64,000 nucleotides of DNA from an uncultured Gammaproteobacteria bacterium (GTDB lineage Bacteria > Pseudomonadota > Gammaproteobacteria > Pseudomonadales > Pseudohongiellaceae). Both the position numbers and the translations under genes were made by a program. This document shows, piece after piece, positions 1 to 64,000 of the stretch. Position 1 is the first letter of the stretch. Each line of letters begins with the position of its first letter. The DNA is taken from assembly GCA_913061515.1 (NCBI GenBank), contig CAJXSF010000004.1:34619-98618 (forward strand), given 5' to 3'. The notes beneath the pieces are model-generated. The model was not told the DNA's origin, did no database searches, and saw only the letters and a program-made list of their open reading frames with translations.

Positions 1-399
1 ATCATGCCAGATGGTTCCGGCTTGCCTGAAGGCGCGGGCAGCGCTGTGCAAGGCAGTGCTGTTTATGAACAGCAATGCGCCAGTTGTCATGGTGCGTCAG
101 GCAAAGGCATGCCTGGCGTTCCAGCACTTGTCGGAGAGAACAATTCAGCTGGCGAGCCGGTAGTGCGAGCTGTCGGTAATTATTGGCCTTCGGCGACGAC
201 TTTGTTCGATTATGTGCGCCGTGCAATGCCCCCGACAGCGCCAAAATCCCTGAGCACTGAGCAAGTCTATCAAGTGGTGGCCTACGTACTGTTTCTCAAT
301 GACATCATTGGCGAAGAACATGAGTTGACTCACAATAATCTGTCAACGGTGGATATGCCCAATCGGAACGGGTTTGTCGATCGTAGCCAAATGCAATAG
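1..399 (+). CDS. c-type cytochrome, C-terminal part (gene probably starts upstream of the window)
   Basis: CxxCH heme motif (CASCHG), distal Met/Pro motif (RRAMPP), class I cytochrome c pattern; reading frame open at the window edge. Confidence 0.75.
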   Translation: MMPDGSGLPEGAGSAVQGSAVYEQQCASCHGASGKGMPGVPALVGENNSAGEPVVRAVGNYWPSATTLFDYVRRAMPPTAPKSLSTEQVYQVVAYVLFLNDIIGEEHELTHNNLSTVDMPNRNGFVDRSQMQ

Positions 400-407
400 G
401 AAACGAT

Positions 408-1874
408 ATGCCCATTACAGAACCAAAGCTCAAAGATCCAACGCTCTTTCGTCAACGCTGCTGTATTGATGGGGTATGGGAGCGCGCGACCAACGATGCC
501 GTAATAGAGGTTGGCAATCCAGCCACTGGGGAATTGCTTGGAACTGTCCCGAACATGGGAGGTACGGGCGCCCGGCGCGCGATAGAGGCCGCCCAGAGAG
601 CCTTGCCAAAGTGGCGTAGCAAAACAGCAAAAGAGCGAAGCACGATTCTGAGGCGTTGGTTTGAGCTGATCATGGACAATCAAGAGGATTTAGCGCGGTT
701 GATGACTCTTGAGCAAGGTAAACCTTTAAGCGAAGCCCGTGGTGAAATTGCTTATGCCGCTTCCTTTATCGAGTGGTTTTCTGAAGAAGCGAAACGGGTG
801 TATGGCGACACCATCCCCGGCCACCAAGAAGATGCCCGAATTATTGTGATAAAACAGCCTGTTGGAGTCATAGCGGCCATTACTCCTTGGAACTTCCCTG
901 CAGCAATGTTGACGCGCAAAGCAGCGCCTGCGTTGGCAGCGGGTTGCACTATGGTGATCAAACCCGCCTCGCAGACCCCTTATTCTGCATTAGCCTTGGC
1001 GGAGCTTGCATTGCGTGCTGGCATCGAGCCAGGCGTATTGAATGTCGTCACAGGCAGCGCAAAGAAAATTGGCGACGAGCTGACGAGTAATGCCACTGTG
1101 CGTAAGTTGTCATTTACAGGATCTACTGAGATTGGTCGGCAATTAATGGCGCAATGCGCTCACGATGTTAAGCGGATGTCTTTGGAGTTGGGGGGCAATG
1201 CGCCCTTCATTGTGTTTGATGACGCAGATGTCGATGCTGCCGTTCAAGGGGCGATAGTCTCCAAGTTTCGCAACAACGGGCAAACTTGTGTCTGCGCTAA
1301 CCGATTCTATGTGCAATCAGGGGTTTACGACGAATTTGCCGAAAAACTTACCTTAGCAGTAAAGCGCTTAAAGGTCGGTAATGGGCTTGAGGCAGATGTG
1401 GATCTTGGTCCGCTAATTAACGCTGAAGCGATGGAGAAGGTGCAAGAGCATCTTCAAGATGCCCAAGATAAAGGGGGCCGTCTGACCCTTGGTGGCAAGC
1501 CTCACGAAAAGGGCGGAAACTATTTTGAACCCAGTATTCTCTTAGATGTGTCACAAGACGCTATTATTACAAAAGAAGAGACTTTTGGCCCTGTTGCAGC
1601 GTTGCTGCGATTCGATACAGTCAATGAGGCGATTGATATGGCCAATGACACCGAGTTCGGCCTGGCTTCTTACTTGTATTCCAAAGACTTAGCACAAGTG
1701 TTTCGAGTCGCAGAAGCTTTGGAATACGGAATGGTTGGAATCAATACCGGTCTTATTTCGACAGAAGTGGCACCTTTTGGGGGCATCAAGGCCTCGGGCT
1801 TGGGTCGAGAGGGGTCGAAATACGGTATCGAAGAATATTTGGAGCTTAAATACCTTTGTATCTCAGGGGTTTAG
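408..1874 (+). CDS. gabD: NAD(P)-dependent succinate-semialdehyde dehydrogenase family protein
   Basis: Aldehyde dehydrogenase motifs ELGGNAPFIVFDDAD, NNGQTCVCANRFYV, GREGSKYGIEEYLELKYLC; 488 aa, GabD-like. Confidence 0.9.
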   Translation: MPITEPKLKDPTLFRQRCCIDGVWERATNDAVIEVGNPATGELLGTVPNMGGTGARRAIEAAQRALPKWRSKTAKERSTILRRWFELIMDNQEDLARLMTLEQGKPLSEARGEIAYAASFIEWFSEEAKRVYGDTIPGHQEDARIIVIKQPVGVIAAITPWNFPAAMLTRKAAPALAAGCTMVIKPASQTPYSALALAELALRAGIEPGVLNVVTGSAKKIGDELTSNATVRKLSFTGSTEIGRQLMAQCAHDVKRMSLELGGNAPFIVFDDADVDAAVQGAIVSKFRNNGQTCVCANRFYVQSGVYDEFAEKLTLAVKRLKVGNGLEADVDLGPLINAEAMEKVQEHLQDAQDKGGRLTLGGKPHEKGGNYFEPSILLDVSQDAIITKEETFGPVAALLRFDTVNEAIDMANDTEFGLASYLYSKDLAQVFRVAEALEYGMVGINTGLISTEVAPFGGIKASGLGREGSKYGIEEYLELKYLCISGV

Positions 1875-2279
1875 CTTAAGTATTGCAAATTGCAACACGC
1901 TTTCCTAACAAGAGGGCACTCGTCCCCCTTAAATCTTATAGCAATATAGTCACTATAAATTACAGTTATTTAGCCTCAACAAACCTCAATATATTGAATT
2001 AATACTTTACATGAATTCCCGCAGTGTTATATTGATCGCCCGATATATCTTGCCCATGGGTGGGACATATCGAGGGAGAGAGTAAAAATCGATTTGAAGA
2101 ATAATAGGCACGTCTCACATCTTACGGTCGTGTGGCGTTGTATAGGGATAACACTCTAGTAGCTATAACGTATAGGCACCTGTTCTTCATCAGATCTAAC
2201 GACCACCCGACACCGCCAAGGGATTGATCAAGCGGGATCGAGGTCGGGTAGGCCACAATAAAATTTTAGAGGTCGAAAT

Positions 2280-5177
2280 ATGAAGTTTAGCAGTTCAATT
2301 CCACAGAAAAAGCTGTTGTGTGCAGCCATTTCCATTTCCTTGCTGCAAATCAGCGGCTCTGCGCTAGCGCAGGCTCCTGAAGTAGAAGAAGTTGTTGTTA
2401 CAGGTTCTTTTATTCGTCGTACAGAAGGTTTCCGTGCTGCATCGCCAATCACGCAGCTATCTGCTGATGATCTAGCAGCGGAAGGTACACCTAATATGGG
2501 TGACGTTGTCGCTAATCTTAGCTTCAACCAAGGTTCTACGGTAACACAGAACTCTCTCACTGGTGCTTCTAGTACAGCTACTGGTATTAACCTCCGCGGT
2601 CTTGGCGAAGGCGCAACGTTGACATTGGTTGACGGCATGCGTGTTATCGGCACGAACGTGAACACTTATTTGCCACAGATTGCGATTCAGCGTCTTGACA
2701 TCGTAACTGACGGCGCAGCGGCTCTATACGGCTCACAAGCGGTAGCAGGCGTTGTAAACTTCGTACCTCGTACTGCATACGATGGCGTTAAAGTTGAACT
2801 TTATCAACAAGGCGATAGCCGTGGTGACTACCACGATACAACTATCAGCTTCTTGGCTGGTACTGAGTGGAACGGCATCAACGTTGTTGCCGCCGCTGAC
2901 TTCCGTACTAACAACCGTCTAGAAATGCGTGACCGTCCTGACCAGATGAATGCTGGTTTGACGTCATCTTCTACGCCAAACCCAGGCCGTTACCTAGTGC
3001 CTACTCGTGATGAGAATGGCGTATTGACTGGCAACACTCAGACAATCTCTGATCCAAGCTGTGGCGGTACTCGTCAAGACCCAACACAAGTTGGCAACAA
3101 CCCAAATGGCTTCACTTTTGCTGGTCAGTGCTGGTATGACTTCGGTGAATTCTGGGACTACCGTGTTGCACAAGACACAGGTACTGCGTTCCTAAGCTTG
3201 TCTTATGACGTTAGCCCTGATTTCAGCATCAGCTCACAGACTAACTACTTCTCGCGTCGTAACTACAACCGTGGATCACCTTCTAACCCAGGTGGCCGCG
3301 TATCAGACCTTCCGACTATCCGTGGTGAGTTGCCAGGCAACCCATTCCCAGCGGTAGATGCGAATGGCAACCAGCTGTACGCGCAAGACGCGAATGGCGA
3401 CGGCGTACCAGACCGTAATGGTTCTGGCGTTGTAATCCTTGACCCAGCCGGTATTGCGTTCAACGAAGACGTAAACTTCGGTGCATGGCGTCCATGGGGT
3501 AAGCACGGTACATTACCTACACAGCTAGCGAGCGACGGCTCTACTGTTGGTGACGCGTATATCCGCGGCATCCGTCAAGCATTCAAAGCAGACTTCGCTG
3601 TACCATTCCTAGAAGATTGGCGCGGTAATGCGACTTACACGTTCTCTTACCAGCAAGATAAGAGCCTAGCGAACAACTTTAGCTTCAACGCTCTAGCGCA
3701 AGGTTTGAACTGTGACGTGGTCAATGACCGTGAAGCATGCTTCAACCCATTCGTTTCTACTGATCCTTCAACATTGAACACACAAGCTGTAGCGGACTCT
3801 ACGTACCTACAGAACCGCATCAATGACGAAGACAAGTTGCAGACTATCGACGTTGTATTGAACGGCGAAATCATGCCTAGCTTCGAATTGCCAGGCGGCA
3901 CAATTGGTGCGGCTGTTGGTTATCAGCGTCGTATGGACCGTCTGAGCAACTCTCCTTCGTACCAGACGCAAAACGGTGACGTTTTCATTGGTACGCAAGA
4001 GCGTCCATTCAGCGACGGTCGTTCAGTTGACGCATACTTCGCAGAGCTATCATTGCCACTACTAGACAACCTAGAATTGCAAGTGGCTGTTCGTGATGAG
4101 TCTTACTCCACTGGCCAAAGCTCTACAGATCCTAAGTTCGGTTTGGTATACGTGCCTTTCGATCGTTTGACTCTACGTGCTAGCTCTGGTTCTTCTTTCA
4201 TCGCGCCTTCATTGACGCAGTTGAACGAGCCTGAGTCTTGTGGTTTGAGCAACATCGCTGACCCATTCACAACATTCGCCGCTTTCACAGCGAACTGTTC
4301 ACGTGGTAACCCAAATCTAGTACCAGAATCAGCAGACACTTTGAGTGTTGGTTTTGAGCTAGACTTGATCGAAGGCATGACGCTTTCTATCGACTACAGC
4401 GAAACTGACTTCACTGATCGTATCGTAACGTCTACGACTAACGACGTGTTGGCGACTGACTTCTACAACTTCCAGCAAGCCACTGGCTTCACTGGCTCTG
4501 GTTCAGGTACTGAAAAGCCTACACTTGAGCAAGTTGCTGCATGGGTTGCAGATCCACGTTCTGACAAGCGCATCCAGCGCAATGCAAACAACCTTGCACA
4601 GATCGATCGCATCATCTCTGGTGATTCGAACGCGTCTAGCATGTACGTTGAAGCATTCGACATCCAGTGGGATTACCGTTTCGAAATCGGTGACCTAGGC
4701 ATGTTCAATGTTGGCCTAAGTGGTACTTTTGTTGAGTCTTACCAGTATCAATTGTCTGCTGATCGCGCTGTAGTTGAAGCGGTAGGCCTGCAGAACGACA
4801 ACACTGGTGCGGTACCTCCAATGCCAGAGTGGAAAGCGAACATGAATCTGAGCTGGATCCGTGGTCAGCACAGTGCCAACATGACTGTTCGTTATATCGA
4901 CGACATGGTATTTGATGCCAACCCATTCTCTTTCCAGCGGTTCTTGCCTTTCAGCAACTATCGCACAGTCAATGAGTTGCGCGCTTCTACTATCGTAGAC
5001 GCAGCGTACAACTTCACTGGCTATGAAGCGCTGGGTGGTGAGTTTGCATTGACGGTAGGTGCGCGCAATCTGTTCGACAGAATGCCTCAGAAGGTACCAA
5101 TGTTGGGCGGTATGGAATCAGTACTTTATGATCCAACTGGCCGTATGGTCTACGCACGTGTTTCTTACGAACTGTAA
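2280..5177 (+). CDS. TonB-dependent receptor
   Basis: Signal peptide, EEVVVTGS motif, plug domain (LRGLGEGATLTLVDGMRV...DIVTDGAAALYGSQAVAGVVNFV), beta-barrel ending in aromatic-rich YARVSYEL. Confidence 0.95.
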   Translation: MKFSSSIPQKKLLCAAISISLLQISGSALAQAPEVEEVVVTGSFIRRTEGFRAASPITQLSADDLAAEGTPNMGDVVANLSFNQGSTVTQNSLTGASSTATGINLRGLGEGATLTLVDGMRVIGTNVNTYLPQIAIQRLDIVTDGAAALYGSQAVAGVVNFVPRTAYDGVKVELYQQGDSRGDYHDTTISFLAGTEWNGINVVAAADFRTNNRLEMRDRPDQMNAGLTSSSTPNPGRYLVPTRDENGVLTGNTQTISDPSCGGTRQDPTQVGNNPNGFTFAGQCWYDFGEFWDYRVAQDTGTAFLSLSYDVSPDFSISSQTNYFSRRNYNRGSPSNPGGRVSDLPTIRGELPGNPFPAVDANGNQLYAQDANGDGVPDRNGSGVVILDPAGIAFNEDVNFGAWRPWGKHGTLPTQLASDGSTVGDAYIRGIRQAFKADFAVPFLEDWRGNATYTFSYQQDKSLANNFSFNALAQGLNCDVVNDREACFNPFVSTDPSTLNTQAVADSTYLQNRINDEDKLQTIDVVLNGEIMPSFELPGGTIGAAVGYQRRMDRLSNSPSYQTQNGDVFIGTQERPFSDGRSVDAYFAELSLPLLDNLELQVAVRDESYSTGQSSTDPKFGLVYVPFDRLTLRASSGSSFIAPSLTQLNEPESCGLSNIADPFTTFAAFTANCSRGNPNLVPESADTLSVGFELDLIEGMTLSIDYSETDFTDRIVTSTTNDVLATDFYNFQQATGFTGSGSGTEKPTLEQVAAWVADPRSDKRIQRNANNLAQIDRIISGDSNASSMYVEAFDIQWDYRFEIGDLGMFNVGLSGTFVESYQYQLSADRAVVEAVGLQNDNTGAVPPMPEWKANMNLSWIRGQHSANMTVRYIDDMVFDANPFSFQRFLPFSNYRTVNELRASTIVDAAYNFTGYEALGGEFALTVGARNLFDRMPQKVPMLGGMESVLYDPTGRMVYARVSYEL

Positions 5178-5189
5178 GGACTGCGCGCC

Positions 5190-5210
5190 GTTGTCAGCCT
5201 AGCTGACAAC
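5190..5210 (+). repeat. short perfect hairpin immediately downstream of the TonB receptor stop
   Basis: gttgtcagc-cta-gctgacaac, 9-bp stem. Confidence 0.6.
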
Positions 5211-5220
5211 ATCGCTAGAT

Positions 5221-5256
5221 AAAAAGGCGAGCTCTTTAAGGGCTCGCCTTTTTTTA
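5221..5256 (+). terminator. Rho-independent terminator of the TonB receptor gene
   Basis: aaaaaggcgagc...gctcgccttttttt GC-rich stem followed by a T run. Confidence 0.9.
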
Positions 5257-5304
5257 TGCCTGAGAATTACCTAGCAATGCTAACGTGGGCAAAGCATAGG
5301 CAAT

Positions 5305-5340
5305 AAAAAAGGGTGACCGCATGAAGCGAACACCCTTTCT
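5305..5340 (-). terminator. Rho-independent terminator for the reverse-strand TonB receptor gene
   Basis: Reverse strand reads aaagggtg...caccctttttta; stem followed by a T run. Confidence 0.75.
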
Positions 5341-5371
5341 AAAGAACCAGGTTTACACTGGTGTGTGGGGC

Positions 5372-8262
5372 TTATGGCATGATTTCATAAGTCACACGTG
5401 CATAGACCATGCGGCCTGTTGGGTCATATAACACCGATTCCATCCCGCCTAGCATAGGGACTTTTTGCGGCATTCTGTCGAACAGATTGCGCGCACCTAC
5501 GGTAAAGTCGAACTCTCCACCTAATGCCTCAAACTGTCTGAAGTTGTATGACGCATCTACGATCGTAGATGCGTGCAGTTCAGAAGTTGCACGGTAGTTG
5601 CTGAAAGGCAACAGACGCTGGAAGGAGAATGGGTTGGCATCGAATACCATGTCGTCGATATAACGAGCTGTTATATTGGCGCTATGCTGTCCGCGTACCC
5701 AACCAATGTTCAAGTTTCCTTTCCACTCAGGCATTGGAGGAACCGCACCAGTATTGTAGTTCTGCAATCCTACGCCTTCTACTACTGGGCGGTCTGGAGA
5801 CAATTGGTACTGGTAAGAGTCAACATATGTGCCGCTTAAGCTCGTGCTAAAGCTGCCTAAGTCACCGATCGAGAAGCGATAGCTCAATTTGACGTCGAAA
5901 GCTTCCACAAGCATGCTAGAAGCGTTTGAGCTACCAGAGAAGATGCGGTCGATTTGCGCCATATTGTTCGGGTCACGCTGAATGCGTTTGTCCGAGCGAG
6001 GATCAGCGTTCCAAGCCGCCACTTGCTCAAGCGTAGGCTTTCCAGAGCCGCTGAAACCAGTAGCTTGCTGGAAGTTGAAGAAGTCTGCGCTCAAAACATC
6101 GTTAGTTGTGGAGCTTACGATACGGTCAGTGAAGTCAGTTTCACTATAATCTAGAGAAAGTGACATGCCTTCGATCAAGTCTAGCTCGAAGCCGATACTC
6201 ATTGTGTCGGCGGACTCTGGCACTAGATTTGGGTTGCCGCGTGAACAGTTCGCCGTGAAAGCGGCAAATGTTGTGAACGGGTCAGCTACATTCGTTAAGC
6301 CACATGACTCAGGCGCATTTAGCTGGTTAAGTGATGGAGCGATGAACGATGAGCCAGCACTTGCACGCAGAGTCAAACGATCGAAAGGAACGTATACCAA
6401 ACCGTACTTAGGATCTGTAGAGCTCTGGCCAGTTGAGTAAGACTCATCACGAACAGCTAATTGCAACTCTAAGTTGTCCAACAAGGGGAGAGAGACCTCT
6501 GCAAAATAGGCATCAACCGAGCGCCCATCGCTTGTTGGAAACTCTTGCGAGCCAATGAACACGTCACCGTTTTGCGTGTGGTAGGAAGGTGAGTCGCTGA
6601 AACGATTCATACGACGCTGATAACCAACAGCCGCACCGATCGTGCCACCAGGCAGCTCGAAGCTAGGCAAGATTTCGCCATTGAATACAATGTCGATCGT
6701 CTGTTGCTTGTCTTCGTTGTTCACTCGGTTTTGCAGATAGGTAGAATCGGCCACAGCTTGAGTGTTCAACGTTGATGAGTCGGTAGAGACAAATGGATTG
6801 AAGCACGCTTCGCGATCGTTGACTACGTCACAGTTCAAGCCCTGAGTCAGCATATTCAGGCTGAAGTTGTTCGCTAGACTCTTATCTTGCGTATAAGCGA
6901 AGGTGTAAGTGGCATTACCGCGCCAGTTTTCAAGGAAAGGCAAGGCGAAGTCAGCTTTAAATGCCTGACGCACACCACGAATATAGGCATCGCCATGCGT
7001 CGCACCATCGCTGCCTAGCTGCGAAGGTAATGTGCCGTGCTTGCCCCATGGGCGCCAGGCAGCGAAGTTCACGTCTTCGTTGAAGGCGATACCGGCTGGG
7101 TCAAGGATTACCATGCCAGAGCCATTACGATCTGGTACACCGTCGCCATTGGCATCTTGTGCGTACAGCTGGTTGCCATTGGCATCTACCGCTGGGAATG
7201 GGTTGCCAGGCAACTCACCACGGATAGTTGGAAGCTCTGACACTCGGCCACCTGGGTTAGATGGTGAGCCACGGTTTTCGTTACGACGTGAGTAATAACT
7301 CGTCTGCGATGTGATGCTGAGATCAGGTGATACGTCGTAGGACATATTCAAGAACGCAGTACCAGTGTCTTGAGCAACACGGTAGTCCCAGAATTCACCA
7401 AAGTCGTACCAACATTGACCAAGGAATGTGAAGCCATTTGGGTTATTGCCTTCTTGGGTTGGGTCTTGGCGCACGCCGCCACAGTTTGGGTCGGACACGG
7501 TTCTTGTGCTGCCCGTCAACATCCCGTTCTCGTCACGCGTAGGGACGAGGTAACGGCCTGGGTTTGGTGTTGAGGATGAAGTCAAACCTGCGTTCATTTG
7601 ATCGGGGCGATCGATCATGCGCAAACGGCCATTTGTGCGCCATTCTGCGGCCGCCACAATGTTGATGCCTTTCCATTCCGTGCCGCCTAGTACGCTAAGA
7701 GTGGTGTCGCGATAATCGCCTCGGCTGTCACCTTGTTGATATAACTCAACTTTAACGCCATCGTAGGAGGTGCGAGGTACAAAGTTCACCACACCGGCCA
7801 CCGCTTGCGAGCCATAAAGAGCCGCAGCACCGTCAGTCACGATATCAAGGCGCTGAATCGCAATTTGGGGCAGGAATGTGTTGACGTTTGTACCAAGGAC
7901 GCGCATACCGTCCACTAGATTCAGAGTCGCGCCGCTACCTAGACCGCGTAGGTTGATAGACGTGGCGGTACTTGAGCACCTGTTAAGGAGTTTTGGGTAA
8001 CAGTGGAGCCTTGGTTAAAGCTCAAATTAGCGACGACATCACCAAGGTTAGGTGTGCCTTCTGCAGCTAAGTCATCAGCAGTGAGCTGAGTAATGGGGGA
8101 TGCTGCGCGAAATCCTTCAGTTCGACGAATAAAAGAGCCCGTAACGACAACTTCTTCTACTTCTGCCTCTTGAGCCAGAGCAGCACCGCTAATCTGTAGT
8201 AAGGACACAGAAATCGCTGCGCAGAGTAGTTTCTTCGTAGGGAATTGTTTGTTTAGCTTCAT
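5372..8262 (-). pseudogene. TonB-dependent receptor, paralog of 2280..5177, interrupted by a frameshift near 7975
   Basis: ORFs 7939..8262 (signal peptide and plug start) and 5372..7915 (rest) together align along the length of the intact neighbour; the frame is lost at ggtgctcaagtacc where the intact copy has ggtgcttctagtaca. Confidence 0.85.
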
Positions 8263-8533
8263 ATTTTGACCTCTATTAATTGTATTTGTGGTCGCCTAAC
8301 AACTGCCTATTCATATTCTTTCGAATGGTGCTAGGACTATAATTTTTATTAGTTTAGTTGTGGGTATGTAGCGTTTTATCTCCTCATTGACTTCAAAAAC
8401 AATATTGCAATATAACAACGAGTCACAATTTGTAAAGAAAAAGTTACCAAAAAGACAGGGAAATGAGATGAGTTGTGACAATTTCTTGTAGGTAATTACA
8501 AGTTTGGTGGGTTTTGTTACAAGCAGCCAGTGG

Positions 8534-9145
8534 CTAGGCGGCTGGCAGGCGAGGTGTTCTAAGCAGGTTTATGCCAGTAATGCTGATCAGTAAAAGCAAT
8601 ACGAGCCCGGTGATCCCAAGTAGTTTGTCGAGTGTTTTGATGCCGGTCCATTGCAGGTAGTGCACGCGGTATAGTCGATCAATCCAGCGAGTGTCGTTTC
8701 CATACTGCTGCAAAGACAGCGTGTCCCAGTGTAATCGAATTTCGATGCCACTACTGGTGGTGATTAACTCACCGTCTACCGCTGTGAGAGAGCCGTAGCG
8801 ATCTTTATTCTCTTCGATGGCATCAAGAACTAGCTGAGTCTTTTGTGCATCAGTTGGGTCAGGGAAGGGCTCAGATGTGAGTGCGTTCAAGTGAATATTG
8901 CCATTGTGTGTATTGGCAATAAGGTGGGTGCCAAGGACTGTGCGCAACACGCGCAGTTCCTGCCACTGGGGATCGGCTGGAATCTCGATGGCAGTGTCCA
9001 AAGGGTAGGTTTTTACCCTTAATGCTTCGTAAGCTGCCCCATAGCCCGGTTGAATAAGAAACACCATGCCCGTAAGCGACCAAGCCGCTAACGGGCATAG
9101 TAGGGCGATGCCTACAACGCGGTGTAGGCGATACTTATTAATCAT
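8534..9145 (-). CDS. PepSY domain-containing membrane protein
   Basis: Short protein with N- and C-terminal TM helices (RLHRVVGIALLCPLAAWSLTGMVFLI), PepSY-TM style; start codon overlaps the nhaA stop. Confidence 0.7.
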   Translation of the reverse strand: MINKYRLHRVVGIALLCPLAAWSLTGMVFLIQPGYGAAYEALRVKTYPLDTAIEIPADPQWQELRVLRTVLGTHLIANTHNGNIHLNALTSEPFPDPTDAQKTQLVLDAIEENKDRYGSLTAVDGELITTSSGIEIRLHWDTLSLQQYGNDTRWIDRLYRVHYLQWTGIKTLDKLLGITGLVLLLLISITGINLLRTPRLPAA

Positions 9146-10341
9146 TAATGCTGTTCCGCGCTCGTTCTATTGAGACTGTAGCGTAATAGGAGGTAGCCAA
9201 AGATACCGGAGAGCAGCGAGCCTAATAGGATGCCCAGTCTTTCATCAAACAATAGATTCACCCCGGTCGATTCAAATGCTAAGGACCCTATAAACAGGCT
9301 CATAGTGAAGCCTATGCCGCAGAGAACGCCAGTGGCGTACAGCGACGTCCAATTCATCCCTTCAGGCATGTCTGTCCACTTACATTTAATTGCAATCCAA
9401 CACATGCCGAAGACGCCCAACTGTTTGCCTAAAAACAAGCCAAGTGTAATGCCCAGCGGCACGCCGTGCAGGAGTTGTTCTAAGCCAACGCCTTTCAGGC
9501 TGATGCCTGCGTTGGCAAAGGCAAACACAGGCAACACGACAAAAGCCACTAGGGTGTGCAAGTCATGCTCCCATTCGTGTAATGGCCTTGCCTCTGGGTC
9601 GCTACTGCAGCGCATAGGAACGAACAATGCCAGGATAACGCCAGTGAGAGTCGCGTGAACCCCAGACTTGAGCATGGCAACCCACATAATGATGCCTACC
9701 ATTCTGTAAACGCTGCGAGATGTCACTCCCTTGCGGTTCAAAATGAATAACACTGGTATGCAAAGCCCGGCTATTAACAATGACAGCAGCGATATCTGCG
9801 CGGTATAAAATGCCGCAATAATCACTATCGCGCCGATGTCATCAAAGATTGCCAGCGAAGTCAGGAATATCTTTACGGTGACGGGCACGCGAGACCCCAA
9901 CAGCGAAAGTATACCTAGGGCAAATGCGATATCGGTGGCAGCAGGAATTGCCCACCCTGCAGTTGCATTGGCATCACCATAATTGATTGCGAGGTAAATA
10001 GCCGCTGGGAAAAACATCCCACCTATAGCGCCGAAGCCAGGAAGAATGATTTTTCGTCTATCAGAGAGCTCACCTTCAATTAATTCACGCTTGAGCTCCA
10101 AACCCACTAGGAAGAAGAATAAGGCCATTAGACCATCATTGACCCACAATAATAACGGCTTCGCGACGTCAAGCTGCCCAATTCGTACTTGCACAGGTGT
10201 GTCGATCAGAAGATCGTACCAAACCGACAGCGGAGAGTTGGCTAATACTAAAGCGAGTAATGCGGCGATCATGAGTAAGATGCCGCTTGCGGACTCCATA
10301 CGGAAGAAATTCTGTATGGCGGTTTGTGCGTCGTTGATCAT
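9145..10341 (-). CDS. nhaA: Na+/H+ antiporter NhaA
   Basis: NhaA hallmarks: FRMESASGILLMIAALLALVLANSP, GLMALFFFLVGLELKRE, AIPAATDIAFALGIL, FLTSLAIFDDIGAI. Confidence 0.97.
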   Translation of the reverse strand: MINDAQTAIQNFFRMESASGILLMIAALLALVLANSPLSVWYDLLIDTPVQVRIGQLDVAKPLLLWVNDGLMALFFFLVGLELKRELIEGELSDRRKIILPGFGAIGGMFFPAAIYLAINYGDANATAGWAIPAATDIAFALGILSLLGSRVPVTVKIFLTSLAIFDDIGAIVIIAAFYTAQISLLSLLIAGLCIPVLFILNRKGVTSRSVYRMVGIIMWVAMLKSGVHATLTGVILALFVPMRCSSDPEARPLHEWEHDLHTLVAFVVLPVFAFANAGISLKGVGLEQLLHGVPLGITLGLFLGKQLGVFGMCWIAIKCKWTDMPEGMNWTSLYATGVLCGIGFTMSLFIGSLAFESTGVNLLFDERLGILLGSLLSGIFGYLLLRYSLNRTSAEQH

Positions 10342-10469
10342 ACGTCCCTTGGGAATAATGAGAGATTGCTTAGCTTACCGTAAATTGCTTGTGGAGGCGT
10401 CAATTATTGGTCAGCAGCCAGCAAACTCTTTATGATGAAAGCTCTGGAAAAATACGGGGAAAAGGTGCA

Positions 10470-11417
10470 GTGAGATCACTGAAATGGGTGAGATTGTTAG
10501 TGGCGTTGATCATTTTTAATCTGGGGGGAATTACGATGGCAAGCGCACAAATCTGGGATGAAGTAGAGCACGGCTATGCCGACAATGAAGGCGTTAAGAT
10601 CCACTTTGCGAGCGTCGGCACTGGGCCTTTAGTGGTGATGATTCACGGTTTTCCAGATTTTTGGTACAGCTGGCGGCATCAAATGAACGCCCTCAAGGGT
10701 GACTATCAAGTGGTCGCAATCGATCAGCGTGGTTACAATTTAAGCGATAAGCCAGCGGGAAATGAGCCCTATGCGATGTCGCGATTAATTGCAGATGTAG
10801 CAGCGGTCATTCGTCACATGGGGCAAGAGAAGGCGATAATCGTCGGGCATGACTGGGGTGGGGCGGTGTCTTGGCAGTTTGCCTTCAACTACCCGCAAAT
10901 GGTCGACAAGCTAGTGATTCTTAACCTGCCGCACCCGGTTGGCCAATTGCGAGAATTAACTATCAATCCGGAACAGCGCGCGAACTCGGCTTACGCACAG
11001 CGATTTCAGCAAGGCTCTCCTAGCGATCCGGATATCTTCTTCGGTCAAGCTATGACACCAGAGATACTGGCGAGTTGGGTGACAGACCCAGAGGCGAAGC
11101 AGCGCTATGTTGAGGCATTTAGGCTGTCAGATTTCGATGCGATGTTGGCCTATTACAAAATGAACTACCCAGAGCTGAGGGAACAAAGTAGTCAGGTTCC
11201 CACGCCTCCTCCCGTGCCGCGCTTGCAGATGCCAGTATTGATTTTTCATGGCTTGGCAGATGCCGCCTTGCATTCGGATGGTTTGAACAATACATGGGAC
11301 TGGATCGATGCAGACACTACGATTGTGACGGTTCCCAAGGCTGGCCATTTCGTTCAGCAAGATGGCGCACAGCTTGTGTCATCAACACTTTTTTGGTGGC
11401 TACAGGCCCGGCGCTAA
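10470..11417 (+). CDS. Secreted alpha/beta hydrolase, epoxide hydrolase-like
   Basis: HGFPDFWYSWRHQ, GHDWGGAVSW nucleophile elbow, catalytic His GHFVQQD; GTG start at 10470 gives a signal peptide (ORF track starts at 10389). Confidence 0.85.
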   Translation: MRSLKWVRLLVALIIFNLGGITMASAQIWDEVEHGYADNEGVKIHFASVGTGPLVVMIHGFPDFWYSWRHQMNALKGDYQVVAIDQRGYNLSDKPAGNEPYAMSRLIADVAAVIRHMGQEKAIIVGHDWGGAVSWQFAFNYPQMVDKLVILNLPHPVGQLRELTINPEQRANSAYAQRFQQGSPSDPDIFFGQAMTPEILASWVTDPEAKQRYVEAFRLSDFDAMLAYYKMNYPELREQSSQVPTPPPVPRLQMPVLIFHGLADAALHSDGLNNTWDWIDADTTIVTVPKAGHFVQQDGAQLVSSTLFWWLQARR

Positions 11418-11455
11418 ACAAAAATTTTTAGACAATTGAAGATGGAGAAATCGAA

Positions 11456-13042
11456 ATGAAGTGGAAGGCGAGTTTAGTCATTTTGTTGCTGGTGTCAGCG
11501 TTTGCAAATTCGAGTTTGGCCCAGGAAATTGCCTATCCGGAATCCTTTGACCGCCCAATTGAGCTCTATAGCGTCGCCCTAGGCGACTTCAGCTATCCGA
11601 TCTCCACGGCTGTGCCGCAGGCGCAAGCGTTTTTCGATCAAGGCTTTCAAATGATGTACTCCTTTACGACAGAGGATGCGGCACGATCATTTAGAGAGGC
11701 GCAGAAACTAGACCCAGATTGCGCTATTTGTTTCTGGGGGGAAGCTTGGGCATGGGGCTCTTATCTCAATGGCCCGATGAGCGCGGAGAAATCGCCTCGC
11801 GCCTATGCTGCAATTCAAGCCGCATTGGCGCGCATCGACAATGCTAGCCCAAAAGAGGCCGATCTAATTCGAGCGATGTCGGTGCGATATGTTGAAAACT
11901 TCAGGCCAGAGGGAAGAATGGACCAAGAGCGTGCTTATGCGCAGGAAATGGAAGCAGTGGCCGCCAAGTACCCAAACGATTTGGATATCGTGACATTGTA
12001 TGGTGACTCTTTATTTTTATTGGAGCCCCGGCGCGGCACCCGCGAGTTAGATGACCCCAATGTCGTAAAGCTGCATGGTGTGTTAACGAGCGTTCTTGAG
12101 CGCGATATTAGACACACAGGGGCATGTCACCTTTATATTCATGCTACGGAATCAACCACTAATCCAGGCTTGGCCGAGGAGTGTGCTGAGTTCATTGGTA
12201 ACTCAATTCCTGGGGCGAGCCACATCAACCACATGCCAAGTCACACTTGGAATGAGATTGGCCGTTGGAATGATTCTGTGCGCGCTAATATTATGGCGTG
12301 GCACTCGGATCAAAAAGCGGCCATTGGCGAAGGTTTTGCGATTTATCCAATGCATAATCTCGCAATGTTGTTGTTTGCCGCGAGCATGGATGGCCAAGGT
12401 GCTTTGGCGATTCAAGCCGGAAAAGATTACGAAAAAATCATGAACAGCTCCATGTATCACGTATTAACTCTTGTGCGTTTCGGGCGCTTCGATGAAGTGG
12501 CTGCCGTTAGCAAACGGCCAGAGAATAGCGATTTCGATGGTGGGTCTTGGGATTTTGCTCAAGGGTATGCGGCCTTGAAAATGGGCGATAGCGGGGCTGC
12601 CCGAGACTACTTGCAGCAGCTAGAACGCCTAGCGCAAGACACCACCGATAATTATCGTTTTCACGATGGCAAAAACTTACTCAATGTCCTGGTTGGTATT
12701 CTGCGCGGCGAGATCGCGTCGAGCACCGGCGATATGGCTAGTGCGGTTGAAGCTTTCGAAATGGCTACCGAGGCTTACGATAATATTATGTACGATGAGC
12801 CTGAGCCTTATCCATTCTCTGCGAAACATTGGTTGGGCGCAGCGTATATTGAGATTGGCGAGTTCGACAAAGCCATTGCCGTGTACCAAGAAGACTTGGC
12901 AGAGCATCCTCACAATGGCTGGGCCTTGTTTGGCATCAAGCAGGCCTTAGCCGCTAAGGGCGAGTCAGACCCTGAGATAGACGCACGCTTGGAACAAGCA
13001 TGGGCACGCTCGGATGTGTGGTTGCTTAGTTCAAAGTTTTGA
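11456..13042 (+). CDS. Exported tetratricopeptide-repeat protein
   Basis: Signal peptide (MKWKASLVILLLVSAFANSSLAQ) and TPR-like helical repeats over 528 aa. Confidence 0.75.
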   Translation: MKWKASLVILLLVSAFANSSLAQEIAYPESFDRPIELYSVALGDFSYPISTAVPQAQAFFDQGFQMMYSFTTEDAARSFREAQKLDPDCAICFWGEAWAWGSYLNGPMSAEKSPRAYAAIQAALARIDNASPKEADLIRAMSVRYVENFRPEGRMDQERAYAQEMEAVAAKYPNDLDIVTLYGDSLFLLEPRRGTRELDDPNVVKLHGVLTSVLERDIRHTGACHLYIHATESTTNPGLAEECAEFIGNSIPGASHINHMPSHTWNEIGRWNDSVRANIMAWHSDQKAAIGEGFAIYPMHNLAMLLFAASMDGQGALAIQAGKDYEKIMNSSMYHVLTLVRFGRFDEVAAVSKRPENSDFDGGSWDFAQGYAALKMGDSGAARDYLQQLERLAQDTTDNYRFHDGKNLLNVLVGILRGEIASSTGDMASAVEAFEMATEAYDNIMYDEPEPYPFSAKHWLGAAYIEIGEFDKAIAVYQEDLAEHPHNGWALFGIKQALAAKGESDPEIDARLEQAWARSDVWLLSSKF

Positions 13043-13045
13043 TAG

Positions 13046-13076
13046 AGTTGGGCTAGCTTGACACGCTAGCCCAAAC
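13046..13076. terminator. Hairpin between convergent genes, probable bidirectional terminator
   Basis: ttgggctagc-ttgacac-gctagcccaa perfect 10-bp stem between convergent ORFs. Confidence 0.6.
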
Positions 13077-13078
13077 TT

Positions 13079-13747
13079 TCAGGACAGTTTCGGAATCCTA
13101 ATTGTGACAGAGGAGTCAGACCTTTCAGTTTGTAAGCCGGTGGCATCCACCGGTTCGTCTAGAATAAATTCGCGCGAAAATTGACTCGTAAACGCGCTGC
13201 TCATCTGGCGTCCATTGGTATTGTTTTGGGTCTGATTGCGCACTTGTGCAGAGATCGAGAGTTTATTGTCGGCAAGGTCAGTTTGTAACTCTAACTCGCT
13301 CCCTTGCGCTACGGAGATTACGACTCGAAACTCCTCGTCGGTCTCCTCAACATCTACTTGTGGTTGCTGTATGGTGGCAAAACCGCTTCCAAAAAGGCTA
13401 GGCCTGCTGCCAAAGCCAGCGCTGGCAAACTCTGAAAAAATCCTGTCCATCTCTTCTTCCATCTGCTGCATTTGAGCAAAAGGATCTGTGAAAAAGGAGT
13501 TCGTAAAACCTGCCATAGGAGGAGTTAAAAACGTTTGCGAAGATTGCGTTTGCGCCTGTTGTGCCGCGCTTTGTTCGAGCTTTTCCAATAGCGAGTCTTT
13601 TGTGCTTTTCTCGCTTTCTTGGCCGAAAAGGGACACTTTGTTTAGGGTATCGGAGCTTCCCAAGGTGATGCCAAGGAGGAGGCTCCCGATGATAGAGACA
13701 GTAACAAGGCCTGATAAGAGTAGAGTTTTCCTGCGTGTGTGCATCAC
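13079..13747 (-). CDS. Membrane-anchored or exported Hsp20/alpha-crystallin domain protein
   Basis: N-terminal hydrophobic segment; FAQMQQMEEEMDRIF and C-terminal VDVEETDEEFRVVISVAQG...FSREFILDEPVDATGLQTERSDSSVTIRIPK alpha-crystallin pattern. Confidence 0.8.
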   Translation of the reverse strand: MMHTRRKTLLLSGLVTVSIIGSLLLGITLGSSDTLNKVSLFGQESEKSTKDSLLEKLEQSAAQQAQTQSSQTFLTPPMAGFTNSFFTDPFAQMQQMEEEMDRIFSEFASAGFGSRPSLFGSGFATIQQPQVDVEETDEEFRVVISVAQGSELELQTDLADNKLSISAQVRNQTQNNTNGRQMSSAFTSQFSREFILDEPVDATGLQTERSDSSVTIRIPKLS

Positions 13748-13864
13748 ATCACCTCATAAATAAAAATTGAAATGAATAACAGATGCCGGCTGCTCAGTTG
13801 CCGTGCTTACCGTGTAAAAATAAGGGTGATATAAATAAAATTCAAGAGTAAAAACGAGAGGTTT

Positions 13865-16800
13865 TTACCGCTCTATCGTGTATTTGATGTCAACGCTTTG
13901 AGAGCTACCAGACTTGGCTTCGAGCTTGATATTTTCACTTATGCTGTAGTCGACTGAGAGCGTCGATTCAGTTTCGAACAAGCCGACTCCATAGCGGATA
14001 AACAGCTTTGGCGTTAAATATTTGCCAAGTGTCAGGCTGCTGTTCGAGGTATCCCCGGTGCTAGTGATCGCCAAGGTATCCAAGCCGAGTTGATTGCGCA
14101 CTTGGTTGGTGAGCGATTGTCCCTGATTGATGCCAAGGCTCGTAATCGCGCCCATGAGGGCATTGCTGTCCTGGGATGTGCCAACTTCCGCTAAGGGGCG
14201 CCCGGTTAACATCACTGCAATAATGTCGCCATCGGGCAGAGTCGGAGTAGAGAAAAGCTGGCTGCGTATATTGCGCAGTGTGCCATTCATTTGCACCCCA
14301 ACCTTGACGTTTTCGGCCTGACGCACGGCACGAATGTCCAAGGCGGGGTTATTTATGCTGCCAAAGAATAAAAGCTTGCCATGCTCGATGGTCAATGTTC
14401 GGCCATAGGTTTGGAACACGCCCTGCTCAACGGTGAGCTCACCATAAGTTAGTGGCGCTCCAGTAGCGCGCTGCGTAATCTCTAGGGCGCCTGCTAATTC
14501 GGTATCTAAACCAAAGCCACGGAATCGTGCTTCGTCACCTAGGGTAATCGTCAGCTCTGAGGTGATGCTCATCGCATCCAAGAGGCTGGGGTTGCCATTG
14601 GCGGCATTGTGTACGTTTGGCCTAGAAGTGCTCGCAACAACGACCGTATCGGCAGACACGTCAACGGCAGATTCCGGCAAAGATGTGATGCGAACATCGA
14701 CGATGGGGAGGGTGAGCTTGCCGCTGATATGAATGGCTTCGCTGTCACCCTCTAGGCGCAGCTCTGGTGTTACGGTTAACAAAATTTCTGGATCGTTTAG
14801 CAAAGTAAAGTTTTGGCCGCTAAGGCTCACATCGAATGTGCGTTGTGCTGTTAAAGGTGCCTGTATTTCACTTTCAAAGCGCAGGTTTCCCTCGCCAGAA
14901 CTTGCGCGCCCCTGAATAAAGACCGTTTGACTAATATCGCTAGTAATAGTGCTTTCGATGTCCCGCAGTTCTAGCCCTAATTCAGGAATGTCGACCGCGG
15001 CATCCTCAAGCGCGAGGTTGCCACCGAATTTTGGTGACTCGATGGTGCCTGATATAATACTTAAGCCCGTGAGTCGCCCTTGGGTATTCTGAAGCGAAGG
15101 TACAAAGGCCTCTATCCAACTTAAATCGTCGAAAGCAAGATTAAGCTGGCCGTCGAGATTGCTGTTAGCACTGATCAAAAGCTGGGCGTTAGCGTTGCCT
15201 TGGACTGACATGCCGGAGTTGACAAGATTGGGTTGGTAAAAGTCCAGTTCGCTATTAAGTGTCCATGCATTCTCTGCAAGACTGCCTGTTACATTCGCGG
15301 CTCGCCAATAGAAAGTTTGTGTTTCAGGTAGCTCTTGTTCTGCAATCGCAGTGTCGTCTATGGGCGGCGGTGCTGGTTCAACTTCTATTTGACCTTGCCC
15401 AGCATCAATAGCGAAATTCATAGTTAACGCGCTCAGGTCGGAGCCAAGTTGACCGGCAATTTCAGCGTTTGCATTGAGCATGCCATCAATGCGACTTCCC
15501 ACTGGCAGTGGTGGCAAAAGAGGGGCATCCCGTCTCTGGTCAGCCGCCTGTGGCGAAGGCGCATTGAACAAGTTCAACGGGTATTCGCTCAGAGTCAGAT
15601 TTGCCGAAAGTTCACCGTTGCTAGCCCATTGCCCCGTAACGCATAGAGAGCTAGGCGCTTGTTGCCAGCATTGCTCTGGGAGTGATACTGCACTCTGGCT
15701 GAGTGTTAATGGCGCGGCTTGTACAAGTGACCAAATACCAAGCTCGCTGTCGATCTGTCCAGTTTCTAAGCTTCCTACCCAGCGTATTGCTTCGTTAGTC
15801 AATAATGAGCCTGTGAGAGTCCATTGCGCGGCGGCTAGGGGTGAGGCTACTGTGAACGCTAAGCTATGGGCGGCGGGTAAACCATTGGCTGTAATCTCGA
15901 GCGAATTTATTCGTTGATTGGCGTTGTCGTTGTATTCGATAGCAGTGGCACGTAGTTGCACTCGATTGCTGTTGTTCAGGTATTCTCCGTCGGCAGTGAA
16001 CGAGCCGACTCTTGTGCCTGCGATATTCAGATTCTCGGCGTTTGCGCTAAGGTCTATCTGGGGCGTTTGGGGTGTCCCTTGCACGCTACCAGTTGCATTG
16101 ATGCTGCCTGCGAGCAAAGGTGACAAGGTGCCTAAGTCACTAGCATCTAGTTGCCAGTTAAAATCGATCGTGTTTGCCCAACTGCCATCAACGCTCAGTT
16201 GTGTGCTCCCGCTTTGCGCATTGAGTTCGTTCACTGTGAGCCCTTGGGCCGAATAGTGTATGTCTCCATCCATTAATAATGGATAACCATTGAGCTCTCC
16301 GGTGAATGAAGCAATTGCGAGACTCGCTTCGTACTGCTCGTTGCGTTGTTCTAATGTGAGTAGCGCTGACCCATTGAGTGAACCAAGAACAAGGCCTTCA
16401 GGCAGGAAGGGTTGGTAAGCGCTGCCATCGCTCTCTTGAATGTCTAGTTGCATGGAAAGTTGCAATGGGTCGGCCCATTGCACAGAGCCGCTGCCGGCGA
16501 CTGAGCCAGTCGTAGTGGTGATCGACGCCTGGGTAATTTGCAGTTGTTGATCGTTGATTGTGGTTGCCCAGGCAATGTCGAGTTCTGGCGCAATACTGAC
16601 CCCTTGAGAGTCCTCCACAGAGACTCTTGCGGTGCCGCGAAAATCCAATTCTGCGAAGTCTCCGAGCGTTGTAATTTGTGCTGACTCGATGCGCAAGCGT
16701 TGATTGTCGCTAACTGAATTTGCGGCTAAAACCTGCGGCGCGATGTTATGGCGTAGCTTAAAGCTAGGCGTTGCAGTTGAGGGCTCATCGCTTAACAGGT

Positions 16801-17620
16801 GCAGGCGTAGTTCACCGATACTGCTTAACTCAAGGGGGCGGTGTAATTGATGATTCACCTGCAGAATATTGAGGTTACCACTAAGCTGTAGGTCGCCGCT
16901 GGCATCCTCGAAGTCTTGAGCAATCGGGCCGGTATAAGTCCAGCTAATGCGGCTGTTTAAGGGCAGCGTGGAAACCAGGTCGAGATCCGCTTGCGCGCTG
17001 ACCTGTAAAGGCGCAGAAGCGAGCTGCAAGCGGTTTATTTGTAAGCGCTTATTAACGAGAGAGCCGTTGAACGATAAGGATTGAACCTCTAGAGGTGTCT
17101 CGTCAATATCGATAAATAAGTCTTCTATCAGTACCCGTGAAAAGCGCAGGTCGATAGGCAAGGGCAGGAACGCGGAAAATGGATCGCTGCCTATGCTTGT
17201 GGGCTCGTTATCCGTTGTGGCATTTTGCCATTGCACCTGGACACCTTCTAAGTGCAAAAGGTCGAGCGCGAATTCGCGATTGAGCAGAGTCATGGGGTTC
17301 CAACGTCCCTGCAGCGTGTCGATGCTAATAGCATTCTCGCCTTGCTCTATCACGACACCGCGCAGGTCGAGGCCAGAAAGAAGAGTCCCCAAACTACTCT
17401 CAATATGCATGGTGAAATTGTCACTTTGAGCACGCGTTAACGCCTGCTTGAGTAACCATTGAGAGCCTATATTGGTGCTTATCAGGGTGCTTAAGAGCGT
17501 AAGCACAAGAAGAATCGCAATGAACAGCACAACCGAGCCGACGAAAAATAGGCGCAGCAATTTAGTGCCCATTGAAACGGCGACTTCACTGTCTGGTGGT
17601 TGTGGGGTCATCTCGCTCAC
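13865..17620 (-). CDS. tamB: Translocation and assembly module protein TamB
   Basis: 1251-aa repetitive beta-rich protein with N-terminal TM, C-terminal DUF490-like region (GDIIAVMLTGRPLAE...LFIRYGVGLFE); 4-bp overlap with tamA. Confidence 0.93.
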   Translation of the reverse strand: MSEMTPQPPDSEVAVSMGTKLLRLFFVGSVVLFIAILLVLTLLSTLISTNIGSQWLLKQALTRAQSDNFTMHIESSLGTLLSGLDLRGVVIEQGENAISIDTLQGRWNPMTLLNREFALDLLHLEGVQVQWQNATTDNEPTSIGSDPFSAFLPLPIDLRFSRVLIEDLFIDIDETPLEVQSLSFNGSLVNKRLQINRLQLASAPLQVSAQADLDLVSTLPLNSRISWTYTGPIAQDFEDASGDLQLSGNLNILQVNHQLHRPLELSSIGELRLHLLSDEPSTATPSFKLRHNIAPQVLAANSVSDNQRLRIESAQITTLGDFAELDFRGTARVSVEDSQGVSIAPELDIAWATTINDQQLQITQASITTTTGSVAGSGSVQWADPLQLSMQLDIQESDGSAYQPFLPEGLVLGSLNGSALLTLEQRNEQYEASLAIASFTGELNGYPLLMDGDIHYSAQGLTVNELNAQSGSTQLSVDGSWANTIDFNWQLDASDLGTLSPLLAGSINATGSVQGTPQTPQIDLSANAENLNIAGTRVGSFTADGEYLNNSNRVQLRATAIEYNDNANQRINSLEITANGLPAAHSLAFTVASPLAAAQWTLTGSLLTNEAIRWVGSLETGQIDSELGIWSLVQAAPLTLSQSAVSLPEQCWQQAPSSLCVTGQWASNGELSANLTLSEYPLNLFNAPSPQAADQRRDAPLLPPLPVGSRIDGMLNANAEIAGQLGSDLSALTMNFAIDAGQGQIEVEPAPPPIDDTAIAEQELPETQTFYWRAANVTGSLAENAWTLNSELDFYQPNLVNSGMSVQGNANAQLLISANSNLDGQLNLAFDDLSWIEAFVPSLQNTQGRLTGLSIISGTIESPKFGGNLALEDAAVDIPELGLELRDIESTITSDISQTVFIQGRASSGEGNLRFESEIQAPLTAQRTFDVSLSGQNFTLLNDPEILLTVTPELRLEGDSEAIHISGKLTLPIVDVRITSLPESAVDVSADTVVVASTSRPNVHNAANGNPSLLDAMSITSELTITLGDEARFRGFGLDTELAGALEITQRATGAPLTYGELTVEQGVFQTYGRTLTIEHGKLLFFGSINNPALDIRAVRQAENVKVGVQMNGTLRNIRSQLFSTPTLPDGDIIAVMLTGRPLAEVGTSQDSNALMGAITSLGINQGQSLTNQVRNQLGLDTLAITSTGDTSNSSLTLGKYLTPKLFIRYGVGLFETESTLSVDYSISENIKLEAKSGSSQSVDIKYTIER

Positions 17621-19428
17621 AAGTCCGGCCCCATTGTGATGTGTAAGCGAAAGCCACCGTCATCTAAGCCACGCGCGATATCGGCACGAATCGGACCGAT
17701 TGGCGATTGCCAGCGGATCCCAACACCCACACCGGTGTTCAGAGAAAGGCGTGTGTAATCCGCAAACGAGTTGCCGGCATCGTAGAACACGGCGCCACGC
17801 CAGCTTGGGCGGACAGGAAAGTCATACTCAATGCTCGCGGTTAGTAAGTGTTTACCGCCAATGACTTCGCCGTCATCGTTTTTGGCTCCCAAAGTTCCGT
17901 ATTTATACCCACGAACACTTTGGTCGCCACCGGTAAAATACCGTATCGAAACCGGTAATTCTTCAACACCACCGACGATAGAGGTCGCAAGCTCTGAACG
18001 CAGAAGCAAGCGGCCTACCCCAAGGCTTTGGATGTACTTGGCGCTACCGTAGAGCTGCACAAAGCTCAGATCGGAAAACAGCGCGCTAGAAGCGCCACTG
18101 ACTTGCGTGAATAAACGCCAGCCCTTAGTTGGATAGATTGGGTCGTCTGCAATCGTCTTGGTCCAGTTTATACCGGTGATGGTAAGGTCGCTTTGTTCTT
18201 TGACGTCGTTGATCTCAGATGTTTCATTTTGGTAATTGATGAAAATATTCTGCAGCCAATCTTGCCCTAGCAGCCAAGGGTCAACACTGGAGCGGTAGCT
18301 AACCCCGAGCTTAAAGGTGTCAGCGATAAACGTGTCGTTGTTCTGACCTACATAACCTGTTGAAAAACTGAGGCTTTCGGTGCTCGGTTCGCTCAAAGGG
18401 ATGTTATAGGTCAGATTGCCTCGTTGATCCAACGGTGATAAGGCAATGTCGCTATTGAGGCGGTGCCCAGAGCGATTTAAGTAGCGATCTTCGTGCTCGA
18501 GTGTCACCCGCGGGCCAATGTCTGTAGTAACCCCAATACCGGTAGACCAACTGCGTCGAGGGCGCATGCTCAAATCAATATTGACGGGGACTTCTCGCAC
18601 GCCATTGGCGTTAGCCACTTGTGACGCATTTAATTGTGGGGTGACAGCGACTTCATCAAAGTACTGGCTATTGTTCAGGCTCTCACGTAGCTCGATCAAC
18701 ATCTCCGTAGAGTAGGGTTCTCCGGCGGCGAAGGGCAAAAAACGGCTAATAAAACGTTGTGACAAGGCTTCGATTGGCGTGATGCGAATAGCACCAAAGC
18801 GAAAACGTTCGCCAGGATCAAACGCGATTGTGACGTCCGCCCGATTTTCATCGACATCCACGCGTAACTCCGAGCGGGTGAAGCGCGCGGCAAAATAACC
18901 ATTCTCCACTGCAATCGCGCTGAGCGAAGACTTTAGGTTTTCATATTCACTATGGTCGAGCTGAGTGCCAGTTTGAATTGGTAAACTGCCCAAAAGCGTC
19001 GCGAATGGATCGTTTTGTTCTAGTGGCCTTGTTGGGTCTGGGGCGATATTGACATTGATTTCACCAAAACGAACTGCTTCGCCGGGGGTGAGTTGAATGT
19101 CGAGTTGCCAACAGTTAGCGGTTCTGCTGAATTGATTGTTTTGCTCTAGGCGATAGTAGCCTAGCGCTTGTGCGGCACGCTCAACATTAAGGGCCACTTG
19201 TGGCAACAACCTGTTTAGGCGACGCAGCTCTGTGCTGCAGCGTTCACTGCTGACTGCGAGAAGAGCGCGAATGTTTTCTTCCAAGCGCTCATCCGCCCCG
19301 CGAATCTCAATGAGCGGTCTTGCTTCCTGCGCTAATGCAGGTTGCATGGATGCGATGAAAGCGAGTGCCAGTAGAGCCTTTAGGCTTCGGGCTCTAGATG
19401 TGGTTTTCATCGACATGGGTTTTGACAT
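17617..19428 (-). CDS. tamA: Autotransporter assembly complex protein TamA (BamA family)
   Basis: POTRA-like N-terminus, surface antigen barrel (YFTGGDQSVRGYKYGTLG, GVGVGIRWQSPIGPIRADIARGL); probable start is internal ATG at 19428 (ORF track 19494). Confidence 0.93.
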   Translation of the reverse strand: MSKPMSMKTTSRARSLKALLALAFIASMQPALAQEARPLIEIRGADERLEENIRALLAVSSERCSTELRRLNRLLPQVALNVERAAQALGYYRLEQNNQFSRTANCWQLDIQLTPGEAVRFGEINVNIAPDPTRPLEQNDPFATLLGSLPIQTGTQLDHSEYENLKSSLSAIAVENGYFAARFTRSELRVDVDENRADVTIAFDPGERFRFGAIRITPIEALSQRFISRFLPFAAGEPYSTEMLIELRESLNNSQYFDEVAVTPQLNASQVANANGVREVPVNIDLSMRPRRSWSTGIGVTTDIGPRVTLEHEDRYLNRSGHRLNSDIALSPLDQRGNLTYNIPLSEPSTESLSFSTGYVGQNNDTFIADTFKLGVSYRSSVDPWLLGQDWLQNIFINYQNETSEINDVKEQSDLTITGINWTKTIADDPIYPTKGWRLFTQVSGASSALFSDLSFVQLYGSAKYIQSLGVGRLLLRSELATSIVGGVEELPVSIRYFTGGDQSVRGYKYGTLGAKNDDGEVIGGKHLLTASIEYDFPVRPSWRGAVFYDAGNSFADYTRLSLNTGVGVGIRWQSPIGPIRADIARGLDDGGFRLHITMGPDL

Positions 19429-19541
19429 AAGACTTCTAGGAAAAAATTGCTGCACGACTTGATTATCGCACCTCGCCAAGGCTACGGTATACACTCGTTG
19501 AATGCGATTCGATCAAAGTTTTCTGCTCAAGGTGTCTAAAC

Positions 19542-22232
19542 ATGACTAAAAGACCGGAACAAGAACCACAAACGCTTCAAACTACCGCGAAAAGTGACGA
19601 GCTTGCGACTTTGCGCACACTTCGTGTCAATGACCAAGATTATGACTACCACAGCCTTGAAGTGTTGTCCGAACTGGGTCTGCATGGTGTTGAACGTCTT
19701 CCCTTTACTTTGAAAATTCTTCTCGAAAACCAGTTAAGGCGGCTTGATGGCATTAGCGTCACACGCGCTGACGTAGAAGCGATGCTTGCGTGGGGTGACA
19801 CTCAGAGCTCAAAACATGAGATTAGTTTCATGCCAGCGCGCGTCCTTATGCAAGATTTCACGGGTGTTCCCGCTGTCGTTGACCTTGCTGCAATGAGAGC
19901 CGCCGTCGAAGCGCAAGGTGGAGACCCCGCCGTGGTCAATCCTCTAAGCCCTGTCGATTTGGTCATCGACCACTCGGTAACGGTCGACCGCTACGCGCAG
20001 CAAAGCGCCTACAAAGACAACGTCATCATTGAGATGGAGCGCAATAAAGAGCGTTATGAGTTTCTTCGTTGGGGGCAGGACGCCTTCACTAATTTTCGAG
20101 TCGTGCCACCCGGTACGGGTATCTGCCATCAGGTCAACCTTGAGTTTCTTGCTAAAGCAGTATGGTCTACGTCGCAAAATGGGCGTCAGATTGCTTACCC
20201 AGACTCGTTGGTGGGAACAGACAGTCATACGACGATGGTCAATGGGCTCGGTGTATTAGGATGGGGAGTGGGTGGTATCGAAGCCGAAGCGGCGATGTTA
20301 GGCCAGCCCATGGCAATGCGCATTCCCGAGGTGGTTGGATTCTGTTTCGAAGGCAGCCTTCGTGAAGGTATTACGGCAACTGATCTAGTATTGACAGTGG
20401 CAGAAAAATTGCGAGCCCATGGGGTGGTGGGCAAGTTCGTTGAATTCTATGGGCCTGGTTTGGATAGCTTGTCGTTGGCAGACCGCGCGACGATTGCCAA
20501 TATGTCGCCTGAATATGGTGCCACTTGTAGTTTTTTTGCTATTGATGCAGAAACGCTACGTTATCTTGAGTTAACAGGGCGCGACGAAAACACTGTGGCT
20601 CTAGTCGAGGCCTATTGTAAAGCGCAAGGTTTATGGCGTACTGGGAATGAAGCCACGTTGTACAGCAGCACAGTGACATTAAATCTCGATGAGGTGTTGC
20701 CGTGTTTGGCTGGTCCTAAGCGACCACAAGATAGGGTATTGCTTGGCAAAATTCCTAAGGCGATCGAAGATCAGCTCGATGGGGATATCCGCAAGTCCAT
20801 TGAAGTCAGTTCGGAACACTACTCCTTGCATGATGGGGATGTTGTGATTGCTGCCATTACCTCCTGCACAAATACCTCGAACCCAGCGGTGATGATGGCA
20901 GCTGGCTTGTTAGCCAAAAATGCCATTGCGAAAGGCTTGCAACGTAAACCCTGGGTGAAGACTTCTTTAGCGCCGGGTTCAAAAGTGGTAACAAGTTACT
21001 TAGAGGCTGCGGGTTTGCAGGACTCATTAGACACCCTTGGTTTTAACCTGGTCGGTTATGGGTGTACAACATGTATCGGCAACTCCGGCCCCTTGAACGA
21101 CAATATTGAAGAAGCGATTGAAGTGGCAGGCCTGACAGTATGTTCGGTGCTCTCTGGCAATAGGAACTTCGAAGGGCGCATTCATCCTCGGGTGCGAGCC
21201 AATTGGTTGGCATCGCCTCCCTTGGTTGTGGCCTATGCGCTTGCAGGCACGATGAATATTGATATTAGCAGTAAACCTATAGGGCATGATAAACATGGTG
21301 TGGCGGTTTATCTGAAGGATATATGGCCAAGCAGTGCCGATATTACGGCGGCGATGGCACAAGTGAGCCGTGAGATGTTTGTGCATGATTACGGCCAAGT
21401 GTTCGATGGTAATCCAGATTGGAATGCGATTCCGGTTGATAAATCGAAAACCTATAAATGGAACGACGAGTCTACTTATATCCGCAATCCGCCATTCTTT
21501 AGTAAAGAGATGGCGGTTAAATCGGGCGATATTCACGGCGCTAGAGTGTTAGCTTTGCTGGGTGATTCAGTGACTACTGATCATATTTCTCCGGCAGGGG
21601 CCATAGGAAAAAGCACGCCGGCAGGGCGATATTTGAAACAACATGGCATAGAGCCTAAGGAGTTTAACTCCTATGGTGCGCGCCGTGGTAACCACGAGGT
21701 AATGATGCGCGGAACGTTCGCCAATGTGCGAATCCGTAACGAGATGCTCACCGATGTCGAAGGCGGCTATACCAAAATCTTGCCTGAGAAAGAACAAATG
21801 AGCATTTATGATGCGGCGATGAAATATCAAGAGCGTCAGGTGCCTTTAGTAATTATTGCGGGCAAAGAATACGGTACTGGTTCAAGCCGTGATTGGGCTG
21901 CAAAGGGCACTCGCTTATTAGGCATTAAAGCTGTCATTGCCGAGAGCTTTGAACGCATTCATCGCTCAAATTTGGCTGGTATGGGGGTTTTGCCGCTGCA
22001 ATTTCCGGAGGGTGTTTCACGCAAGACACTAGGTTTGAAAGGCACAGAGTCTGTCAATATTTTAGGCTTGGAGAACTTGCAAGCAGGGCAAATGTTGAGC
22101 GTTGAATTTACTCAAGACGGGGGCGAGCCGCAACGCTGCGAAGTGCTGTGTCGACTCGATACTGAGGATGACTTAGCCTACTACTTGCGTGGTGGGATTA
22201 TGCCGTATGTATTGGATAAACTTCTTGCTTAA
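19542..22232 (+). CDS. acnA: Aconitate hydratase AcnA
   Basis: Motifs GTDSHTTMVNGLGVLGWGVGGIEAEA, AAITSCTNTSNPAVMMAAGLLAKNA, GYGCTTCIGNSGPL, GKEYGTGSSRDWAAKGT. Confidence 0.97.
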   Translation: MTKRPEQEPQTLQTTAKSDELATLRTLRVNDQDYDYHSLEVLSELGLHGVERLPFTLKILLENQLRRLDGISVTRADVEAMLAWGDTQSSKHEISFMPARVLMQDFTGVPAVVDLAAMRAAVEAQGGDPAVVNPLSPVDLVIDHSVTVDRYAQQSAYKDNVIIEMERNKERYEFLRWGQDAFTNFRVVPPGTGICHQVNLEFLAKAVWSTSQNGRQIAYPDSLVGTDSHTTMVNGLGVLGWGVGGIEAEAAMLGQPMAMRIPEVVGFCFEGSLREGITATDLVLTVAEKLRAHGVVGKFVEFYGPGLDSLSLADRATIANMSPEYGATCSFFAIDAETLRYLELTGRDENTVALVEAYCKAQGLWRTGNEATLYSSTVTLNLDEVLPCLAGPKRPQDRVLLGKIPKAIEDQLDGDIRKSIEVSSEHYSLHDGDVVIAAITSCTNTSNPAVMMAAGLLAKNAIAKGLQRKPWVKTSLAPGSKVVTSYLEAAGLQDSLDTLGFNLVGYGCTTCIGNSGPLNDNIEEAIEVAGLTVCSVLSGNRNFEGRIHPRVRANWLASPPLVVAYALAGTMNIDISSKPIGHDKHGVAVYLKDIWPSSADITAAMAQVSREMFVHDYGQVFDGNPDWNAIPVDKSKTYKWNDESTYIRNPPFFSKEMAVKSGDIHGARVLALLGDSVTTDHISPAGAIGKSTPAGRYLKQHGIEPKEFNSYGARRGNHEVMMRGTFANVRIRNEMLTDVEGGYTKILPEKEQMSIYDAAMKYQERQVPLVIIAGKEYGTGSSRDWAAKGTRLLGIKAVIAESFERIHRSNLAGMGVLPLQFPEGVSRKTLGLKGTESVNILGLENLQAGQMLSVEFTQDGGEPQRCEVLCRLDTEDDLAYYLRGGIMPYVLDKLLA

Positions 22233-22244
22233 CAAGGCGTTGCG

Positions 22245-23660
22245 ATGAATGAGTCAGCCCGGTTCCGTGTCGAGAAAGACAGCATGGGAGAGATCCAAGT
22301 GCCGGAGGCAGCGCTGTGGGGTGCGCAGACACAGCGCTCCTTGCTGCATTTTAATATTGGTGATGATCACTTTAATTCGGCATTCATTCACGCCTTTGCG
22401 TTAGTCAAAAAGGCAGCGGCTCTGTCTAATTTAGAGTTGGGTGCCTTGGACGACACGCAAGCTGCGTTGATTGTACAAGCTTGTGATGAGATCTGTGCTG
22501 GCAAGCACGAGGATCAGTTTCCTCTGTCTGTTTGGCAAACCGGCAGCGGTACGCAAACCAATATGAACGTGAATGAAGTCATCGCAAATCGGGGCAATGA
22601 GCTCGCCGGTAATGCTCGTGGCAGCAATACGCCATTGCATCCCAACGATCATGTTAACAAAGCCCAATCTTCCAATGACGTGTTTCCAACTGTTATGCAT
22701 GTGGCCACCATGCAGGCGCTCAAAGTCCAGTTAATGCCGTCATTAGATGTGTTGCTGGGCACCCTTGCCGAAAAAAGCGCGGAATTCGATGGGCAGATAA
22801 AGAGCGGGCGTACCCATATGATGGATGCTACGCCTGTCACCTTAGGGCAGGAGTTTGCTGCCTATCATGCGCAAATAGGCTATGCACGCAAACAGTTGCA
22901 AGAGGCGCAGAGTGCAGTAGCCCAACTTGCCATTGGTGGCAGTGCTGTTGGTACAGGTTTGAATACGGATCCTCGATGGGCTGAAATGGTAGCTTCTCAC
23001 ATCAGTGCGTTGACTTCTTATGAGTTCGTCTCAGCTGACAATAAGTTTATGGCCCTGGCAGGGCATGAAGCGTTGGTTGACCTTCATGGTCGTTTAAATC
23101 TTCTCAGCACTGCCTTGTATAAAATGGCCAGTGATATTCGTTTAATGAATAGCGGCCCGCGTTGTGGCCTGGCTGAGATCACAATTCCAGCAAACGAGCC
23201 TGGAAGTTCGATAATGCCAGGCAAAGTAAACCCTACCCAGGTCGAGGCGCTCACCATGGTGTGTTTGCGTGTAATGGGCAATAACTCAACAGTTTCTATG
23301 GCTGGAAGTCAGGGGCAATTCCAGCTTAACGTCTATAAGCCACTGATAATTCATACAATATTGGACTCTATTCGCCTCCTTAGCGACGCTATGACTAGTT
23401 TCGGTGAACACTGTTTGGCAGGCATTGCGCCTCAGTCAGACAATCTGGCGCGCTATGTAGAGCGCTCATTAATGCTTGTCACAGCGCTCAGCCCTGTTAT
23501 CGGATATGATCAGGCAGCCAAAGCGGCTAAACATGCCGATGAAAACGATATGAGTTTGCGCGAAGCTGTAGTGGCACTAGGTTTGCTAAGTGACGCAGAG
23601 TTTGACGCAAGGGTCGATGCTCGTAAGATGCTGTTTCCGTTCGATAACAAAACTCGCTAA
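22245..23660 (+). CDS. fumC: Class II fumarate hydratase
   Basis: GSSIMPGKVNPTQ signature, QTGSGTQTNMNVNEVIANR, SGRTHMMDATPVTLGQE. Confidence 0.96.
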   Translation: MNESARFRVEKDSMGEIQVPEAALWGAQTQRSLLHFNIGDDHFNSAFIHAFALVKKAAALSNLELGALDDTQAALIVQACDEICAGKHEDQFPLSVWQTGSGTQTNMNVNEVIANRGNELAGNARGSNTPLHPNDHVNKAQSSNDVFPTVMHVATMQALKVQLMPSLDVLLGTLAEKSAEFDGQIKSGRTHMMDATPVTLGQEFAAYHAQIGYARKQLQEAQSAVAQLAIGGSAVGTGLNTDPRWAEMVASHISALTSYEFVSADNKFMALAGHEALVDLHGRLNLLSTALYKMASDIRLMNSGPRCGLAEITIPANEPGSSIMPGKVNPTQVEALTMVCLRVMGNNSTVSMAGSQGQFQLNVYKPLIIHTILDSIRLLSDAMTSFGEHCLAGIAPQSDNLARYVERSLMLVTALSPVIGYDQAAKAAKHADENDMSLREAVVALGLLSDAEFDARVDARKMLFPFDNKTR

Positions 23661-23693
23661 ACTCCACCTCCCAGAGCTTGAAATAGAGTAAGT

Positions 23694-25250
23694 ATGGAAT
23701 TCCTGTTAGACCCTACTATATGGGTGGCGTTGTTGACCTTGATTATTCTCGAGGTCGTTCTTGGCATCGATAACCTTGTGTTTATTGCCATTTTGGCCAA
23801 TAAGCTGCCCCCTCATCAACGCGATCACGCCCGTATAACTGGGCTTGGGCTTGCTGTAGTCATGCGCTTGGGCTTGCTCAGTGGCGTGTCTTGGTTGGTC
23901 ACACTGACCACCCCGATATTTTCAGTGTTTGCACACGACTTTTCTGGTCGTGATTTAATTCTCTTATTTGGCGGGCTATTCCTACTATTTAAAGCCACGA
24001 CCGAGCTGCATGAACGCCTTGAAGGGAGTACGCGCACCGAAATAGAGAACCGCGTCTATGCCGGTTTCTGGCTGGTGGTGTCGCAGATTGTGGTACTGGA
24101 CGCTGTGTTCTCTTTAGATGCCGTGATCACCGCCGTCGGCATGGTAGACAACCTTTACGTCATGATGACTGCAGTTGTGATCTCAGTCAGCTTGATGCTC
24201 GCCGCTTCTAAGCCTTTAACGCAATTTGTCGATGCGCATCCCACAGTGGTGGTGTTGTGCTTGAGCTTTCTATTGATGATCGGTCTCAGTCTTGTCGCTG
24301 AAGGGTTTGGCTTTCATATTCCGAAAGGGTATTTGTACGCGGCTATTGGCTTCTCGATTACTATCGAATTTTTCAATCAAGTGGCCTATGCAAACCGACA
24401 AAAGCAAGAAGAGCGCTTGCCGCTGCGTGAGCGCACAGCGGCTGCTGTTTTGAGCTTATTAGGGGGGCGTGCTTACGACCAACCTGAGTCTAATGTTGAA
24501 AGCGCCGGGCCTGAAGACTTGTCGGCTTTCCATGTGGCAGAGCGCAATATGGTCACGGGAGTTTTGACCTTGGCAGAGCGCTCGGTGCGTTCATTAATGA
24601 CGCCCCGAACGGATATGTCATGGGTGAATCTAAATGACGATGTGAGTGTTATTCGAGCGATGTTGATCGATACGCCACATAGTTTCTTCCCCGTTTGCCG
24701 TGGCGGCCTCGACGATATTGTCGGCATAGCAAGGGCAAAAGATCTGCTCAACGATTTGGCGACTAACGAACAAATTACCCTAGGTGAAAATCTACGCGAG
24801 CCGATTTTTGTGCCGGACTCCATTGCCGTTTTACCGTTAATTGAAACGCTGCGCCGATCTAAGGGGCAGCTCGTGCTAGTGGTCGATGAATACGGAACCA
24901 TTCAAGGGCTCATCACGCCTATCGACGTCTTTGAGGCTATTGCTGGTGAGTTTCCAGATGAAGATGAAACGCCTGCTATCGAGTCTATCGATGAGAATAC
25001 TTGGTTGGTGGCCGGACATGCGGATTTGCACGAACTCTCGCGAGTGCTAGAAACCAGCGTTTTCGACGAAGATATTGAGGACTACTCAACTATAGCCGGC
25101 TTTTTGATGAGTAAGTTTGATCAACTGCCCGACGTCAACGCACGCCTAGAGCTGCGCGGGTTCCTCTTCACGGTAAAGCAAGTGGAAGAGCAACGCATAG
25201 CAGAAGTGGAAATCATGCGGGTTTTGCAGCAGGACCTCTACATCAGTTAG
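23694..25250 (+). CDS. TerC family membrane protein with CBS-pair and CorC/HlyC-type domain
   Basis: TerC motifs ([35 protein letters not shown]), CBS region ([13 protein letters not shown]), transporter-associated C-terminus. Confidence 0.92.
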
Positions 25251-25273
25251 TAGAGGCCCTGTGAAGTATAGGT

Positions 25274-25939
25274 CTACTGTGGAGCAGCGATCACTTGCAG
25301 CTCTACGCGGCGATTTTGCGCACGCCCTGACTCAGTTGCGTTAGACGCAATCGGTTGGTCTGGACCCATCCCCTGCGAGATGATTCGGCTTTGATCGACA
25401 CCTTGCCCTGCCAAATAATTAGCGACGCTCGTCGCGCGGCGATTGGACAAATTGTAGTTGTAATCGGCACTGCCCGTAGAGTCAGTGTGGCCGTTGACTT
25501 GCAGGCGTGTATCTTTGTATTTGTATAACACTGTTGCCACCGAATCCAACACTGGTTGAAATTGTGGGCGCAACGAATATTCGTTCGTGTTGAAGGTGAT
25601 GTTGCCAGGCATGATGAGATCCAGTCGATCGCCATTACGCTGAACTTGCACGCCTGTGCCTTGTAGCTGCTGTCGTAACTCAGCCTCTTGTACGTCCATG
25701 TAGGCACCAACTCCGGCGCCAATGGCACCACAGCCAGCGGCAGCATTGCGCGCATGCTGACCGTTCTCAATAGCGCCCACTAGACCACACACAACAGAGC
25801 CAATAGCGCCATATTGGGCGGCACGGCTAACCTGTTGTTCGCCGGTATAGGGGTTGATTGTCGTACAACTTGCCAGTAGCAGGCCTGCGGCCATTAGGGT
25901 TACGGCGCGTTTATGTTTAAATCCTTCCGTCATCTTCAA
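25274..25939 (-). CDS. OmpA family lipoprotein
   Basis: Lipobox LLLASC; OmpA-C motif VNGHTDSTGSADYNYNLSNRRATSVANYL. Confidence 0.9.
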   Translation of the reverse strand: MKMTEGFKHKRAVTLMAAGLLLASCTTINPYTGEQQVSRAAQYGAIGSVVCGLVGAIENGQHARNAAAGCGAIGAGVGAYMDVQEAELRQQLQGTGVQVQRNGDRLDLIMPGNITFNTNEYSLRPQFQPVLDSVATVLYKYKDTRLQVNGHTDSTGSADYNYNLSNRRATSVANYLAGQGVDQSRIISQGMGPDQPIASNATESGRAQNRRVELQVIAAPQ

Positions 25940-26143
25940 TACTCCTGTATTGCTAAACTCGACACTACTGTAGACAAGAAGGTGGGTCGATGTACACCTT
26001 TATGCAAAGATTAAACCTTGCAATGTGAACTGTTGCTTAATTTGCAAACAAACTCGCTAGCAAACTGATCTAGTTCGTCTCGATGGCGCAGCGGAACTTC
26101 TAGGTGCTAGAAGAAAATTGTTTTAAGCTCCCCATTTACGCTC

Positions 26144-27523
26144 TTGTACGTGCTCCGAGGACTTATGAGTCAAGCCGAATACCAAGCCAAGGTGAAAATA
26201 CTTTCTGACCGTTTGTTGGAGTTGCAGCAACCGATTCGAATACTGGATGCCATCAAATGGCCAGCCCATTTTGAACACGATTTTTTAGCCACTGGCGGAA
26301 AAGTGTTGCCCGCCGTTAATCGTGATTATTACGAGCGTATGCCGCTCAATTTCGATCCCGATCTATTGCGTGCCCGTTTCAAAGAATTACGCGACGATGT
26401 GCGAAGAAGTTTGGGCCGTCGTGACGGCTTAGGTGGCATACTACGCGATACGATCAATCAATACCTAGTGGTAATTGATTTGCTAGTGAGTCGTGGCACT
26501 CCCGCGTTTGGCAAGCTTAGTAAAGAACTCTATGGTTCGGCTTCTGACAAGATGCGTGGAGATAGAAAAACCCTAAGAACTTTGGGTGAAAAACTTTGCC
26601 AGCTATTCTCACTGCCATCGGCCGAACATATTAGTCGCCCATATGGTAAAGATATTCCGGCAACACAAGCTGTCGATATTCTTCAACAAAAGCTCAACCC
26701 GTATTTTCCTCCCGGGGATATCCGCGTGATGTTGAGCGATGGGATCGTGTCTGATGCGGCCGCAGGTGGCGACTACATCAAAATCAACCAAGACTCTGCG
26801 TTCTCTGAGTTTGATCTACAAATTTTGGAGGTCCATGAAGGCTGGGTGCATGTTGGTACGACCTTGAATGGGCGCAATCAACCTTGGGCCACTTGGCTAA
26901 GTGTCGGCTCGCCTCGCGTGACCGCCTGTCAAGAAGGGCTAGCTGTGTTAATGGAGACGCTCACCTTTAGTTCATACCCGAAAAGAGCACTAAAGATTAG
27001 TGACCGCGTAATTGCCATCGATATGGCGGAACGCGGAGCAAACTTCGTCGAAGTCTATCAATACTTTGTTGAAAGAGGTTTGAGCGAACATGAAAGCTAT
27101 AAGATCACCCAAAGAGTCTTTCGTGGTGGCACTCTGGATGGGGGCTCTATCTTCACCAAAGATCTCTCTTATTTACGTGGTTTTGTCGAAAACGTGAACT
27201 TTATTCGCAGTGCGATCAACTCGGGTGTGCCGGAAGTGATTCCGATGCTGTTTGTCGGCAAAGTGACCTTGGATGATATTCCCGTTTTGTATCAGCATTA
27301 CCTTGAAGGAACGATAGAGGGCCCCCAACATATGCCTGCTATGTTTAAAAATATGAACGGCTTATATGTTTGGTTTGGCTTCTCCAGCGGTATCGCCGTG
27401 ATTAATATCAGCCGAGTACAAAAGCATTTTGATGGTCTGTTCCGCAATATGCCCAAGGCTGATCCGGTCTATAGCACCGAGACGATTCCTCGCGGCCCAA
27501 GCGAAGGTCAAGCTATCGAATAA
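26144..27523 (+). CDS. DUF1704 / flavohemoglobin expression-modulating QEGLA motif protein (start may be ATG at 26165)
   Basis: QEGLA motif within TACQEGLAVLMETLTF; HEGWVH motif; 459 aa. Confidence 0.85.
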   Translation: MYVLRGLMSQAEYQAKVKILSDRLLELQQPIRILDAIKWPAHFEHDFLATGGKVLPAVNRDYYERMPLNFDPDLLRARFKELRDDVRRSLGRRDGLGGILRDTINQYLVVIDLLVSRGTPAFGKLSKELYGSASDKMRGDRKTLRTLGEKLCQLFSLPSAEHISRPYGKDIPATQAVDILQQKLNPYFPPGDIRVMLSDGIVSDAAAGGDYIKINQDSAFSEFDLQILEVHEGWVHVGTTLNGRNQPWATWLSVGSPRVTACQEGLAVLMETLTFSSYPKRALKISDRVIAIDMAERGANFVEVYQYFVERGLSEHESYKITQRVFRGGTLDGGSIFTKDLSYLRGFVENVNFIRSAINSGVPEVIPMLFVGKVTLDDIPVLYQHYLEGTIEGPQHMPAMFKNMNGLYVWFGFSSGIAVINISRVQKHFDGLFRNMPKADPVYSTETIPRGPSEGQAIE

Positions 27524-27545
27524 CCAATGAAAGGAATGCAGTGAA

Positions 27546-28427
27546 ATGAAACGAGTTGCCCTGTTTTTAATGACTAACCTAGCCATTATTGTGGTGCTGA
27601 GTATTACCCTACGCCTGTTAGGGGTAGAGCGCATTCTTGATGAACAAGGTGCGGGATTGGACTTGAATAGTTTGTTGATTTTCTCCGCTGTGTTTGGTTT
27701 TGGCGGCGCGTTTATCTCTTTAGCGATGTCGAAGTGGATCGCCAAACGCTCAACGGGTGCGCAGGTGATTATCCAGCCTAGAAACGCGACAGAGCAGTGG
27801 CTAGTCGATACAGTTCGAGCGCAGGCTCAGAAGGCCGGTATTGGCATGCCGGAGGTGGCGATATTCAATTCGCCGCAGGTCAATGCGTTTGCCACTGGTG
27901 CTAGCCGTAATAAGTCTTTGGTGGCGGTTAGCTCTGGGCTATTGCAAAGTATGAGCAGAAATGAAGCCGAGGCGGTTCTAGCGCACGAAGTCACACACGT
28001 AGCAAATGGCGACATGGTAACGTTGACCTTAATTCAAGGGGTGGTGAATACCTTTGTGATTTTCTTCTCACGGGTGATCGGCCACTTTATCGACAGAGTC
28101 GTGTTCAAGACTGAAAGAGGCCACGGCCCCGCATTTTGGATCACCAGCATCATTGCTGAGATAGTCCTTGGGTTTCTCGCCTCGACAATCGTGATGTGGT
28201 TCAGCCGTCAGCGCGAATACCGCGCCGATGCTGGCGGTGCATCACTTGCTGGCAAGCAGAATATGATTGCCGCCTTGCAGAGATTGCAGCAGGGGCAAGC
28301 CACTCAAATGCCTGATGAACTAGTCGCCTTCGGCATTAGCAATCGTGGCGCCAGTGGCATCTCGAAACTGTTTATGTCCCACCCGCCGTTGAGTGAGCGC
28401 ATCGCAGCCCTGCAACGAGGTGCATAA
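27546..28427 (+). CDS. htpX: Membrane zinc protease HtpX
   Basis: HEVTH zinc motif ([34 protein letters not shown]), four TM segments, [10 protein letters not shown]. Confidence 0.97.
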
Positions 28428-28453
28428 AAGCTAAATAATATTTAAACTCCCTA

Positions 28454-28488
28454 TCCCGAATTTCGCAGAGCTATCGCGGAATTCGGGA
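28454..28488. repeat. Inverted repeat downstream of htpX, terminator-like but without a T run
   Basis: tcccgaatttcgc ... gcggaattcggga, 12 of 13 positions paired. Confidence 0.5.
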
Positions 28489-28665
28489 GCATATCTCCTT
28501 GATTGTCTTCTCGAAACTCCCCACATTTATTGGCGCAATCCCCATTCCTGTCCTAGATTTAAATTGTGCTTAGCAATCTGAGACGTCTGATCGCTGAGCT
28601 ATACATTGACGGGCTCGCAAGCAACTTTAAAGGAATAAATTTGAGCAATATATAAGGAGAACAAT

Positions 28666-28884
28666 ATGCGTGAACTAAGCGTAGTTGAGATTGATGAGGT
28701 GAGTGGTGGACGATTTGAAGATTCAGTTCCTTATTTTACAACAATGATTGCAGTTGGGATGTCGACTTTTGGTAGCTCTTGGGGAGCTGTTGGTGTCGGC
28801 TTGGCTATTGCTGTTGCGCCAGCAGCTGTTGGGGTAATGTCTGTTCTTGCCGTTGGTGGTGGCATAGCGCTGATGAGAGACTAG
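28666..28884 (+). CDS. Small peptide with double-glycine leader; candidate class II bacteriocin/microcin-like or other GG-processed peptide
   Basis: MRELSVVEIDEVSGG matches the LSxxE[LI]xx[IV]xGG leader consensus; Gly/Ala/Val-rich hydrophobic core; RBS aaggag before the ATG. Confidence 0.75.
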   Translation: MRELSVVEIDEVSGGRFEDSVPYFTTMIAVGMSTFGSSWGAVGVGLAIAVAPAAVGVMSVLAVGGGIALMRD

Positions 28885-28966
28885 ATGTCGCAGTTATGAG
28901 GCGATAAGTATAGAGGCGAGGTAACGCTCTTAATGTTTCGTTATCTCGTCCTTGGGGGATATGTTT

Positions 28967-30199
28967 ATGACCGACTCTGACATTGGTGGTTGTGATGAGA
29001 TATCTTGCAAGAATTTTGTACTAAATACTGAAAAAGTTTTAGTGCTTTATCCAGTACGCGCAGCATATAAATTTCAATGCCTTCGAGCAATGCTACTAGT
29101 ACTGATTCTGGGCTATTTGCTTTTATATTTGAACTGGATTAGTGATCTTAAAGATCAGAGTTTAATCGTTTCTAGCTTCTATGTTTCTATAGTTATTGTG
29201 TTGGCAATGCTAGTTGTTCTATATCTGGTAATGGCACGATATCAGTTAAATGTAGAAGTTTATAAAGATAGGCTGGAGTATCCAGTTTATTACTTCTGGA
29301 AACGTACACTTAGTTTTAAGGTTGTATTTAGCTTAGAAAGAATTGGATTCGGGGGGGCAGTGCGAGCTTTGGTTGTCGGAAATCTTGACGGTGGTTTGAC
29401 CGTATTCGATAGAAAAAGATTTTCGCGAGAAAGTGATTTTATGGAGCTAGAAACTTTACTTTCTAAGTTGGTAAATGAGAATAAAACTCCAAATAAACGT
29501 TTGAAAACTTTGTATGTCCATGAAAGCAAATTCAACAGTTTTTTGGTTCAGGTTGTGCTTATATTTTTTCTTGTCCTCCCACTTGTGCTTTTAAAAGGTA
29601 TTGCAGAACAAGAGTATTTTGCTGCACTAGAAGTTGGAGCTTTGACTAAATTAGTAGAGAGAGGAGAAGAAATCTATAGATTTTTTTCAGCATTTTTTCT
29701 ACACAGCGGGTCTATACATTTGTTCAGTAACTTGATTGGATTTACTTTTCTTGCCGAATCTCTTTTGCGTCTTTGCGATACTTGCCGCTTTCTTTTCATT
29801 TTACTAGTTTCTGCCTTCATTGGCTCAATAACAAGTCTTTATCTTTCTCCTCACGAATATGTAATTGGTGCGTCAGGAGGAATATTTGGGTTATTTGGCG
29901 CGTACTGCGTCGTCAAGTTCACGAAATACCTGCCAGGTTTAGTGAGTCAGCGATCCAACAAAATGGTCTTTGCAATCATTGCGCTGCAAGTAGCTATCGA
30001 ATACTTCGTCGACGGCATCGACTCCTATAGTCATGTAGGAGGTTTTATTGCCGGTGCGCTTTGCATGGGCTTGTTCCTTTACTTCGCCAAAGAGCAATCT
30101 ATCTACAAATCGACTATGCTTGAAAAAGGTCTCGCAGTGTTGCTTTCGGGTGCCTACATTTGGGGCTTAGCGACTTTCCTAGCGAAGGTGTACGCGTAG
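28967..30199 (+). CDS. Rhomboid family intramembrane serine protease with extra N-terminal TM/PH-like region
   Basis: GASGG (catalytic Ser), HSGSIHLFSNLIGF, YSHVGGFIAGAL (catalytic His), multiple TMs; ATG at 28967 has a GGGGGA RBS (ORF track 28952). Confidence 0.88.
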   Translation: MTDSDIGGCDEISCKNFVLNTEKVLVLYPVRAAYKFQCLRAMLLVLILGYLLLYLNWISDLKDQSLIVSSFYVSIVIVLAMLVVLYLVMARYQLNVEVYKDRLEYPVYYFWKRTLSFKVVFSLERIGFGGAVRALVVGNLDGGLTVFDRKRFSRESDFMELETLLSKLVNENKTPNKRLKTLYVHESKFNSFLVQVVLIFFLVLPLVLLKGIAEQEYFAALEVGALTKLVERGEEIYRFFSAFFLHSGSIHLFSNLIGFTFLAESLLRLCDTCRFLFILLVSAFIGSITSLYLSPHEYVIGASGGIFGLFGAYCVVKFTKYLPGLVSQRSNKMVFAIIALQVAIEYFVDGIDSYSHVGGFIAGALCMGLFLYFAKEQSIYKSTMLEKGLAVLLSGAYIWGLATFLAKVYA

Positions 30200-30210
30200 C
30201 CTCACGGGGT

Positions 30211-33200
30211 TCATTTTTTGGGGCGGTGATTAAAACGCATATCGAGCGTGTACGGGTGTGCGCTGTGCGGCTCGCTTAGGTCCAAATCCATTTCTCCTTG
30301 GCTGTGGCCATGCTGCCAGAATCGCGCAACACGCCTGGCTTCGGCTTCATTCGCATTGACTGGGAAAGTGTCATAGTTTCTGCCGCCAGGGTGGGACACA
30401 TGATAGGTGCAGCCGCCAAGGGAGCGCTTGTGATGAGTGTCGACGATGTCGATCACCAAAGGTGAGTGGACATTGATGGTGGGGTGGAGTGCAGACCAAG
30501 GCGCCCATGCTTTGTAACGCACGCCACCAACAAACTCTCCCTCAGTACCAGTGCTGCGCATAGGCACTTTGCGGCCGTTGCAGGTGATGATGAAACGATT
30601 GCCAGTCATATTGCGGGCGCGAATCTGTAAGCGCTCAACCGACGAGTCTACATATCGTGCGGTACCTTGCCCGCTCGATTCTTCGCCCAAAACGTGCCAT
30701 GGTTCGATGGCTCTATGAACATCGATCTGAACCCCTGCGGCATGAATGGAGCCATAGTAGGGGAAGCGAAACTCCTGGAATGGAGCAAACCAATCAAGCT
30801 CAAATGGGTAGCCTGCATCATTCAAATCTTTCGCGACCCAAGACAAATCTTCCCAGACAAAATGGGGCAACATGAATCTGTCATGTAGTTCTGTGCCCCA
30901 ATTTATTAGTGGGCGCGTGTAAGGGGTCTGCCAGAAATGCGCAACAAGTGAGCGAATCAACAAGACCTGCAAAGCGCTCATCTGCCAATGAGGCGGCATT
31001 TCGAAGTTGCGAAACTCCAATATACCAAGTCGGCCACTAGCACTGTCGGGGGAGTACAGTTTGTCGATACAGAATTCTGCGCGGTGCGTGTTGCCAGTAA
31101 GGTCGACTAGAAAATTGCGTAGTATGCGATCTACTAACCACACCTGTTTGGTGTCTTCACTGTCAAGCTGTTGCAGTGCTATTTCTAGCTCGTAAAGATT
31201 GTCGTCGCGCGCCTCATCGACACGAGGGGCTTGGCTTGTTGGGCCAATAAATTGGCCCGAGAATAAATAGGAAAGGCTCGGGTGGTTCTGCCAATAGCGT
31301 ATAAGGCTTGCTAGGACGTCGGGTCGCCGTAAGAAAGGGCTGTCCTCCGGCTTCGCTGCCCCGAGGGTGACGTGATTGCCGCCGCCGGTGCCTGTGTGTT
31401 GGCCATCGAGCATAAATTTATCGGTGCCCAAACGTTGCTGCCTTGCTTGTTCATAGAGTGTTTTCGCCAAAGAGCTTAGTTCCGGCCAACTTTTCGAAGG
31501 CTGCACATTCACTTCAATCACCCCTGGGTCTGGGGTAATCATTAGTTTTTGTATGCGTGGGTCTTTGGGCGGCTCATAGCCTTCAATAATAATTGGGCAA
31601 GTGAGTTTTTCGGCGGTCTCTTCGATTGCAGCGATAAGCTCTACGTATCGTTCTAGGTCTGTTTGTGGCGGTAAAAATAAATACAAACGTCCGTCACGAA
31701 CCTCGACGCACAGGGCTGTGTGGAATATCCGGCCGTCCTCTGCTTGCGTGACGTCTAAGGACTCTACATCGTCACCTAAGTCTAATGGGTAGGCCAACTC
31801 TTCGCGGGCAGCGAAGGGGTCGGTGCCATGCTCTTGATCATTTGTATCGGGTTTCTCCCAAGGCAAGCTTTCAAGTGGAAGCCTATAGCCAACCGGTGAG
31901 TCCCCAGGAATTAACGTAAGGCGCTCTTTACGGAAAAACCAGCGGCAACTTAACCACGATATTTCACCGTCATTGCGAGTCGAAGACAATGGCAAAACGA
32001 AGCCGCTTTCCTTGTCTAACCCTTGCGCAAAAATCTTCTTGATGCGCGCAGCCTCAAGAGGGTCGACGACCTTGCTATCCCATAAAGTGACGTTAGCCGG
32101 AAGCTCTGATTCACGTTTCAAATAGAAGGCTTTATCTTCGAATGCGGGAAGTACATAGCGCGGATTCAAGCCTAGTTTATGAGCCAATGTGCTAATGAAG
32201 TTCGCAGCAATGCGTGTGTTGGCTGAGCCGTGTGTGCGTTCATCGGCAAATAGATTGGCATTGTGCCAAAGGGGCTTGCCGTCGGTGCGCCAGAATAACC
32301 CCAGCGCCCAGCGCGGCAGTGGCTCGCCGGGGTACCACTTGCCTTGGCCAATATGCAAAAGGCCCTCTGGTGCATAGTGTTGTTTGAGTGACAAGAGCAG
32401 CTCGCCAGCTAGGCGGCGCTTATCTTTACCAAGTGCAGCGGTGTTCCATTGCGCACTTTCCATGTCATCGATGGAGATAAATGTTGGTTCACCGCCAACG
32501 GTTAGGCGCACATCCTGTTCTTCTAGGTCTGCATCGACTTTGTGTCCAAGCGCATCGATAGCTTGCCATTGTTGGGCACTATAGGGTTTGGTGACTCGCG
32601 GGTCTTCATGAATACGAGTCACGGAATTTTCATGCAGGAAGGTCACCTCACAAACGCCAGTGCTGCCGGTGATCGGCGCTGCGCTTACTGGGTCGGGAGT
32701 GCAGGCCAGCGGAATATGTCCTTCGGCTGCAAACAAACCGGAGGTAGGGTCTAAGCCTATCCAGCCCGCCCCTGGAATGTACACCTCCGTCCATGCATGT
32801 AAGTCGGTAAAGTCTTCTGTGGGGCCGGTTGGGCCATCAAGAGAGCGAACATCCGCTGTGAGTTGTACTAAATACCCAGATGCAAAGCGGGCGGCAAGTC
32901 CCATGTGGCGTAAGGTCTGTACAAACAACCAAGCGCTGTCACGACATGAACCATAAGTGCTAGTGAGAGTCGTTTCGCAAGTTTGGACTCCCGGCTCCAT
33001 GCGGATCACGTAGTTGATTGCCTGTTGCGTTCGGCTGTTCTCTGCAACCAAGAAGTTCACGATTGGTTGTTTGCTTTTATTCACCCCTTTAAGCCATTTC
33101 TTCATGGCTGCGCCAGATTCTTTGACTTCTAAATAGGGGGCTAAGTCTTTGGCTAATTGCGCATCGTATTTAAAAGGGAAATGTTGCGCACTGTCTTCAA

Positions 33201-33483
33201 CAAAAAAGTCGAACGGGTTGATGACCGTCATGTCTGCAATGAGCTCAACAGTAATGGAAAGCTCTTTGGCTTTCTCGGGGAAGACCAATCGCGCTAAATG
33301 GTTCGAGAAAGGATCTTGCTGCCAATTGATAAAATGGTCATCTGGTGTGATTTTTAACGAATAAGAATCGATAGGAGTGCGACAATGTGGTGCAGGGCGC
33401 AAACGAACAACATGGGGCAAAATTTCCACCAAGCGATCAAATTGATACGTTGTCTGGTGGTGTATTGCTACTTTAATTGTCAT
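30211..33483 (-). CDS. Transglutaminase-like domain plus DUF2126 protein
   Basis: Transglutaminase core (TSTYGSCRDSAWLFVQTLRHMGLAARFASGYLVQL...DLHAWTEVYIPGAGWIGLDPTSGL) followed by long DUF2126 C-terminus; internal ATG at 33483 likely the start (ORF track 33528). Confidence 0.93.
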   Translation of the reverse strand: MTIKVAIHHQTTYQFDRLVEILPHVVRLRPAPHCRTPIDSYSLKITPDDHFINWQQDPFSNHLARLVFPEKAKELSITVELIADMTVINPFDFFVEDSAQHFPFKYDAQLAKDLAPYLEVKESGAAMKKWLKGVNKSKQPIVNFLVAENSRTQQAINYVIRMEPGVQTCETTLTSTYGSCRDSAWLFVQTLRHMGLAARFASGYLVQLTADVRSLDGPTGPTEDFTDLHAWTEVYIPGAGWIGLDPTSGLFAAEGHIPLACTPDPVSAAPITGSTGVCEVTFLHENSVTRIHEDPRVTKPYSAQQWQAIDALGHKVDADLEEQDVRLTVGGEPTFISIDDMESAQWNTAALGKDKRRLAGELLLSLKQHYAPEGLLHIGQGKWYPGEPLPRWALGLFWRTDGKPLWHNANLFADERTHGSANTRIAANFISTLAHKLGLNPRYVLPAFEDKAFYLKRESELPANVTLWDSKVVDPLEAARIKKIFAQGLDKESGFVLPLSSTRNDGEISWLSCRWFFRKERLTLIPGDSPVGYRLPLESLPWEKPDTNDQEHGTDPFAAREELAYPLDLGDDVESLDVTQAEDGRIFHTALCVEVRDGRLYLFLPPQTDLERYVELIAAIEETAEKLTCPIIIEGYEPPKDPRIQKLMITPDPGVIEVNVQPSKSWPELSSLAKTLYEQARQQRLGTDKFMLDGQHTGTGGGNHVTLGAAKPEDSPFLRRPDVLASLIRYWQNHPSLSYLFSGQFIGPTSQAPRVDEARDDNLYELEIALQQLDSEDTKQVWLVDRILRNFLVDLTGNTHRAEFCIDKLYSPDSASGRLGILEFRNFEMPPHWQMSALQVLLIRSLVAHFWQTPYTRPLINWGTELHDRFMLPHFVWEDLSWVAKDLNDAGYPFELDWFAPFQEFRFPYYGSIHAAGVQIDVHRAIEPWHVLGEESSGQGTARYVDSSVERLQIRARNMTGNRFIITCNGRKVPMRSTGTEGEFVGGVRYKAWAPWSALHPTINVHSPLVIDIVDTHHKRSLGGCTYHVSHPGGRNYDTFPVNANEAEARRVARFWQHGHSQGEMDLDLSEPHSAHPYTLDMRFNHRPKK

Positions 33484-33502
33484 AAGGTAATGTTGCTCGT
33501 AT

Positions 33503-34951
33503 ATGCAAATTGACTGGAAATCATACAACCCCGGCGCCTTCTACGACGAACTCATTAGTTCGCCTGGGCACCCCCGAAAGTCAGGTAGAATTCTGGCTCG
33601 CTATCTTGCTTCGCTTAAAAGTGACGATCTGCAACAACGAAAAACTGCTGCTGAACTCGCCATTAAGGCGATGGGTATTTCGTTTACCGTTTATAGTGAA
33701 GCGGGCAACATCGATCGGGAGTGGCCGTTTGATATTATTCCTCGAATCATCACAGAAACACAATGGCAGAAGACAAGTCAAGGACTGGAACAACGACTGC
33801 GCGCTTTAAACTGTTTTATCGATGATATTTACAACGATCAGAAGATCCTTAAAGACAAAGTAGTTCCCGCCGAGTTGATCGCTAAGTCTGTTAATTTTCG
33901 CAAAGAATGTATAGGGATGAAACCCCGCCACGGGGTATGGGCGCATATCTGTGGCACCGACCTAATACGTGACACCAATGGTCAGTTTTATGTCTTAGAG
34001 GACAATTTGCGTGTTCCCTCTGGCGTGTCCTATATGCTGGAAAATCGCAAAGTGACCAAGCGAGTATTTCCGGAGCTTTTCGAAAACTACAATATTCTTC
34101 CAATCACAGAATATCCGTCACATCTATTCGATACTTTGGCGGCGATTTCGCCTCGTCCCTTGGACTATCCCGAAGTGGTTGTGCTAACACCCGGTATCTA
34201 CAATTCTGCTTATTTTGAACACTCATTTCTTGCCCAGCGAATGGGGGCCGAATTGGTAGAAGGGGGAGATCTCGTTGTCGAGGATGACTGCGTCTATATG
34301 CGGACCATCAACGGGCTTTCGCGAGTTGATGTGATCTACCGACGTATTGATGACTTATTCCTTGACCCAGAAGTGTTTAATGCTGACTCCGCGCTTGGCG
34401 TTCCTGGGTTGATGCGTGCTTGGCTCAAGGGCAATGTTGCATTGGCTAATGCGCCAGGGGCTGGTGTTGCCGATGATAAGGTCATCTACACCTATGTTCC
34501 TGCGATGATTAAATACTATCTCGGCGAAGACCCCTTGCTTGAGAATGTCCCCAGTTACCTTTGCGTTGATGAAAAACAGTGTCAGCATGTATTGGCAAAT
34601 TTAGACAAGCTAGTGGTGAAACCAGCGAACGAGTCAGGGGGCTACGGCATGTTGATGGGGCCGCAGGCTAGCAAGAAAGAGCGTGCCGAGTTTGCTAAGA
34701 AGATTAAGGCTAACCCCCGAAATTATATGGCGCAACCGCTCATCTCACTATCCACGGCGCCGGTGTTGGTCGACCGCGGAGCAGAGCCTAGACATATCGA
34801 TTTAAGGCCTTTTGTCTTGCAAGGGCGTGACACATACGTGACTCCCGGTGGTTTGACTCGGGTGGCAATGGTGAAGGGCTCCTATATCGTGAACTCTTCG
34901 CAAGGCGGTGGAAGTAAAGACACTTGGATCGTTTCGGACGAGGAGCGCTGA
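33503..34951 (+). CDS. Circularly permuted type 2 ATP-grasp protein
   Basis: FYVLEDNLRVPSGVSYMLENR, VKPANESGGYGMLMGPQAS, DLRPFVLQG; typical ~480 aa. Confidence 0.94.
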   Translation: MQIDWKSYNPGAFYDELISSPGHPRKSGRILARYLASLKSDDLQQRKTAAELAIKAMGISFTVYSEAGNIDREWPFDIIPRIITETQWQKTSQGLEQRLRALNCFIDDIYNDQKILKDKVVPAELIAKSVNFRKECIGMKPRHGVWAHICGTDLIRDTNGQFYVLEDNLRVPSGVSYMLENRKVTKRVFPELFENYNILPITEYPSHLFDTLAAISPRPLDYPEVVVLTPGIYNSAYFEHSFLAQRMGAELVEGGDLVVEDDCVYMRTINGLSRVDVIYRRIDDLFLDPEVFNADSALGVPGLMRAWLKGNVALANAPGAGVADDKVIYTYVPAMIKYYLGEDPLLENVPSYLCVDEKQCQHVLANLDKLVVKPANESGGYGMLMGPQASKKERAEFAKKIKANPRNYMAQPLISLSTAPVLVDRGAEPRHIDLRPFVLQGRDTYVTPGGLTRVAMVKGSYIVNSSQGGGSKDTWIVSDEER

Positions 34952-34954
34952 GTC

Positions 34955-35932
34955 ATGTTATCCCGAGTTGCTGAGCGTATATATTGGTTAGGTCGTTATC
35001 TTGAGCGCACGGAGAACACCGCACGCTTACTCACTGTGTACTCTAATTTACTCTTGGACTTGCCGCGCGGGGCGAAGGTAGGTTGGCATACCTTGGTAGA
35101 GATCACCGGCAGCCAAGGCGAGTTCAGCAAGAGTTATCAGAATATCGATGAGCGCTCCGTTAACCGGTTTTTATTGTCCGATCAAAACAACTACTCATCA
35201 GTGATCAGCTCATTGGCCCTTGCGCGTGAAAATGCCCGTACTACGCGTGAAATCATTCCAACTGAGGCGTGGGAGCAGATCAACAAGCTCTATCTGTTTA
35301 CCAAAGAAAATATGGGCAAGGCAACTGCGCGTGGCCCTCGACATCAGTTATTGCAAGACATCATTGCACACTGCCAGCAAATCACAGGGCTGTTAGCCGG
35401 CGCTATGAGCCATAATAGTGGCTACAATTTCCTGCGGCTTGCGCGTAGCCTAGAGCGTGCGGATATGACCACTCGCATAGTCGATGTTGGGTCTATCACC
35501 CTGCTGCCAAGTCTGACGCAACCCAGCGGTGCAAAGGCTGAACCGGCCACCCGTCCGTTCGCTAATATGATTTGGATGAGCGTGCTGCACTCACTAAGTG
35601 CGTATCAAATGTATCGTCAGCATGTGCTCGACCGTGTGAACGGCGAAGATGTTGTCACCTTCCTTTTACAAGACTCGCAGTTTCCAAGAGCCGTAGGGCA
35701 TTGTCTTGGAAAGCTTGAGTCCTGCCTAAAGTATCTTCCGAACAATGAAGCAGCTCTGAAGCAAGTATCTATGGCTGTGGCATTAGTAAACGATGCTAAT
35801 ATCGCTGAATTGCTCGACAGTGGTCTTCTCGAATACATCGATGAGCTGCAAGTGCAGTTTGCTAATGTCCATGCCTGTATCACTGAGACATGGTTCCTCC
35901 CCGTTGTAAGTGAGCAACAACAATCTGCTTAA
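34955..35932 (+). CDS. Alpha-E domain-containing protein
   Basis: MLSRVAERIYWLGRYLERTENTARLL signature; directly follows the ATP-grasp gene. Confidence 0.95.
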   Translation: MLSRVAERIYWLGRYLERTENTARLLTVYSNLLLDLPRGAKVGWHTLVEITGSQGEFSKSYQNIDERSVNRFLLSDQNNYSSVISSLALARENARTTREIIPTEAWEQINKLYLFTKENMGKATARGPRHQLLQDIIAHCQQITGLLAGAMSHNSGYNFLRLARSLERADMTTRIVDVGSITLLPSLTQPSGAKAEPATRPFANMIWMSVLHSLSAYQMYRQHVLDRVNGEDVVTFLLQDSQFPRAVGHCLGKLESCLKYLPNNEAALKQVSMAVALVNDANIAELLDSGLLEYIDELQVQFANVHACITETWFLPVVSEQQQSA

Positions 35933-35948
35933 ATAACGAGTATTGTGC

Positions 35949-36998
35949 ATGAGAGGTTTTCAGTGTGCATGCGGGCAAAGCCTGTACTTCGAAAATACGG
36001 TTTGCAATGCCTGCCAACGCCGTTTGGGATACGACCCTTTCCGAGCCGAGCTTTTGGCCATAGAACCCTTAGATCCAAACTTAGATGATGCCTCGGGTCA
36101 ATGGCGCTGTGTCAGTCATGGCAATTTGTATCGACGCTGCAGTAACGATACAGATTTTCATGTGTGCAATTGGCTAGTTCTCAACTCCGATGACGCTTTC
36201 TGCCTCGCCTGTTCACTCAACGATACGGTACCCAAAGTTGGGTCGAGTTATCGTGCATCGCAAAGGCGAAAGTGGTGGGGGCGAATGGAGGCAGCCAAGC
36301 GGCGTTTGATTTACACCTTATTGGCATTGGGTTTGCCTGTGCAAAGTAAGGCCGAGAACGAAAACGGTATAGCTTTCTCGTTTCTAGAAGACCAACGCTC
36401 CAACCCAAATGTCGAAGAAGAACATGTGCTCACTGGACATTTGGAAGGGTTAATAACCGTGAATTTGGCAGAGGCTGATGGTGTAAATCGTGAACAAGCG
36501 CGCCAGAGCTTAGGGGAGTCATACCGCACATTGCTAGGGCATTTTCGCCATGAAAGCGGGCATTACTACTTTGAAAAGGTCGTCAATTCACCTGCGGCCA
36601 TAGAGCGCTTTAGAGAGCTGTTTGGCGATGAACGTGCCGATTATGAAGAGGCAATGAAGCGGCATTACGAGGGGGCTTCGAGCCAAGAAGATAGTGATAA
36701 AGTCAGCGCTTACGCCCAGATGCACCCCCATGAAGACTGGGCTGAATGCTGGGCGCATTATCTGCATATGATCGATTGTCTAGAAACGGCATGGCAGGTG
36801 GGCTTATTACAAGACCAGCTCATAAAGCCGAATGCTGAGCCGGATATAGAGCTATGTCTACGCAGTTGGGATAGTGTTTCGGTGGCGATGAATGCCTTAA
36901 ATCGCAGTATGGGATTGCAGGATGCTTATCCGTTTGTGCTGTCAGAAACGACGCTTAGTAAACTCCGTTTTGTTCATCAGCGGATTTATCCCAACTAG
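35949..36998 (+). CDS. Zinc-ribbon putative metallopeptidase
   Basis: N-terminal Cys pairs (CACGQ...CNAC; FCLAC), HESGH (HExxH) and HPHEDWAECWAHYLHMIDCLETA motif. Confidence 0.88.
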   Translation: MRGFQCACGQSLYFENTVCNACQRRLGYDPFRAELLAIEPLDPNLDDASGQWRCVSHGNLYRRCSNDTDFHVCNWLVLNSDDAFCLACSLNDTVPKVGSSYRASQRRKWWGRMEAAKRRLIYTLLALGLPVQSKAENENGIAFSFLEDQRSNPNVEEEHVLTGHLEGLITVNLAEADGVNREQARQSLGESYRTLLGHFRHESGHYYFEKVVNSPAAIERFRELFGDERADYEEAMKRHYEGASSQEDSDKVSAYAQMHPHEDWAECWAHYLHMIDCLETAWQVGLLQDQLIKPNAEPDIELCLRSWDSVSVAMNALNRSMGLQDAYPFVLSETTLSKLRFVHQRIYPN

Positions 36999-37713
36999 AA
37001 GCCCATGCGAAAGGGGGCATTTGTCTAAATGCATCCTTGAGGCGCTGATCCCAACTACGTTTCAATTCCCGCAGAAACTCACTATCCTCATCAAAGCGCA
37101 ATGGCTCACTAAGAGTCATGGTGTCCGTTCGATACACCAGTGTCTCAATGGGAGGCCCAACGCTCAAATTACTGCGCATGGTTGAGTCCATCGACACCAT
37201 GGCGCAAAGGGCGCAAGTGTCCAGATTAAGTTCTGGGGTCAGAATACGGTCAAGGATAGGTTTGCCGTATTTACTCTCACCGATTTGCAAATAGGGAGTG
37301 TCTTTAGAGCTGGTGATGTGGTTGCCTTGCGGGTAAACCAACATGATGCGGTGTTTACTATTGGCAATCTGCCCGCCAATGATAAAGCTAGCCTCAAAAG
37401 AGACGCCCGTTTTAGCATGTTTTTCTTGCTGCGCCAGTGACACATCGCCTAGGTAATCAGCAGCTTCCGCTAAGGATTCAACTGTTAAAAGGCTCGTGTT
37501 CGCGCGCTCTTTTATATCCCGCTTTAATTGTGAAATAGTCGCTTGCGTCGTGGCAAGATTGCCCGCCGAAAGGATTACGAACTGGCGCTGCCCGTCGACT
37601 CCAAAGCGGTACATTTTGCTATAAGTGCTAACTTGGTCTATGCCTGCATTCGTGCGGGAATCTGAGCAAAAGACCATGCCTGCATCGACGGCGATTGCGA
37701 CACAATACGTCAT
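36955..37713 (-). CDS. Proteasome-type peptidase, Anbu family
   Basis: N-terminal MT followed by VAIAVDAGMVFCSDSRTNAGIDQVSTYSKM; Thr1/Asp17 in proteasome numbering; neighbours are the classic Anbu partners. Confidence 0.9.
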   Translation of the reverse strand: MTYCVAIAVDAGMVFCSDSRTNAGIDQVSTYSKMYRFGVDGQRQFVILSAGNLATTQATISQLKRDIKERANTSLLTVESLAEAADYLGDVSLAQQEKHAKTGVSFEASFIIGGQIANSKHRIMLVYPQGNHITSSKDTPYLQIGESKYGKPILDRILTPELNLDTCALCAMVSMDSTMRSNLSVGPPIETLVYRTDTMTLSEPLRFDEDSEFLRELKRSWDQRLKDAFRQMPPFAWASSWDKSADEQNGVY

Positions 37714-37964
37714 GATTTAAAAAACCGGATTACAAAAAAGTGACAGAATTAACTCGTGTTTAAGGGCGAAACAGTACACTAGTTCTGCGGGTAGGTGAAC
37801 AGATATTTCAATTCCTTAGTGGGTTCGCCGCTAAGTGTTTGCACTAATAGAGTTTTATTCATATCACTCAAAAGGTAGTCCTACTTAGAAGGGCAGAAAT
37901 TAGAAAGTAAAGAGGTCAAGCCCCCAGCAATGTGGGGGCTTTTAAGAGAAGACGGCCTGCGTGT

Positions 37965-38237
37965 TTAGCGGTCGTCGAAGTCGTCGTCGAAATCGTAGTC
38001 ATCGATATCAACGCTGTGTTTTACGTTGATTTCGCTACCGTCGTCGTCGAATTGCAATTCGCCATACATGCGTTTCCAATCGAGTCGTTCCTCAGTGCGT
38101 CGACGCATTTCGGTCAAACGGCGCTTTTGGATACGCTTATCATTTGGCTCTTCTATTTCCGAATCTGCTATAAAAGCACCCGAATCAAAGAAGTCTTTGG
38201 CATTGTCGGCGATATCATCCCACTGATGACTTTTCAT
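37965..38237 (-). CDS. Small protein with strongly acidic C-terminal tail
   Basis: MKSHQWDDIADNAKDFF...KRRLTEMRRRTEERLDWKRMYGELQF...DIDDYDFDDDFDDR; internal ATG at 38237 preferred (ORF track 38381). Confidence 0.6.
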   Translation of the reverse strand: MKSHQWDDIADNAKDFFDSGAFIADSEIEEPNDKRIQKRRLTEMRRRTEERLDWKRMYGELQFDDDGSEINVKHSVDIDDYDFDDDFDDR

Positions 38238-38518
38238 TTGATTAATCTCTCGTTTAATCGCGTTTAGTCGGAGTTGCCTTATATGTAACACTAGCCTTTT
38301 TAAGGTATTAACAGGCTGTGTACGATGCGAATTATCGTTATAAAATTGTAGAAAGCAATAGTTAGAAAAAATATTTTTCAATTTTGCTGTATGCCTTACA
38401 TTGACTAGCGTGTAGCGATATTCGTGGGGGCAAGTTAGCAGCCAAAATTGACTTTCTTATGACACTTGCATTGATTTTTTGTATTCAAGTCAGAGAAAAG
38501 ATTATAAGCAGGAGAAGT

Positions 38519-38869
38519 ATGCAGAAAACGTGTTTGGATTGCGGCATGGAAGTTGGCTTTAGCACGGCGAACTGCCCGAAGTGCGATGCTGTTATTGCCA
38601 TGCAAACTGACGGGTCGATTTTGCGATTTGACATCGCTCATAACCGCGAAACTATCCCGCAGTCATTGGCTAAGCTAAGCGAGGCTTTGGACGAGGCTAG
38701 ATTAGGCCATGCTCGAGCCTTACGAGTGATTGTTGGGAGGGGGCAAATCAGGGACGAGGTCATTCGTCAATTGAGCTGGTTAAAACATAATGCCGAAATA
38801 ATGGATTTTGATCACGACAACGGTAATACGGGGGCCCTGTTGGTGACAATCAGAGGCAAGAGCTTTTAA
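38519..38869 (+). CDS. Zinc-ribbon protein with Smr-like C-terminal domain
   Basis: CLDC...CPKC zinc ribbon; ALRVIVGRGQIRDEVIRQLSWLKHN...NTGALLVTIRG resembles the Smr HGKG...L...GGxGAxxVxL layout; aggagaag RBS. Confidence 0.55.
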   Translation: MQKTCLDCGMEVGFSTANCPKCDAVIAMQTDGSILRFDIAHNRETIPQSLAKLSEALDEARLGHARALRVIVGRGQIRDEVIRQLSWLKHNAEIMDFDHDNGNTGALLVTIRGKSF

Positions 38870-38895
38870 TAGACCTAGTGTTAGTGACAAGTTGA

Positions 38896-40620
38896 TCACA
38901 ACGAGTTGATGACCGATTCGCGTATCAGTTTCTTGGCAATTTTACCGCTAGCGATGCGTTCTAACTGATTGTGTTGAAAGTGATAATAGGCGGGGATCTT
39001 AAACCCTGCGATACGGCTGCTAAGGAAATCTTTAAGTTCTTGCTCGGTGATGGTAGCGCCAGGCATGAGCATGATCGCCGCAGCAACGCGTTCTCCTAGC
39101 CTCGCATCAGGGATGCCAAAAACGGCAGCTTCACAGACCTTTGGGTGTTCGGCCAGCGCATATTCGACCTCTGCGCAGGCGATGTTCTCGCCGCCTCGGA
39201 TAACGATGTCTTTTGCTCGGTCTTTAATAATTAAGAATCCATGTGCATCGAGCAAGCCTAGGTCGCCAGTGTGGAACCAGCCATTTTTGATGACCGCAGC
39301 AGTGTCCTCTGGTCGTTGCCAATAGCCCTTCATAACGCTTGGACCTTTGATGCAAATCTCTCCTATTTGTCCGCTTTCAAGAACTCGACCTTGCTCGTCC
39401 TCTATGCGGATGCTGGTGACTGGCGGCGTTGGTCTGCCTGTGCTGTCTGGCTTGGCATAATAGAACTTGCCGGTGATTGTGGCGCCAATAGCATTGGTTT
39501 CTGTCAAGCCGTAGCCAAGGCCCGGTTGTGCTTGTTCTGGAAATCGTTTTTGCATCAAGGCTAAATGTTCGGGAGGCCGAGCTGCCCCTCCGGACTGAAC
39601 GCTGCGCAGGGTGCTAAGATCAGTCTTGTCAAAGTCAGGAGAGTTCATGACTTCCCAGGTCATGGTTGGGACGCCATGTAGAACGGAGAGTTGTTCCTTC
39701 TCAATCAGCGCAAGCGCATGTTCGGCATTCCATTTGTACATCATCACAAACTTGCGTTTATAGAGGAAGCTCAGCAAAAACTGTGCGTGATTTCCCGTAA
39801 CGTGAAACAACGGCACATTGGCGAGAACTCCAGGCTGCGGAGCATCTTCTGGGGCCTTAAGCTCGGGTCGAAGCTCTTCGTTCAATTCTTTGGCGAAGAG
39901 CCAAGAGTAAAGAGCGCTAATAATGGCACGATGGCTCGACAGGACCCCTTTAGGGTGCCCAGTAGAGCCTGATGTATACATAATAGAAGCATCGTCGTCG
40001 GGCCCAACGTTTTGAGTGCTGGGGTCGAAATCTGCGGCATATTGCTTGTTTTCAAGGAGTGATAGGAAATCTGGGTAAGCTGTGACGTGTTCTGGGTCAA
40101 AGGCAATAATGTGCAGTGCTTGTAATTGATCGAGTACAGTTTGCAATCGGTCGATCCGCTCCGGATCGGCAAAAAGCACTTTACAGCCACTGTCCTGCAA
40201 ACCAAACAATAGTTCTTTGCTTTGCCACCATGAGTTCATAGGTACCACGATGGCGCCTAGCATCGTTATGGCCATATAGGCGATGCACCATTGCGGATTA
40301 TTGCGAGAGCAAACCGCTACCCGATCGCCTTTCTCGATGCCGTAATGATGCAGTAATAGGCCAGCCATCTGCGTGGCTAATGCGAAACTCTCGCCAAAGC
40401 TATAACGCTCGTCCTGATAGATTAGAAATGGAAGCTCCGGCTGTTCTAAGCTGAGCTTGTAGACTTCGTAAAGATTGTCAGGGGCATTGCTAAAGACCGG
40501 TGTATCGATGCCGTTGATCGATCTTGTTGAAACTGCAAGGGGCGAATCCGGAGCTTTCAGGCGACCGCCAATTTCCTTAAGCGCCTGTAAATCTTGAATA
40601 ATCTGGTCGTGGCTAAGCAT
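38896..40620 (-). CDS. Class I adenylate-forming enzyme, acyl-CoA synthetase/AMP-dependent ligase
   Basis: IMYTSGSTGHPKGVLSSH, GYGLTETNA, GWFHTGDLG, IVIRGGENIACAEVE; start placed at 40620 (ORF track 40635). Confidence 0.93.
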   Translation of the reverse strand: MLSHDQIIQDLQALKEIGGRLKAPDSPLAVSTRSINGIDTPVFSNAPDNLYEVYKLSLEQPELPFLIYQDERYSFGESFALATQMAGLLLHHYGIEKGDRVAVCSRNNPQWCIAYMAITMLGAIVVPMNSWWQSKELLFGLQDSGCKVLFADPERIDRLQTVLDQLQALHIIAFDPEHVTAYPDFLSLLENKQYAADFDPSTQNVGPDDDASIMYTSGSTGHPKGVLSSHRAIISALYSWLFAKELNEELRPELKAPEDAPQPGVLANVPLFHVTGNHAQFLLSFLYKRKFVMMYKWNAEHALALIEKEQLSVLHGVPTMTWEVMNSPDFDKTDLSTLRSVQSGGAARPPEHLALMQKRFPEQAQPGLGYGLTETNAIGATITGKFYYAKPDSTGRPTPPVTSIRIEDEQGRVLESGQIGEICIKGPSVMKGYWQRPEDTAAVIKNGWFHTGDLGLLDAHGFLIIKDRAKDIVIRGGENIACAEVEYALAEHPKVCEAAVFGIPDARLGERVAAAIMLMPGATITEQELKDFLSSRIAGFKIPAYYHFQHNQLERIASGKIAKKLIRESVINSL

Positions 40621-40738
40621 GAAGGTGCAACTCAAATGGTGTGACTAAGTGCCCGCAAGAATTCGAGCAAGCGTTCGGAAGATAGCGCATTGTTTGCGCT
40701 AAATAAAGGCTCGGTCCTAGCCACTGGAGTTTAAATTG

Positions 40739-41245
40739 CTAAAACCCCTGATCGATCAATCGGTAGTCCGGAACAATAACAGGTAGCAGTTCTTCTTCTT
40801 CCGGCAAGAGTGTTGAGGCAGGTGCCGCACCTGGGCCAAAAGAGAATCTGAATGTGCCCCGTGCGACGAGGTTTTCCGGATCGATGGCAGCCCACTCAAC
40901 GGTGTAATAGTCCTTTTGCTCTAATTCTGGTAAGTCCAAGAAAAAGACGCGGCTGACGTCTGGGTTATAAATGAAGCCGATGTTGACGAATTGTTCCTCA
41001 GGGTCAGTCATGGTCAGCTTTACCAGACGAACATAGGTGCTAAATCGCATCATGAGCTCTTTGGGAGCTGACTCTAAGACCTCATCGTCCTCAGGGCTGG
41101 ATTCGAGCTCAACATCGCTGTTGTTGTTTATCGTCATCACATGTTGCGCCTGAGCGTATTGGATGCCGATAAAGGATAGAGCAAAGGCTAGAGCAAAGGC
41201 TAGAGTCATTCGTAAGAACATGGTCTTCATAGATTTTCTTCGCAT
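40739..41245 (-). CDS. CopC-domain copper-resistance-like protein
   Basis: Signal peptide; SSPEDDEVLESAPKELMMRFSTYVRLVKLTM ... YYTVEWAAIDPENLVARGTFRFSFGPG CopC pattern. Confidence 0.75.
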   Translation of the reverse strand: MRRKSMKTMFLRMTLAFALAFALSFIGIQYAQAQHVMTINNNSDVELESSPEDDEVLESAPKELMMRFSTYVRLVKLTMTDPEEQFVNIGFIYNPDVSRVFFLDLPELEQKDYYTVEWAAIDPENLVARGTFRFSFGPGAAPASTLLPEEEELLPVIVPDYRLIDQGF

Positions 41246-41561
41246 AACGTCAAATTACGGGTTACTGTGTGTGTGTGGCCAAGACGGCTTCTAGTGCGAA
41301 ATATGGACGAGCTCGAGACAGATGTCGAGAGCTGCACAGCGATAGAAATAGCTTTAATGCAGATGCGTCAGAACACGCTTGTTTTCCGCCATCGATTTTA
41401 GATTTTGACGGGCTGACGAATAGTGAACTGCCGCATTTATTCAGATTACGCTAGTAATTTCCGTCATGTGGGAGACTCTGAGTCTTGCCAGTGCTGATAT
41501 GCATGGCGATATAACAATAATTATAAGTGGGAGGCGCAAGCTCGCCTCAGGGAGTCCGAAG

Positions 41562-42524
41562 ATGCAGTTGGTGGGATATTGGTCCACTCGCAGTAGTTTG
41601 CTGAAAATAATATCGATGCTGGTGCTATTGTGTGTGGGGCTAGGAAACGTCTGGGCTCAAGATAGCTATCGCAAAGGGCAGTATATTGAGCCGGCTTATG
41701 AAGGCTGGCAAGAAAACGAAGATGGCACTTTTTCATTCATTTTTGGCTACCATAACGAAAACTGGGAAGAGGAGCTCGATGTGCCAGTGGGAGAGAACAA
41801 CTTCTTCTCACCAGGGCTTGAGGACCGCGGCCAACCAACTCATTTTCTCCCGCGCCGAAATCGTTTTACTTTCAAAGTGCAAGTTCCAGCAGACTGGGGC
41901 GATAAAGAACTAGCATGGACTGTGAATGTTAACGGTGTTACTCGCGTGGCTTATGCCACACTAGATCGTGATTATGTCGTCGATAATGTCGTAATTGCCT
42001 CAGAGACTGGTTCGCTTGGTGCCGGTACCAGCAGCCCAGAGTCTCGTTCGAACATTCCCCCTGTAGTCACTGTGCAAGGCGATCGCGTAGGCGATGAGAT
42101 TGTGCGTAATATTAGGGTAGGGCAAGCCTTGACGCTTCAGGCCCACGTGGCCGATGACGGACTACCGAAGCCAAGAGAGCGCACAGCCTCTGATTTTAGT
42201 GAGGAGGCGATGTTAACAAGAGTCATGACACCGCCAAGGCAAGTCACCGTGGGAAAAACCAATGGTCTATTTTTGTCATGGAACGTCTATCGTGGGGAAG
42301 GAGGCGTCAGCTTCGATCCGCCGCAAATAAAACCATGGGAAGACACTCGTAATTCCGCTAATTCTCCATGGGGGGCACTATGGACACCCCCGCCGGTGCC
42401 AGTCGATGGTATGCATTCTGTGGAGGTCACTTTCGATGAGCCGGGGACATATATTCTTTGGGCAAGGGCTGACGACGGCGGTCTATTTCACGACCAGTAC
42501 GTTACCGTTAACGTCGCACCATAG
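41562..42524 (+). CDS. Exported protein of unknown function
   Basis: Signal peptide (SMLVLLCVGLGNVWAQ) and C-terminal Ig/PKD-like ending (EVTFDEPGTYILWARADDGGLFHDQYVTVNV); internal ATG 41562 preferred. Confidence 0.65.
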   Translation: MQLVGYWSTRSSLLKIISMLVLLCVGLGNVWAQDSYRKGQYIEPAYEGWQENEDGTFSFIFGYHNENWEEELDVPVGENNFFSPGLEDRGQPTHFLPRRNRFTFKVQVPADWGDKELAWTVNVNGVTRVAYATLDRDYVVDNVVIASETGSLGAGTSSPESRSNIPPVVTVQGDRVGDEIVRNIRVGQALTLQAHVADDGLPKPRERTASDFSEEAMLTRVMTPPRQVTVGKTNGLFLSWNVYRGEGGVSFDPPQIKPWEDTRNSANSPWGALWTPPPVPVDGMHSVEVTFDEPGTYILWARADDGGLFHDQYVTVNVAP

Positions 42525-42725
42525 AGTCGCTCTGCCTTCCTCAGCGATTGTCATAATCGTTGGGGCGGCATTGTGAGATTGACTTTTTTTCTAGGTGTTT
42601 CCACTGATTGAGAATCTTTGCTATAAAAGCACTAAGTCTTTGTAAGTCGCGACGTTGCTTGCAATGCGTTGGGAGCTACTCTATCTTCCACAGCGCTTTA
42701 ATAAACAATCAAAAGTGAATCGGAT

Positions 42726-43772
42726 ATGCAGTTGTTCCAATACGCCACTAGCTTTCTGGCGATCTCTCAGTTGCTGTTAATGGCGTTGTTCTATTTGACC
42801 TATTATCGCCGGTTATTTTTAGGAAGACTGATGTCTTTCTACGCGTTTTGTCTTATTTCTTATATCGTCTCCTTGCTGCCTGAGATTGACGCGGCTCCTA
42901 GGCTCGTTGAGTTTCCATTCAATATGCTAGCGATTAGTGCGCCCGCTGTTCTTTGGGTGATCACCCGTTACCTTTTTGTCGATAACCCCAAGATCCATAA
43001 ACCTATTTTGGCCGTGATTGGGGGGTATATTGCCCTGCGTGCCTATGGCAATCTTACCGGACCCTATAGCGATATTGGGTTTTGGGTGGTTTACGTCTCG
43101 ACGCAAACAATCATGCTGTTTTTTGCCTGCCATGTGGTGTTGATGGCGGTAAAAGGGCGAGGCGGCGACTTAGTTGAAAGTCGAAGAAGGTTTCGCGTTC
43201 CCTTTACCGCGACTATGGGGACGATCGTGGCGATCATCGTTGGCTCTGGTTTCTTCGCGGCCTTGGGCAGTCAACTTAATATTATGTTCATCGGGACCAT
43301 TTTCTTTCTCGTCCTAATTTTCAACCTAGCGACCTTCCGCTTGCATAAGGACTCAACACAATTAATAGAGCCCGATACTGAACAAACAGTGCCATCGCTG
43401 AAAAGCAGAATGAATGAAATGGATAAAGATAAACCCTTGGTAGATCGCATCCACCATGTCATGGAAGATCAGCGGCTCTATGCGCAGCCAGGATTTACAA
43501 TTGGAATGCTAGCCTCGGCGGTGTCAATGCAAGAGTATCGGCTTCGAAGGCTGATTAATCAGAAGCTGCATTACCGCAACTTCAATCAATACCTTAACCA
43601 ATACCGAATTGCGGAAGCCGCAAAGCGCTTACAAGATCCAGCCGAAGGGCAGGTTGCCATCTCGACGATTGCTTTGGATGTGGGCTATGCGTCTTTGTCT
43701 TCCTTTAATAAGGCATTCAAAGAGTTACATGGCGTGACGCCCTCCATCTACCGAAGCAGAGCGTCACAGTAG
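42726..43772 (+). CDS. AraC-family regulator with multi-TM N-terminus
   Basis: Several hydrophobic helices then AraC HTH (STIALDVGYASLSSFNKAFKELHGVTPSIYRSR). Confidence 0.88.
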   Translation: MQLFQYATSFLAISQLLLMALFYLTYYRRLFLGRLMSFYAFCLISYIVSLLPEIDAAPRLVEFPFNMLAISAPAVLWVITRYLFVDNPKIHKPILAVIGGYIALRAYGNLTGPYSDIGFWVVYVSTQTIMLFFACHVVLMAVKGRGGDLVESRRRFRVPFTATMGTIVAIIVGSGFFAALGSQLNIMFIGTIFFLVLIFNLATFRLHKDSTQLIEPDTEQTVPSLKSRMNEMDKDKPLVDRIHHVMEDQRLYAQPGFTIGMLASAVSMQEYRLRRLINQKLHYRNFNQYLNQYRIAEAAKRLQDPAEGQVAISTIALDVGYASLSSFNKAFKELHGVTPSIYRSRASQ

Positions 43773-43773
43773 T

Positions 43774-44760
43774 TTAATCTTCTTTGCGGATCTCTAAAAC
43801 CACTTTGCCCATCACGCGGCGTTCAGTAAACACGCTGAATGCCGCCACATAATCTTCCATGGCAAAGGTTTGCGTGACGATTGGACGAAGCCGTCCATTA
43901 CGGTAAAAATCTAATAGTTCTGCAAAATTTTCCTCATACAATTCAGGCTCTTCTTTGCGGAAGCGGCCAAGGAAAACGCCGACCATTGAGGCGCCCTTAA
44001 GCAATGCCAGATTGGCTTTGTATTCTGGGATGCGCCCACTAGTGAAGCCGACTATCAAAATGCGGCCATTCCAATTGATGCAACGCGTCGCTTGATCGAA
44101 TAGGTCGCCACCGACTGGGTCATAAATGATGTCGGCGCCTTTCTCGTGCGTCAAAGCTTTTACCTTCTCTTTCAGTTCTCCGTCACCGTAATTGAGCAGC
44201 TCATCAGGGGCTGCATGTTTTACAAATGCCAGTTTTTCATCGCTGCTCGCGGCAGCTATAACCCTTGCCCCCATGAGCTTGCCCAGCTCGACGGCCGCCA
44301 TCCCTACGCCTCCGCTAGCCCCTAGGACCAACAGTGTCTCGCCCGCTTTTAGCTGCGCACGCTGTTTGAGCGCGTGGTAGGAGGTGGTGTAGACCATGGC
44401 AAACCCTGCCGCGGTCTTGAAATCCATGTTGTCAGGGATTTTACGAACGGCACTGGGGACGGCTATTACTTGCTCGGCCATGCCTCCAATAGACGGAGTG
44501 GCCATCACTCGATCTCCGACTTGTAACCCTGTCACGCCTTCGCCAATCGCGCGAATAATGCCGCCGACCTCTGAACCGGGTGTAAAGGGCATTGGCGGTT
44601 GAAACTGATACTTACCTTGAATTTGTAAGGTGTCAGGAAAATTAAGTGATGCCGCATATACGTCTATCACTACCTTTCCAGGTTCTGCAATTAGCTCATC
44701 AACGTTCTCAAGAACGAGGTTTTCTGAGTTGCCATAGCTATGGCATACGAGCGCTTTCAT
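43774..44760 (-). CDS. NADPH:quinone oxidoreductase-like zinc-type alcohol dehydrogenase superfamily protein
   Basis: GVTGLQVGDRVMA, LLVLGASGGVGMAAVELGKLMGARVIAAASSDEK, PVGGDLFDQA. Confidence 0.9.
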   Translation of the reverse strand: MKALVCHSYGNSENLVLENVDELIAEPGKVVIDVYAASLNFPDTLQIQGKYQFQPPMPFTPGSEVGGIIRAIGEGVTGLQVGDRVMATPSIGGMAEQVIAVPSAVRKIPDNMDFKTAAGFAMVYTTSYHALKQRAQLKAGETLLVLGASGGVGMAAVELGKLMGARVIAAASSDEKLAFVKHAAPDELLNYGDGELKEKVKALTHEKGADIIYDPVGGDLFDQATRCINWNGRILIVGFTSGRIPEYKANLALLKGASMVGVFLGRFRKEEPELYEENFAELLDFYRNGRLRPIVTQTFAMEDYVAAFSVFTERRVMGKVVLEIRKED

Positions 44761-44898
44761 AAATCCCCCTTGGCTTTATAGAAGGGTTGATTCAAGCACT
44801 TTTAGCGTTTTTCTACAATCTCGGCGCAAGCCAGCAGAAGCCTTTCTTAAGGCTTTGGCATATAATTGCGATCATTCATACACACGCGAGTTTTCTCA

Positions 44899-45831
44899 AT
44901 GGCGTTAACTGACGCACAGAAGGGTTTATATTTGCAGGAAATGGGCATTCAAGCCTATTTTCCACGCCGTCCTTTGCCTGGTGCTAAGCCCTCTCTAGCC
45001 TATGCTGCCAATATCTTGCGTGCGCGCGTGACGCCCGAGGCAGGCCCTGTGAATGCAGCTAAGACGGCGAAAGATGTGTTGCAGCTTTTGAACCCCGTAT
45101 CAGCGCCAGTCACGCAGCCCAAAGCCGAAGCTCAGTCACGCCCACAAACGGCGGATAACACGGTGTCAGAGAAGGCGCGCGCGCTTGCGCAAAGCCTAGC
45201 GGCGCCGTCAGCGAAAGCCTCTCCAATGTCTGATCAAGCCGAGCCTAGAATCACTGAACAGGCGTCGGCACAAGTACAAGCAGTGAAGTCGACGGAAGAG
45301 GTGGCAGCATTACGTTTTGCGTTCGCCTATATTCCTGTAAGTGAACATCTAGCGGTAATCACAGAATTACCTTGGTCGAAGTCGGCATCGTTGTCCTCTG
45401 CCAGTCTCGTGTTGTTATCTGGAATACTTAAAGCCTTGGGCATACAGGTAGAAACACAGCACTTACACCCAATGGTGTTCACCTGGCCCCTCTTTGAAGG
45501 GGCAGGGCTCGAATTGGATGCCGACAATGCGCGCAAAGCCCTCGAAGGATTTGTCTCTAAGCGAATCCGTTTGCGCGCGGTTAAAAATTTGTTAGTGATG
45601 GCGCAAGAGTCGGCCCCGCTGTTGTTTCCCGAAGGGTTCCTTGCTGATAAAGGAGTTGTGTTTCAACACCCTCGTTTGGCGTTACGCGTCATCATGACCC
45701 ATAGCTTGAATGCTATGGAACCTGCGCAAGACCCAGCATTGGCGGCAACAATTAAAGAGCGGAAAGGTTCAACTTGGAAGACGTTGCAGCCGTTACAAGC
45801 ATCACTGAATGGCACTGATCCAAGTGCGTAA
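44899..45831 (+). CDS. Putative DNA polymerase III psi subunit (HolD)-like protein
   Basis: YLQEMGIQAYFPRRPLPGA N-terminus and position immediately upstream of rimI; internal ATG 44899 preferred. Confidence 0.5.
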   Translation: MALTDAQKGLYLQEMGIQAYFPRRPLPGAKPSLAYAANILRARVTPEAGPVNAAKTAKDVLQLLNPVSAPVTQPKAEAQSRPQTADNTVSEKARALAQSLAAPSAKASPMSDQAEPRITEQASAQVQAVKSTEEVAALRFAFAYIPVSEHLAVITELPWSKSASLSSASLVLLSGILKALGIQVETQHLHPMVFTWPLFEGAGLELDADNARKALEGFVSKRIRLRAVKNLLVMAQESAPLLFPEGFLADKGVVFQHPRLALRVIMTHSLNAMEPAQDPALAATIKERKGSTWKTLQPLQASLNGTDPSA

Positions 45832-45845
45832 CTGGCTGATATAGT

Positions 45846-46337
45846 ATGAGTTTACCGACTTTTAATGGCTCCACTTCGGTGAATGTGTTTCCGCGGGCTA
45901 TGCGAGCTAGCGACTTAGATTTGATTGTTCAAAGTGAAAACCTTTCGCTACAAAACCCTTGGTCGAAACGTATATTTTCAGACTGCCTACGGGCAGGATA
46001 TGAGTGTTGGGTATTGGCTAGTCGCGATAGGATTGTCGCGCATGGGGTGTTGTCAGTAGGCGCAGGAGAAGCCCATGTACTGACGATCTGTGTCCACCCT
46101 GATTTTCGCCACATGGGCTATGGTAGGCGCATGCTTCGTCATCTGCTCGACAAAGGGGCTAAGAAGGGGGCACAAGAGTGTTTTCTCGAGGTGCGTCCCT
46201 CCAATAAGGTCGCAATTTCTTTGTATTTGGCTATGGGGTTTGTGCAAGTGGGGGAGCGGAGAAACTACTATCCTTCTAATCCTGGTAGCACCGACCGAGA
46301 AGATGCCTTAATCCTATCTCGCTTGCTTCCATTATGA
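45846..46337 (+). CDS. rimI: Ribosomal protein alanine N-acetyltransferase RimI
   Basis: GNAT motif LTICVHPDFRHMGYGRRMLRHLLD...CFLEVRPSNKVAISLYLAMGFVQVGERRNYYP. Confidence 0.92.
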   Translation: MSLPTFNGSTSVNVFPRAMRASDLDLIVQSENLSLQNPWSKRIFSDCLRAGYECWVLASRDRIVAHGVLSVGAGEAHVLTICVHPDFRHMGYGRRMLRHLLDKGAKKGAQECFLEVRPSNKVAISLYLAMGFVQVGERRNYYPSNPGSTDREDALILSRLLPL

Positions 46338-46341
46338 AGTT

Positions 46342-46593
46342 TCATTCGTCTTGCTCATCACCGGGCCTAATGAGTTTGAGTAGACGTTTCAGCCCGTACA
46401 ATGCCGCAACCACAGCGACGGCACAAAGCACGACAATAACGATCAGCACTAGGGTGCTGAGGAAAAAGCTAAACATATTATTGCGTGCTTCATCATAAGA
46501 CATCGCGAGTGCCCAAAGAGAGGCAACAGCAATCATTAAGCCGGCGATAGTGGCACGAGTATTTTTACGAATTTTCAAGCGTGGTAGTTTCAC
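46342..46593 (-). CDS. Small membrane protein of unknown function
   Basis: Two hydrophobic segments; GTG at 46593 preferred so that it does not overlap the neighbouring CDS. Confidence 0.5.
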   Translation of the reverse strand: MKLPRLKIRKNTRATIAGLMIAVASLWALAMSYDEARNNMFSFFLSTLVLIVIVVLCAVAVVAALYGLKRLLKLIRPGDEQDE

Positions 46594-46615
46594 AATAGTA
46601 TCTTTGGTGCCGCGT

Positions 46616-47071
46616 CTATTTTTTAAACACGGGCTCTCCGTCTTTGTCAGGCCAAGTATGACGGCATTCTGGGTATTGAGAACAGCCCCAGAAGTGGCCA
46701 TTTTTACCGCTACGTCGTTTTAGTAATTGTCCGCATGAGGTGCAACGAAATGCCTTTGCGGGTATGCCATTATCGTCGTTGAGGCGTGTCTTGCAACCCT
46801 TGTCAAATCCTGTGCAATACCAATAATTGCCTTGGCTATTCTCAGCACGGATTAAACTGCGAGTGCACACAGGGCAGCGAAAGCGCTCGTCGGGTGTTTT
46901 CGAAGGTTTGCCATCTTTATCAAAAAGCGTTGCTTTGCACTCAGGAAATGCTGTGCACCCCCAAAACGGGCCTTTTTTGCCAATGATACGGCGCATGGGT
47001 TTTTGACATTCTGGACACAGGTGTGGCCTTGAGTCTAATGGGAATAGATCGTCTTCCATGTCATTGGCCAT
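46616..47071 (-). CDS. Stand-alone topoisomerase-type C4 zinc-finger protein
   Basis: Three C4 zinc ribbons (CPECQKPM...FWGCTAFPEC; CPVCTRSL...; CTSCGQLL...FWGCSQYPEC). Confidence 0.9.
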   Translation of the reverse strand: MANDMEDDLFPLDSRPHLCPECQKPMRRIIGKKGPFWGCTAFPECKATLFDKDGKPSKTPDERFRCPVCTRSLIRAENSQGNYWYCTGFDKGCKTRLNDDNGIPAKAFRCTSCGQLLKRRSGKNGHFWGCSQYPECRHTWPDKDGEPVFKK

Positions 47072-47082
47072 GCAGGGCCTCG

Positions 47083-48186
47083 TTAACTCTTACGAAGATA
47101 AGACTCAAGGTGTTGCAATAAGGCCGCGTTCTCTTGAGCCGTTCCAATGGTGATTCGGAGCTTGTCTCGCAATCGAGGCATATCGAAGTAGCGCACTAGA
47201 ATGCCATCGTCTTTAAGACGCTGATAACATTCGCGCGCGAGTAATTCCGGGGTCTCAAAACGAGGGTCATCGCTCGGCACTTGTGCCAACAAGAAATTAC
47301 TTTGGCTTGGTGCGCATTGAAATTCAAGAGCGCTTAAGGCTAAGGCCACACGGCTGCGCTCTTCGCGGACTTTCTGCCATCCAATGGCTGCTGTGGCTCT
47401 ATCGGCCAACGCTGCAGCGGCTAGGGCCTGAGATATGGCGTCGGTGTTATAGCTGTCTCGTGTTTTATATAGCATTGGCGCGATGAGGTTTTTCGAGCCT
47501 ATGCCATAAGCAAAACGCAAACCAGCCAATGAATAGCCTTTGCTCATCGTGCGTAAAATCACGACATTATCAAACTCGGCGATCAGTGCCACAGTGTTGT
47601 GGGCGATGTCTGGATCAACGAAATCGATGTAGGCTTCATCAATGACCAGTACGCCTGAAAAGGTACTAGCTATACGGCGAAGCTCATCAACGCTGCAAAG
47701 CAAACCAGATGGAGCATGAGGGTTAACGATAAACGCTAGCTTGGCGCCCGTGGCGTCAAGTTGTTCGGCGAATTCGGCACCCATGGTCCAGTCATCATTA
47801 AGGTCTATGCGCTTGATTGGGCAATCTTGAATCTCTGCCAACACCGGGTAAAGGGAATAGCTTGGCTCTGCCAGGGCAATGCTTTGACCCGGTTCCACAA
47901 AGGTGGTGATCAGCAAACGAATCAGTTCATCGCCACCGTTGGTGGGAATGATATTGTCGATTTCGACTTGGTGGTATTGCGCTGCAACCTCTCTGAAAGC
48001 ATTCGCAAAGGGCTGCGGATAGCGTCGCAAGTCCTCGACTTTAAACTCCGCAAGCGCTTTGGCTACGGCCGGAGTCGCCGGGTAGGGGTTCTCATTTGTG
48101 TTGAGTTTAATAACCTTGCTTTGTTGTGGTTGTTCACCAGAACTGTATCCGGTCATGCGTTGGATGTTGGGTCTTTCGTAGCTCAT
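47083..48186 (-). CDS. hisC: Histidinol-phosphate aminotransferase
   Basis: KLNTNENPYP, TNGGDELIRLL, VIDEAYIDF, RTMSKGYSLAGLRFAYGIG. Confidence 0.93.
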   Translation of the reverse strand: MSYERPNIQRMTGYSSGEQPQQSKVIKLNTNENPYPATPAVAKALAEFKVEDLRRYPQPFANAFREVAAQYHQVEIDNIIPTNGGDELIRLLITTFVEPGQSIALAEPSYSLYPVLAEIQDCPIKRIDLNDDWTMGAEFAEQLDATGAKLAFIVNPHAPSGLLCSVDELRRIASTFSGVLVIDEAYIDFVDPDIAHNTVALIAEFDNVVILRTMSKGYSLAGLRFAYGIGSKNLIAPMLYKTRDSYNTDAISQALAAAALADRATAAIGWQKVREERSRVALALSALEFQCAPSQSNFLLAQVPSDDPRFETPELLARECYQRLKDDGILVRYFDMPRLRDKLRITIGTAQENAALLQHLESYLRKS

Positions 48187-48449
48187 AAATTAAGACGATG
48201 CTCTGGATTAAGTGGAAGCGATTTTGCAGCTTTTGAGAGCCGCCAAGATTACTGCTTAATGCGCGCTTATTCAATTGTCACGCAGTATGGCAACTGCGGC
48301 TATGCCTAGGCTGATAAAGAGTAATTTTTTCTGGTTTGTGATCACGGCGTTAAGCACTTCGGGTGTCGCCAGAAAAACAGCACACACGCAACGTGGAGGG
48401 GGTAAATATCGGCCGATATGCTCCAAGAATCAATAAAATCACAAAAACC

Positions 48450-49298
48450 TTATAATTCATCATCATTGGGAGGGGTTTCATAGGTCAAGGTGCGATTATT
48501 CCAACCTACTATCCAACGTTGTTCAACCCGTTCTGCCGGGGCGTTCGCAACTCTTTGCGCCAATACCGCACGGGCCGATTCGGCAAATTGAGGCATCAGT
48601 GGGCTGTCATCATGGCGATTGCGCGCTAGGTGTTCCAAAACTTGTAGCAGCCCCCACCCTTGCCCGTTATAGCGCTCCGTGCTTGCTGTACCTTCGCCTT
48701 TAAAGTTTACATAATCGATTAAGGCATACATCCCTAACGGTGCATCGCTGTTGGCCACCTCGTAAAACAAAGCTTCGATTTCGGCAGAGCGCTCGGTGTG
48801 GGCGATCAGGCTTGGCAGGCTGTCGCGCATTCTATTAATGATGAACTGTACTTGAACATTGCGCGTTTGATAGAGGAAATCGCGCAGTTCGCGAAGCCTT
48901 TGGGAGTCAAACTCGGCTTCAAACTGAGCCTTGGTCTGCCAGGGCGCCGCACGGTTAGGTAGCCTGTTTAGCCAATCGGGAAGGGCTACGCCTTGAGAGT
49001 CGTAGAACGTTAGAAGAGCGGGGAAGCTTTCAACAAAGGCCTCTTGTTGCCCTGCTCTGTACCAAATAAAGTGCCCTATACCCAGGGAGGGAAAGTCCTC
49101 ACCCTCGTTCCAACTGGTTAAACACGGTATTTTCAGGTTACACTCATTGGCAAATATGCGTTCGCCGACCCACTGGGTCTGCTCTGCGGTAAGCGTTGGC
49201 ATCGGCTGATGCGGCGCTTGCGAACAGTTGGCAAGCAGAAATAGTGAAAGGATTGTATAGAAGGCGTGTTTTGGCAATGTAGTGAACCGTCTCGTCAA
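48450..49298 (-). CDS. Putative lipoprotein of unknown function
   Basis: Lipobox LFLLANC, 282 aa; no recognised domain. Confidence 0.7.
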   Translation of the reverse strand: MTRRFTTLPKHAFYTILSLFLLANCSQAPHQPMPTLTAEQTQWVGERIFANECNLKIPCLTSWNEGEDFPSLGIGHFIWYRAGQQEAFVESFPALLTFYDSQGVALPDWLNRLPNRAAPWQTKAQFEAEFDSQRLRELRDFLYQTRNVQVQFIINRMRDSLPSLIAHTERSAEIEALFYEVANSDAPLGMYALIDYVNFKGEGTASTERYNGQGWGLLQVLEHLARNRHDDSPLMPQFAESARAVLAQRVANAPAERVEQRWIVGWNNRTLTYETPPNDDEL

Positions 49299-49452
49299 AG
49301 TCGTGAGCTAATGTTGCCGTAGGTCGAAAGACACCGGCTGCATAAAAGCAGCGAGCAATCTTAGCATTTTCGATCAACATTGCCAGTATGGCAGTTTATG
49401 AGCACATAATAGCTGTAGAAAATCTCAATGAAACTAGCACGGTCGAGTCAAT

Positions 49453-51741
49453 TTGAACCAAACAGCAGAAGTGATGGACGCTAAAGAGCCCGAGGCGCAA
49501 GACGAATTCGTTCGAGGCTTGTCGCTTGTTTACCAGCGTCTAAAGCAAAGTAAGCATCTTAAGAAAGCTATGAAAGAGGTCGAGCAATCGCTTCTAGATT
49601 TGCTCGGCGTGCGCCTATTTACGATTTATCAATGTGTTCAAAACGGCAAAGAAGTGCTCGCCAGCTTTAAAGGTGGAGACCCTGACGATTCCAACACCTC
49701 CGAAATTCGTGTTCCCTTTAGCCCTACCTCACTTGCAGGCTATGTCGCTCTTAGTCAACGTGCTTTAGTAATTCGCAATGTTCTTGATCAACAAGAACTA
49801 CTTGATATTCACCCTCGTCTCAAATTCGATCGTCGCTTCAGTGACGCGAAGGGCTGGGCCGTGAAGTCGATGATTGTAGTGCCTATTAAAGATGGAATAT
49901 TGCTTGGGGTGCTGCAGCTCATTAATTTTGAAGGTGATCGGGAGTTTAGCAAGACCGATCTTAAGCACGCCATGATGGTGTCACAGATGTTGGCCAAGCA
50001 ATTTCGTTCTGAATTGCAAAGTACACAAGGGCCATACGACTACCTAGTTCAAAAGAATAAAATATCCAGCCAAGAACTCGAAGACGTCCAAAACAAAGTG
50101 GGCCTGTACGGTGGATCTGTCTCGCGCATCTTGATGGAAGACTTCAGTATTGATGCCGATGCGATCGGCGCCTCCTTGGAATTTTATTATCGCGTTCCCT
50201 ATATGAAGTATGAGCAAGGGGTCACCCTGCCAGCGGAATTATTCGAAAATATAGGGGTTAGTTATCTGCGCAAAAACCTTTGGTTGCCGATAGCTGGCGA
50301 CAAAAATGAGGCCGTTATTCTCATAGATGATCCAAGCGATTATCAGCGCATTATGGAAATACAAGGCGTCTTAAATGCGCGTAATTATGCTTTCCGCGTA
50401 GGCTTACCTGAACATATTCTGCAGTATTTGCGTGATGACGACGGCGGCGATTCCGAGGCGGGGTTCGATGATGTTTTCTCGCGTTTAGAAGAACAAGGCA
50501 ATGTCGAAATCGAAAGTGAAGAGGAGGCAGAGGAAGAGAACCTTGCTGCAACCTCTGCGATTATACAGTTGGTGAATCGCATCATCACGGAAGCCGACCG
50601 CCTTGGCGCATCGGATATTCATGTTGAGCCAGGCAAAGACCAATCATCGGGCACTGTGCGCATTCGTGTGGATGGTATTTGCCGAGAATTATTGAAAGTG
50701 CCAAAGGAGCATACCTCCGCACTGATCGCACGAATTAAAGTGATTTCGCGCCTTAATATTGCCGAACGACGTTTGCCCCAAGATGGTAAATGTAAATTAA
50801 AGGTGCGTGGCAAAAAATTGGAGTTGCGTGTCGCAACCGTGCCAACCGTCAATGGGGAAAGTGCCGTGCTGCGTTTGCTCGCAGCTGGCAGTGCAATGCC
50901 TTTGGCGAAATTAAATTTGTCCAAGCCAAACTACGATAAAATCGTGGAATTATCGGCTCACCCGCATGGATTGTTGTTAGTGGTTGGGCCAACCGGGTCA
51001 GGTAAAACTACTACTTTGCATGGTGTGTTGGGCTATATAAATACACCTGACCGAAAAATTTGGACGGCTGAAGACCCAGTTGAAATTACCCAGCCTGGCC
51101 TGCAACAAGTGCAGGTGCTACCGAAAATTAATTTCACTTTCGCTACGGCAATGCGCGCTTTTTTGCGAGCAGACCCAGATGTCATTCTTATAGGTGAGAT
51201 GCGTGACCATGAGACCGCGAGTATCGGTATCGAGGCATCCCTTACTGGCCATTTAGTTTTGTCGACACTGCATACTAACTCGGCACCAGAGACAATTACT
51301 CGTTTGCTAGACTTAGGGCTTGACCCGGTCAATTTCTCCGACGCATTGCTCGGTGTATTGGCTCAACGCCTAATGCGCACTCTGTGTGGCGCGTGTAAGG
51401 AAGAATACTCGCCAAGCAAACAAGAGCTCGACCATTTGATTGATAGTTATGGCCGCGACCAGTTCCCAGAGTTAGGAGTAGATACTAATAACGTCAAACT
51501 ATTTCGCGCCGTAGGCTGTGATGATTGTGGTGGGACTGGCTACAAAGGTCGTACTGGTATTCACGAGTTGCTAACGGGCACCCATGAGATGCGCAGCCTG
51601 ATTTACGATAAGGCTGATTTAGAAGACATGCGTCAGCAAGCCTTGCGAGACGGTATGCGAACGCTCAAGCAAGATGGGATTAATAAAATTTTCATGGGCT
51701 TGAGCGATTATAAGCAGCTTTTACGTGTGGTGGCAGAGTAA
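49453..51741 (+). CDS. GspE/PilB-type secretion ATPase with N-terminal GAF domain
   Basis: Walker A VVGPTGSGKTTTLHG, Asp/His boxes, C-terminal tetracysteine CGAC...CDDC; N-terminal GAF-like domain; TTG start. Confidence 0.92.
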   Translation: MNQTAEVMDAKEPEAQDEFVRGLSLVYQRLKQSKHLKKAMKEVEQSLLDLLGVRLFTIYQCVQNGKEVLASFKGGDPDDSNTSEIRVPFSPTSLAGYVALSQRALVIRNVLDQQELLDIHPRLKFDRRFSDAKGWAVKSMIVVPIKDGILLGVLQLINFEGDREFSKTDLKHAMMVSQMLAKQFRSELQSTQGPYDYLVQKNKISSQELEDVQNKVGLYGGSVSRILMEDFSIDADAIGASLEFYYRVPYMKYEQGVTLPAELFENIGVSYLRKNLWLPIAGDKNEAVILIDDPSDYQRIMEIQGVLNARNYAFRVGLPEHILQYLRDDDGGDSEAGFDDVFSRLEEQGNVEIESEEEAEEENLAATSAIIQLVNRIITEADRLGASDIHVEPGKDQSSGTVRIRVDGICRELLKVPKEHTSALIARIKVISRLNIAERRLPQDGKCKLKVRGKKLELRVATVPTVNGESAVLRLLAAGSAMPLAKLNLSKPNYDKIVELSAHPHGLLLVVGPTGSGKTTTLHGVLGYINTPDRKIWTAEDPVEITQPGLQQVQVLPKINFTFATAMRAFLRADPDVILIGEMRDHETASIGIEASLTGHLVLSTLHTNSAPETITRLLDLGLDPVNFSDALLGVLAQRLMRTLCGACKEEYSPSKQELDHLIDSYGRDQFPELGVDTNNVKLFRAVGCDDCGGTGYKGRTGIHELLTGTHEMRSLIYDKADLEDMRQQALRDGMRTLKQDGINKIFMGLSDYKQLLRVVAE

Positions 51742-51888
51742 AGGTGCCACGAGCATAGCGGGTTTTAAGCGCGTCTTGATGCAATTTCATGACGCTGTTC
51801 AAAGTTTCGTCTAATTTCCCTAAGTAACCGATATTTGTGCCGTTATAGTCACTACACAAGCTAATTTGTCTTGTTGAGGAGGTTAGCC

Positions 51889-52194
51889 GTGCTCAAATAT
51901 GCGATCTTTGCAATTCTTCTGTTTGTGACCATAGGAATTTCGATTGCCAACGAAACTGTTGAGCGTCTTGGCCTGCAAGGTGATTATTTAGTGGTCGCGA
52001 TAATTGCGTTAGGGGTCAGCACATTACTTATCAAGCGAAATGTTTTGCTGCTCGGGTTGGTCGCGGTGCTGTGTGTGTTTCTCAATTTACCCCCAGAATC
52101 AACGGCGAGTCTGCAAATAGACCCCGACTTCATCGTTGCTTTATTGCTAGGGCTTATCCTATTGCCCTTGGTGCATCGGCTCTTGCTGCGCTAA
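51889..52194 (+). CDS. Small hydrophobic membrane protein
   Basis: Four hydrophobic stretches; GTG start preceded by gaggagg. Confidence 0.5.
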   Translation: MLKYAIFAILLFVTIGISIANETVERLGLQGDYLVVAIIALGVSTLLIKRNVLLLGLVAVLCVFLNLPPESTASLQIDPDFIVALLLGLILLPLVHRLLLR

Positions 52195-52199
52195 TCCTA

Positions 52200-52634
52200 T
52201 TACTGTGCTAATAAACCGCGCACCACTTCGTAGCGCTGTATCCGCCACTGTCCATTCTTGAACACGGCAGTGGCAGTGATGTCACTAGTTCCTCTAGAGA
52301 AGTTTGCCCGTGCGCTCACCCGCGCAATGGCAGGTGTGAAGGAAAACCATGAAGGCGGTGTAATCTCTCCTTCGAATTCATCTAATGTGATCAACGGTAG
52401 CATTGAATCATAGACGGCAAAACTTGGGATGATGACGATTGCCCCTTCGTCGAGCTGTTCTTGAAGTGCCTCGGTGCTGCCCAAACGCAAAACGGGTTGG
52501 CTGACGCTATTGAGGGTTTCTTGTAAGGACGCCAGTGCGCGTTCTATGTTCATTCGATCGATGACAACAGCAATGCCTACAAGCACTAACGAGAAACCTA
52601 TCCCCGCAATCATGGAAAATTTGACTGATTTCAA
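52200..52634 (-). CDS. Membrane-anchored protein of unknown function
   Basis: N-terminal TM, 144 aa. Confidence 0.55.
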   Translation of the reverse strand: MKSVKFSMIAGIGFSLVLVGIAVVIDRMNIERALASLQETLNSVSQPVLRLGSTEALQEQLDEGAIVIIPSFAVYDSMLPLITLDEFEGEITPPSWFSFTPAIARVSARANFSRGTSDITATAVFKNGQWRIQRYEVVRGLLAQ

Positions 52635-52951
52635 AATGCACTACCTCGGAACAGTGGTTCTCGCTATGGGCGATGAATGACGGATTATAGATCAAAAAAA
52701 CCTAATGAAAACAGCGCTCAAAGGAGGTGTTTTTAACTAATATTTTAATTGTGCCCCGTTTTTATGCACACACATTCCCGTTTTGTCACTAATTTCCTAT
52801 AAAAATAGTGTTTTTCGCTCTTGGAACGTCCGGTAGTTAGTTATCTTGTTGATATATATAGAATATTCTAAATGATCAAAAAACAACCAACTTGAGTTAA
52901 AGCGCTAGATTTTCAGTGTTTGCGCCGCTTATTTTCAAGTTATCAACTGAC

Positions 52952-52974
52952 TTATCCACAGAATCTGTGGAAAA
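52952..52974. promoter_or_regulatory. Paired DnaA-box-like sites in inverted orientation
   Basis: ttatccaca (exact TTATNCACA) followed by tgtggaaaa (reverse complement ttttccaca, one mismatch). Confidence 0.45.
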
Positions 52975-53197
52975 CAATTTCAAGTATTTCCCTTCATAGT
53001 TCTTGTTATGCGTCAACTCCCGAAAGAGGTGAAATGATCGATTTTTGAGCTGCTTAACCAAGTAGGCTATTGGCTGTGCAGTAAAGTCACATATTAGTCA
53101 CCTAAGTTGTTACCAAAAGTTGCCTTTCACTTTATCTATTGGGCATATTGATGCTATCGTAGTGACGTAACATCACTCCTCCAATCAGTAGCAGGCA

Positions 53198-53833
53198 ATG
53201 GTTGAACTAACTGGCAATATTCCTTTCTTGTGGCGACTCAGCCCAGAGACCGGCGACGGACTCTGTGCCGTATCAATGGTTGTCCCTTACGAATCCGAAG
53301 ATGATCGTAAAGACCTTACTATTGAGACCAGTGTTGTAAGCTTCGCGTCAGATAGCAGCCGTGCTGAGACCGAAGAAATGCTTGAATGGAACCAGGATGA
53401 TATTAGCCTATTTTTGAAGCTAGTAGCGCACGAGCAAGACGATACCCGCATCATTGCCAATGATACAGTTCGCATTGATCTCACTGACCCTGCCATTATC
53501 GATATTATTCATGTCGTGGCGGCAGCAGGCTTCGGGATGGCGTATGGTTCCTCTGCAGTGTTGCAGCAAGCCGCTGGCCTATACCCTGCGCATGATTGTG
53601 ATATCGGCAGTTTCGCTTCCCTGAATACGATCATCGGCTTTAAACGCTGTGTAGTGGTCGATATTGACAACGAAGAAGTCGTCTGCGTGTTGCTCGAAGA
53701 TATTGACGTTGAGTCTATAGGCGAGTTCGATAAACTCAATCGGCATGACCTGCTGCTAGTTAAGCGGGCAGATCTTTTACACCCCGATTTCGCTATCACT
53801 ACCGGTCGGCCTGCTTCGGCAACCGTCCACTAG
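53198..53833 (+). CDS. Protein of unknown function
   Basis: 211-aa ORF after a long intergenic region; no recognised motif. Confidence 0.6.
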   Translation: MVELTGNIPFLWRLSPETGDGLCAVSMVVPYESEDDRKDLTIETSVVSFASDSSRAETEEMLEWNQDDISLFLKLVAHEQDDTRIIANDTVRIDLTDPAIIDIIHVVAAAGFGMAYGSSAVLQQAAGLYPAHDCDIGSFASLNTIIGFKRCVVVDIDNEEVVCVLLEDIDVESIGEFDKLNRHDLLLVKRADLLHPDFAITTGRPASATVH

Positions 53834-53849
53834 TCTCGCCGTCGGCACT

Positions 53850-54869
53850 CTAAGCGCTAAAGCTATTGCGCGAGCGATTTACAAACCACACTAGCGATAA
53901 CATCACTGGCACTTCTACTAATACTCCCACCACTGTAGCTAGGGCTGCGCCCGAATGTAGTCCGAAGAGTGAGATTGCAACGGCGACCGCTAACTCAAAA
54001 AAGTTCGAGGTGCCTATCATGCAAGCTGGCGCCGCCACGGCATAGGGCAGTGCTAAGCGCTTGGCGAGAATGTAGGTCAGCGCAAAAATTCCGTAACTTT
54101 GAATCACTAGTGGAATTGCAATGAGCCCGATTGTTTCAGGCTGCGCGATGATGGTTTCCGCTTGCAGGGCAAATAATAGCAGCACCGTAATGAGTAGGCC
54201 GACGACAGACCAAGGCTTCAAATTGCCTAAAAAGCGGTTGAGTTTGTTTTCGTCACCGCCTTGGGCGAGTCTATGTCGGGTGTAAGCACCCGCGAGCAAT
54301 GGCGCTAAGACGTAGAGAATAACGGAAATTAATAGCGTATTCCAGGGGACTGCCACATCCACCATCCCCAGCAGAAAACCCGAGATTGGGGCGAATGCGA
54401 ACACCATGATCACGTCATTGATCGAGACTTGAACAAGGGTGTAGTTCGGATCTCCTTTGGTCAATTGGCTCCACACAAACACCATCGCGGTGCAAGGTGC
54501 AACGCCTAGAAGAATCATCCCCGCGATATATTCCGTAGCGGAGTCTGGGTCTACCCAATCGACGAATACAAACTTAAAAAATAACCAACCCAACAAGGCC
54601 ATGGTGAAGGGCTTTATCAGCCAATTAACTATGAGTGTCAGTATTAATCCCTTGGGGCTTTTGCCAACATCTTTAATTGAGCTAAAGTCGACCTGCACCA
54701 TCATTGGGTACACCATCAGCCAAATAAGAACTGCAATGACTAGGTTGACGTGGGCTATTTCAAGCTCGGCGATAAGTGCGAAAAATCCGGGGGCAATACT
54801 GCCCAAGGTGATGCCTGCAATAATTGCAATACCCACCCAAACAGATAGGAAGCGTTCGAATAATCCCAT
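53850..54869 (-). CDS. acr3: ACR3-family arsenite efflux transporter
   Basis: Ten-TM-like protein with [38 protein letters not shown] signature. Confidence 0.93.
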
Positions 54870-54879
54870 AATGACTCTT

Positions 54880-55599
54880 CTATAGTTTTGCTTGATTGAC
54901 TCGGGTGCTAACTTGCTCGGCAGTCTCTACCCTTTCTGAGTAGCGATCCACTAAGTATTCTTTATTGTCACGCAATAGTAGGGTGAATTTCATGAGTTCT
55001 TCCATGACATCGACAATGCGATTGTAAAAAGGCGAAGCGCGCATTCGGTCTTTGTCATCAAACTCTAGAAAAGCTTTGGGGACGGATGATTGATTAGGGA
55101 TGGTAAACATTCGCATCCATCGACCGAGAATACGCAGTTGATTCACTGTATTGAAGGATTGCGAGCCGCCGCATACTTGCATGATCGCCAGCGCTTTGCC
55201 TTGGGTTGGGCGCACCCCTCCTAAGTTCAAGGGGACCCAATCAATCTGGCTTTTGAAAATGCTGGTCATGGAGCCGTGGCGCTCTGGAGAACACCAGACT
55301 TGCGCCTCCGACCACATCATTAACTCGCGTAGCTCTTTGACTTTGGGGTGGAAGTCATCGGCCGTATCAGCCTGAGGTAGGCCGCTAGGATTAAATATCC
55401 GAGTTTCGGCGCCCATTTGCTCAAGTAGGCGTGCAGCCTCTTCTGTTACCAAGCGGCTGAACGAGCGTTGTCTAAGAGAGCCATATAGCAACACAATTTT
55501 GGGTTTATGCGTCGAGCGATTGCTAGCAAAGCGCGAATGATCTGGAATCTCAAATTGCGTGTTATCGATGTTAGGAAGGGGGGCTTGTGGTGTGCTCAC
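54880..55599 (-). CDS. arsH: Arsenical resistance flavoprotein ArsH
   Basis: [62 protein letters not shown]. Confidence 0.95.
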
Positions 55600-55625
55600 T
55601 TATCGCGCTCCGAGAGATGTGAAAG

Positions 55626-55955
55626 TTAACAATTGTCTGCTAGCTGGCAGCATTTGAGAGTGCCCAAAGCATCAGCAAAGTAGGTGGCATTGTTGCGGGC
55701 AGTAGTGTGAATGACATCGATTGCCCAATCCGGTAGATCGGGGTGGATTTTGTAGAACACCCATCGGCCACGGCGTTTGTCTTGCAAGATGCCAGCTTTG
55801 CGCAGCTCGGCAAGATGCCGAGAGGTCTTCGGTTGGTCCAGTGCTAACGCGGTCATCAGATCACACACACAGGCTTCTTTGGCTTGTGCGATCAACAAAA
55901 TGGTCTTCAAACGGGTGTCATCTGCCAAGCATTTATAGAATTTGCAGGGGTTCAT
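55626..55955 (-). CDS. arsR: ArsR-family metalloregulator
   Basis: EACVCDLMTALALDQPKTSRHLAELRKAGILQDKRRGRWVFY. Confidence 0.93.
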   Translation of the reverse strand: MNPCKFYKCLADDTRLKTILLIAQAKEACVCDLMTALALDQPKTSRHLAELRKAGILQDKRRGRWVFYKIHPDLPDWAIDVIHTTARNNATYFADALGTLKCCQLADNC

Positions 55956-55957
55956 AA

Positions 55958-55998
55958 TTCATATATGCGAAATTTAATATATGTGAGAAATCGCATGT
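55958..55998. promoter_or_regulatory. Candidate ArsR operator/promoter
   Basis: tatatgcga ... tcgcatgta inverted repeat plus repeated atatatg motifs immediately upstream of arsR. Confidence 0.4.
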
Positions 55999-56130
55999 AT
56001 TTAGACGCTTGTCAATCGAAGCGTTTTATAGCACGAGCATTCTCCGGTAGAATGGCGCGCGGTTGCGGTCCCGAGGTGGGAAACTTTCGAATGGGTACGA
56101 ATTTTAGGTACGAAGCAGGAATTAAGCGGA

Positions 56131-57717
56131 ATGAGTAATAGCACTTTAGTCAAAGAAATCAACAAGCGAAGGACTTTTGCTATCATCTCGCACCCCGATG
56201 CTGGTAAAACCACGATCACAGAGAAACTATTGCTGCTGGGCAAGCTCATTCAAAAAGCAGGCACAGTAAAAGGCAAGAAATCGGACCGACATGCAACATC
56301 CGACTGGATGGCGATGGAACAGCAGCGCGGGATCTCGGTCACCTCCTCGGTGATGCAGTTTCCCTACCGTGATCGCATGGTGAATTTGCTCGACACCCCG
56401 GGGCACGAAGACTTCTCTGAGGATACCTACCGCGTACTCACCGCTGTTGATTCGGCTTTGATGGTGGTTGATGGCGCGAAGGGTGTTGAGGCCCGTACGA
56501 TTAAATTGATGGAAGTCTGCCGTCTGCGCGATACGCCTATCTTCACCTTCGTGAATAAACTAGACCGTGATACTCGTGACCCTATCGAAGTGCTCGATGA
56601 GATTGAGACCGTCCTAGGAATTCGCTGTGCGCCAATCAACTGGCCACTGGGTATGGGCAAGGAGTTCAAGGGGGTTTATAACCTCTACACCGATACCATT
56701 CATGTGTATCAACACGGACAGGCCGATCGCCTACCCGATGATGTGCAAATTAAAGGCTTAGACAGCCCAGAGGCGCGCAAACTGCTTGGCGCCTACACAG
56801 AAGATATGCAGATGGAGATTGAGTTGGTGCGAGGTGCGAGCAATCAATTCGATCTTGAAGAGTATCGTGCTGGGCGCATGACCCCAGTGTATTTTGGCAC
56901 GGCATTAGGGAATTTCGGGGTGCGCGAGATGCTCGATGAGTTCGTCGAGTGGGCGCCGGCACCACTGGCGCGCGATACACAAACGCGCACAGTTGCCCCT
57001 ACTGAAGAGAAATTCACAGCGTTTGTTTTTAAAATTCAAGCCAATATGGATCCTAACCACCGTGACCGCATCGCATTCCTGCGGGTGTGTTCCGGTAGTT
57101 ATAACCGTGGCATGAAAGTGTCGCACACGCGCCTGAACAAAGAGGTACGCGTCAGCGATGCGGTGACGTTCTTGGCCGGTGAGCGTGAACAGGCAATCGA
57201 GGCAGTATCTGGTGATATTCTTGGTTTTCATAACCATGGCACTATCCAAATTGGGGACACCTTTACAGAAGGGGAGAGCTTGCGCTTCAAAGGCATTCCG
57301 CATTTTGCGCCAGAACTGTTCAAGCGTATCCGCCTAAAAGACCCATTGAAAATGAAGCAACTGCAAAAGGGGCTGAAGCAACTGTCAGAAGAAGGCTCTG
57401 TGCAGGTATTCATGCCTTTCAAAAATAACGACTTGATAGTCGGCGCCGTTGGGGTGCTCCAGTTTGAGGTGGTCGCCTTCCGTCTCAAAGACGAATACAA
57501 GGTCGATTGCATTTATGAGCCTGTGAGTGTTTACAGTGCTCGGTGGGTCACTAGTAAGGACCCAGCGAAGTTACAAGAGTTTCGCAAGAAGGCCTATGAC
57601 AACATCTCCATCGATGGTGGTGAGCATCTGACTTATCTAGCTCCTAGCCGGGTCAACTTGTCTTTAATGGAAGAGCGTTGGCCAGATATTGAGTTCCACG
57701 CCACTCGTGAGCATTAA
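56131..57717 (+). CDS. prfC: Peptide chain release factor 3
   Basis: [39 protein letters not shown]3-specific C-terminus. Confidence 0.97.
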
Positions 57718-57731
57718 TCCAGAATTTTTAG

Positions 57732-58862
<1,131 letters not shown>

Positions 58863-58945
58863 ATCGCGAAATATGGCCAGAGGGACGCTTGAATTGCCCT
58901 CAAATGGCCCCACAATAGATCACCACACAACTAAAGAGAATTAAC

Positions 58946-59275
58946 ATGGACTTTTTCATTAGCGCAGCATACGCGCAAGACGCAGCCCCACAACAAAGCG
59001 TGACTTTCAATATCTTATTCATAGGTGGAATGTTTGTCCTGTTCTATCTGATTCTTTGGCGTCCGCAGTCAAAGCGTGCCAAAGAGCATAAAGAATTAGT
59101 GTCGGCATTGGCCAAAGGCGATGAGGTGCTTACTAGTGGTGGCTTGCTAGGCAAGGTTACGAAAGTGACTGATGACTATGTAACGCTACAAGTGGCCGAA
59201 GGTGTAGAGCTAAGCATGCAAAAAGCATCAGTGGCTGCTGCGCTTCCAAAAGGCACTATTAAATCTATTCAGTAA
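58946..59275 (+). CDS. yajC: Preprotein translocase subunit YajC
   Basis: Single TM, LWRPQSKRAKEHKELVSALAKGDEVLTSGGLLGKV; between tgt and secD. Confidence 0.97.
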   Translation: MDFFISAAYAQDAAPQQSVTFNILFIGGMFVLFYLILWRPQSKRAKEHKELVSALAKGDEVLTSGGLLGKVTKVTDDYVTLQVAEGVELSMQKASVAAALPKGTIKSIQ

Positions 59276-59324
59276 CCGCGTCATTCAGGCGCAGTTTGGC
59301 GCCTCCTAATAAGAGTTGAGATCG

Positions 59325-61175
59325 ATGCTGAACAAATTCCCTCTTTGGAAAAACCTGCTTGTTGTTTTTGTGGTGATATTGGCGGCGATCTATTCCGCTC
59401 CCAATCTATACCCCGATGACCCTGCGGTTCAGATTAGCCACGAAGACCAGGACATCTCAGAGTTCGATATCGGTATGATTACCGATGCTTTGCGCGCTGA
59501 AGGAATCGAGTATTTCGGCGACACTGTCGATGGCCGTACAGGTTTAGTTCGGTTTAATAATCTTGAGGATCAATTGCGCGGCAAGGCGGTCATTGAGCAA
59601 ACGCTAGGTGGGGGGTATTTCACTGCTTTGAACCTTGCCCCTACGACTCCGGGTTGGTTGCAGGCGATCAATGCCGGCAAGATGAGTTTGGGGCTGGATT
59701 TACAAGGTGGTGTGCATTTCTTGATGGAAGTAGACATGGATGCAGCGCTTGAGCGACGCATGGAAAACAATGTCAGCACCATTCGTCAGTTGCTGCGCAG
59801 TGAGAGAATTCGTTCACGTTCTTTATCTTTAGATAACCCCAATCTTATCGTTGCTCGTTTCCAAGACGAAGAGTCTCGATCCCAAGCGCGTTCTTTAGTG
59901 CGTGAAAATTTTGCTGACTTGCAAACAATTAATCGCGAGCAAGGCGACACGTATATTTTGGAGATGAGTCTTTCTGACGCCGATATCTTGCAATTGCAAC
60001 GAGACACGATCGCAGCAAACAAGACGACAATTCTCAATCGTGTCGACTCCTTAGGGGTTTCAGAGCCAGTTGTGCAGCAGCAAGGGTCTAATCGCATCGT
60101 TGTTGAGCTTCCTGGCGTTCAGGATACCGCGCAAGCTAAGCGCATTTTACAGCGTATCGCGACATTGCAGTTTCACTTAGAAGCGGCGCCAGGTGCCCCT
60201 TCTACTTCCTATACGACTTATGAGTATCAAGGTCAGTTGGTTGATGTGAGTAATGATGTCATTTTACAAGGCGATCGCGTGAGTAATGTGCGCTCAGCTT
60301 TGGATCAGCAAGGCCTTCCACAAGTTGTAATTAACCTTGATGCGCAAGGTGGTGAGCAGTTTAGCCGAGTCACACGTGACAATATCGGAACGCTCATGGA
60401 TATCGTACTGAGCGAAACCAAAACTCGTAGTGAGTTCATCCCCGGTGAAAACGGTGAGATGATCGAGCAACAAGAAACCTATGAAGAAAAGCGTCTAATC
60501 AGTCATGCGGTTATTCGTGCTGCTTTAGGGCGAGAGTTTGTAATTACTGGTCTTAGCACCACTGAAGCCAACGAGCTTTCCTTGTTGATTCGCTCTGGTG
60601 CGCTCGCCGCGCCGATGTATTTTGTTGAGGAACGCACGCTTGGCCCAAGCTTGGGTGCAGAGAATATTAGACAGGGCACCCAGGCGGTCTATTTAGGCTT
60701 TGGTTTAGTGTTGATCTTCATGGTGTTCTATTACCGCTTGTTTGGATTGGCTGCCAATTTGGCGTTGGCTGTAAACGTATTGCTGTTGATTGCCATCATG
60801 TCGATTATCTCAGCGACACTGACCTTGCCGGGCATCTTCGGTATTGTGTTAATCGTGGGGATGGCGGTGGATGCCAATGTGCTTATCTTTACGCGGATAC
60901 GCGAAGAGCTCGCAGCAGGGCTGTCGCCGCAAGGGGCCATCGCGCAGGGTTTCAATCACGCATTTAGCACCATTGTCGATGCTAATGTGACGACATTGTT
61001 AGTCGGGGTTGTGCTGTTCTCAATCGGCACCGGGCCAGTGAAAGGCTTTGCCGTTACTTTGATGATTGGTATCGCAACCTCGATGTTCACGTCGATTATT
61101 GTAACGCGCGCCATCGTAAATCTGATGTATGGCGGTCGTAAAGTGACTGAATTGTCTATTGGTAAATATGCGTGA
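59325..61175 (+). CDS. secD: Protein translocase subunit SecD
   Basis: LGLDLQGGVHFLMEVD, GMAVDANVLIFTRIREEL; start ATG 59325 (ORF track 59316). Confidence 0.97.
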   Translation: MLNKFPLWKNLLVVFVVILAAIYSAPNLYPDDPAVQISHEDQDISEFDIGMITDALRAEGIEYFGDTVDGRTGLVRFNNLEDQLRGKAVIEQTLGGGYFTALNLAPTTPGWLQAINAGKMSLGLDLQGGVHFLMEVDMDAALERRMENNVSTIRQLLRSERIRSRSLSLDNPNLIVARFQDEESRSQARSLVRENFADLQTINREQGDTYILEMSLSDADILQLQRDTIAANKTTILNRVDSLGVSEPVVQQQGSNRIVVELPGVQDTAQAKRILQRIATLQFHLEAAPGAPSTSYTTYEYQGQLVDVSNDVILQGDRVSNVRSALDQQGLPQVVINLDAQGGEQFSRVTRDNIGTLMDIVLSETKTRSEFIPGENGEMIEQQETYEEKRLISHAVIRAALGREFVITGLSTTEANELSLLIRSGALAAPMYFVEERTLGPSLGAENIRQGTQAVYLGFGLVLIFMVFYYRLFGLAANLALAVNVLLLIAIMSIISATLTLPGIFGIVLIVGMAVDANVLIFTRIREELAAGLSPQGAIAQGFNHAFSTIVDANVTTLLVGVVLFSIGTGPVKGFAVTLMIGIATSMFTSIIVTRAIVNLMYGGRKVTELSIGKYA

Positions 61176-61225
61176 CATAAGCGCCTTTTTGGCGGCTAGT
61201 CTACGAAACAACATGTAAAAAGTAG

Positions 61226-62191
61226 GTGCTGGAGCAAAGTATGTCCATATTTGGAAGGCAATTTGATTTCATGAGCTTGGCGAAACCTTTCGGGATTGCC
61301 TCAATCGTGTTTATTGTTATATCCGTAGGCTCGTTAGTGATTAACTCCCTAGAATTTGGGTTGGATTTCACAGCGGGAACCCTCGTTGAGGTTGGCTACT
61401 CAGAGCCCGTTGCTGTCAGTGAAGTGAGTGAGCAATTGCGTAACGCTGGCTATGCAGATGCACAGGTTGTGGCGTTCGGCTCCGATCAAGATGTGCTTAT
61501 TCGTCTGCCGGTCGATGACACTGTAAGCCAGGAAGAGATGGCAAATAATCTCGTGACTCTCGGGGACGATATTCTGGCCTCATTGAGCCAAGGCACGAAC
61601 GCTGAGTTGAGCATTAACCGTTTGGAATTTGTTGGTCCTCGTGTGGGGGAGGAGCTTGCCGAAAGCGGCGGTATGGGCTTGTTGGTGGCACTTGGCATTG
61701 TAATGATCTATGTTGCAATTCGCTTCCAATCGAAATTCGCACTGGCAGCCGTTGCGGCCTTGTTTCATGACGTGATACTCACATTAGGGATCTTCTCGCT
61801 TTTCGGCCTGCAATTTGACTTGACTGTATTGGCTGCTTTGTTGGCAATCATCGGTTACTCCATCAACGACACCATCGTTGTGTTTGACCGAATCCGTGAA
61901 AACTTCCGGGTGATGCGTAAGGGCACGCCTTACGAGTTGATCAACCTCTCCTTGAACCAAACCTTAAGCCGCACGATCATTACGGCGATGACGACGCAGT
62001 TGGTTGTGTGTGCCATGTTGGTGATGGGCGGGGAATCGATCAAAGGCTTTGCGATCGCATTAACACTGGGTATTGTAATCGGAACCTATTCGTCGGTTTA
62101 CATTGCCTCAAGCTTGCTCTTGTACCTCAAAGTGACAAAAGAAGATTTGATGGTACCTGTCAAAGAAAACGTCGAAGAGTCAATGCCTTAA
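61226..62191 (+). CDS. secF: Protein translocase subunit SecF
   Basis: GLDFTAGTLVEVGY, GYSINDTIVVFDRIREN. Confidence 0.97.
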   Translation: MLEQSMSIFGRQFDFMSLAKPFGIASIVFIVISVGSLVINSLEFGLDFTAGTLVEVGYSEPVAVSEVSEQLRNAGYADAQVVAFGSDQDVLIRLPVDDTVSQEEMANNLVTLGDDILASLSQGTNAELSINRLEFVGPRVGEELAESGGMGLLVALGIVMIYVAIRFQSKFALAAVAALFHDVILTLGIFSLFGLQFDLTVLAALLAIIGYSINDTIVVFDRIRENFRVMRKGTPYELINLSLNQTLSRTIITAMTTQLVVCAMLVMGGESIKGFAIALTLGIVIGTYSSVYIASSLLLYLKVTKEDLMVPVKENVEESMP

Positions 62192-62202
62192 TAAAATGAG
62201 CC

Positions 62203-63837
62203 CTAGGTGCAAGGTAGTAGCGTAAGCGCTTCTTGCACCGCTGGGTCTGTAGCGACAATCGCGCGCTGCTCCTCTAAAACATTAGCCAGTATTTCCATAC
62301 TTGTTAATGGATTCGCTAGAACTACACGCAAAACAACAATCGGTTCACGAGCATATTGCTTTGGGTTGAGCTGGGTACGTGACACGAATGAAAGGCCGCG
62401 TCCACGTTGGGTTTTTTGAATAAGCTTGGTGATGCGATTGAGTTGTTTATTGGTTTGCTGGCGCACCTCGATGTCTGCACTTGCAAGTCCTAGCTTGGCC
62501 TGTTCAGGCAGATATCGATAGGTCAGAATATTCAGCTCTGGCTCTGAGATCAGTTCAAAATCATCCGCCTCACGGATCATCTGCGCAAATGCTTTCGCTT
62601 TCGCAATCCCCTCGTCAATTAATAACTCATAGCCGCCTTTGGCGATAATGTGCAGCCCTGCATGAACAAGTATCGCCATGCCGGGTCTCGAGCCCTCGAC
62701 GCTATGACTGCCAAGGTCTTTGGAGCCCTTGCGAATAATATATTCGGCATGGTGTTCAACACTGGCTAATGTTTCGGGTTTTTTGAATACACAAAGCCCG
62801 GCCCCCATCGGCACATATAATTGCTTGTGGGCGTCGATCGTCACCGAATCTGCGCGTTCGATGCCTTTTAACAAAGGGCGGTGTTGACGGGAGAATAGGG
62901 TTGGGCCGCCCCACGCTGAGTCCACATGAAAATGCACGTTTTGCGCTTGTGCGATATCGGCAATCGCGTCGAGCGGGTCGACGCTGCCGGTCTCGGAAGA
63001 CCCCGCCACTCCGACAATCGCCATAACACGGCTGCCGTCTTTGTGCAGTTGCGCGCATTTTTGCTCTAAGACATCAGGGCGGATACGGTTTCTGCCATCA
63101 GTTTCGATGGCGATGAGATTGCGTCGTCCAATTCCTAAAATATCAGCCGCTTTGGCAAGGGAGTAATGGCCGCGCTCTGAAACTAGGATGGCTAAGGACT
63201 TGTAAGCATAGTGATTCAAGCCTGCAGCGAGCCCTTCTTGCGCAATACCCGCAAAGCCTTCGCTAGGGCGCAGAACAGTGTTGCGAGCCGCCCAGAGCGC
63301 TGTGAGATTGGCGATGGTGCCTCCCGAACAGAAACTGCCTAAGGCGTGGGAAGAATTGTGCATCCACGTCTCATAGTACTGTGAGTCGCGTTGGTAGACT
63401 AAGTGGTGAATCATGCCCAGCACTTGTCGCTCCAGGGGCGTAAAAGCCTTGGAGGTCTCCACCTTCACTAGGTTTTGGTTCAACGCGGTCATGATGCGCG
63501 ATAGCGGCAGCATGAAATACGGTAGAGCCGAGGCCATATGCCCGACAAAGCTCGGCGAAGCGATATGCACTGATTGCGCTACGACCTTGTCGAGTAAAAA
63601 CTCGATTTGGTCTGATACAAAACTGGGCTCCTGCGGAATAAACGGGTTGGAGAAGTCTTTTTCTATTTGTGCAAGGTCGCGCTCAGCAGCAACGATATGC
63701 TCCTGAAGGAAGCCGGTAAGGTTTTGGGAGATCGACTGGTCGATCTTGCCAAGAGTCGAGTCTGGGGCTTCTGGGACGGTAAATATTCGGTAGAGGCTGT
63801 CTAAGCTAGCCTCTGCCAACTTCTTCTGTTCAGTCAT
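62203..63837 (-). CDS. panP: PLP-dependent aspartate 1-decarboxylase PanP-like (glutamate decarboxylase family)
   Basis: Group II decarboxylase motifs: SGGTIANLTALWAARN, HVDSAWGGPTLFS, DSVTIDAHKQLYVPMGAGLCVFK. Confidence 0.85.
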   Translation of the reverse strand: MTEQKKLAEASLDSLYRIFTVPEAPDSTLGKIDQSISQNLTGFLQEHIVAAERDLAQIEKDFSNPFIPQEPSFVSDQIEFLLDKVVAQSVHIASPSFVGHMASALPYFMLPLSRIMTALNQNLVKVETSKAFTPLERQVLGMIHHLVYQRDSQYYETWMHNSSHALGSFCSGGTIANLTALWAARNTVLRPSEGFAGIAQEGLAAGLNHYAYKSLAILVSERGHYSLAKAADILGIGRRNLIAIETDGRNRIRPDVLEQKCAQLHKDGSRVMAIVGVAGSSETGSVDPLDAIADIAQAQNVHFHVDSAWGGPTLFSRQHRPLLKGIERADSVTIDAHKQLYVPMGAGLCVFKKPETLASVEHHAEYIIRKGSKDLGSHSVEGSRPGMAILVHAGLHIIAKGGYELLIDEGIAKAKAFAQMIREADDFELISEPELNILTYRYLPEQAKLGLASADIEVRQQTNKQLNRITKLIQKTQRGRGLSFVSRTQLNPKQYAREPIVVLRVVLANPLTSMEILANVLEEQRAIVATDPAVQEALTLLPCT

Positions 63838-63953
63838 TGTTAGCGCTTATTAGGGCAAGGGGGAGGCAGTATAGTGCAATTGTCCCAGTAGTGAAATCTA
63901 CCCCGAATGTCCACTGTATATTGCTTTGACAATCGCTACGGCTGAATTAGTAT

Positions 63954-64000
63954 CTGTCTCTTATACACATCTGACGCTGCCGACGAGCGATCTAGTGTAG
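63954..64000. other. Residual Illumina Nextera transposase adapter plus index (not genomic)
   Basis: ctgtctcttatacacatctgacgctgccgacga is the exact reverse complement of the Nextera read 1 adapter, followed by an 8-nt index and gtgtag. Confidence 0.97.

Follow-up and report, generated by a model that had tools for sequence, protein, structure and literature searches.

A conserved gene pair of a double-glycine-leader peptide and a PH-like-domain rhomboid protease: a candidate variant of class II microcin-type systems

A 64,000-nucleotide stretch of DNA from an uncultured gammaproteobacterium (hereafter the window) carries a small gene for a peptide with a double-glycine (GG) leader, followed directly on the same strand by a gene for a rhomboid intramembrane protease. 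The question raised by this locus is what an intramembrane protease might do beside such a peptide. From sequence comparison and predicted structures, a tentative answer is that the pair consists of a class II microcin-like peptide and a dedicated intramembrane protease that most probably serves self-protection, a reading that is given slightly less than an even chance.

A first-pass annotation, made from the DNA letters, had marked a 72-aa reading frame with a GG leader. This frame was confirmed at 28666-28884, with a good ribosome-binding site.

28654-28659, + strand: Shine-Dalgarno sequence AAGGAG of the peptide gene, 6 nt ahead of the ATG (from the sequence)
28666-28884, + strand: GG-leader peptide precursor, 72 aa, microcin/bacteriocin-like (open reading frame; conserved in 11 genomes; purifying selection)
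28666-28710, + strand: leader MRELSVVEIDEVSGG, with a C39-type cut expected past the GG at 28705-28710 (family consensus)
28711-28881, + strand: mature core, 57 aa, GRAVY about 1.1, Cys-free, three predicted helices

The related peptides described below share the leader consensus M-R-E-L-[ST]-x-x-E-[LV]-x-x-V-[SN]-G-[GA]. Their cores have 56-68 residues, a GRAVY of 0.8-1.4 and a Gly plus Ala content of 32-57%, and all but one are free of Cys. Residues G36, W39, A47, P52 and G66 are invariant in the ten aligned members (that of G688 lies outside the alignment). An AlphaFold-type model (pLDDT 76) predicts one helix in the leader and three in the core. When the 3.2 Mb genome was scanned with a strict leader pattern (ATG, Arg/Ser-type codon, Glu, Leu ... 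Val-Ser-Gly-Gly), the only match was the window peptide. The dN/dS ratio of the peptide is 0.05 between genomes G006 and G012 and 0.14 between G021 and G030; because it is low in two species pairs, the peptide gene appears to be a genuine coding gene under purifying selection, and no positive selection was seen in either pair. The window peptide alone matched no Pfam or NCBIfam family. The microcin V profile PF17508 matched four of eight family members weakly (best E 0.0033), the window peptide not being among them, and the NCBIfam matches of family members were likewise marginal. A sequence search of the PDB with the peptide gave no relative, and a promoter scan scored no higher than shuffled sequence.

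The next gene on the same strand had been called a rhomboid protease at first pass, and this was upheld by a match to PF01694 (E 1.8e-23) and by intact HxxxxHxxxN, GASGG and HVGG motifs.

28952-30199, + strand: rhomboid intramembrane serine protease (PF01694), 415 aa from TTG or 410 aa from the ATG at 28967
29060-29239, + strand: pair of N-terminal transmembrane helices predicted by the AlphaFold model (32-58 and 65-91)
29249-29479, + strand: PH-like domain, strands 95-148 and helix 155-171 (model, Foldseek)
29666-30076, + strand: rhomboid domain PF01694, GlpG-like fold (profile match, Foldseek)
29873-29875, + strand: catalytic Ser of GASGG, family-invariant (alignment)
30032-30034, + strand: catalytic His of SHVGG, family-invariant (alignment)

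Translation more likely begins at the ATG at 28967, which is better spaced from a GGGGGA sequence than the TTG at 28952. H251, H256, N260, S308 and H361 (P0001 numbering) are invariant in all ten aligned family rhomboids. In sequence and predicted structure the window protein has what is expected of an active rhomboid, namely a Ser/His dyad with the Ser in GxSG, the His and Asn oxyanion residues in TM2 and a GlpG fold. The model (pLDDT 72) has, from the N-terminus, two transmembrane helices, a domain combining strands with a helix, the rhomboid core and an extra C-terminal helix. A Foldseek comparison with the PDB matched the core to GlpG (2o7l, TM 0.79 on target), and a second tier of matches was to the PH domains of GRK2, Rtt106, Spt16M and TFIIH p62 (E 0.07-0.15, probability 0.97-1.0). 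The PH-like assignment of the extra domain is considered good, on a model of medium confidence.

Known rhomboid types were also compared. The protein shares the GlpG fold and the catalytic dyad with the GlpG/Rhom7 quality-control rhomboids, but it has the two additional transmembrane helices, the PH-like part and a constant peptide partner, and identity with the GlpG equivalog was rejected on score (TIGR04239, 39 bits against a cut-off of 250). Rhombosortase was rejected as well: only the rhomboid core is shared, the TIGR03902 score is 40.7 bits against a cut-off of 84, and the GG lies in the N-terminal leader of the neighbouring peptide rather than in a GlyGly-CTERM tail. The window rhomboid did not match PF02517, the profile of CPBP proteases.

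Rhomboids with this order of two transmembrane helices, PH-like domain and rhomboid core form a distinct clade (single, support 100/100, in a tree with 45 control rhomboids) found in 11 genomes including that of the window. Two lineages carry it: the window's own family, and Massilia together with another member of the family of Massilia. Six full-length homologs were found among 195 relatives; a collection-wide scan returned the same six and one from Massilia horti ONC3, and searches centred on Massilia added three (G589, G598 and G688). This rhomboid is rare: no additional full-length member was found in 369 genomes of the class and 399 of the phylum, and within the family of Massilia horti it occurs in 4 of 394 genomes. 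A 409-aa frame in G506 that had been considered as a member turned out to be another rhomboid. The family rhomboids are 25-30% identical to that of the window and lie in varied genomic contexts.

In all 11 genomes a related peptide with a GG or GA leader is encoded directly upstream on the same strand; in G040 a contig end breaks the pair, leaving the peptide and the start of the rhomboid on one contig and the remainder on another. The first-pass proposal of a paired module is borne out by homologous pairs in ten other genomes, and the co-occurrence check that it recommended found no family rhomboid lacking the peptide (11 of 11 family rhomboids have it and 0 of 110 others), these occurrences being non-independent samples. 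With a fixed leader pattern, and counting only those family rhomboids whose GxSG motif had 1000 or more bases ahead of it, the peptide was found beside 9 of 9 and beside none of the 110 controls. Chance pairing was rejected, given the single strict-leader match in the genome and the unpaired controls. An origin as a phage or plasmid gene was rejected too: there was no full-length phage match, and none in plasmids with the Massilia homolog as query.

The spacer between the two genes contains a hairpin.

28913-28953, + strand: stem-loop between peptide and rhomboid, terminator-like, probable attenuator (folding)

A strong stem-loop was predicted in all nine peptide-rhomboid spacers folded (the window and L006, L007, L009, L010, L011, L095, L228 and L229; z -1.7 to -7.4 against shuffled sequences). 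In G021, G030, G035, G598 and G589 a U-run comes after it, a feature of intrinsic terminators. The window stem has no U-run and its z of -1.7 is unremarkable alone, the recurrence across spacers being the notable point. Partial termination at the hairpin would give much peptide and little rhomboid.

The first-pass annotation had reported no C39 exporter in the window. This is correct, but in the same genome contig C11 encodes an HlyD-type adaptor directly before a 709-aa C39-ABC protein, 38% identical to that of the G589 cluster. G006 and G012 share synteny around the HlyD-C39 cassette, which stands alone in both. Exporter and pair are in trans in G000, G006, G012, G030 and G035, and no GG peptide adjoins the exporter genes of these five. 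C39 exporters are also found in every genus member that has no pair, and the exporter is therefore unspecific to the pair there. In Massilia horti the HlyD and C39 genes, the latter with the sole C39 domain of the genome, are directly adjacent to the pair and divergent from it, and in G589 and G688 the peptide and rhomboid genes are followed colinearly by HlyD and then C39. Of the four Massilia-family loci, three (G213, G589 and G688) have the exporter next to the pair or colinear with it; G598 has C39 genes elsewhere in its genome. Altogether a C39 exporter is present in 9 of the 11 genomes having the pair. In the other two, G021 and G040, no C39 domain was detected at an estimated completeness of 98-100%, and the leaders end in GA rather than GG.

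In G688 (L271, 9909-13394) HlyD and C39-ABC form one 1161-aa frame whose HlyD part seems frameshifted near its end. A weak second C39-type match on contig C12 of G000 (L002, 885-2307) is to a 343-aa lipoprotein-like, non-ABC protein with a TPR-like tail; its gene adjoins that of a 141-aa exported-looking protein.

It had been suggested at first pass that the rhomboid replaces or supplements the usual processing, which in its strong form would make it the leader peptidase instead of C39. The two pair-bearing genomes in which no C39 domain was detected, nearly complete by estimate and with GA leaders, would suit this strong form, but GA is accepted by C39 exporters too (PMC9746304), the leader conforms to the usual C39 type, and draft genomes may miss genes. 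Moreover, rhomboids cleave within the membrane or at its surface, and this leader is not a hydrophobic segment. As an exporter is present in the window's genome and lies beside the pair in three of four Massilia-family loci, the rhomboid is probably no substitute for C39; the suggestion is unsupported and replacement is highly improbable.

The position of the pair on the chromosome was compared between related genomes. In the window a convergent gene lies with its 3' end next to the pair; its 1105-aa product looks transglutaminase-type by eye. In G003 and G007 this slot is empty, the upstream M48 peptidase gene directly abutting the gene for the 1105-aa protein, and G006 and G012 carry the pair at this position but no M48 gene. 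G011 and G013 have a CPBP protease there, together with a different GG peptide whose leader is MRTLG..EIE.VSGG and whose core is acidic; the G011 protein matches PF02517 (E 5.3e-15).

L273 (G013), 162-347, 447-1214, 1537-1722 and 1813-2580: CPBP and acidic GG peptide modules, two in tandem
L274 (G011), 230-997 and 987-1283: CPBP and acidic GG peptide module

In G004 the slot (L272, 4541-8082) holds genes for a 465-aa HlyD-like protein and a 715-aa M50-like membrane protein (FDGYF, by eye), the latter possibly a third membrane-protease type at this slot.

Between the window and G006/G012 the rhomboid is 33%, the peptide 33-35% and the flanking gene 86-88% identical; the pair has diverged while the flanking gene is conserved, suggesting cassette-like turnover. 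If the rhomboid were a general quality-control protease of the membrane, and its gene only a fellow traveller of a functionally unrelated leader peptide, this would fit a variable slot that has other cargo in sister species. Yet the pairing persists across unrelated contexts at only 25-30% rhomboid identity, and it is absent from the 110 other rhomboids, making this the least probable of the explanations considered.

The self-protection reading would operate as follows. A C39-peptidase ABC exporter with its HlyD-type adaptor would recognise the precursor by its GG leader, cut it after GG or GA and export it as a 57-aa hydrophobic helical peptide that would act on the membranes of competitor bacteria. 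The rhomboid, produced from the same unit in smaller amounts owing to the hairpin, would reside in the producer's inner membrane and cleave peptide inserted there, whether unexported or re-entering; the outcome would be self-immunity or quality control. On the cytosolic side, the PH-like domain would serve to hold or recognise the substrate or the membrane. Five points of this scheme are inferred: that the peptide is antibacterial, that it is the substrate, that immunity results, what the PH-like domain does, and that rhomboid expression is lower. There is precedent for some of these steps: bacterial rhomboids of Shigella cleave orphan membrane proteins with metastable transmembrane helices (PMC7232013), and PH-domain proteins take part in transport of the bacteriocin EntDD14 (PMC13262744).

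Cognate immunity genes can directly follow GG peptide genes, as in Moraxella (PMC2761928). The immunity proteins known from class II microcins have only 51-216 aa (PMC9746304), a point against the self-protection reading. No convincing small frame as an immunity candidate was found upstream of, between or after the pair at the loci checked, where only the rhomboid is adjacent, and the rhomboid may be in place of a small cognate immunity protein. SkkI, PlnI and PlnL, of the CPBP/Abi type, protect the producers of class IIb bacteriocins from their own product (PMC8538875). Intramembrane proteolysis of the pair's own peptide is plausible because the rhomboid is at the position of an immunity gene, there is no other candidate, and CPBP proteins set precedents. 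The invariant catalytic residues, the pairing in 11 of 11 genomes, the presence of CPBP with a GG peptide at the same slot and the exporter encoded beside the pair or in trans also argue for self-protection. On the other side, between G006 and G012 the rhomboid is 57%, the peptide 93% and the flanking gene 95% identical; the protease is diverging faster than its presumed substrate, unlike a tight toxin-immunity lock, and this counts against the reading.

Maturation is the strongest competitor of this reading: C39 would take off the leader, and the rhomboid would cut again in or near the membrane-inserted helix, releasing or activating the product. In its favour, the pairing is obligate, the peptide residues G36, W39 and P52 near helix breaks are invariant, and the membrane proteases SilX and SagE are required for bacteriocin or signal production; SilX, a CPBP protease in a bacteriocin locus, was shown to be needed for production and not to be the immunity factor there, which also speaks against self-protection (PMC9298176). 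However, the colinear clusters hold both a C39 exporter and the rhomboid, so leader removal is already covered, the cluster would be left with no immunity gene, and the hairpin suggests small amounts of rhomboid. Immunity is favoured over maturation, which is considered rather unlikely. The pairs of G021 and G040, with no detectable C39 domain, are in favour of maturation and count against an exporter-based self-protection model. A combined scheme, in which the PH-rhomboid acts on a secreted GG peptide as a maturase in place of a C39 protease in these two genomes and as an immunity protease elsewhere, with rhomboid and CPBP proteases repeatedly recruited beside Gram-negative GG peptides, is thought unlikely.

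Pheromones occur among GG peptides, and the peptide could be one that is secreted and then processed by the rhomboid, or whose signal the rhomboid transduces. The precedent of AarA in Providencia quorum sensing (PMC12615303) and the strong conservation of the G006/G012 peptide (93% identity, dN/dS 0.05) are consistent with this. Against it, no kinase or regulator adjoins the pair at the loci inspected and a pheromone would be expected to be shorter and less hydrophobic than the mature peptide, leaving signalling with a small probability.

Among known systems, the pair is nearest to class II microcins of the microcin V type (PF17508; CvaC, CvaAB, Cvi). These have the same form of leader, a Gly/Ala-rich hydrophobic core and an HlyD-type adaptor with a C39 ABC exporter, which here is in the genome or beside the pair. 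The differences are a 400-aa PH-rhomboid instead of a small immunity protein and a core without significant similarity. By the published definition (PMC9746304), the window genome has the N-terminal GG leader, the C39 ABC transporter and the HlyD-type protein of a class II microcin, and what the pair lacks is a small immunity protein adjoining the precursor. The pair may be a variant of class II microcin-type systems, as a candidate member.

Few natural substrates of bacterial rhomboids are known, and a recent review of rhomboids does not mention bacteriocins or microcins (PMC12615303). In open-licence literature no pairing of a rhomboid with a GG peptide was found in Gram-negatives, which is weak evidence of absence. 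The pair offers a small, well-defined candidate substrate encoded next door to the rhomboid in each of the 11 genomes, making substrate and function directly testable. If the self-protection reading is true, protease-based bacteriocin immunity extends from Gram-positive CPBP proteins to Gram-negative rhomboids, and microcin searches that limit immunity proteins to 250 aa (PMC9746304) overlook such partners. The CPBP/Abi immunity proteins SkkI, PlnI and PlnL likewise put an intramembrane protease beside a GG peptide, but the protease here is a rhomboid serine protease, of unrelated family and chemistry, in a Gram-negative host. In the caseicin operons of Lacticaseibacillus (PMC12634818), a gene annotated as a rhomboid protease likewise lies in a class II bacteriocin operon; unlike the window pair, these operons are Gram-positive, of class IIa, and have an immunity gene of their own.
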